Source: a virus
DNA length: 30,387 nucleotides
Direction: 5' to 3' (one strand)
Virus record (IMG/VR): IMGVR_UViG_3300030002_000086
Location: 1 to 30,387 of that record
Part shown: in pieces, positions 1 to 30,387 of the stretch
Layout of the letters: each line of letters opens with the position of its first letter
How positions within the stretch are numbered: position 1 is the stretch's first letter
The notes under the pieces: generated by a model
Told to the model about the DNA's origin: nothing
What the model saw: only the letters and a program-made list of their open reading frames with translations
The model's database searches: none
Translations under genes and position numbers: made by a program

Positions 1-190
1 ATTCACACAGGTGACTCAATCTAACTCCCTTAGCGATGCAATTGCTTCAAGAACATTACTAAAGCAGGAACTAAGAGCTATAAGGTTTGAAGAACTAGAA
101 GAACTGATACTGGATACACCTCCAACTAACCCTAAATGGTCTGAATACGTGAGCGAATACAATAACCTTAAAATAAAATTACATGACTAA
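1..190 (+). CDS. C-terminal part of an unidentified phage early-region protein
   Basis: The frame starting at base 2 is open to a TAA at 188-190, giving about 62 residues of a protein whose start lies outside the window. The visible part is charged and probably helical (Leu/Glu/Arg-rich, with a run around LLKQELRAIRFEELEELI) and has no recognisable motif. It overlaps the next gene by 8 bases, so the two are likely translationally coupled. In Mu-like phages this position, just left of the DUF3164 gene, usually holds small proteins that follow the transposition genes; that role is inferred from position only. Confidence 0.6.
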   Translation, partial: FTQVTQSNSLSDAIASRTLLKQELRAIRFEELEELILDTPPTNPKWSEYVSEYNNLKIKLHD

Positions 191-356
191 TACGAACATG
201 TTACCCGGATACCAACAGGACGAAACATTTGACGAAAATAACGACATAGACTTTGAAGCTATCCGAACACTTGTCATTATTGTTTTTACCGCTTCAGGTT
301 GCTTTATAGCAGCTCTAGGACTTGGAATTTACTACTTTATTATAAACAACTTTTAA
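183..356 (+). CDS. Small single-pass membrane protein (57 aa)
   Basis: ATG at 183-185 opens a 57-codon frame ending in TAA at 354-356. The N-terminal half is acidic (QDETFDENNDIDFE) and the C-terminal half is one hydrophobic segment at about residues 29-53, so a single membrane span with an N-terminal cytoplasmic acidic tail is expected. The start overlaps the end of the preceding frame by 8 bases, and the end is 12 bases from the DUF3164 start, which fits one early operon. No family was recognised and no function can be given. Confidence 0.6.
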   Translation: MTNTNMLPGYQQDETFDENNDIDFEAIRTLVIIVFTASGCFIAALGLGIYYFIINNF

Positions 357-368
357 ACTCATTTTAAA
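352..368 (+). promoter_or_regulatory. TTTAAA pair at 11-bp spacing before the DUF3164 gene
   Basis: TTTAAA occurs at 352-357 and again at 363-368, directly against the ATG at 369. It is the same two-box, 11-bp arrangement seen before the portal gene (23541-23557), and a member of the phage-wide motif family described in the findings. Whether it acts on DNA or as an unstructured A/T-rich ribosome-loading leader is not known. Confidence 0.45.
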
Positions 369-1091
369 ATGGAAACAATTGATTTAAACAAACTCACTCC
401 TGAGCAAAGAATTCAACTTGCAAAAGAACTCGAAGATGCAAAGAAAGCCCAAAAACAGGCCATGAAAAACCAACGTGAAACTTACAAGATATTGGTAAGC
501 GACACGGTAACAGATGTATTCAAACCGCTTGTAGGGCTGAGTAAACACGTTATAAACATCAAAAAACTGGTATTTGATAGTTTCGATGCAATCATTGAAA
601 TGAAAGAAGACATTTATGGCGTGAAGCAAGGCCAACAAAGCCACACATTCACCGATACTAAGTCTAGCATTTCAATCAAAATCGGTTACAGGGTAACAGA
701 TGGTTATGATGATACTTTCAGTACCGGAATAGAGAAAGTAAAGAACTACATGGCACGACTAACCGATACTGAAGGCGCAGAAAAGTTCCGTAAAATTCTC
801 AGCGCATTGCTAAGAACCGATGCAAAAGGTAACCTCAAACCATCGCGTGTAATGGAACTACGCCAATATGCCAACGAAGAACAGGACGAAGAACTTAACG
901 ACGGTGTTCGCATCATTGAAGACAGCTACAAACCTGTAAAAAGCTGCCAATTCGTTGAAGTGAAGTTCAAAGATAACAATAACAAATGGCACTCACTTCC
1001 TTTGAGTATTTCCGCTTTCGACTTGGAAGATGAACCGGTTGCTGAAACTGAAGAAAAAGAACCTAATAAAAAATACACATGTACAAAGTAA
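369..1091 (+). CDS. DUF3164 family protein of Mu-like phages
   Basis: This 240-residue protein matches from memory the DUF3164 family (roughly 200-240 aa), which is almost always found in Mu-like phages just after the transposase A and B genes. It has a charged helical N-terminus (residues 1-45), a central globular region with SISIKIGYRVTDGYDD near residues 100-115, and a segment ending in PLSISAFDLEDE before an acidic tail. No catalytic motif is visible and the family's biochemical role is not established. Its presence is the main sign that the left arm is the end of a Mu-type transposition and early region. It overlaps the next gene by 13 bases. Confidence 0.85.
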   Translation: METIDLNKLTPEQRIQLAKELEDAKKAQKQAMKNQRETYKILVSDTVTDVFKPLVGLSKHVINIKKLVFDSFDAIIEMKEDIYGVKQGQQSHTFTDTKSSISIKIGYRVTDGYDDTFSTGIEKVKNYMARLTDTEGAEKFRKILSALLRTDAKGNLKPSRVMELRQYANEEQDEELNDGVRIIEDSYKPVKSCQFVEVKFKDNNNKWHSLPLSISAFDLEDEPVAETEEKEPNKKYTCTK

Positions 1092-1336
1092 GATATAAAG
1101 CCGAAATAATAGTCGATAAAGACAGCCCGGTTAGATATAAACCACTAACTCAAACAGGCATATATATTCCAAAAGGTAAGACTTGTAAAGATGAAAAGAT
1201 TAAACAACAGGTAACAGATTTTGTAACAGCACAATTAAAAAAGCCTGAGTTTGGACAATTAAAAGTCTCTGTAATTGAAATCAATAAAATACCATGTGGC
1301 TTTTTAGTTGTCGAAGATAAACCATTTGAAATATAA
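1079..1336 (+). CDS. Hypothetical small phage protein (85 aa)
   Basis: The frame begins inside the last codons of the DUF3164 gene (13-base overlap), so it is probably co-translated with it. The protein is basic and soluble, with alternating short beta-like stretches (YKVRYKAEIIV near the start, LKVSVIEI and CGFLVVE near the end) and no membrane span. It looks like a small alpha/beta fold of an early accessory protein. I do not recognise a family. Confidence 0.6.
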   Translation: MYKVRYKAEIIVDKDSPVRYKPLTQTGIYIPKGKTCKDEKIKQQVTDFVTAQLKKPEFGQLKVSVIEINKIPCGFLVVEDKPFEI

Positions 1337-1604
1337 TCTACCGCTATTGCAGCCTTGACCCGCTGCATTAGCCCTAAGCCGATAACCTGAGCGCAGGCCG
1401 GTATATTTTTTTTTAATGCTGCTAACGCATACAGCCATGAGCATGTGGCGAATTGCGGGAGATGACTTGTCAGCGAAGCGATGAAGCTCATGCGGGTGGC
1501 GAACCTCCGAAATGCGATGAACTCGCCACTGATTATGGGTGCATGTTATGGTTTCGGTTTATCTTTCTTATTATCAGATTATTAAACACTTAAAAATAAA
1601 TTGT
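1337..1604 (+). other. GC-richer non-coding stretch with repeated GTGGCGAA elements
   Basis: No credible gene fits here: the frames that cross it are shadows. It is noticeably richer in G and C than the gene that follows. GTGGCGAA occurs at 1445-1452 and again at 1496-1503, and TCGCCAC at 1523-1529 can pair with either. CATGAGC and GCTCATG flank the middle. GTTATGGTT at 1545-1553 is an exact inverted copy of AACCATAAC at 1930-1938, on the other side of the next gene. This is compatible with a folded, recombination-type site at a cassette boundary, but I cannot name it. Confidence 0.35.
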
Positions 1605-1925
1605 ATGTACAGAAAATTAAAAAGAACTTGGTCTCATGGTGATTTGGAATATATTCCAAGATTCAGAGAGACTTTTCCAGAACTAAGCAAATTAAATAGC
1701 GAAGATTTATGTAATAGGTTTAGAAAATTAAATCTAAATTTTTATTACGAGGAACAAACGCCAGTAAAATTATTGGTAAGATTCACTTTGCCTTTTGCAA
1801 TCGCATTAATGATTTTAATGCTTATTTCATTGCCTTTTGTATTTGTTTTAACTGGAAGTTGGCATTATCCACACACGAAAAAAGATATAATTCTAAACTG
1901 GTTCAGGTCGCTTCGGCTTTTTTAA
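1605..1925 (+). CDS. Hypothetical membrane protein, possible inserted cassette gene (106 aa)
   Basis: I chose the ATG at 1605 (MYRKLK) over the upstream 1539 codon because the extra residues look non-coding. The first 65 residues are charged and soluble; residues 65-95 form a long hydrophobic stretch with a central Leu/Ile/Met run and a second Phe/Val part, enough for one or two membrane spans, followed by a short basic tail. The gene is markedly AT-rich, sits between a 9-bp inverted repeat, and ends in its own hairpin. This suggests a self-contained acquired cassette rather than an original phage gene. No family recognised. Confidence 0.5.
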   Translation: MYRKLKRTWSHGDLEYIPRFRETFPELSKLNSEDLCNRFRKLNLNFYYEEQTPVKLLVRFTLPFAIALMILMLISLPFVFVLTGSWHYPHTKKDIILNWFRSLRLF

Positions 1926-1934
1926 ACTGAACCA
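1899..1934 (+). terminator. Hairpin over the stop codon of the membrane-protein gene
   Basis: TGGTTCAG at 1899-1906 pairs perfectly with CTGAACCA at 1927-1934. The 20-base loop contains a small GC-rich element (GCTTCGGC) and a run of T. It spans the TAA at 1923-1925. The stem is followed by no long T-run, so termination is plausible but not certain; it may instead be part of the cassette boundary. Confidence 0.4.
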
Positions 1935-1990
1935 TAACAAGTAAATATGTACACTCATAAAAATGCACACTTGTGCATCTGGCTAAAAAC

Positions 1991-2209
1991 ATGGCACTTA
2001 CAGACAAACAAAAATGGAATATCGTGAGGTTAGATTTTGAGACCATCAAGGAAATGATGCACGAGTGTGATGACCTTTTTATGTCGGTTGATCAGTATCA
2101 CGAATATACCGGAATTAATAAACGCACTATTTATAGTCGTATTGAAAAGGGACTAATAAAAGCAACTACTTTTTGTGGCAGTATAGTTATCTACGGCTAT
2201 GGAAACTAA
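1991..2209 (+). CDS. Small helix-turn-helix DNA-binding protein (72 aa)
   Basis: The second half carries a clear winged-helix or MerR/excisionase-like HTH: MSVDQYHEYTGINKRTIYSR followed by IEKGLIKATTFCGSIVIY, the typical helix, turn, recognition helix and short beta wing. I take the ATG at 1991 (MALTDKQ) as start rather than 1973, because the upstream residues run through non-conserved sequence; the choice is not certain. As a single-domain DNA binder beside phage early genes it could be a regulator or a recombination directionality factor. Its target cannot be read from the sequence. Confidence 0.6.
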   Translation: MALTDKQKWNIVRLDFETIKEMMHECDDLFMSVDQYHEYTGINKRTIYSRIEKGLIKATTFCGSIVIYGYGN

Positions 2210-2226
2210 TAACTAAATTTAATAAT

Positions 2227-2697
2227 ATGATAATAGGTTACAAAAAACAATTTCCCTGGGGAAAACCAACTAATTTTAAGAATAAAATTTTGACAGGTTG
2301 GAAACGCCACACCATTCGTGAAGATATACACGATAGATGGAAGCCAGGTATGAAAATACAACATGCTCATGGCGTCAGAACTAAGCATTACGAGAACTTT
2401 AAAGACGATGAATGTACTCGAACACAAATAATTTACATCGGAAAAACGAGTACTAAAAATAATGAACTGAGATATAAATATAATGGGGTTTATTATGGTG
2501 TAATAATCGACGGAAATAGAATGGATAAACTAAGGATTGGATATTTAGCCCTATACGATGGGTTTGATAGTACTGATGATTTTTTCCGATGGTTTAGTAA
2601 CGGATTCAAGGGTAAAATAATTCATTGGACTTGTGCAAGATATGGATATGATAAAGATAACAAAAAACATGAATGTGATTACAGATGCACAGATTGA
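2227..2697 (+). CDS. ASCH/PUA-like hypothetical phage protein (156 aa)
   Basis: The start at 2227 (MIIGYKKQFPWG) is preferred to 2173 because this N-terminus is the recognisable one. The pattern FPWGKPTNFKNKIL, then HTIRED..DRWKPGMKI, then a closing DGFDSTDDFFRWF and GKIIHWT is familiar from a hypothetical protein common in Bacteroidota phages, with an ASCH/PUA-like layout (nucleic-acid-binding beta barrel in which basic His/Arg residues line a cleft). ASCH domains are thought to bind RNA or modified nucleotides; any such role here is inference. The 3' end overlaps the next gene by 29 bases. Confidence 0.6.
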   Translation: MIIGYKKQFPWGKPTNFKNKILTGWKRHTIREDIHDRWKPGMKIQHAHGVRTKHYENFKDDECTRTQIIYIGKTSTKNNELRYKYNGVYYGVIIDGNRMDKLRIGYLALYDGFDSTDDFFRWFSNGFKGKIIHWTCARYGYDKDNKKHECDYRCTD

Positions 2698-2923
2698 CAT
2701 GATGATGCATGCCCTAGAAGCTGCACACGCTGAAACTGGTAATAGGCATATTATTGAAATACTGGACATAATCACTCCTAAATTAGATAATCCTACATTA
2801 GAATCATGTTGGCTAAAATTCATTGAATCAGTCAAAGATAAATGTCCACGCTGTGGAACACGTCACCCACTTGTAGTTCAATTCGGTTATTGTGGTAGGT
2901 GTGCAGAAATAATGTACAGATGA
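2669..2923 (+). CDS. Small zinc-ribbon protein (84 aa)
   Basis: The C-terminus has two cysteine pairs, CPRCGTRHP and YCGRC, spaced as in a zinc ribbon, after a helical N-terminal part (TDAQIDMMMHALEAAHAE). I place the start at the ATG at 2669; ATG codons at 2642 and 2648 and a GTG at 2633 are in the same frame and are possible. It overlaps the preceding ASCH-like gene, so both are probably expressed together. Zinc ribbons of this kind usually bind nucleic acid or protein; the partner is unknown. Confidence 0.5.
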   Translation: MNVITDAQIDMMMHALEAAHAETGNRHIIEILDIITPKLDNPTLESCWLKFIESVKDKCPRCGTRHPLVVQFGYCGRCAEIMYR

Positions 2924-2938
2924 GGCAAATTCATAAAG

Positions 2939-2964
2939 TAGAGACGCACAGCCGTGCGTCTCTA
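2939..2964. repeat. Palindromic repeat, GAGACGCAC/GTGCGTCTC family, copy 1
   Basis: Arms TAGAGACGCAC at 2939-2949 and GTGCGTCTCTA at 2954-2964 are exact inverted copies around a 4-base centre. Three related copies lie at 10930-10949, 19277-19296 and 23045-23064. This copy is intergenic. Palindromes of this sort are scattered through many Bacteroidota genomes and resemble REP elements; here the hairpin may also slow or stop transcription. Confidence 0.85.
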
Positions 2965-3012
2965 TTGAAAACGAACTATTCAAAAAATTTAATAGAAAAA
3001 AATTGCTAACCT

Positions 3013-3216
3013 ATGAGCGAATACAAGCGATACATGCACCCTACCATTGAACTCTGCAGAAAATGTGGAGGTAGCGGGGTTTATTATATATTTCATGAGC
3101 ATGATTTACTCAATCAACACCCTATAGCAACACAATGTAGCGCATGCGAAGGAAGTGGACGTGTACTGGTAAGCAAAATAACAGTAACAACGGTACAACC
3201 ATTTAAAAATAAGTAA
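3013..3216 (+). CDS. Small DnaJ-type zinc-finger protein (67 aa)
   Basis: Two CxxCxGxG motifs are present, CRKCGGSG at residues 15-22 and CSACEGSG at about 42-49, the zinc-binding unit of the DnaJ cysteine-rich domain. There is no J domain and no other DnaJ part. Free-standing proteins of this type are common in phages and near chaperone-like genes; they may bind a partner protein through the zinc centre. It follows the palindromic repeat and precedes two exported proteins. The function is not known. Confidence 0.65.
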   Translation: MSEYKRYMHPTIELCRKCGGSGVYYIFHEHDLLNQHPIATQCSACEGSGRVLVSKITVTTVQPFKNK

Positions 3217-3217
3217 T

Positions 3218-3225
3218 TATATTTG
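3218..3225 (+). promoter_or_regulatory. Possible -7 element (TATATTTG)
   Basis: TATATTTG matches the Bacteroidota -7 consensus TAnnTTTG, 26 bases before the ATG at 3251. No TTG or TTTG was found at the expected 19-21 base distance upstream, so only half of a promoter is supported. If real it would start the two exported-protein genes independently. Confidence 0.35.
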
Positions 3226-3250
3226 CAAAAAATTATGATACAACATTTAT

Positions 3251-3745
3251 ATGAAAAAACTAATCCTATCACTGTTTATCCTGGCATCACTTCACACGCA
3301 GGCACAAACATACCTTTATTGCAAGCCTATAAGCGTTGTATTCGACAAAAGCCACAAGCCACTAAAGGCATATCAGGAACCAATTGACTGTTACAAATGG
3401 ATGGATAAACATAACGAATGCAGCTTTCAGGAGAGCGTTAACCTGTATTACCGGCCCGATTCTGCAGGTTACGATCCATCCAACATGGTACATTTAGATG
3501 ATACTTATCACCCCACCGGAATAACCGACAAGTTCCTGAAGTGCGACACTATTTACCTGATCATGCAAAACCGCCCTGAAACATCGCACATTGCAGACAG
3601 AGCCTATAGATTAGCCGAAGATGGTCAAAAGTACCTGGACAACTATCACCTTCAGTACATAAAAATACCGTACCTCAGTCGCGATAAGCGAAGTTATGAC
3701 GAAATATACCGGATAAAGAAACAACACTACAACAAACACAAATAA
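3251..3745 (+). CDS. Hypothetical exported protein with signal peptide (164 aa)
   Basis: The first 18-19 residues (MKKLILSLFILASLHTQAQ) are a typical signal peptide: two lysines, a hydrophobic core, and a cleavage site after TQA. The mature part has scattered cysteines (YCKP, DCYKW, NECSF, KCDTI) that could form disulfides in the periplasm, and a basic tail. No family or catalytic motif was recognised. It is 10 bases upstream of a lipoprotein gene and reads as a two-gene envelope unit, perhaps a lysogenic-conversion (moron) cargo. That role is inferred. Confidence 0.6.
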   Translation: MKKLILSLFILASLHTQAQTYLYCKPISVVFDKSHKPLKAYQEPIDCYKWMDKHNECSFQESVNLYYRPDSAGYDPSNMVHLDDTYHPTGITDKFLKCDTIYLIMQNRPETSHIADRAYRLAEDGQKYLDNYHLQYIKIPYLSRDKRSYDEIYRIKKQHYNKHK

Positions 3746-3755
3746 AAAAAACAAA

Positions 3756-4214
3756 ATGAAAAAACTAACATTTATTCTAGCAATTATTGCAGCTGCAACG
3801 CTTTATAGCTGCGCCGACGAAACCAAAGAAGTGATAAAAGAAGTAAAAGTAAGCAACCTACCTGATTCACTTCAAATTATTGTAAACGATGCCAATCTTT
3901 TGAAGAAATACAATGCCATTATAGATTCAATTAAAGGCGGTTATTACGGTTCAGTCCCTGACTTCTTTATAGTAAGCTACGGAACTAACAGGAACTCAAA
4001 CAGCAGCCTTATTCGTAGCGAATCGTACAAAGGAAACCAACTGAGTTTCCAATTTTTCAAAAGCGAAAAGCGATACTCATTCATTACCAAAAAAGTAAAA
4101 GACCTTAGCCCTGGTAACGAATACATAACACCCGCAATGCAAACCACAGGAATCACTTTCAACCCATACTTTTATACAGGGCAATTCGTTTATCAAGTAG
4201 TACAAACATACTAA
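3756..4214 (+). CDS. Hypothetical lipoprotein (152 aa)
   Basis: The N-terminus MKKLTFILAIIAAATLYSC ends in a lipobox, so the protein should be lipidated on Cys19 and anchored in the envelope. The residues after the cysteine (ADETKEV) are acidic and flexible, fitting export to the Bacteroidota outer membrane. A helical stretch with repeated Lys/Val follows, then a beta-rich C-terminal part. No family was recognised. Its stop codon is inside the terminator hairpin that ends the left arm. With the preceding secreted protein it probably forms an accessory envelope unit. Confidence 0.65.
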   Translation: MKKLTFILAIIAAATLYSCADETKEVIKEVKVSNLPDSLQIIVNDANLLKKYNAIIDSIKGGYYGSVPDFFIVSYGTNRNSNSSLIRSESYKGNQLSFQFFKSEKRYSFITKKVKDLSPGNEYITPAMQTTGITFNPYFYTGQFVYQVVQTY

Positions 4215-4249
4215 CAGAAAAGGCAGCTCATTGGGCTGCCTTTTCTGTT
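4213..4249. terminator. Bidirectional terminator between converging genes
   Basis: A perfect 15-bp stem (4213-4227 with 4235-4249) closes a 7-base loop TCATTGG. The GGCAGC/GCTGCC core is flanked by AGAAAA and TTTTCT, giving a T-run in both directions. It separates the plus-strand left arm from the minus-strand methyltransferase and serves both. Confidence 0.9.
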
Positions 4250-5076
4250 TATACACGCTTGTAAAGCATTATATCCGTGTACCCTGAATTATAACCCATT
4301 CGTGCGTTCATCTCCACTTTAGTAGCACCGGTAAACGGGTCATCCGCGCCCAGGTTCTTAGCCATCCACTCCGTTAACTCCAAAATACTACTCTTATTTG
4401 ACGTAAAATAGAAATAGTTAGTTCCCTGAAGCGTCTGAAGTACGTCAAGATAATTAGCTAACCGCCAGTAGTTGCTATAAGTTGTGCAGTCAGTCGATAA
4501 GTATGGAGGGTCGATAAAGAATACCACACCACTCACATGCTTCCAACGATCAAACAGTTCTCGGTAATCCATACATACAACATCCACACCCGCCAGATAG
4601 TCACCGGCCAACTCATAATCATTCTTTCGGACACAGTTGTACATGGTTTCTTTGGACAATGCTTCGTAGTTAGTGGCATAGTTCATACTAAACAGAAGGC
4701 TTGATGATATAGTAATATAATCAACATACCCGCTGCGCTTTTCTTCGTTTCTAATGGCCTTTAGGATACTTTCCTTGGCTTCTTTGCTGATTACCTTATC
4801 AGCAGGTTCATCTGCAAGAATAACGCGAAATTCGGCAAGAAGCGCATTTGTATGCTCAATGTTAGCAATACGCAGGTGATAACCATCATAGTCATTATAG
4901 ATAACCGTTGCATCCGGATACTGACTCTTTACCCAGTGGCTCAGCAAACCACTGCCACCAAACAAATCGATAAAAAGTGGTGCATCACTAAACTGCTTTA
5001 AAGCGTTTTTAAACTCCAATGCAAACCGTCGTTTTTGCCCCTGAAATGGTAGGGGACTTTGAGAAAATTGTTTCAT
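4249..5076 (-). CDS. D12-class DNA N6-adenine methyltransferase
   Basis: The 275-residue length and motif order fit the D12 (Dam-like) class: SPLPFQGQKRRF near the N-terminus (S-adenosylmethionine-binding motif X region), FIDLFGGSG at residues 35-43 (motif I), and the catalytic DPPY at 189-192. It should transfer a methyl group from S-adenosylmethionine to N6 of adenine in a short DNA site. No restriction gene is nearby, so it is a solitary phage methyltransferase that may shield phage DNA from host restriction or affect regulation; its site is unknown. It lies alone between two strong hairpins, at the far end of the late minus-strand operon. Confidence 0.88.
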   Translation of the reverse strand: MKQFSQSPLPFQGQKRRFALEFKNALKQFSDAPLFIDLFGGSGLLSHWVKSQYPDATVIYNDYDGYHLRIANIEHTNALLAEFRVILADEPADKVISKEAKESILKAIRNEEKRSGYVDYITISSSLLFSMNYATNYEALSKETMYNCVRKNDYELAGDYLAGVDVVCMDYRELFDRWKHVSGVVFFIDPPYLSTDCTTYSNYWRLANYLDVLQTLQGTNYFYFTSNKSSILELTEWMAKNLGADDPFTGATKVEMNARMGYNSGYTDIMLYKRV

Positions 5077-5117
5077 TTTGATTTTAATATATAATTAATA
5101 ATGTATACTTTTGTGAC

Positions 5118-5241
5118 CTCTCACAATGACAAACGCGAATACACCGCACCAAGGACATTTTGCCCCTGGGTATGCGGTGTATTCGCGTTTTATGTATTAG
5201 AGAGGTGAGAGTCTCTAGTATGACCGGGGGCTTTTACCCCC
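5118..5241. other. Three-hairpin non-coding element between the late operon and the methyltransferase
   Basis: An 18-bp perfect inverted repeat (AAACGCGAATACACCGCA at 5131-5148, its complement at 5173-5190) encloses a 24-base loop, with a further 7-bp outer pair CTCTCAC 5118-5124 / GTGAGAG 5205-5211. Next come TAGAGA/TCTCTA (5198-5203 and 5212-5217) and a GGGGG/CCCCC hairpin (5226-5230, 5237-5241). TACTTTTG at 5106-5113 fits the -7 consensus on the plus strand. It may terminate the late operon or encode a small RNA; the sequence does not decide. Confidence 0.5.
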
Positions 5242-5247
5242 TATATT

Positions 5248-5631
5248 TTAATTTATTTGCTCCAATTTAGCAGCCTTCTTACATTCTTCACAGAAATCAT
5301 AATAACTTTGAAATTCAACAGGATGAGATAATCTTTTACGATGTATGGACAACTCCTGATCAATGCTGAATTGTGCCCTTATCAGCTCAGTAGTTCTATT
5401 TGAATAAACTTCCTGATCAATAGTTACCCATTCCTGGTTGATATCGTTATCCGTTTCTGAATAAATAGCAGTATTACCAGCTTGAGTCGAATAATTAACA
5501 GGCTTAAAGCCACTTTCAAGGCATAAGGAAGCGTTATTATTGAATCCAATTACTCCATTCAACTCGCTCGGAGCTTCTAAAATGGTCAACTTATCGACTA
5601 ATTTTGCGAAAGTTATTTTTAATATATTCAT
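5248..5631 (-). CDS. Hypothetical protein at the end of the tail operon (127 aa)
   Basis: The gene starts 6 bases after the stop of the 881-residue tail fibre and is the last gene of the minus-strand late operon. The protein is mostly polar. Its C-terminal third is helical with a CEEC pair (FCEECKKAAK), and no membrane or signal segment is seen. Its place directly after a large fibre is that of tail-fibre assembly chaperones or of an extra fibre-tip subunit, but no sequence feature proves either. Confidence 0.5.
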   Translation of the reverse strand: MNILKITFAKLVDKLTILEAPSELNGVIGFNNNASLCLESGFKPVNYSTQAGNTAIYSETDNDINQEWVTIDQEVYSNRTTELIRAQFSIDQELSIHRKRLSHPVEFQSYYDFCEECKKAAKLEQIN

Positions 5632-5637
5632 GTTGTT

Positions 5638-8283
5638 TTATGATTGATATTCAAATGATCCTATGTCCATAGACGTTCCCTTTGATCGGGGATTAGACTT
5701 TATATCATACACAGAACCGTAACCTGAAGCATTATTTGAATTAAGTCCCTTATCTATTAGATACGATGTATTAGTGTATGAAAGTGTACAAACAAGTGAC
5801 TCATCAACTACGCCTGCAGCTGTAGAAATAGTAGTGAAATAGGGTGAGGTTGCATCGCCTTCATTGGTTGCCGATAGTGATATATTTCCAGTTCCGACAC
5901 GAGTTTCATCTTCAAATGCACAATAGATTTCAGCGCTTGAATTTGTATTCGTAACATTTCCCTTTGTTCCTGCAATTGACTTGTTTCCCCACACTACTGT
6001 ATTTTTCATTGCACAGTTATTTGTTCCACCTCCAAGATTACGGACTACGGAGCTATTTATAAGCGTTGACAAATAAGCACCTCCTACTCCATTAGCCGCA
6101 TAGTTATTTTTCAGATTACATGATACTGCTGTAACTGTGTGCATAGCTCCTGATATTCCACTTGATGTATTATTATAAAACATACAGCAGTACGCCGTTA
6201 TACCTGAGGCTCCTGCTGTATAAGCTGTTGAACTACTCACTGAGTTATCTGAAAATGTGCAATTAGTTGCAGTACCTGAATACATAGCTCCTACTCCTTT
6301 GTCGGCCGCAGCGCTGCTAGAATTACCTTTTATATAACAATTATTTATAGTTCCTCCACATATAGCTCCTGCACTAATTGCACTAGAATTAGCATAAATG
6401 TAGCAGTTGTTTACGGTGCATCCAGTTATGTTTGAATACGTCATCGACCCTGCCCCTGTCAATACATTTGAGTTAATATTACTATTATTTACAGTACATG
6501 TTGAAATAGCCCCTACACCGTGAGTAGTTCCAGATGTTGTATTATTTTGTACTAGACAATAGTTTAGTGAGCACCCTACAGCCGCAGAAGCTAAATCAGT
6601 ATAACCATTAAAGTTAATGGTTGTAATTACGTTATTTTCTATAATGCAATTAGATACATTGATTCCTGTGCTATTTCCTCTAATCCCAGCTGATGCACCA
6701 TGTGTGTTATCTGAATTATTATACCCACCGCTAATTGTAAATCCGTTCAAAATTACATTTGAGTAATTATTAACCACTACAGTTAGAGCAGCAGATGCTT
6801 GTGTGCCTGTTAGATCGCCGCTAAGTGTAGATTTATTAACGGGAATTGATACATGTAAATCAACGTTCCCAGATGGTAACTTTAATGTTGTTACATAGTC
6901 ATTCATTGCGCGCTGGTATAATGTTGTTTCTGTTCCTGCAAAACCTCCGAATATGCCAACACCTGCTTTAGTTAGGAACGAAGCCGTTCTTGCACTTCCG
7001 GCCGTTCTAAGAGTAGTAGGTAAATATTTAATTCCAGTAGCTGAACCCTTAACAAAAACTGCATCTCCAATACTCGATGCATCAATTGCCGGTTGAACAT
7101 CCTTAAATGCAGTAGCCCATGTCAAACCATTATTTGAATTATTTCCACTAACTCCATCAACAAATCTAGTAGTAGAACCTATTATAGCATTACCATAAGA
7201 ATCAATCCCAACACTGGCCACATTTTTATAAACTACCGATAAATGCCAGGTTGCTCCACTATTTGATGAAATAGCTTCATAAACATATTCTCCAATCAAG
7301 TTAGGACTATCTAAATTGGCAAAATAAAAGTTAGACGGAAAAGTCAAAGCCACATAATCAGTCAAAACAAGTTTCAAGAAGAACCTCATAAATTTACTAG
7401 TATCAGCCTGACTTGTATTTACTGATATGGTCAAATTTGAAGCTGTAGAAAGTCCGTAAAATTGACAGTTACTAGCCAGCAAAATAGAACCGTTTGCCAC
7501 AGTTGTCATATTTGATTCAAGTCCAACGACATTGAGCGTTTTTAGCCACTGTGATTCAGTGCCGGAATAACCGTTATTGACGGCTATTTGGTAGTTATTT
7601 AGTCCATTAGACCCGGCAGCACCCGCGTTACCATCCGACCCTTGCGCTTTTACGCCTGTATCATTTGCACCAATAAACCAGTTACCATTTCCGCCAATAT
7701 GTGGAATAATACCATCAGTTCCGGCAGCACCTGCGTTACCATCCGCCCCTTGTGCTTTTACACCTGTATCTGTCGTTCCAATAAACCAGTTACCATTTCC
7801 ACCAATATGCGGAGTAATACCATCAGTTCCGGCAACACCTGCGTTACCATCTGCCCCTTGTGCTTTTACGCCTGTATCTGTCGTTCCAATAAACCAGTTA
7901 CCATTTCCACCAATATGCGGAGTAATACCATCAATTCCGGCAACACCTGCGTTACCATCCGACCCTTGCGCTTTTACACCTGTATCTGTCGTTCCAATAA
8001 ACCAGTTACCATTTTCGCCAATATGAGGAGAAATACCATCTGCTCCCGGAGTACCTATACCATTTTCCAATGCTTCAGTAAGTCCAACAACATCACTAAT
8101 CTCAATATCTACACCTTTCATGGCATACTTATCAAACTCAGATTGAATACCTTCAATTGATGTAATTGGAATCTTATCATCCTTGTGAAAAAAGGAATCT
8201 AATACATCCCAAAAATTACTTTGAGATGGTTTTAAACCAGTTTTAAAGAATTGTTTCAGTGTATTTATTGACTGTTTTGCCAT
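5638..8283 (-). CDS. Tail fibre with glycine-rich repeats and right-handed beta-helix domain (881 aa)
   Basis: Residues 1-80 form a phage-type attachment region (SNFWDVLDSFFHKDD). Residues 82-225 are four tandem 36-residue repeats beginning DGI.PHIG.NGNWFIG and ending in a Gly/Ala-rich collagen-like stretch. Next is the common fibre phrase GYSGTESQWLKTL. From about residue 370 (TRFVDGVSGNNSNNGLTWATAF) to the end is a domain usual in secreted Bacteroidota proteins: FGGFAGTET, LSGDLTGT, many Asn/Cys/Gly beta-helix rungs, and the closing DIGSFEYQS. It is probably the receptor-binding or capsule-binding fibre; a depolymerase activity is possible but no catalytic residues can be assigned. Confidence 0.8.
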   Translation of the reverse strand: MAKQSINTLKQFFKTGLKPSQSNFWDVLDSFFHKDDKIPITSIEGIQSEFDKYAMKGVDIEISDVVGLTEALENGIGTPGADGISPHIGENGNWFIGTTDTGVKAQGSDGNAGVAGIDGITPHIGGNGNWFIGTTDTGVKAQGADGNAGVAGTDGITPHIGGNGNWFIGTTDTGVKAQGADGNAGAAGTDGIIPHIGGNGNWFIGANDTGVKAQGSDGNAGAAGSNGLNNYQIAVNNGYSGTESQWLKTLNVVGLESNMTTVANGSILLASNCQFYGLSTASNLTISVNTSQADTSKFMRFFLKLVLTDYVALTFPSNFYFANLDSPNLIGEYVYEAISSNSGATWHLSVVYKNVASVGIDSYGNAIIGSTTRFVDGVSGNNSNNGLTWATAFKDVQPAIDASSIGDAVFVKGSATGIKYLPTTLRTAGSARTASFLTKAGVGIFGGFAGTETTLYQRAMNDYVTTLKLPSGNVDLHVSIPVNKSTLSGDLTGTQASAALTVVVNNYSNVILNGFTISGGYNNSDNTHGASAGIRGNSTGINVSNCIIENNVITTINFNGYTDLASAAVGCSLNYCLVQNNTTSGTTHGVGAISTCTVNNSNINSNVLTGAGSMTYSNITGCTVNNCYIYANSSAISAGAICGGTINNCYIKGNSSSAAADKGVGAMYSGTATNCTFSDNSVSSSTAYTAGASGITAYCCMFYNNTSSGISGAMHTVTAVSCNLKNNYAANGVGGAYLSTLINSSVVRNLGGGTNNCAMKNTVVWGNKSIAGTKGNVTNTNSSAEIYCAFEDETRVGTGNISLSATNEGDATSPYFTTISTAAGVVDESLVCTLSYTNTSYLIDKGLNSNNASGYGSVYDIKSNPRSKGTSMDIGSFEYQS
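7609..8040 (-). repeat. Four tandem 108-bp repeats inside the tail fibre gene
   Basis: The stretch encodes four 36-residue units (residues 82-117, 118-153, 154-189, 190-225) that differ at only a few positions, for example Ser/Thr/Ile at position 4 and Ser/Ala before DGNAG. The DNA copies are nearly identical, so the number of units could change by recombination or slippage, altering fibre length. Confidence 0.9.
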
Positions 8284-8285
8284 AA

Positions 8286-9191
8286 CTATTTAATCTTTAC
8301 GTATGATGGCATAACAATATAAGCCATCCGGTTTTCGTGAGCTTCACCGCCTCCGGCATTAGACATTTGTCCTACTTGTATACCAGAATAATCAACAGTA
8401 CCGTTGGTTGATGCTTCTACATGTATTGTATCTAAATTCCAATCTCCTGACCCTGAGTTTGCCATATTTACAGTTACTACGTGATTATGAACAGGCATCT
8501 GAACTGCTGTCAAAGTAACTGTAGGCTTACCACCTGTATTTCCTGCATTCTTATAGTTTTCGGCAGTATTGGTAACATTAGCCGGCTCAGCATTACTACG
8601 GCTATCAATACCAATAACCACACGGCCACGGTAATCAGGAACAGTTCCATAACCGGCTTTAGCTGTACCGTCACACAATTGCCAGTACTCAGGGTCTAGC
8701 GGGTCATTATTCAAAATATCGTATTGAAGTATCCCGCCTTTTGGAAACACAAGGTTTGCCAAAGCGTTAAGCTCCGTTTTGGTTGCACACTGCGCAGCCA
8801 GTTCCAAGTTAGATTTAATCCGAATAAAATCACTCCAGATGTATGTTTCAGCATTGGCCACATTTGTTCCAAATTCTACAAAACGAGTAGTGTAAACCCC
8901 ATCATACGTTTCATAACCGGCTGTTACGTCAGCCAGTTCTGTTTTTACACGTACTGAAGTTGAAATCGTTCCTGTGCCGCCTTTAAAAATCATCAACTCA
9001 CCATTTACCACAACAAGACCTTCACTCCAGGTATTACCCACCGTATTCTCGCATCCAGATAAAATATAGGGTGTACTTCCACCGAGCAAGGCTAGATTAA
9101 AGCACTGTTTAATCATATCCTGGGCAAAAATCAACGCACGGGTTGAAACTGGAAACTGTTTAAAATCGTTCGAATAATTAATAATATTCAT
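8286..9191 (-). CDS. Tail-collar domain protein (301 aa)
   Basis: The C-terminal half is a phage tail-collar domain: GWELCDG-like WQLCDGTAKAGYGTVPDYRGR (read as two parts around residue 170-190), then the TAVQMPVHNH metal-associated motif and the closing GGGEAHENRMAYIVMPSYV. The N-terminal half is a fibre-connection region shared with other baseplate-linked proteins. Such proteins form collar or short fibre parts at the baseplate. The gene sits between the gp48-position gene, which it overlaps by 14 bases, and the long tail fibre, and is part of the same operon. Confidence 0.8.
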   Translation of the reverse strand: MNIINYSNDFKQFPVSTRALIFAQDMIKQCFNLALLGGSTPYILSGCENTVGNTWSEGLVVVNGELMIFKGGTGTISTSVRVKTELADVTAGYETYDGVYTTRFVEFGTNVANAETYIWSDFIRIKSNLELAAQCATKTELNALANLVFPKGGILQYDILNNDPLDPEYWQLCDGTAKAGYGTVPDYRGRVVIGIDSRSNAEPANVTNTAENYKNAGNTGGKPTVTLTAVQMPVHNHVVTVNMANSGSGDWNLDTIHVEASTNGTVDYSGIQVGQMSNAGGGEAHENRMAYIVMPSYVKIK

Positions 9192-9666
9192 AAAGTGCTT
9201 TTTTGGAAGTTAGTTTATAAGTATTTACAAGCGACCTGATAGTATTCATGTTATCCACGCTTTGAAGTCCTGACGGTATTTTTACAATGAAATCAGCAAA
9301 CTTCGTCATCCTTTCTTCGTCATAAATCAGAATGTAATTAGGTTCGTCCGGAACAAATAATTGCTCGTAAATACGATCTTCATCCCTGGCATATTTCCAT
9401 TCACCCGATTGACCCAAAACATCCTCAATTAAAAACGGTTTCTCTCTAGTTGGAAATGCATCATCCAAAACCTCACGTAATTTGCATACCTGTCCATTGT
9501 GTGTAAGGTTGTATAATATTTTCGTTTGCCTGCTGAAAAATACGTTCTGAGTTTCATCAAAAGGCTTTAGTATTATACGAATAAATTCAACTACAGATGC
9601 AGTTCTTATACGTGTAAGAAGTAATAAGATACCCAGTTTATGTACATTAATCGGAAACAGTTTCAT
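9178..9666 (-). CDS. Baseplate-associated hypothetical protein (162 aa)
   Basis: It overlaps the baseplate J-like gene upstream by 20 bases and the collar gene downstream by 14, so it belongs to the same translationally coupled tail block. The protein is basic at the N-terminus and rich in aromatic and charged residues later (EWKYARDEDRIYEQLF). Position matches Mu gp48, the connector between the gp47 baseplate ring and the fibres, but the sequence itself does not show a known family and that role is inferred from order alone. Confidence 0.5.
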   Translation of the reverse strand: MKLFPINVHKLGILLLLTRIRTASVVEFIRIILKPFDETQNVFFSRQTKILYNLTHNGQVCKLREVLDDAFPTREKPFLIEDVLGQSGEWKYARDEDRIYEQLFVPDEPNYILIYDEERMTKFADFIVKIPSGLQSVDNMNTIRSLVNTYKLTSKKALYEYY

Positions 9667-10501
9667 ACACTTTGTAATTAATAGTCAAATCAGTATCAAT
9701 ATACAGTTTCATATATCCAGCGTCAGGAGTAAAATATCCATCAATATCTTTGAATGCTAGCCCATCGGGACTATATTGGCTATACTTTAACTGAGGTATA
9801 ACAACACCGTCAATATCATTCAGGAATAATAAAAAGTCATCGTGCCTAAATTCTCCATTGAATGGAAGTGAATCAATAAAAGAACTCACAGCATTTCGCA
9901 CAGGTTCAGAACCACTTATATCAAGTCCGGACGAATTTAGTACCATTGGATTATACCAGATGTCAATCGTTGCTTTATAATGATCAGCATCACGATTGAT
10001 AATCTCAATTTTCACACCGGCATCTTTTACTTGTTGGAAATATGCAGTGATACCATTCTCCTGATCATTTGTCAATTTACCGGAAGAACCTTTTACCTTT
10101 ATATACACAATATTAGATTTTTCAACTGCTTTTGCAGCTTTTACTACTTTCGCGGTGTTTATTTGATCATCGCTCAGAACACTTGTATCGTAGGTATCTG
10201 AGTATTCAATGAGTGAATATCCATGCATATAAGCAAGGGCTTTATTAGCATACCAATTCAATGTATGTGCTTTTTCAGATGCAATTAAGGCCTCTACTAA
10301 AGCCAAGAACGAATCAAATAATTTTTCGAAAGAATTAATTACAAATGCTACTATATAAAATATCTTACCCTCAAAAGATGTTTTTGAAAATACCGAATCA
10401 AATGAGTCACCAACAGTAAACCCATACCACGTTGCAAACATGGATGAATTCATAAACTCATTTGCTATAATTGCTTTAATTGTTGATACAGTGCGTGCCA
10501 T
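9647..10501 (-). CDS. Baseplate J-like protein (Mu gp47 position)
   Basis: The 284-residue protein starts with a helical region rich in alanine (SFEKLFDSFLALVEALIASEKAHT), followed by NWYANKALAYMHG and an alpha/beta part with VKGSSGKLTNDQENGITAYF, a pattern recalling Bacteroidota baseplate J/gp47 proteins, which form the wedge ring of contractile tails. Its stop-start junction with the LysM-like gene overlaps by 1 base. The assignment relies on this general pattern and on gene order (gp46-like protein upstream in the operon, fibres downstream). Confidence 0.6.
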   Translation of the reverse strand: MARTVSTIKAIIANEFMNSSMFATWYGFTVGDSFDSVFSKTSFEGKIFYIVAFVINSFEKLFDSFLALVEALIASEKAHTLNWYANKALAYMHGYSLIEYSDTYDTSVLSDDQINTAKVVKAAKAVEKSNIVYIKVKGSSGKLTNDQENGITAYFQQVKDAGVKIEIINRDADHYKATIDIWYNPMVLNSSGLDISGSEPVRNAVSSFIDSLPFNGEFRHDDFLLFLNDIDGVVIPQLKYSQYSPDGLAFKDIDGYFTPDAGYMKLYIDTDLTINYKVYETVSD

Positions 10502-11088
10502 TATAAAATAATAAAATCAGTTTCAATAATCCAATATCCAATTCCCTGCAGTTCAACAGCACCACCGGCATCGCTATTCATGTCTATATCAGTAGCCGGT
10601 TGTATATTTTTAGTTTTGAAATAAGCCTGTACCTTTTTATCACTTACTGCAGGTTTTTTCAGCTTCATTCCAGGTTCCAACGTTTCAGTTACGGCCATTT
10701 CATTCAGCAGCGCAAACTCTCCTGCCATATCAGCCGAACCGCAGTAAACCGTTGCCAGGTCAATGAAGTTCTGACCATCCAATACAATCACCTCATCGTT
10801 CTGAAGTAAATCATCGTAGCTAATGAAGCTATCTATAGTACCGACAACTAGTTCAGGAATAACACCAATTGCAGTTGCCGGACAAATACCTTTCTGCGTG
10901 AAATAATTCAGAACATCAACATCCAGTACAGACGCACGGCCGTGCGTCTCAATGTCCATTCCTGCCACCACATCATCCGTCAACGATAACCCATTTAGCA
11001 ATGCCATTTCAAAAGCAGCCTCAGCTGAACCGGTGCATTGTATTGCCAGGTCAATGATTGTTTGATGTTCTTGTGCTATCATATTCAA
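10501..11088 (-). CDS. Duplicated LysM-like tail protein (195 aa)
   Basis: Two similar units of about 70 residues are seen: QTIIDLAIQCTGSAEAAFEMALLNG followed by GMDIE... NYFTQKGICPATA, and NFIDLATVYCGSADMAGEFALLNE followed by GMKLKKP... AYFKTKNIQPATD (each quoted in parts). They recall the LysM-like modules of Bacteroidota phage baseplate or tail proteins that may hold onto peptidoglycan. In unit 1 the linker after GMDIE is longer and contains a palindromic repeat coding ETHGRAS (residues 47-53), while unit 2 has no such insert. The gene lies between the lysis genes and baseplate J. Confidence 0.6.
   Translation of the reverse strand: MNMIAQEHQTIIDLAIQCTGSAEAAFEMALLNGLSLTDDVVAGMDIETHGRASVLDVDVLNYFTQKGICPATAIGVIPELVVGTIDSFISYDDLLQNDEVIVLDGQNFIDLATVYCGSADMAGEFALLNEMAVTETLEPGMKLKKPAVSDKKVQAYFKTKNIQPATDIDMNSDAGGAVELQGIGYWIIETDFIIL
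10930..10949. repeat. Palindromic repeat, copy 2, inside the LysM-like gene
   Basis: AGACGCACGGCCGTGCGTCT is a perfect 20-bp palindrome, identical to copy 3 at 19277-19296 and flanked on both sides by the same bases (AGTAC before, C after). It is read in frame and yields ETHGRAS in the protein, without disturbing the frame, in the linker between two parts of a repeat unit. Confidence 0.9.
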
Positions 11089-11643
11089 CTATTTTTTAAA
11101 ATACCACAAAGCAGCTGCCAGCAAAAGAAATATGACAATGAAAACCCACAAAGGAGTTTTCATTGTTTCAGTTATTTGATTCTCAGTTTGCTGTTTAGCA
11201 TCCTGTTTACTTTTGTCTTTTACAGACTTATCAGATTTATAGTCTGAGTTATCTGAAACTCCACCCTTGCTTTCACGTGAATTATTGCTATCAGCATTTT
11301 TCTTCACGTTCATTTTTTCGCCACGATGAGTATGTTTATTGGTCGTACTAGTTGATGTCGGATATTGCTTACCAGTTGAGTCAGGAACTGACAAATTAGT
11401 CGTTGTAGTAGTTTCGTCAGACACCTCATCAATTGCACTATTATCGGTCGACCACTCTTTTCCAAAGTTTCTTTCTACTTTGGAAAAGGTTGATTGAACG
11501 TTTAAATTCGCTTTTTCCGATTCTTTTACGGTAAGATTAGCGGATGTTTTTACCTCAGCTTTAGACTTTTCTGTTTGCTTTGTAGTTCTGCAGGAAATGG
11601 TGACAAAGCAAATCACCAAAATCACCAATAATTTAGTTTTCAT
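11089..11643 (-). CDS. Candidate unimolecular spanin (184 aa)
   Basis: The N-terminus is a lipoprotein signal (hydrophobic core, then VTISC, lipidated Cys18). The middle 145 residues are very hydrophilic and low in complexity (Ser/Thr/Lys/Asp/Asn), and the C-terminus is a strong membrane helix (PLWVFIVIFLLLAAALWYF) followed by two lysines. Outer-membrane lipid anchor plus C-terminal inner-membrane anchor in one chain is the layout of u-spanins such as phage T1 gp11, which fuse the two membranes at the last step of lysis. Endolysin and holin lie directly upstream in the same operon and the start overlaps the holin gene by 11 bases. Function is inferred from topology, not from homology. Confidence 0.65.
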   Translation of the reverse strand: MKTKLLVILVICFVTISCRTTKQTEKSKAEVKTSANLTVKESEKANLNVQSTFSKVERNFGKEWSTDNSAIDEVSDETTTTTNLSVPDSTGKQYPTSTSTTNKHTHRGEKMNVKKNADSNNSRESKGGVSDNSDYKSDKSVKDKSKQDAKQQTENQITETMKTPLWVFIVIFLLLAAALWYFKK

Positions 11644-12181
11644 TTTTCTTAGGTTTTATATTTGATAATAAATTTGTCCAACCACCCTGAATGGCTTCGA
11701 TAATAGCCGTTTTTTCCTTTCCTTTTAGTACTGACACATTTTCAAGTATCGATGTCACATATTCAACCAGAAAGCCGGTAAGACAAGCCACAAAAACAAA
11801 GCTAAAGAAGCCATAAGCAGCAATATCAATCAGGTTACTTGATTCCTGGAACTCTCGCTTAAAAGCATGAATAATATACAGAATAGCCAGCCATATAAGA
11901 ATTTTTATTATACAGCGTGAGAACCGGAACGACTCAAAGCTTTTTCCCTGACGTTTACTGGCACTTATTCCCGTCCATACCTCAATGATAATAGCTACAA
12001 ACATGGCAATAGCTAATGCCGGTGTAACTCCAAATAAGTAATTGACAGAACCAGACAAAAACGAAATAGCCAATACAGCACCATGAAGCTGATACTTATA
12101 CGATGGGAAAATCGACAAGACGAATTCTTCAAAAGAATGCCAGTCGTATGCTGCTAAAAATTTATTTACAAAAACTTTCAT
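11633..12181 (-). CDS. Phage holin (holin family 4-like), 182 aa
   Basis: Several hydrophobic stretches are present: around residues 35-50, 54-72 (LAIAMFVAIIIEVWTGISAS), 93-106 (IKILIWLAILYIIHA) and 120-140. The phrase EVWTGISASKRQGKSFESFRFSR is the recognisable core of the phage holin family found in Bacteroidota and Firmicutes phages. It should form membrane lesions that let the endolysin reach the wall, setting the time of lysis. The C-terminus is basic. The next gene overlaps its end by 11 bases. Confidence 0.85.
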   Translation of the reverse strand: MKVFVNKFLAAYDWHSFEEFVLSIFPSYKYQLHGAVLAISFLSGSVNYLFGVTPALAIAMFVAIIIEVWTGISASKRQGKSFESFRFSRCIIKILIWLAILYIIHAFKREFQESSNLIDIAAYGFFSFVFVACLTGFLVEYVTSILENVSVLKGKEKTAIIEAIQGGWTNLLSNIKPKKNEN

Positions 12182-12197
12182 ACTAAATCATTTTGAT

Positions 12198-12467
12198 TTA
12201 TTTACCTTCAAATACTCTTATAGACCACCCTTTATAATACTTCCACTGACTAGGTTTGCGCTTGCAAATTCGATAGTAGCGGTTGAGACGTTCATATTTG
12301 TACAATCTTACAAACTGTTCAACCGTCATCACCGGACGCGCATTCAGCTTTTGAATGCTATCAAGTAATTGTGCGTTTGTGTAGCGACAGGCCGAGGCCT
12401 GCCGCTGGGCAACACAACAAACTAAACAAACACAAGAAAAAACTAATAAAAACACTATCTTTTTCAT
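12198..12467 (-). CDS. Small exported protein of the lysis block (89 aa)
   Basis: The first 20 residues are a hydrophobic export signal with several cysteines (SCVCLVCC), so either a lipobox at Cys17/18 or a signal peptide. Immediately after it residues 21-28 (QRQASACR) are encoded by a palindromic repeat. The rest is a small basic domain with many Tyr and Arg. It lies between endolysin and holin, overlapping the endolysin stop by 4 bases. Position suggests a lysis accessory protein or a regulator; I recognise no family. Confidence 0.5.
   Translation of the reverse strand: MKKIVFLLVFSCVCLVCCVAQRQASACRYTNAQLLDSIQKLNARPVMTVEQFVRLYKYERLNRYYRICKRKPSQWKYYKGWSIRVFEGK
12383..12406. repeat. Second palindromic repeat family (AGCGACAGGCC / GGCCTGCCGCT), intragenic
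   Basis: Arms at 12383-12393 and 12396-12406 are inverted copies with one mismatch. The element is GC-rich in an otherwise AT-rich gene and is read in frame as QRQASACR, right behind the export signal of the small lysis-block protein. It differs from the GAGACGCA family but is of the same kind of mobile-looking short palindrome. Confidence 0.7.
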
Positions 12468-12874
12468 ACCAAACTATTTAATTGGTGAATAAATTCAGCA
12501 GTTATTACTCCGGTCTGTCGAAAGCCTACAACCTGCTGAGCACGCTTAACGGCAGTTATCACACCCTCATTCACAGCCGAGTCAAGTATTAATCCTGCAA
12601 CTTCGCTATGCTTTACATTATCCCCGCCAATTGGTTTCCAAAAGTTATCCCTGTAAAATGCAAGTACAGAATCCTGCAATCCGCTTATTTTTGAAAGTGA
12701 TGCCGGGAAACCGGTTTGCATTTTAGCAGCGTCTACAAACGCCCAGCCAGTCCACTTTGGCCAGAAATTTCGAGAAATACCTTTGTACGTTTCACCACCA
12801 CGGTCATCCGGATCGTTTACATATCCGCCTTCATACTGAAGAACCGGTTTTATTGCTTTGCTGAAATCTGCCAT
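12464..12874 (-). CDS. GH108 family endolysin (N-acetylmuramidase-like), 136 aa
   Basis: The N-terminus has the family signature YEGGYVNDPDDRGGETYKG, with Glu15 as the expected catalytic acid, followed by FYRDNFWKPIGGDNV. The protein should cleave the glycan strand of peptidoglycan. The C-terminal part (residues 90-136) matches the start of the peptidoglycan-binding domain usual in this family, but the protein is clearly shorter than the usual 170-180 residues, so that domain is probably incomplete. No signal peptide is present, which fits release through the holin encoded downstream. Confidence 0.85.
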   Translation of the reverse strand: MADFSKAIKPVLQYEGGYVNDPDDRGGETYKGISRNFWPKWTGWAFVDAAKMQTGFPASLSKISGLQDSVLAFYRDNFWKPIGGDNVKHSEVAGLILDSAVNEGVITAVKRAQQVVGFRQTGVITAEFIHQLNSLV

Positions 12875-13191
12875 TATATTTCCACTTTTAAATCCGTAAA
12901 ACTTTTACCTACTGTCACTTTTGCTTTTATTCCATCGCTCAATAATTCAGTAGTCAGATTATTGATAAACTTTTGCCTGGATGCAGGAGTAACCGTCATT
13001 TTCAAATAACTTTCAATACCGAAACCAAGCGTAGGGTATTCTTTAAAATCTCCTTTTTGAGCTGCTATTATAAGCTTCACACGCTGATAATCTATGTTAC
13101 CTATAGTCAAACCGGACTCAATAAGTCCGGATGAATTTCGCACCACCGTAATGGCCAACTCATTATTTTCTGTCAGTAAAATTCCGTTCAT
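12874..13191 (-). CDS. GPW/gp25-like baseplate wedge protein (Mu gp46 position)
   Basis: The 105-residue protein carries the gp25 pattern KGDFKEYPTLGFGIESYL in its middle, in the place of the conserved loop of T4 gp25/P2 gpW-type wedge proteins. These form part of the baseplate that links hub and sheath. Its stop overlaps the endolysin start by one base (12874), and its start overlaps the preceding gp45-like gene by 4 bases. So the lysis genes are inserted between the gp46-like gene and the gp47-like baseplate J, an arrangement that differs from Mu. Confidence 0.75.
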   Translation of the reverse strand: MNGILLTENNELAITVVRNSSGLIESGLTIGNIDYQRVKLIIAAQKGDFKEYPTLGFGIESYLKMTVTPASRQKFINNLTTELLSDGIKAKVTVGKSFTDLKVEI

Positions 13192-13679
13192 TGTACACTC
13201 GGTGTTTGTGGTTCAAATACAATAGCAGCTACAGCACCATTACCGGCAATGGGCGAATTCTGCAGTAACCCTTTTAGCGTATTCATATCCGTATGCACTT
13301 TATTCATCCATTGTGCCAGGTTAGTTCCGTTAAGCGTTGCACCATCCTTATCAACAATAAATGTTTTACCACCTATCTTAATACGGAACGCCTGTACCTC
13401 AGAGCAACGAAGCAACACAGCTTCAGTCTTCAACCCCTCAATAATGCCTACCACCACGCTTGAATTCTCTGCAGGAACTGTTACGCAGTATGTTTGTAAG
13501 TCATCATCAATAGCACTTAATCGCACGTCATAGAGTGCAGGAGCGTTATCGCGCTCAACGTCGCAGGTTGTTTCACCCACTTTTACTACCGTGCCGGTGA
13601 TTACTTCTTTAAGCTCGAACCGGTCAATCACTGCGACTATTGCTTTTTTTATCGCTTCTTCTAATGCTTCTGCACTCAT
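13188..13679 (-). CDS. Baseplate spike/assembly protein, gpV/gp45-like (163 aa)
   Basis: An OB-type beta domain is visible from about residue 30 (GTVVKVGETTCDVERD... YDVRLSAI, then VPAENSSVVVGIIEG) as in gpV/gp45 spike proteins. A C-terminal part has a beta segment (FRIKIGGKTFIVDKDGATLNGTN), the usual linker into the spike tip. I prefer the ATG at 13679 (MSAEALEEAIK) because a TTTAAA pair lies 8 bases upstream; the longer frame from 13730 would translate through it. The spike is the tip of the contractile tail. The gp25-like gene follows with a 4-base overlap. Confidence 0.7.
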   Translation of the reverse strand: MSAEALEEAIKKAIVAVIDRFELKEVITGTVVKVGETTCDVERDNAPALYDVRLSAIDDDLQTYCVTVPAENSSVVVGIIEGLKTEAVLLRCSEVQAFRIKIGGKTFIVDKDGATLNGTNLAQWMNKVHTDMNTLKGLLQNSPIAGNGAVAAIVFEPQTPSVQ

Positions 13680-13686
13680 AACGTAC

Positions 13687-13703
13687 TTTAAAAACGCTTT
13701 AAA
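13687..13703 (-). promoter_or_regulatory. TTTAAA pair at 11-bp spacing before the spike gene
   Basis: TTTAAA lies at 13687-13692 and 13698-13703, 8 bases in front of the preferred start at 13679. It belongs to the same family as the sites at 15925 and 18107. No TAnnTTTG element was seen beside it. Confidence 0.45.
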
Positions 13704-13782
13704 CTTCAACACAATCAATTTTACACCCAATATGCGGATGTTTGTTCAAGCACATATAAAAAACACGCTTAAACAGCCTTAT

Positions 13783-14745
13783 TTATATTTTATACGAAAG
13801 CGTATTTACGCGTTTGTAACCTTCACTATCGTTATATAAAATATCCACTTTTTCAATCAAGTACTTTCCTGCACGTTCAGGCTCCCATTTATCGCGTATT
13901 TCCAACGCATCACCTGCACGCGTTCGGGGCATTCCAAAACCGGTTATAGTTCCGGTGTAACCATCATACACCAGTTTTGCCATTATTGCCCTGGCTTTTT
14001 CTTTCAATTGCGCCTCGGTCATCGGCCCTGCAAAGTTCAGCGTTCTCTCGCTGGCATTTGCTTCCAGGCTTCCAACCGTAACGTGTACTTTTTTACCGTT
14101 AGGACTCGTTGCCGTTGCTTTGAACCGTATTTTAAAATCATCTTTACGCTTATACTTCAGCTCATTTTTCTTTACATCAACACCAATCGTATAAACATGA
14201 TTCCTGGAAGTATCCGCAAAATCGTAAGCCAGTCCAACCTTTAAATGTCCGTTGGTTAACCGGCTGTAAAGTCCGTATCGTTTCATCAAATCATTCAATA
14301 CCTCATAGGCCGATGCTTTATCAATCTGATATTTCCCGATATGAATCGCTGGAACTTCCCATGTAATGCTCCGTGGAATAATATCGGTAAGTATCTGTTT
14401 TAGCGTAGCCGATTTGTACGATTTAATAAAACTGGTTTGTCTCAACACATACGTTTCATCTTCACAATGAATAATAAGAGGTAGATCACTTTCAATCTCT
14501 TTGATATATCCGGTAAATTCAATACCGAATAATCCATTGTAGCAGCTTTCAATTTTTACTATGTCACCCACTTTTATTACTTCAAGAATTGGTTTTTCAG
14601 CCAGTTTCTTGTAATTTCTAGGTATTATTATGTTAGCTACATTCGACATTTCCAGTACATTTTCGTTGATCTCGTAGCCTGAAATGTTATTCAGCAATAC
14701 GTTACCAAGCGTAACTCTTGAAGACATGTTTAAGTAAGCAAGCAT
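13783..14745 (-). CDS. Phage late control gpD-like tail hub protein (Mu gp44 position)
   Basis: This 320-residue protein has the layout of gpD/gp44 hub proteins: an N-terminal beta barrel opening (ISGYEINENVLEMSNVANIIIPRN), a middle domain with LKQILTDIIPRSI and AYEVLNDLMKRYGLYSRL, and a C-terminal part rich in beta structure with AGDALEIRD and GKYLIEKVD. Hub proteins form the central ring to which the spike binds. An alternative ATG at 14727 (MSSRVTL) is close downstream and possible. The gene follows the DUF6046-like gene and precedes the spike. Confidence 0.65.
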   Translation of the reverse strand: MLAYLNMSSRVTLGNVLLNNISGYEINENVLEMSNVANIIIPRNYKKLAEKPILEVIKVGDIVKIESCYNGLFGIEFTGYIKEIESDLPLIIHCEDETYVLRQTSFIKSYKSATLKQILTDIIPRSITWEVPAIHIGKYQIDKASAYEVLNDLMKRYGLYSRLTNGHLKVGLAYDFADTSRNHVYTIGVDVKKNELKYKRKDDFKIRFKATATSPNGKKVHVTVGSLEANASERTLNFAGPMTEAQLKEKARAIMAKLVYDGYTGTITGFGMPRTRAGDALEIRDKWEPERAGKYLIEKVDILYNDSEGYKRVNTLSYKI

Positions 14746-14771
14746 AATGAATAAAATTACCCTTCAGGGTA

Positions 14772-15371
14772 TTATGTATTTATCAATTGAAATTCTACAG
14801 GTTTAATCGCTCTGGTTATTAATGTGTAGGATATGGTATCTTCGAACCCTTCTACAAAATCAATGGCGATATCCACAATATAAATGCTATTCACACCCAC
14901 TTTATTCAAAATCTCTGAAGCCACATTCCAGATATCGTTTTTCTCAAAAATGGTATTTATATCCTCCATTTTATCAATCGGAAACTTGTGGTTTTCCATG
15001 TCGATTAGCAACCCGCGCCATGTTATTTCCCAGGGCTCAGTACCATATCGCTCAATAACTTCCGTATCGCTGTTGTCGATAGCTGTTATTACAAGCTTTT
15101 TGGCACGCTTCATCGATAACATAGGCGGGGTTGCAAAAACATCGGCATTTTCTTCGTTCAATGACCGAAAGCCAAAGAGATATTCGTCATTATCTTTATA
15201 AAGCAGAATGTCATCGAAATACGAGTTTTCATCCATCGTATAAACGGCCATGTCAAACACATTCGCATCCTTTATAACCTCACCAAAACCATTCTCGATT
15301 AATCGGGCTGCTACATTACCGGTCATAAAACCGAAAGCTGCCTGAAACCTGCCTGCAAAATCAATTATCAT
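14772..15371 (-). CDS. DUF6046-like phage tail protein (199 aa)
   Basis: The end of the protein (TISYTLITRAIKPVEFQL) and the segment EPWEITWRGLLIDMENHKFP recall DUF6046-type proteins of Bacteroidales phages, which are thought to be tail components located between tube/chaperone and hub genes. The start codon ATG (15371-15369) overlaps the TGA of the frameshift extension (15370-15368) as ATGA, which links its translation to that of the chaperone extension. Name tentative. Confidence 0.45.
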   Translation of the reverse strand: MIIDFAGRFQAAFGFMTGNVAARLIENGFGEVIKDANVFDMAVYTMDENSYFDDILLYKDNDEYLFGFRSLNEENADVFATPPMLSMKRAKKLVITAIDNSDTEVIERYGTEPWEITWRGLLIDMENHKFPIDKMEDINTIFEKNDIWNVASEILNKVGVNSIYIVDIAIDFVEGFEDTISYTLITRAIKPVEFQLINT

Positions 15372-15577
15372 ATCGCTTTACCTCTCAAAAAACCCTCATC
15401 GGCCAACCATTTCAGTTCCTTCACACGCACCGCAAAATCTTCATCGCTCAACGTTTCCGGATTTTCTTTAAAATAGTACCGAATCATCGGATTAAATATT
15501 TGTATTAAGTCTTCTATATCGCAGCTGTCAGGATTTACATCCGAAAAGTATTTAATCTGCTGCAGCTGCTCTATAAG
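15368..15577 (-). CDS. Second reading frame of the tail assembly chaperone, reached by -1 frameshift (69 aa)
   Basis: This frame is open from the last base of the slippery site (15577) to a TGA at 15370-15368 and encodes LIEQLQQIKYFSDVNP..., ending GFLRGKAI. It has no start codon near its 5' end, and its stop overlaps the next gene's ATG, so a normal start is unlikely. The fusion would be 112 residues of the first frame plus 69 of this one, 181 in total. This is the classical tail-chaperone layout (lambda G/GT, Mu gp41). It is too short and startless for simple gene calling, so it is easily missed. Confidence 0.8.
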   Translation of the reverse strand, partial: LIEQLQQIKYFSDVNPDSCDIEDLIQIFNPMIRYYFKENPETLSDEDFAVRVKELKWLADEGFLRGKAI

Positions 15578-15912
15578 TTTTTTACTATGCCCTGTCTAAC
15601 CGGTATAAGTTCAGCAAGCCCGGTCACAGCTCCGAAAAACAAACCATCGTCGGCCAACACTTCATCTTTATGGCTTAAAAGGCAGTTTTTCACTAGTATT
15701 TCATCCGCTTTCTTTGGGTCGGAATCGGCATACCGGCGATACTGTCCAACAACAGCACGCGTTGGAACGATAGCCAGTACGTTTAAAAATTCGTTATTGT
15801 CATCATCCTTTGGCAAACTGATACATTTTACTTTTCCTTCACCATGTTTAGCTTTGGCCTGGTCTACCATTTCCTGTGTGATGCCTTCCGGCAAAGTTTG
15901 TGTTTTACTCAT
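15571..15912 (-). CDS. Phage tail assembly chaperone, first frame (113 aa)
   Basis: A small charged protein (MSKTQTLPEG, then QAKAKHGEGKVKCISLPKDDDN), without membrane or signal parts, placed directly after the tail tube gene. It ends at a TAG (15573-15571), six bases after the slippery heptamer. Tail chaperones bind the tape measure protein before tube assembly, with the short form in excess. Here the tape measure gene is more than 10 kb away on the opposite strand, which is unusual. It is preceded by a hairpin and a triple TTTAAA array. Confidence 0.75.
   Translation of the reverse strand: MSKTQTLPEGITQEMVDQAKAKHGEGKVKCISLPKDDDNNEFLNVLAIVPTRAVVGQYRRYADSDPKKADEILVKNCLLSHKDEVLADDGLFFGAVTGLAELIPVRQGIVKNL
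15577..15583 (-). other. Slippery heptamer A-AAA-AAC for -1 frameshifting
   Basis: Read on the minus strand, the zero frame is GTA AAA AAC TTA TAG, so A_AAA_AAC sits in the right phase for a -1 slip (X_XXY_YYZ). The TAG follows one codon later. Directly downstream is a GCAGCTGC self-complementary stretch that could help as a stimulating structure. Plus-strand coordinates of GTTTTTT are given. Confidence 0.8.
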
Positions 15913-15924
15913 TTTGTGTAATGC

Positions 15925-15952
15925 TTTAAATTGTATTTAAAATCTGTTTAAA
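15925..15952 (-). promoter_or_regulatory. Triple TTTAAA array at 11-bp spacing before the chaperone gene
   Basis: TTTAAA starts at 15925, 15936 and 15947, two exact 11-bp steps. It stands 13 bases before the ATG at 15912 and directly behind (15 bases) the hairpin that follows the tail tube gene. The distance to the start codon equals that of the array at 18107-18134. Confidence 0.6.
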
Positions 15953-15966
15953 AAATTATCAAATAA

Positions 15967-15995
15967 CTTTCCCAAAGTTCCAGACTTTGGGAAAG
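15967..15995 (-). terminator. Hairpin after the tail tube gene
   Basis: CTTTCCCAAAGT at 15967-15978 pairs perfectly with ACTTTGGGAAAG at 15984-15995 around a 5-base loop. On the minus strand it is followed by a T/A-rich stretch. It probably reduces read-through after the highly needed tube and sheath genes (partial terminator) or protects the mRNA end. Confidence 0.7.
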
Positions 15996-16002
15996 CTCAA
16001 TC

Positions 16003-16428
16003 TTATACTCCTACATTCGGCTTAATATCCACTACGTGCATATCAAATTCGTTTCCAACTTCACCGCCACCACTGGTTACTTTCCGGCGATTTCCTTTGA
16101 ATTTCCAGATCACGACATCAACAATAATTTCACCGTCATCGCTTACGAACTCGCAAGTACTTGCAAATGGTTTAATCATTGCCAAATCGCGGTTAGGAGC
16201 TGTTTTTTCAAGAGCACTAACCACACCAAGTGGTAAACCTAATTTTCCATCTTTCGATTTCTTACCAATAATGAATGCACCTGAATCACGCCTGATACGT
16301 TCTACGTCCTTATGGTCGTATTCGTATCCATACTCAACTGACATAACATCCAAATCCTGTAGCGCACCTATTCCTAGTTTCACATCACCCTCGGCGTATG
16401 TTCCAAATCTCGTTATACTAGCTCCCAT
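16003..16428 (-). CDS. Phage tail tube protein (141 aa)
   Basis: Size and position (3 bases after the sheath gene, before the tail chaperone) fit the tube protein of a contractile tail. The sequence is largely beta-type: VEYGYEYDHKDVERIRRDSGAF, then DGEIIVDVVIWKFKGNRRKV and a closing EFDMHVVDIKP, a common layout of tube subunits. Tube rings stack on each other inside the sheath. No family name can be read with certainty; gene order gives most of the support. Confidence 0.7.
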   Translation of the reverse strand: MGASITRFGTYAEGDVKLGIGALQDLDVMSVEYGYEYDHKDVERIRRDSGAFIIGKKSKDGKLGLPLGVVSALEKTAPNRDLAMIKPFASTCEFVSDDGEIIVDVVIWKFKGNRRKVTSGGGEVGNEFDMHVVDIKPNVGV

Positions 16429-16431
16429 CGT

Positions 16432-17667
16432 TTACGAATTTTTTAAGTTTAAAGTTCCTTTTATCACATCAACACAACCCGTTGGAACTACACCAAATTC
16501 AACATCTAGCTGCTTTGCAACTAAAAGATCACTGTCAGCTGATGTATTAGTACTACCTTTTGAAATAAATCCTTTGTTTTTAAGAGTTTCAAAAGCCGAA
16601 TCACCTACCTCATTGTAATAAGCCACAAGTGAATTGCCAGGCTTACCACCTTCCAGTTCTTGAACCTTCTTTACTTCCGGTAAAAATGCAATGCGCAGCG
16701 CACGTTTAGACATATTGAAAGTGTGCGAGTAATAGATGGTATGTTGGTTCATATTACCCTCATCATCGATGATAATAGGCGCACATGTATGGCCATTATT
16801 CCAAAAATATCCGGCCATTCCGGTATATTTAATCGGGAACACATACCCTTTTCCGTCTAATGTTTCCAGATCGGCATACACCTCTGTATACTTCTTATGG
16901 TTCGACAGACCACCGATAAGCCATTTTTCCTTATCTGTATTGGTCAATCCCATAGTAGCCACTTCTCCTGGATTATGATTCCATGCCTGAGCAGCCACAC
17001 ACCCTAGGAATGTACCAACGTCGGCAAATTTTTTACCAATAGTATCCAACCCATCAGCATACTTCCAGTCCTGACCACATACTAAAGTGACCTTTTCGGC
17101 ACTGTAGTCAACACTTTCAAGAGTGAGTGAGCGCAAATCGGCTGCACTGCTAACAGTATCACCTAACCCACGACATTCCAAAATTGTATGCACCGGACGG
17201 TCATTCACATCCGCCCAGATAGCCAGGTCATTCAGTGCTTTTATTCCTGCATATACATTCGAATCCATGCCGTTAAGCAATGTAGATACATAATTAGCAG
17301 CAGGATTGTAAGCGAAAGCGATATCTGAAATGATATCACGATCCAGAATGAGCTCTTTGGCTTTTGCTACCATATCAACAGGCGTAGTTCCCAAAGCAAC
17401 CACACAAACAATAAGCGGTTTCCCTTCACCGGAAATTCGGTAGAACTCGCTGATATGACGGTACACCCTGCAGGCGTTTGTCGTATCATAATTGGAGTCA
17501 ATCCCGATAGCCACAGCATCAGAAGGCCGCTTAAGCTCGTATATCTCACCAACGGTTAGTTTATCGGCCACAGCCACACCACCGGCAACAAGTGCAAACT
17601 CGCGCCCATCGGTAGCCGTATTAGCTCCAATCTTACCCTCGATTATTTCTACTCCACGTAAACTCAT
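16432..17667 (-). CDS. Contractile tail sheath protein, DUF2586/Mu gpL-like (411 aa)
   Basis: The N-terminal part MSLRGVEIIEGKIGANTATDG, followed by a VALGTT...MVAKAKELI alpha/beta domain and the long C-terminal part ending GVVPTGCVDVIKGTLNLKNS, matches the DUF2586 tail sheath family of Mu-like Bacteroidota phages. The C-terminal segment (LPEVKKVQELEGGKPGN, quoted in part) is the conserved sheath region near the handshake strand. The sheath contracts to push the tube through the envelope. It starts after a hairpin (17696-17721) that separates it from the preceding gene. Confidence 0.85.
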   Translation of the reverse strand: MSLRGVEIIEGKIGANTATDGREFALVAGGVAVADKLTVGEIYELKRPSDAVAIGIDSNYDTTNACRVYRHISEFYRISGEGKPLIVCVVALGTTPVDMVAKAKELILDRDIISDIAFAYNPAANYVSTLLNGMDSNVYAGIKALNDLAIWADVNDRPVHTILECRGLGDTVSSAADLRSLTLESVDYSAEKVTLVCGQDWKYADGLDTIGKKFADVGTFLGCVAAQAWNHNPGEVATMGLTNTDKEKWLIGGLSNHKKYTEVYADLETLDGKGYVFPIKYTGMAGYFWNNGHTCAPIIIDDEGNMNQHTIYYSHTFNMSKRALRIAFLPEVKKVQELEGGKPGNSLVAYYNEVGDSAFETLKNKGFISKGSTNTSADSDLLVAKQLDVEFGVVPTGCVDVIKGTLNLKNS

Positions 17668-17695
17668 ATTATTATTAATTCTTAGCTATCAACCT

Positions 17696-17721
17696 GGGGT
17701 TATGCTAAATTGCATAACCCC
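17696..17721 (-). terminator. Intergenic hairpin before the sheath gene
   Basis: GGGGTTATGC at 17696-17705 pairs with GCATAACCCC at 17712-17721 around a 6-base loop. It lies between the 117-residue protein gene and the sheath. It lacks a clear T-run on the minus strand, so it may mark an mRNA end or processing site rather than full termination. Confidence 0.55.
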
Positions 17722-17740
17722 CGATATCTTAGCTATGGCT

Positions 17741-18094
17741 TTATGCCGGATTAAATGATTTTAGTTTCTTGTCAGCAGCTTCAAGTACCGTTTTACGGTT
17801 TTTTCCTTCTTTTTCTGCATCAATTATTGCCTGTACATCTTCAGCAGTAGCTGCAGCTTCAATAGCAGCTAATACTTCAAGAACAGTTCCAAGGTCATTA
17901 GTTACCTTTTCAGTATTTTTCACCTCAGCTGTAATTTCTACAGCAGCAAACTTATCTTTATCACCGGCTACCGATGCTTTTGCAAATTGTTCTTCAGAGA
18001 ACACTTCACCACCTTCGTTTACCCATACTTTTGCCAGCTTATGTTTGCGGCCAATTTCCAGGGCTTTATCTTTAATTTCTTTTGAAATAGTCAT
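17741..18094 (-). CDS. Hypothetical head-associated protein (117 aa)
   Basis: A soluble Lys/Glu/Ala-rich protein. Residues 1-50 contain a small conserved-looking fold (KLAKVWVNEGGEVFSEEQFAKA), and the rest is strongly helical (VLEVLAAIEAAATAEDVQAII). It lies between major capsid and sheath, the place of Mu gp35/gp36-type or head-decoration proteins. In several Bacteroidota phages a similar small protein follows the capsid gene. The role cannot be fixed from the sequence. It is preceded by a hairpin and a triple TTTAAA array. Confidence 0.55.
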   Translation of the reverse strand: MTISKEIKDKALEIGRKHKLAKVWVNEGGEVFSEEQFAKASVAGDKDKFAAVEITAEVKNTEKVTNDLGTVLEVLAAIEAAATAEDVQAIIDAEKEGKNRKTVLEAADKKLKSFNPA

Positions 18095-18106
18095 ATTTCT
18101 GTATTT

Positions 18107-18134
18107 TTTAAATTGACTTTAAATTTTATTTAAA
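18107..18134 (-). promoter_or_regulatory. Triple TTTAAA array at 11-bp spacing
   Basis: TTTAAA starts at 18107, 18118 and 18129. It lies 13 bases before the ATG at 18094 and 11 bases behind the GGGGG/CCCCC hairpin that follows the capsid gene. The order hairpin, triple TTTAAA, gene is the same as at 15925-15995. Confidence 0.6.
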
Positions 18135-18144
18135 CCATACTAAG

Positions 18145-18160
18145 TCCCCCTTTCGGGGGA
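18145..18160 (-). terminator. GC hairpin after the major capsid gene
   Basis: TCCCCC at 18145-18150 pairs with GGGGGA at 18155-18160 around TTTC, with an additional GGGGG at 18165-18169. On the minus strand it follows the capsid stop by 11 bases. Such C-run/G-run repeats are also common as dispersed elements in Bacteroidota, so it may be a repeat used as a terminator. Confidence 0.55.
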
Positions 18161-18171
18161 TTTAGGGGGCT

Positions 18172-19230
18172 TTACGACTTAGCCGAAATAATAGCAGCAA
18201 AACCTTTAGTTACTAATGGAATTGCAAGGAAGTAGTTACGGAAGTTGATCAGGTTACGCTGAGTCAATGGGTCATTTTCGGCCTTACTCCAGTACATTTT
18301 TGTAATACCTGAAGCTTTACCTACTTTACGCAATGGGAAACATACTGATGCCTGTGAATCTGTAGTTAGTGAAGGAATAGCACCAAAACTAAGTTTCGTT
18401 TTAGTCGAAACAGTGTAGTATGGGTTATTATTGAACTGTCTGATCTCAAATCCAAGGTTAGAGTTTACTACACCATTTTGGAAGTTAGCATACAGCTTTT
18501 TAAAATCGCTATTTTCTTCACGTAACAGGTCATTCACGTGTGTTGGACACAATACCAGGCGCAGCATATCAATTTCGATACCTGCATCGGCATAGGCTTG
18601 ACGAAGCGAAATAACATCATCCCAAATCAACTGTCTACGTCCATTTACCAACGGTCCGGTTGTCAGCAATACTGGGTGATCAGTGGTATGTGAAGCAGGG
18701 CCAAATGCGTGAATAGCTTTTTTAAGACGATTACGGGTAATAGCATCACCGTGTACGGTTTTTACCAACCCCATTTTATCATAACTCAATGCACCCAATT
18801 CATCATCAGTAATGGGAGTCGCTTTAGTCTGATATTTATCCAAGCTAATTGGAATGTCCGAACCATCCAACTCTTGAATAGCGATAGGATAAGTACTGTT
18901 ATTAATCAACACATCCGGTTCAACACCGAAATAACTTGAGTGAATAACCTGGCTTTCGGAATCACCAGATACGTACTGGCTATAATCTAACACACCATCC
19001 AAAAACGTATCTGTCAGTCCAGCTTGAAATTGTTTTACAACCTCTTTAGTCCAAACTTCGGTATACACACCTGCACGCATAGAGTTTTCGGGTGCAGCAT
19101 TAGGAATCATTGACGCAACGGCCAACCCTCCGATAACGGGTACAGCAGGTAAACCTGCAGTAGCGGCAAACAAACCACCGCAAAACGCTGAGAACATCAG
19201 CGACATCATAAATTTTAGAAATGTTTTCAT
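18172..19230 (-). CDS. Major capsid protein (352 aa)
   Basis: Size, position (between protease/scaffold and tail genes) and the C-terminal part (KAENDPLTQRNLINFRNYFLAI) fit a Mu-type major head protein. The central region with YSQYVSGDSESQVIHSSYFG and the domain around LKKAIHAFGPASHTTDHPVLL are also typical for HK97-like shells of Bacteroidales phages. The first ~22 residues (MKTFLKFMMSLMFSAFCGGLF) look like a signal peptide, with a further hydrophobic stretch to residue 44; this is odd for a capsid and probably a part removed by the phage protease. The gene is one of the most expressed in phages and ends in a hairpin. Confidence 0.8.
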   Translation of the reverse strand: MKTFLKFMMSLMFSAFCGGLFAATAGLPAVPVIGGLAVASMIPNAAPENSMRAGVYTEVWTKEVVKQFQAGLTDTFLDGVLDYSQYVSGDSESQVIHSSYFGVEPDVLINNSTYPIAIQELDGSDIPISLDKYQTKATPITDDELGALSYDKMGLVKTVHGDAITRNRLKKAIHAFGPASHTTDHPVLLTTGPLVNGRRQLIWDDVISLRQAYADAGIEIDMLRLVLCPTHVNDLLREENSDFKKLYANFQNGVVNSNLGFEIRQFNNNPYYTVSTKTKLSFGAIPSLTTDSQASVCFPLRKVGKASGITKMYWSKAENDPLTQRNLINFRNYFLAIPLVTKGFAAIISAKS

Positions 19231-19276
19231 TCTCTTTTTTTAATTAACTATTAAACAACACAATAATTTTTAGTAC

Positions 19277-19296
19277 AGACGCACGGCCGTGCGTCT
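19277..19296. repeat. Palindromic repeat, copy 3, between protease and capsid genes
   Basis: It is the same perfect 20-bp palindrome as at 10930-10949, with the same flanking bases. It is intergenic, 20 bases after the protease stop and about 47 bases before the capsid start, and could form a hairpin in the transcript that reads through. Confidence 0.9.
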
Positions 19297-19315
19297 CTAT
19301 AATTTACACGGGTTT

Positions 19316-20482
19316 TTATCCTGGATAACTTCCGTATTCAGCCTTATACAATTCTTTGAAAGTTTCGTGATCAGGATGGTTTTCTACCTTCATTGCCTCC
19401 AAAGCTGCTGGATTATTTTTTTGATACCACTCCCAGTTTTGTACTACAGTTGCACCATTTGCACCGGTTACAGATGTACCAACTCCAGGAATTACAGCCT
19501 GCATGATAGTAGGTTTACTGGTACCACCTTTCAGTCCAGCCAAAACCATTTTAAGCATTTCAACACCTGCTTTTTCACCAAGATCAAGATACTTTGCACG
19601 AACTTGTTCTTTTGTCATACCAGTAATACCTTCAAACTTTTTGTCAGCATCAGCTTGATCAAGTACAGCTGTAATAGCATCTTTAGCTTTTGCGCTAATG
19701 TCAGATTCAAGCTGATCAACTTTATCCGATATCTTTTTGAATTTTGCTTGCAAAGCAGCAAGCACGGCAGCATCGGTACTTTCTGCCGTTACACCTTCTA
19801 AAGAGAAAGTGGCAATCAATAGAGTTAAATCCATTGTTTTTTTATTTTTAGGGTTAGTATTAAGAGCCGCGGCAAACCGGGCATAAATTGTTTCAGGAGT
19901 TGACTGTTCTACTATCTGTTTATCGAGTGATTTTATAGAAGCTGCAACAGGCTTTACCTTCTTTCCGGCAAAACCATATTGAACCATTTCTTCAGCATTT
20001 AACCAGTGATCTTTGCCATCAAACCATTTTGCTTTTACTTCATCTTCTGTAAGTCCGGAGCGTTCTGATATTTTAGGTATCATATTTTTCTCCATGCTTT
20101 GCATCAAATTGGCCGATGATAACATATCATCAGCATCACCTGCAGTTACCGACGATGGCCGGTGTATCATACCAAATGCATTTTCACAGATTGATACTTT
20201 TTCTTTGGGTAGTGACAATAAAAACAAGAGTCCAAAAGAAGCAGCCAATCCTTCGATAAGTACACTTATATCAATATCGCTCGATTCAACTGCATTCATC
20301 ATTACATTTCCTTCGAATACGCTACCACCATAACAATGCTCACGAAATTCTAATTCAGTAAATCCGGCAGATGATAATTCTTCAAGCATTTGCGTGAATG
20401 TTTCGCCATTGGTCATCCATGTACCAATATTTCCATACAGTCTACACTGCGCTTTACTCTTGCTTACTTTTTTATAAACCAT
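19316..20482 (-). CDS. ClpP-like prohead protease fused to scaffold (Mu protease I/Z-type), 388 aa
   Basis: Residues 1-175 are a ClpP/S14-like serine protease: GLAASFG with Ser82, MIHRPS with His107, and GKDHW with Asp158 as likely triad, plus the YGG turn at 51-53. Residues 190-388 are helical and Ala/Lys-rich (AKFKKISDKVDQLESDIS) as in scaffold proteins. Such a fusion guides head assembly and then cuts itself and the capsid N-terminus. I choose the ATG at 20482 rather than 20521, because the promoter at 20505-20534 would start transcription inside the longer frame. Confidence 0.85.
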   Translation of the reverse strand: MVYKKVSKSKAQCRLYGNIGTWMTNGETFTQMLEELSSAGFTELEFREHCYGGSVFEGNVMMNAVESSDIDISVLIEGLAASFGLLFLLSLPKEKVSICENAFGMIHRPSSVTAGDADDMLSSANLMQSMEKNMIPKISERSGLTEDEVKAKWFDGKDHWLNAEEMVQYGFAGKKVKPVAASIKSLDKQIVEQSTPETIYARFAAALNTNPKNKKTMDLTLLIATFSLEGVTAESTDAAVLAALQAKFKKISDKVDQLESDISAKAKDAITAVLDQADADKKFEGITGMTKEQVRAKYLDLGEKAGVEMLKMVLAGLKGGTSKPTIMQAVIPGVGTSVTGANGATVVQNWEWYQKNNPAALEAMKVENHPDHETFKELYKAEYGSYPG

Positions 20483-20504
20483 TACTTTTTGCTTTAAAAC
20501 TCTG

Positions 20505-20534
20505 CAAACATACACAATCAAATATTACCGTCAA
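20505..20534 (-). promoter_or_regulatory. Bacteroidota-type promoter for the minus-strand late operon
   Basis: On the minus strand TTGA at 20534-20531 and TATGTTTG at 20512-20505 are separated by 19 bases, as in the -33 and -7 elements (TTG, 19-21 bases, TAnnTTTG) of Bacteroidota sigma factors. Transcription would begin near 20499, about 17 bases before the protease ATG. Confidence 0.7.
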
Positions 20535-20540
20535 TACCTG

Positions 20541-20600
20541 ATTTAAAGCGGCTTTATCAAACTTTAAAGCCGCTTTAAATTTTATTAAAATGGCTTTAAA
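20541..20600. promoter_or_regulatory. Operator-like TTTAAA array between the two late promoters
   Basis: A perfect 16-bp inverted repeat (20541-20556 and 20565-20580, 8-base loop) has TTTAAAGCGGC / GCCGCTTTAAA ends; a further GGCTTTAAA half-site is at 20592-20600. TTTAAA or close variants start at 20542, 20553 (TTTATC), 20563, 20574, 20584 (ATTAAA) and 20595, steps of 10-11 bp. The array's midpoint (20571) is the midpoint between the -33 elements of the two divergent promoters. It suits a dimeric late regulator bound on one face of the helix. Confidence 0.65.
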
Positions 20601-20607
20601 CAACCCC

Positions 20608-20637
20608 CTGACACTTCATTCACGAAGTGTATTTTTG
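20608..20637 (+). promoter_or_regulatory. Bacteroidota-type promoter for the plus-strand packaging operon
   Basis: TATTTTTG at 20630-20637 matches the -7 consensus TAnnTTTG, and CTG at 20608-20610 stands 19 bases upstream in the place of TTG. Transcription would begin about 14 bases before the small terminase ATG at 20657. A 7-bp hairpin (ACACTTC 20611-20617 / GAAGTGT 20624-20630) lies within the promoter and may be a binding site. Confidence 0.55.
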
Positions 20638-20656
20638 CTTGATAAAATTGATTGAT

Positions 20657-21133
20657 ATGGCTAAAAAAGCAGTTGAAAAACCAAAAGAAGCAACCCCGGC
20701 AGAGAAAAACTATGCCGAAATGCTGTATGTGGAAAAAAACATGACACCTCAGGCAATAGCCGAGGAAATTGGTCGAAACATTAAAAGCATTTACAGTTGG
20801 CGTGACAAAGGAAACTGGGACGAAACAAAGGAACTATTCCAAACCGGACCGACTGAACTACGCAAACTTTTACTCAAAGAAGCCACACGTATCACCAAAG
20901 GCGAAAAACGACTCAACGAAAAAGGTGAAGAGGTTGCTTCAATCGATGCTGACTCATTAAGTAAAGTAATGAAAGCCTACGATTACATGAGTAAAAAACT
21001 TTCACCCGAAGTATTCCGCGATGTATTCGTGGAATTCGATAACTGGATGGCCGGTATCGACCCAAAACAAGCCTATCAATTCACTAAGTATCACAAAATG
21101 TTCCTTCAGGACAAAATTAGCCAGGAAGTATAA
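20657..21133 (+). CDS. Small terminase subunit (gp27-like), 158 aa
   Basis: The start at 20657 (MAKKAVEKPKE) is chosen because the predicted promoter ends just before it. After a Lys/Glu/Ala-rich leader there is an HTH (MLYVEKNMTPQAIAEEIG, then NIKSIYSWRDKGNWDE), the expected DNA-binding part of a small terminase, followed by a helical part. In transposable phages it helps recognise the packaging site at the left phage end. It ends one base into the large terminase gene, so both are translated as a unit. Confidence 0.75.
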   Translation: MAKKAVEKPKEATPAEKNYAEMLYVEKNMTPQAIAEEIGRNIKSIYSWRDKGNWDETKELFQTGPTELRKLLLKEATRITKGEKRLNEKGEEVASIDADSLSKVMKAYDYMSKKLSPEVFRDVFVEFDNWMAGIDPKQAYQFTKYHKMFLQDKISQEV

Positions 21134-22707
21134 TGGCAACTAGTAATCAATATCTAAAAGTACTGTCTGACTACGACAAACACTGTTTGCGTATTGCCAA
21201 GGCAACATCTATCGACATCAACGAAAAGCATGTCGATAAGCTGAAACGCATCGAGTTTCTTGAAAAAGACATTATCCGTTGGTGCGAGTACTATTTCCCA
21301 AACTATGCCAAAAAGAAATCAGCCTGGTTTCACAAGAAACTAGCTAAAGCCATTATCGAAAACAAAAAGATAAAGGCACTTATGGAAGCTTACCGTTCAT
21401 CGGCTAAGTCGGTTTGGATTGATTTGTTCATCCCTATGTATCTGTATTTAGTGCTAGACGAACTGCATTTCATGATGTTGATCGGCGAAACGCACCCGAA
21501 AGCAAAGAAGCTGCTTTCCGGTATCCAGGCACAACTTCAGTTCAACCATAGGCTTATTAATGACTATGGCAACAAAGTTCAGGCAGGCAATTGGTCTGAA
21601 GGTGAATTCACCACTACCGATGGTGTCCGGTTCCTGGCTATTGGTTTTGGAATGAGTCCGCGTGGTGAGCGTGAAGATGCCGAACGCCCCGATCTTATTG
21701 TAGTGGATGACGTAGACAATAAAAAGCATGTCAAAAACAACGAGTTGATGACTGAAGCACTCGACTATATCACAGAGGATGTGTGGGGATGTTTTGATGC
21801 CGAAGATGACGCTACCGAACGTTTTGTTTATGCTAACAATAACTTCCACAAAAACTCAATAACTAACCGCCTTAAGTTATATATACAGCAAAAAATCAAG
21901 GAATCAAAAGAACTTGGTTATACACACGACTTTTTCCATTTGCGTGTAGATGCTGTAAAAGACTTGAATACATTCGAGCCTAACTGGCCTGAAAAAACAT
22001 CGGCTGAATACTGGAAAAAGAAATACCATTCAATGCCTTATCGCTCGTTCATGCGCGAGTACATGAATACGCATATAGCCGAGGGTAAAGTATTTAAAGA
22101 TGAATGGTGGCAGTGGACTAAAATATTACCATACAATAAATATGATGCAATAATATTATATGGAGACTTATCATGGAAAGATGATGCTTGCCATAAGTCT
22201 TTTACTATGATAGGCAAAATAAAACGACACTTTCATTTACTGCATGTAATGTTCAGACAAACGTCAAGAACAGGAGCTGCAAGATGGCTATATGATCTAT
22301 ATGAAGATGAACGGCTTGACAAAGTAGATAACATTCAGTATATGTTTGAAGGGTTATTTGCAATGGATGAATTTACAAATGATTTTGATGAGGAAGGAGA
22401 TGAAAGAGGATATTATATACCGATTGTCCCTTCCAAAAGAAGTAAAGGAGACAAATATGAGCGTATAGAAGGTCTAAGCGGTCATTATGAGCGAAGAAAT
22501 TTTTATGCCAATGAGGCCGAAAAAGATACTTCGGACATGGTATTAGCAAAAGATACATATTTGGCATTTGAAAAAGGAGCAAAAATACCATTAGACTTTT
22601 TAGATGCTGAGCATGGAGCTGTATCAGAATTAAACGGAATTACATTTCAACAATCATTCGATATAATAACCACAGCACGTTCAACATTTCACAAAAACAG
22701 ATACTAA
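21133..22707 (+). CDS. Large terminase subunit, Mu gp28-like (524 aa)
   Basis: A Walker A-like motif is at residues 85-93 (EAYRSSAKS), Walker B at 187-195 (DLIVVDDVD), and the nuclease domain begins around residue 340 with LYGDLSWKDDACHKS, an RNase H-type first Asp. The protein drives DNA into the prohead and cuts it. Residues near 170-185 (GFGMSPRGERED) form the usual ATPase loop. The third part of the gene (from about 22130) is much more AT-rich and uses AGA for arginine, unlike the first two thirds, suggesting recombination within the gene. Confidence 0.88.
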   Translation: MATSNQYLKVLSDYDKHCLRIAKATSIDINEKHVDKLKRIEFLEKDIIRWCEYYFPNYAKKKSAWFHKKLAKAIIENKKIKALMEAYRSSAKSVWIDLFIPMYLYLVLDELHFMMLIGETHPKAKKLLSGIQAQLQFNHRLINDYGNKVQAGNWSEGEFTTTDGVRFLAIGFGMSPRGEREDAERPDLIVVDDVDNKKHVKNNELMTEALDYITEDVWGCFDAEDDATERFVYANNNFHKNSITNRLKLYIQQKIKESKELGYTHDFFHLRVDAVKDLNTFEPNWPEKTSAEYWKKKYHSMPYRSFMREYMNTHIAEGKVFKDEWWQWTKILPYNKYDAIILYGDLSWKDDACHKSFTMIGKIKRHFHLLHVMFRQTSRTGAARWLYDLYEDERLDKVDNIQYMFEGLFAMDEFTNDFDEEGDERGYYIPIVPSKRSKGDKYERIEGLSGHYERRNFYANEAEKDTSDMVLAKDTYLAFEKGAKIPLDFLDAEHGAVSELNGITFQQSFDIITTARSTFHKNRY

Positions 22708-22710
22708 CAC

Positions 22711-23085
22711 ATGAAACAATTAAATCCTTTTTACTGGCTTGGAGTACTTTATGCAGGCCTCAATTACAAGCTAAATTTTCGCCGCTTTCGTCGCGAGTGC
22801 CAACGTGCAGAGAACCTGAGTGTAGAGAAAAACGGCAAGCGTTTTCGCGTATTCAAGTCTAAAGACGGAAGCTACAAAGCATTATGTGGCGATGATATAA
22901 GACTTCTACACAATCGTAAAGTGCAAGGATTAAGAACTAAGCAAGATTTAGGACTTCTTTCAAAAAGCTGCCTATACGATACACTCACACATACCAATCT
23001 GCATCCGGTATATCTAAACATGGATTTAAAAATAAAACTTGTAGAGACGCAAGGCATTGCGTCTAATGGAAAGGAGGACAAATAA
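22711..23085 (+). CDS. Hypothetical phage protein with palindrome-coded tail (124 aa)
   Basis: A basic protein starting MKQLNPFYWLGVLYAG with a hydrophobic short segment, then a very basic stretch (NFRRFRRECQRAE) and a small beta part (KRFRVFKSKDGSYKAL). Residues 112-118 (ETQGIAS) are coded by a palindromic repeat, so the original end of the protein may have been earlier. It lies between large terminase and the gp36-like gene and overlaps the latter by one base. No family recognised. Confidence 0.5.
   Translation: MKQLNPFYWLGVLYAGLNYKLNFRRFRRECQRAENLSVEKNGKRFRVFKSKDGSYKALCGDDIRLLHNRKVQGLRTKQDLGLLSKSCLYDTLTHTNLHPVYLNMDLKIKLVETQGIASNGKEDK
23045..23064. repeat. Palindromic repeat, copy 4, inside the gene before gp36
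   Basis: AGACGCAA at 23045-23052 and TTGCGTCT at 23057-23064 are inverted copies around GGCA. It is a variant of the family at 2939, 10930 and 19277, read in the same reading frame relative to the palindrome as the copy at 10930 (ETxGxAS). Confidence 0.8.
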
Positions 23086-23537
23086 TGGCACGTTTCTTAC
23101 AACAAGTCGACTATGAGTCGCAAATTAAACCGGAAATTATCAAACAACTAACCGACCCTACAGATTGGTTTCAGTCTGCAAAACTTGTACGTGCCGAGCA
23201 AAAAGCCATCGCACAAATACGCAATCGCATCGGGAAACGGTACGATTGCGATGCAATATTCGCCGGTTCGTTGAGCGAAGCCGAAACGGACACGCGAGAT
23301 GCTTGGGTAATAACCATTACTGTAGATATTACGCTGTATCATCTCTACAGCCAAACAGGTGCAAAAGATGTTCCTGAACATCGCAGTACCCGTTACCAGG
23401 ACGCAATTGATTGGCTAAAAGATGTAGGTAATGGTGAAACAACCGCCGACTTACCGGAACTAACCGATACAAATACAGGCGATACATACACTGACTTTCG
23501 CTTAAACAGTCGTACACCAGGAAACCATAAATGGTAA
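23085..23537 (+). CDS. DUF1320 / Mu gp36-like protein (150 aa)
   Basis: The pattern VRAEQKAIAQIRNRIGKRYDCDAIF, then a stretch WVITITVDITLYHLYS and RYQDAIDWLKDVGNGE (each in parts) is the DUF1320 family of Mu-like phages, named after Mu gp36. These proteins join head and tail; the exact role is not known in detail. In Mu the gene follows the capsid, but here it precedes the portal on the opposite arm. It starts one base inside the preceding gene and is followed by a TTTAAA pair. Confidence 0.8.
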   Translation: MARFLQQVDYESQIKPEIIKQLTDPTDWFQSAKLVRAEQKAIAQIRNRIGKRYDCDAIFAGSLSEAETDTRDAWVITITVDITLYHLYSQTGAKDVPEHRSTRYQDAIDWLKDVGNGETTADLPELTDTNTGDTYTDFRLNSRTPGNHKW

Positions 23538-23540
23538 ATC

Positions 23541-23557
23541 TTTAAAGCACTTTTAAA
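23541..23557 (+). promoter_or_regulatory. TTTAAA pair at 11-bp spacing before the portal gene
   Basis: TTTAAA lies at 23541-23546 and 23552-23557, one base before the ATG at 23559. The organisation is nearly identical to that before the DUF3164 gene (352-368), with a GC-containing 5-base spacer. Confidence 0.5.
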
Positions 23558-23558
23558 A

Positions 23559-24725
23559 ATGGCAAAAAAGACATCAAGCCCAATCGCTCAACCCTCAACC
23601 GACATAATCCTGAAAGTAATTCAGGAAGTAAAAGACTTATCGCGTAAAGACATCAAGAAGTGGCGCGATGCTATGACTGCAGCCAGTGACACCACTGACC
23701 CGCGTTGGTATTTACTTCAGGATATGTATGATTATTTGACACCTGACGGACATCTAGGGGCTGTTACCGAAATAAGAACAGGTGCAACATTAAATCATCC
23801 GTTTTATGTCAATGATAAATCAGGGGTAGAACTTGAAGAACAAACTAAATTCCTTCAAAAAATGTGGTTTTTTGAATTCATTGAAGATTGTTTAGATGCT
23901 GTTTTTAGAAAATACAGTATAATTCAATTAGGTAGAGATGGAGATAATGTAATATATGATCTTATACCTCGTAGAAATGTATGTATCCAAAACAAACGTG
24001 TTTACACCGAAGCTACTGGAAGTAAATACATAGATTATTCCCAGGAACCTAATGTAATACAAGTTAGGCATAAATCTGAATTTGGTATAATGAATGACAT
24101 TATTCCAAATTTAATATGGAAAAAAAATCTTTTACAAGCCGATGCTGAATTTTCAGAAAGATACGGTATGCCACTTGTAACAGCTATGACTTCAAATAAA
24201 GCCGATGCACCCAAAATTGAAAAGGCATTAAAAAATTTAGGCGAAGCGGCTACAGGTGTATTTCCTAAAGGTTCAGAAATTGAAGTTCACGACTTAGCCA
24301 ACAAAGGAAATCCAGAAAAAGTATATCTAGACCCTGCAAAATTTCATGACCATCAAGTTTCAAAAAGATATGTTGGCTCAACTACATTAGTAGATGAAGG
24401 AGCTAACAGAAGTCAAACAGAAGTTCATTCTGAAACCTTACATGAAACTTTAGCAAAAAAAGATAGAAGATTTATTCAATTTATTTGCAATGATTATCTA
24501 TTCCCAATACTTCAAAATCTTGGTTTTCCATTTGACAATACAAAAATGGTATTTAGTTTTGATGAAACTGAATCATTGACATTAAAAGAAGAATGGGACA
24601 TAACCAATGAAGCTTTGCAATATTTTGAACTCGACCAGGAAGACCTTCAAAAGAAATTCCGCTTAAAAATAAAGGGCGTAAAACAGCAACCTACAGGGGG
24701 AGGTCTGGCAGGAAATTTCAAGTAA
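23559..24725 (+). CDS. Portal protein, DUF935 / Mu gp29-like (388 aa)
   Basis: The DUF935 family is recognisable by DPRWYLLQDMYDYLTPDGHL near residues 48-67, AEFSERYGMPLVTAM (residues ~205-220), the YVGSTTLVDEGANRSQTEVH part, and a C-terminal helical segment. Twelve copies form the ring through which DNA enters the head and to which the tail joins. The central part of the gene (about 23720-24590) is AT-rich and uses AGA arginine codons, while both ends are not. A short pause of 17 bases separates it from the F gene. Confidence 0.88.
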   Translation: MAKKTSSPIAQPSTDIILKVIQEVKDLSRKDIKKWRDAMTAASDTTDPRWYLLQDMYDYLTPDGHLGAVTEIRTGATLNHPFYVNDKSGVELEEQTKFLQKMWFFEFIEDCLDAVFRKYSIIQLGRDGDNVIYDLIPRRNVCIQNKRVYTEATGSKYIDYSQEPNVIQVRHKSEFGIMNDIIPNLIWKKNLLQADAEFSERYGMPLVTAMTSNKADAPKIEKALKNLGEAATGVFPKGSEIEVHDLANKGNPEKVYLDPAKFHDHQVSKRYVGSTTLVDEGANRSQTEVHSETLHETLAKKDRRFIQFICNDYLFPILQNLGFPFDNTKMVFSFDETESLTLKEEWDITNEALQYFELDQEDLQKKFRLKIKGVKQQPTGGGLAGNFK

Positions 24726-24742
24726 GGAAGCAACCAGGGGCT

Positions 24743-26038
24743 GTGGTTGCTTCCCGAAAACTGTACGAACATACATGCCCGAATTGCGCAGGTAAACATC
24801 CGGTTGCTGAAGCATCGCTCCCGCCTGAGTTTATGAAACAACTCAGTCCGGAAACTGCTAAACTAATACAAGCTGCTTTTGATAAGAAAGAATACAGCGG
24901 TATACTGTCAATTATCGGACAACTACTCACGAACCAGGTACACGACAATTATGCAACCATTAAACCGGACTGGAAAACACCGGACGTTGATATGCTTCAC
25001 CGATTGACAAGCGACGTATGGAGTTTCAGCGCGGCCAAGAACTGGCAGCAAATGCGCGACCTAACACTAGCACTAAAAGACGAAAATGGAAACCTGCGTG
25101 AGTTCAGTGCATTCAAAGAAGCTGCGCAGTCTATTTGTAGTAAGTATAACGAAAACTGGCTGCAAACAGAATACAACATGTCAGTTGCATCCAGTCAAAA
25201 CGCAGCGCGTTGGGTACAGTTCAAAGCCGATGAGCAAACAATACCATTTCTGAAGTACCAAACTGTAGGCGATGCTCATGTACGTGTTACTCATGCAGCC
25301 TTGGATGGTATTACGCGCAAAGTGTCGGATTCTTTTTGGAATACTCACTACCCGCCTAATGGTTGGAACTGCAGGTGCGAAGTTATACAGTCTCCTGGAA
25401 CAAAAACGGGTACTTCAACAATACCCAACGTACCAATACCGGAGATTTTCCGTACAAATTTAGCTCAAACAGGGCTTATTTTCCCTAAAAATCACCCGTA
25501 TTACATCGATATTCCACGCGCTGAAATACGCAAATCTATTGCTTATTTACCGCCCAAGAATACGTTTGTAACGTATCAAATAGGTAAAAAAGCGCAAATA
25601 GACATACATCCGTTGCATGGTGATAAAGAATTGAGTGGTAATGTAGATGCTTGCAGGGTGTTGAAACAATTGGATGCTAAAGCAAAAATTAAACTCATGC
25701 CAATACTCAACGAGCATGACAAAGCAGCAAAAAAGGCTTTTTACGGTGAAAAATACCTGAAAACAAACCCTACAACATGCCCTGATTTGTCGTACAATGG
25801 CATAATTGCAGAGATTGAAACGGCTGAAAATACAGCTTCGTCAATTAAAAATAGGGTAAGAGACGGTAAAAATCAGGCTGATTTTGTACTAATTCATGTA
25901 CCTGAAGCAATGAAACTGGAAGATGCTTTCAGACATGCTAACGGCCAGATGAAGCACTATAAAGACAAACGCGATCTGACTGTGTGGTTATTCAATTCTA
26001 AAGGCAAAATAGAGCTTATTACAAAGAAAATGCGTTGA
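24743..26038 (+). CDS. Phage head morphogenesis protein F-like with extra C-terminal nuclease-like domain (431 aa)
   Basis: The start is a GTG. Residues 10-20 hold a CPNCAGKHP zinc-like pair, followed by a helical N-domain. Residues about 110-215 are the Mu F minor-head domain, ending VTHAALDGITRKVSD and HYPPNGWNCRCEV. From about residue 270 to 431 there is an extra domain, with PLHGDKELSGNV, then TCPDLSYNGIIAEIE, SSIKNRVRDGKNQADFVLIHV and a closing LFNSKGKIELITKK. This recalls C-terminal toxin or nuclease domains (CdiA-CT/PBECR type) known in phage head proteins. The activity is not proven. A hairpin terminates the gene. Confidence 0.75.
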   Translation: MVASRKLYEHTCPNCAGKHPVAEASLPPEFMKQLSPETAKLIQAAFDKKEYSGILSIIGQLLTNQVHDNYATIKPDWKTPDVDMLHRLTSDVWSFSAAKNWQQMRDLTLALKDENGNLREFSAFKEAAQSICSKYNENWLQTEYNMSVASSQNAARWVQFKADEQTIPFLKYQTVGDAHVRVTHAALDGITRKVSDSFWNTHYPPNGWNCRCEVIQSPGTKTGTSTIPNVPIPEIFRTNLAQTGLIFPKNHPYYIDIPRAEIRKSIAYLPPKNTFVTYQIGKKAQIDIHPLHGDKELSGNVDACRVLKQLDAKAKIKLMPILNEHDKAAKKAFYGEKYLKTNPTTCPDLSYNGIIAEIETAENTASSIKNRVRDGKNQADFVLIHVPEAMKLEDAFRHANGQMKHYKDKRDLTVWLFNSKGKIELITKKMR

Positions 26039-26062
26039 TAACCGAAGTCATCAACGCATTTT
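26027..26062 (+). terminator. Hairpin over the F gene stop codon
   Basis: AAAATGCGTTGAT at 26027-26039 pairs exactly with ATCAACGCATTTT at 26050-26062 (13 bp) around a 10-base loop. The last arm ends in four T's. It divides the packaging/head genes from the tape-measure group. The 119-base stretch that follows has no clear -33/-7 promoter. Confidence 0.75.
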
Positions 26063-26181
26063 GGAGGTTTATCCCGCAGGACTAACCGATGCAAAAATAC
26101 AAAACGTTTTTAAATAATGTACTCAAAAACAGTATTTTTTTTCAAAATAATCATTTAATCACATAAATCATAGTTCAGACA

Positions 26182-28137
26182 ATGGCAAATGGATTAGCAA
26201 AATTACAGCTACTTATCGACCTCAAAAATAATTTGAATGCGGGTCTAGATGCTGCTAAAAAGAAGGTTGATAAAACAACCGGACAAATGCAGGATAAATT
26301 AGACAAGTTCAAAGCATCCAATATCAAAGCTTTCAATGCCATCAAAGATGAAGTTCCTGGCATTGGTCGTGCATTGGAATTGATTACAAATCCATACGTA
26401 GCACTCACAGCCATTGTTCTTGCATTTGGTGCAGCAACATATAAAGCTACCATGTACGCAAATGAATGGCATACTGGTATGGCTAAGATAAATGTAACTG
26501 CAGGACTTACACATACAGAACTCGGAAAACTTTCTGATAAAATTCTCGATATTGGTGGTCGAAATGTAGCACCACTCGAAGAAGTTCCACAGGCTTTCAA
26601 CCGTATAATAAGTGCCGGACTTTCAACGAATGAATCGTTGAAGACATTAGAACCTACTTTGCGAGCAGCAAAAGCCGGATTTACTGATATTGAAACAGTC
26701 GCAGCAGCTGCTGTATCTGTCATGCAGTCATCCGGTCAAGATGCTAATAAGGTTTACGACGTCCTGTTTGCTACACTTAATAAAGGTAATGCCGAATTTA
26801 AAGACATTGCTCAGTACTTACCCAAAGTTATACCAATGGCCAGAAACGTAGGTTTCGCACTTGGAGAAACAGCAGGAGCGTATGCATCATTGACTACAAA
26901 ATTAAAACCTGAAGCTGCAGCAACTGCACTCGAAGGAATGATGCGCGCATTATCTGATAAAGATCGTGTAAAAGCATTCAAGAAAATTGGTGTACAGATA
27001 TTTGATAAGAAAGGCATGGTTCGTGGTTTCATGGACATCATGAATGATCTAAACAAAAAAATGTCTGGTCTTACTGATAAGCAGCGTATGATTAAGTTCG
27101 GTTCATTGGGTCTAGACCAGGAATCAGTATTAGGTTTCTCAACACTTATCCAGGATATTCCAAACCTAAAGGCCTCTATTGATGCTACTGTCAATTCACA
27201 GGGAGCTTTAAATAAAGCTTATGCCGATTCAGTAACTCCATTGGATGACTTTTTGCAAACAATGAATACACTGAAAGTCGAAGCGGTCAAAATTGGTGAG
27301 TTATTTCTTCCAGTTCTGTCTGCAATCGGTAAAGGTGCACTGTTTGTAGCTCAAAATTTGGATGTAATTGGTGGTGTAGTAGGCGGTTTAGCAGTCGCAT
27401 GGGCATTACTAAATACCAGAATGTTGATTGCAACAGCTATTCAGGGAGCTTATACAATAGCCACAGGAATAGCCACAGCAGCACAATGGGCATTTAATGT
27501 AGCAGCAGATGCCAACCCAATAGGAATGATTGTACTGGCAATTGGTGCATTAATAGGCGGTTTAGTCGTAGCATACAATAAATTTGATAAGTTCAGAGCC
27601 ATTGTACAAGGTTCTTGGGAAGTTATAAAAGGTTTTGGCTCTATTCTGAAAGATTTTGTAATTGATAGCATTATGGGTGTAATAACAGGATTAGGAAGCA
27701 TTGCAAACGCTATAAAGTTACTATTCAAAGGTGATTTTGCAGGCGCAGGAAAAACAGCATTAAAAGGAGTTGCAGACATTTATGGTGTTACTGCACTTGC
27801 TAAGGCAACAAACAAAACTGTAGGGTTAAAAGACAAATTTACGAACAAATATGATCAATCACTTGCCGAATCTGCACGTAAAAAAGCAGCCGAACAAACG
27901 ACAGTCGACAAAAAAGGTACTGTAAAAGTAAATAATGCTTCACCAATAGCAGCTGCCGATGCTAAAGCAGTAAAAACCGGAAGTCAAACAAAGAACCTTA
28001 CCATTAATATAGATTCATTTATTAAAGGTTTCACACCAACTCATCAATCAATAAACGGTATGAGTAAAGATGAGTTGGAACGTTGGCTTATTGAGATGTT
28101 TATGCGTGTAGTTCGTTCAGCAGAAATGGCACAATAG
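26182..28137 (+). CDS. Tail tape measure protein (651 aa)
   Basis: The N-terminal part is helical and rich in Lys/Asp (LAKLQLLIDLKNNLNAGLDA). The tape measure core of the PhageMin_Tail family is clear: NVTAGLTHTELGKLSDKILDIG, PQAFNRIISAGLS, AAAAVSVMQSSGQ, YLPKVIPMARNVGF and PEAAATALEGMMRAL. Long hydrophobic stretches at about 395-470 (GVVGGLAVAWALL, TIATGIATAAQWAF, IGMIVLAIGALIGGLVVAY) can insert into the host membrane. Its length sets tail length, here short to medium. It is located on the plus-strand arm, away from its chaperone on the minus strand. Confidence 0.88.
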   Translation: MANGLAKLQLLIDLKNNLNAGLDAAKKKVDKTTGQMQDKLDKFKASNIKAFNAIKDEVPGIGRALELITNPYVALTAIVLAFGAATYKATMYANEWHTGMAKINVTAGLTHTELGKLSDKILDIGGRNVAPLEEVPQAFNRIISAGLSTNESLKTLEPTLRAAKAGFTDIETVAAAAVSVMQSSGQDANKVYDVLFATLNKGNAEFKDIAQYLPKVIPMARNVGFALGETAGAYASLTTKLKPEAAATALEGMMRALSDKDRVKAFKKIGVQIFDKKGMVRGFMDIMNDLNKKMSGLTDKQRMIKFGSLGLDQESVLGFSTLIQDIPNLKASIDATVNSQGALNKAYADSVTPLDDFLQTMNTLKVEAVKIGELFLPVLSAIGKGALFVAQNLDVIGGVVGGLAVAWALLNTRMLIATAIQGAYTIATGIATAAQWAFNVAADANPIGMIVLAIGALIGGLVVAYNKFDKFRAIVQGSWEVIKGFGSILKDFVIDSIMGVITGLGSIANAIKLLFKGDFAGAGKTALKGVADIYGVTALAKATNKTVGLKDKFTNKYDQSLAESARKKAAEQTTVDKKGTVKVNNASPIAAADAKAVKTGSQTKNLTINIDSFIKGFTPTHQSINGMSKDELERWLIEMFMRVVRSAEMAQ

Positions 28138-28138
28138 T

Positions 28139-28678
28139 ATGAGTAAAGTAGACACATCGGATTTTATCCGCAAAATGAATGCACTAGGCGAAGCCTGGAA
28201 AAAGATTCCTGACGAAGTTGCAGCTACGGCTGTAAACTTCAGTAAGGAACGTTTCCGTGAACAGGCATGGCTCGACAGCACAAAAGAAAACTGGAAACCA
28301 CGAAAACGAAGGCGCAAAGGTGGTAAAACAAAAAGCCAAACATTACTTGTAAACACCGGTAGACTTAAGCGCAGCATTCGTAAAGTATATGCCAATGAAA
28401 ATAGCGTTTTAATTGGCACTGATGTACCGTATGCCCAGATTCAAAACGATGGTGGTATTATTAATAAGGATGTAACTGTAAAACAGTTTCAGAAAAAAGA
28501 ATATACCAGACAACGTAAAGGAAGAACTGAGCGCGTTAAGTCTCACACTGTACACAGTCACCAACGTAAAATAAACGTCAAAATACCTTCACGTCGATTC
28601 ATTGGTAATAGTCTTACACTCGAAAGAAGGTTATACTTACTAATAACATCACGCTTTATGAAAGCACTAAAACAATAA
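28139..28678 (+). CDS. Phage virion morphogenesis protein (gpG/S-like), 179 aa
   Basis: It starts two bases after the tape measure stop. The pattern ERFREQAWLDSTKENWKPRK, then LLVNTGRLKRSIR and the central GTDVPYAQIQNDGG is the phage virion morphogenesis family (Mu gpG; P2 gpS-like tail completion). The protein is very basic, including a KRRRKGGKTK stretch. Such proteins complete the tail or the head-tail joint. The C-terminal part (PSRRFIGNS, then LITSRFMKALK) is the usual end. Confidence 0.85.
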   Translation: MSKVDTSDFIRKMNALGEAWKKIPDEVAATAVNFSKERFREQAWLDSTKENWKPRKRRRKGGKTKSQTLLVNTGRLKRSIRKVYANENSVLIGTDVPYAQIQNDGGIINKDVTVKQFQKKEYTRQRKGRTERVKSHTVHSHQRKINVKIPSRRFIGNSLTLERRLYLLITSRFMKALKQ

Positions 28679-28680
28679 TC

Positions 28681-29193
28681 ATGCTTGTACAATTATTAGA
28701 AATATACAAACTTCTGAATGAAAACAAATCGAAGTTTGAGGAACGAGGTTTATCCGGAGATTGGTTTATTGACGTGTACCGTTCACAGCCATACGAGCCG
28801 GAACTGTACGAGTACTTTTCACTTCCGGCTTTATTCGTAGACTATACAATGAAAGGACAAGGCAAAGGAATGCCGCGACTGGTTACAATTACATTGCATA
28901 TCGTTACTGATGAGATGCCGGATGCTTCAAACATATCAGAGCAAAAAACAGCCGGTTTAAATCGCTTTATGTATAATCTAACACTACAGGAAGTATTCGA
29001 AAACTGTAGGCTTGGTAATACTAAACCGTTGCGCTTCGACTCCGAGAACTCAATCGATGAGCAAGTGACAAACTACCACCAACAGGTATACGAATTTGAA
29101 GTCGATTTAAGCAGTATGATTGGTGATCCTGTAGCCATTTTCGGAGAGTTTGAACGTTTAAATCTTTACGGTTCGCTAACCAATCAGCTTTAA
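28681..29193 (+). CDS. Tail-terminator-like protein (Mu gp37 position), 170 aa
   Basis: An acidic protein beginning MLVQLLEIYKLLNENKSKFEE, with a beta strand DWFIDVYRSQPYEP, then RLVTITLHIVTDEMPDAS and a C-terminal VYEFEVDLSSMIGDP. Tail terminator and DUF1834 (gp37) proteins have this size and layout, and lie next to gpG and gp36 genes. It starts 2 bases after the gpG-like stop and is the last phage gene before a non-coding stretch. The role is inferred from size, strand pattern and position. Confidence 0.5.
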   Translation: MLVQLLEIYKLLNENKSKFEERGLSGDWFIDVYRSQPYEPELYEYFSLPALFVDYTMKGQGKGMPRLVTITLHIVTDEMPDASNISEQKTAGLNRFMYNLTLQEVFENCRLGNTKPLRFDSENSIDEQVTNYHQQVYEFEVDLSSMIGDPVAIFGEFERLNLYGSLTNQL

Positions 29194-29497
29194 ACTTTCA
29201 GCAAAACAATACACGCACTTTTGTTATCAATAATATTACTGAATATTGCACACATTGATGATAACAAAATGTAATCATGTTGCAATACAAAATAAGCACT
29301 TATACATTTACCGTTCTGTCTCCAGTTGGTATCCGTATAAGTGCTTTATTTATGGTTGTTTATGTACGTTTTTATCCGGTCGTTTACCAGTGTTTTACCA
29401 GTGCGCTTGTATCATTGACTATCTGTATTCTTTTGTTTTTTAGGCTTTTATACAAACTGTGCTTTGCGCTTGTTTTGTTCTGCCCTTCAATAATCCT
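29194..29497 (+). other. Non-coding stretch with long-loop inverted repeats, possible phage right end
   Basis: No credible gene fits. TTTTGTTATCA at 29219-29229 is inverted at 29259-29269, and AAGCACTTATA at 29294-29304 at 29336-29346, each with about 30 bases between. GCGCTTGT occurs at 29403-29410 and 29466-29473, and TTTACCAG twice near 29383-29402. Mu-like right ends have several transposase-binding repeats, so the phage terminus (...CA) may lie here. The left end is not in the window, so this cannot be confirmed. Confidence 0.35.
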
Positions 29498-30272
29498 TCA
29501 TCGAAGCGGTAATGTGTATTGAATATTCCCATTTGAGCTGCCAATATGCGCCTGCAAATTGAATAATATCTGCATTAAATAAAGAATATTTTGGGAACTG
29601 ATATCATCGGATTTGATGTAATACCAGCTATGGTAAATATACACGGCAGTATTCGCATTTTTAGGCATTTGGTTGCTGCAATACACATGAATATTTCCAC
29701 TGTTTACATCAATATTGCCATGCCAAACTTTTTCTTTCTGTTGCTCGGGAACTTCCACAAAGTTTGCCAGATAATTGATTAATGCCAGAAAAGAGCGGGT
29801 GTTTACAGCAAACACTTTGTTACTGTCGCTAAAACCAAGCTTCATCTCTATTGAAGTAGCATTATTATCAACACCCAATTCCTTCACCATGTATTTATAA
29901 TCATCTGTTTGTAGGGCTTCCTTTCTGATATCGATTACAAAATCAGGATCACCGGTATGACCCGGACTCTTTGTTGTGGCAAATTTTATGAGCTTCTGCT
30001 TATACAGATTATTCATAGCCTGAGTCAGTTTTTTAAAATCACTGCGTTCGACTTCCGAAGCGGTTCTGCTATTTGTTTTCCCATTTATTGATATAACCAT
30101 TAAATCAGAAATTACCTCCAGATCAAATCCATTGTTAAACATTAAAAACAGATTCATTAATCCCATTGGCATTAATAACTGGGTAGAATATTCTATCCCC
30201 ATTAAAGGGGTATATAAAATGGTAGGGGACTCTCTGTAGGTAAATGTGGGTTGAATATAAGCAAAGTTCATA
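29498..30272 (-). pseudogene. C-terminal remnant of a lipoprotein-family gene cut by an IS element
   Basis: The 257-residue remnant begins PTFTYRESPTILYTPLMG and continues QLLMPMGLMNLFLMFNNGF, DLMVISINGKTNS, closing NIQYTLPLR. From memory this is the conserved C-terminal part of a family of bacterial lipoproteins of about 350-450 residues whose N-terminus (signal and lipobox) comes before it. Here that part is missing: the apparent ATG lies one base from the IS end, and the frame stays open for seven codons into the IS before a stop. The rest should lie beyond the IS. It is probably a host gene, marking the outside of the phage. Confidence 0.55.
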
Positions 30273-30387
30273 TGTCTAGTCCTGAAATAGGTTTACAAAA
30301 AAGTAAACACAATTCAGGATTATGAAAACAAACGTAAACAAATTCACGGACGATTTTAAATTACAAGTTGTCCAAGAGTATTTAAGT
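30273..30387 (+). mobile_element. Left end of an IS3-family insertion sequence
   Basis: TGTCTAGTCCTGAAATAGG at 30273 onward has the TG start and the sequence of terminal repeats of Bacteroidota IS3 elements. A hairpin (TCCTGAA 30280-30286 with TTCAGGA 30313-30319, inner GTTTAC 30291-30296 with GTAAAC 30303-30308) lies in the leader of orfA, as often found in IS elements to silence outside transcription. The right end and target duplication are outside the window. Confidence 0.75.
30322..30387 (+). CDS. IS3-family transposase OrfA, N-terminal part
   Basis: The frame starts MKTNVNKFTDDFKLQVVQEY and runs off the window after 22 codons. The pattern of a Thr/Asp-Asp-Phe-Lys followed by a hydrophobic helix is the beginning of the HTH domain (HTH_Tnp_1) of IS3 OrfA, which binds the IS terminal repeats. 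The position behind the IS end and the leader hairpin agrees. OrfB with the DDE domain would follow outside. Confidence 0.75.
   Translation, partial: MKTNVNKFTDDFKLQVVQEYLS

Follow-up and report, generated by a model that had tools for sequence, protein, structure and literature searches.

What binds the TTTAAA boxes that recur about one helical turn apart along the genome of a Mu-like phage, and what do they do there? The window analyzed here is the whole of IMG/VR virus record IMGVR_UViG_3300030002_000086 (30,387 bases). Its gene set is that of a Mu-type contractile-tailed phage (Mu portal, Mu F, gp36, gpG, DUF2586 sheath, ClpP-like protease, DUF3164, and D12 methyltransferase), its closest cultured kin are Winoviridae (Flavobacterium phage fF4 and Winogradskyella phage Peternella), and it seems to lack the left end, where transposase and repressor would lie. 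We found that the box arrays, here called ladders, are selected DNA elements: palindromic TTTAAA words about one turn apart (11, sometimes 10 bp) with G+C-enriched spacers, of which about 4 to 12 per 30- to 40-kb genome are typical of transposable (Mu-like) phages. Our search of the open-licence literature found no prior description of such an element in transposable phages of Bacteroidota and Gammaproteobacteria.

Phased TTTAAA boxes in the window

TTTAAA-N5-TTTAAA occurs 10 times in the window, versus a mean of 0.04 in dinucleotide shuffles, while lone TTTAAA is hardly enriched (47 versus 36). Among TTTAAA pairs ≤60 bp apart, the distance 11 occurs ten times and the others fall only at 20 to 22, 31 to 32, 49, and 53; 11 is the sole over-used spacing. 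Two three-box ladders lie within these 30 kb, and just six were found in 118 Bacteroidota genomes (several hundred Mb), which rules out a host-wide feature. A sequence-only reading of the window had reported turn-spaced arrays that AT content does not explain and had named counts in shuffled and host sequence as the test; both counts bear it out, as does the absence of the reversed control, AAATTT-N5-AAATTT, from all ten related records.

Every coordinate given in that reading is right, with four corrections (Table 1). Its fullest array, at 20541 to 20600, does have six positions, but two of the boxes are degenerate (TTTATC and ATTAAA, leaving four exact boxes) and the steps are 11, 10, 11, 10, and 11 rather than 11 throughout; the relative G005 has the same layout. 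The DUF3164 ladder contains the two boxes reported but begins one degenerate box earlier, and the pair ahead of the capsid gene was correctly called degenerate. Most arrays stand before genes, as proposed, and the majority of window pairs are intergenic, but two exact pairs that the reading had not listed lie inside the D12 methyltransferase and tail-fibre genes; the latter may be a coding coincidence. The tail-fibre gene also contains a 54-bp coding repeat in eight copies (GTTACCAT every 54 bp; window 7627 to 8060).

Table 1. Ladders and associated elements of the window
Feature	Coordinates	Strand	Context	Conservation or basis
Six-box ladder, three 17-bp dyads every 21 bp; boxes 20542, 20553 (degenerate), 20563, 20574, 20584 (degenerate), 20595	20542..20600	.	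Between divergent ClpP-like protease and small-terminase genes	Sequence; conserved in five phages
Putative Bacteroidota −7 promoter element TATTTTTG (TAnnTTTG)	20628..20635	+	Small-terminase operon; predicted transcription start	Conserved, five aligned phages
Putative −7 element TATGTTTG	20505..20512	-	Protease operon; predicted transcription start	Conserved, five aligned phages
Ladder TATAAA 341 (degenerate), TTTAAA 352 and 363	341..368	.	Ends at ATG of DUF3164 gene	Same place in G002, G003
Pair	13687..13703	.	7 bp before start of spike-like gene (13188-13679, -)	Orthologous ladder in G005, G007
Three-box ladder	15925..15952	.	12 bp ahead of start of 113-aa gene (-)	
Three-box ladder	18107..18134	.	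12 bp ahead of start of 117-aa gene (-)	Orthologous in G007
Degenerate pair TTTAAT/ATTAAA (19239, 19250)	19239..19255	.	Before capsid gene	Weak taken alone
Pair	23541..23557	.	1 bp before portal ATG	Just upstream of portal gene in all portal relatives found
Pair	4997..5013	.	Inside D12 methyltransferase gene	Same place in G003, G004, G005, G006, fF4; spacers differ
Pair	8231..8247	.	Inside tail-fibre gene; codes FKTGLK on - strand	Coding

Conservation in close relatives

The spacing is conserved in related phages, as the sequence-only reading had expected: each of the ten related records holds 2 to 9 pairs, with 8 to 9 in each of the larger relatives G003, G004, and G005. All portal relatives (55 to 100% identity), as well as an F. 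davisii prophage (37%), carry a pair just upstream of the portal gene, and among the portal relatives the boxes are kept while the spacers have changed. Likewise, the pair within the D12 methyltransferase gene is kept at one place in six phages despite different spacers.

The relatives' ladders lie mostly at gene starts, of early (transposase, MuB, DUF3164) and late (portal, terminase, spike) genes alike, with few in coding sequence. Ladders ahead of early genes refute a late-gene-only role, and the proposal of a late control system of this phage group is not supported, given also the ladders in genes and in Mu-like phages of other phyla. Late promoter control of the Mor/C type, with sites only at middle or late promoters, does not fit either, since ladders also precede the transposase, MuB, and DUF3164 genes and occur within genes. 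The distance from the end of the last box to the ATG is −1 to 13 bp in 29 start-adjacent ladders, even where the intergenic gap is 60 to 280 bp. Many start-adjacent ladders occupy an operon-internal gap, and none of 35 had a Bacteroidota TAnnTTTG promoter in the 110 bp that precede the start. Strong hairpins (−15 to −16 kcal/mol) were observed at window 15953-15995, 18135-18171, and 19255-19300 (- strand), each between a gene's stop and the next gene's ladder; the order stop-hairpin-ladder-ATG recurs in relatives, so these hairpins may be terminators or processing sites. Directly before the transposase gene's ladder in L026 (2770-2800) lies a tRNA T-arm-like sequence (ggggttcgattccccgcc), where ARAGORN detected no tRNA.

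In an alignment of five phages, a conserved TAnnTTTG element stands on either side of the six-box ladder, one per strand and some 30 bp from its edge. Because the ladder lies upstream of both predicted divergent promoters, it would be in neither transcript, which favors action at the DNA level.

Ladders across viral contigs

We scanned IMG/VR for three-box ladders and obtained at least 120 matches at spacing 11, at least 120 for a spacing-12 control, and 102 for an AAATTT control. Raw counts thus fail as a discriminator in viral contigs, and only context separates the sets. Among the matches listed, 38% of spacing-11 ladders abutted an ORF start (≥60 codons), compared with 5% and 11% in the controls, and the spacing-11 loci held 73 further same-spacing pairs versus 5.8 expected, compared with 13 versus 8.5 and 11 versus 4.2 in the two control sets. 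From the matches listed we took 28 ladder contigs, each ≥28 kb, picked by ladder strength rather than gene content; they are a non-random sample, and some are related to one another. All 28 encode a Mu portal, as opposed to 2 of 21 spacing-12 controls among the matches listed, and one of those two portal-bearing controls (G167) itself holds six pairs at 10 or 11 bp. An AAA_22 (MuB-like AAA+ ATPase) protein, mostly of about 300 residues, is present in 27 of the 28. On the evidence of terminase matches to Pasteurella phages, many of these contigs belong to Mu-like phages of Pasteurellaceae. A megablast search with two ladder contigs against phages returned no matches.

Box distances over the ladder contigs peak at 10 to 12, 20 to 22, and 33. 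Part of this is built in, since every contig was selected by a three-box ladder, which supplies two 11s and one 22; beyond these, pairs at 11 still number well above 100, and the corresponding AAATTT profile is flat. The peak at 11 persists for pairs lying >60 bp inside genes, and spacings 12 and 13 in coding DNA are not similarly enriched. Together with the conservation described above, the distance peaks support the idea, raised by the sequence-only reading, of a multimeric, turn-phased DNA site. Spacer G+C is 54%, against about 40% for the genomes, and the spacers are T-poor on the sense strand (A 0.33, T 0.14); C exceeds G in the spacers 55:18 in the window's clade, with P = 0.06 in the larger set, and the boxes themselves are symmetric. 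Most ladders consist of two or three boxes.

Ladders are mostly intergenic (123 of 196; 63%) in genomes that are about 5% intergenic. With gene starts taken from a simple ORF caller, 25 of 58 ladders in tandem gaps of ≥60 bp lay within 15 bp of a start, versus 11.8 expected; this preference is weaker in the larger contig set than in the window's clade. Ladders are also spaced along the genomes more evenly than random: in 27 contigs sharing <5% of 16-mers, the coefficient of variation was 0.62 to 0.64 versus 0.80 to 0.84 for random points (P between about 1e-5 and 3e-4 across four merging distances). Single TTTAAA boxes show no such evenness, and gene order may account for part of it.

Isolate phages with and without transposition genes

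Transposing phages isolated from four Gammaproteobacteria and three Flavobacteriia, not selected for ladders, also carry them. Pairs at 10 or 11 bp number 12 in Pasteurella phage AFS-2018a, 11 in Flavobacterium phage fF4, five each in Peternella, Pseudoalteromonas phage HS6, and Shewanella phage MuM16-2, three in Vibrio phage 1.028, and two in Elizabethkingia phage TCUEAP3, which has three more at 22. Flavobacterium phages FPSV-S1 and lotta8-1, which have a Mu portal, Mu-type virions, and helicase replication and lack MuA and MuB, have zero ladders, although their TTTAAA content equals or exceeds that of several ladder phages. Presence in transposing isolates and absence from non-transposing relatives imply that the trait follows transposition. 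Mu and phiRTG5, both with MuA/MuB, are exceptions in having no ladder, and G+C-rich Mu-like phages have neither TTTAAA ladders, save one 10-bp pair in Klebsiella phage Kp4866-3, nor, as far as we found, ladders of other hexamers. The trait thus tracks transposition, rather than host, G+C content, or virion, and some transposing phages are without it.

Candidate binding proteins

Several candidate binders were tested and do not fit. DUF3164 fails on both sides: phiRTG5 has DUF3164 and lacks the ladder, and AFS-2018a has ladders and its candidate ORF is not DUF3164. The CI/S24 repressor is rejected because the intergenic region at its gene has no ladder pair; none lies between repressor and early genes in G003, G005, AFS-2018a, Vibrio phage 1.028, MuM16-2, or HS6. 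The repressor-early intergenic regions of L026 (870-1004) and L031 (G005 31900-32040) share a different palindrome, GCCGTTGTGA..TCACAACGGC, with AAATCA..TGATTT in addition in G005; these are probably CI-type repressor operators. An 11-bp repeat of the Mu operator is no model, since that region of Mu carries CTTTT repeats, which are spaced differently. MuA end sites are excluded because the ladder is not common to both phage ends: in AFS-2018a, fF4, Peternella, TCUEAP3, and Vibrio phage 1.028 the ends carry other repeats, and in some of these five a ladder lies within 300 bp of one end only. The AFS-2018a ends (L161) carry AAATGGGAAA repeats, unlike ladders; these are probably transposase sites.

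Possible functions of the ladders

From the phasing we infer that each ladder may be a co-operative landing site for an oligomeric protein that binds double-stranded DNA with one contact per turn. The binder could tentatively be sought in the transposition machinery, most plausibly a MuB-type AAA+ target-control ATPase that would protect the phage from self-insertion. We favor this reading, though at less than even odds, with a regulator or roadblock nearly as likely because of start adjacency and the divergent promoters.

Such a regulator would bind co-operatively at promoters and where genes begin. In the divergent region it would activate from about −42 upstream, and elsewhere it would serve as a stoperator-like roadblock that could, for example, silence host-gene read-through into a prophage inserted at random. 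We regard it as a serious possibility, though short of an even chance. It would account for the intergenic bias (63% of ladders in genomes about 5% intergenic), the start adjacency (38% versus 5 to 11% in controls among the matches listed, and 25 versus 11.8 expected in long gaps), the position of both conserved TAnnTTTG elements about 30 bp from a ladder edge, the AFS-2018a ladders before amidase and protease genes, and spacers that may be oriented with the gene. It accounts poorly for a repressor/early region free of ladders, for ladders deep inside genes and at early and late genes alike, and for 35 start-adjacent ladders with no promoter near; moreover, comparison of AFS-2018a with the Bacteroidota set revealed no regulator family common to ladder phages. 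Start adjacency also bears on an RNA-level element, in which UUUAAA repeats in the ribosome-binding region would control initiation. The last box does end −1 to 13 nt from the ATG, and in Pasteurellaceae phages a Shine-Dalgarno sequence lies within the spacer, but palindromic boxes at DNA-turn spacings (including 10, 20 to 22, and 33), ladders deep in genes, and a ladder upstream of both predicted divergent promoters make this quite improbable. The translation role entertained by the sequence-only reading is accordingly weakened in its pure form, while the start-codon preference behind it is real.

Phased TpA-centered boxes with G+C-rich spacers might instead favor wrapping or bending for the transposition complex, host nucleoid proteins, or gyrase. 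The spacer composition (54% G+C in genomes of about 40%) and the requirement of Mu domain formation for host nucleoid proteins (PMC7350765) fit, but AAATTT or mixed A/T words would phase equally well and yet the word is strictly TTTAAA (the AAATTT profile is flat), and most ladders have just two or three boxes; we consider this reading unlikely. Least probable is a chance or coding artifact, in which 11-bp pairs would arise from A+T-rich DNA and from F-K-x-x-L-K, a helix motif (TTT AAA NNN NNT TTA AAA). Pair 8231 codes FKTGLK and many fF4 pairs are in coding sequence, so that single pairs such as 8231 may still fit; the motif accounts for single pairs at most. As a general account it is refuted by the distance peaks over the ladder contigs, by coding spacings 12 and 13 that are not similarly enriched, and by non-transposing relatives that have as many or more TTTAAA words and no ladder; the mostly intergenic window pairs also speak against it.

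The favored MuB-type reading draws on the portal (28 of 28) and AAA_22 (27 of 28) genes of the ladder contigs, the ladders in unselected transposing isolates, their even spacing, the box-distance peaks at 10 to 12, 20 to 22, and 33, and the peak at 11 deep in genes. Families common to AFS-2018a and the Bacteroidota phages are MuB, virion families, and a few weak matches. MuB is described as forming filaments in an ATP-dependent manner, with a preference for A+T-rich DNA and strong binding inside the Mu genome, and the DNA it covers is refractory to insertion (PMC2837660). These properties make a putative nucleation role for the ladders attractive. Against it, Mu and phiRTG5 have MuA/MuB and no ladder, and the start-codon preference, the T-poor sense-strand spacers, and the place between divergent promoters point to gene expression. 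MuB is also known to open promoter and translation-start targets; it has been called non-specific, and Mu genome immunity is incompletely understood and, in Mu, largely MuB independent (PMC7350765).

Under the MuB-type reading, the ATPase, which forms helical filaments in Mu with an A+T-rich preference, would be nucleated on the phage's own DNA by ladders that recur at intervals of a few kilobases, largely in stretches of low coding constraint and frequently next to start codons. Replicating copies would thereby be kept from self-integration ("Mu genome immunity") or stay together as one domain. The fuller version, in which ladders form a dispersed cis-acting mark that puts a phage's own DNA off-limits to its own transposition in several phyla, as putative MuB-type filament nucleation sites every few kilobases, is more speculative and, on present sequence comparisons, somewhat unlikely. 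A tie to MuB would open a way to study how Mu-like phages escape self-insertion during replication, in phages where the marks are visible and removable; if a regulator's site, they would belong to a genome-wide control system common to phages of several phyla. Either way, they are a possible sequence marker for transposable phages in metagenomes.

Comparison with known systems

Phased UP elements and class II activator sites are turn-phased A+T boxes from about −42 upwards. The window's divergent region has A+T box phasing of this kind, whereas most start-adjacent ladders are without a nearby promoter and many ladders are inside genes. The Mu operator/enhancer consists of tandem A+T-rich repeats bound by repressor and transposase (the MuA enhancer domain); its CTTTT repeats are about 15 to 16 bp apart and include no TTTAAA pair, and the ladders, unlike it, are genome-wide. 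The stoperators of cluster A mycobacteriophages (L5 type) are many dispersed sites that occupy promoters and the short gaps between genes and whose orientation follows transcription (PMC9283540), and ladders are likewise many and dispersed in one phage genome. Stoperators, however, are asymmetric 13-mers recognized by an immunity repressor that acts as a monomer and binds its own early promoter as well, whereas here palindromic boxes form phased ladders, none in the repressor region and many inside genes. MuB and Mu genome immunity differ in that MuB has no described defined sequence sites and Mu itself has no ladder; they are alike in that the ladders are A+T-rich and genome-wide and, in this sample, occur solely in phages that have transposition genes.
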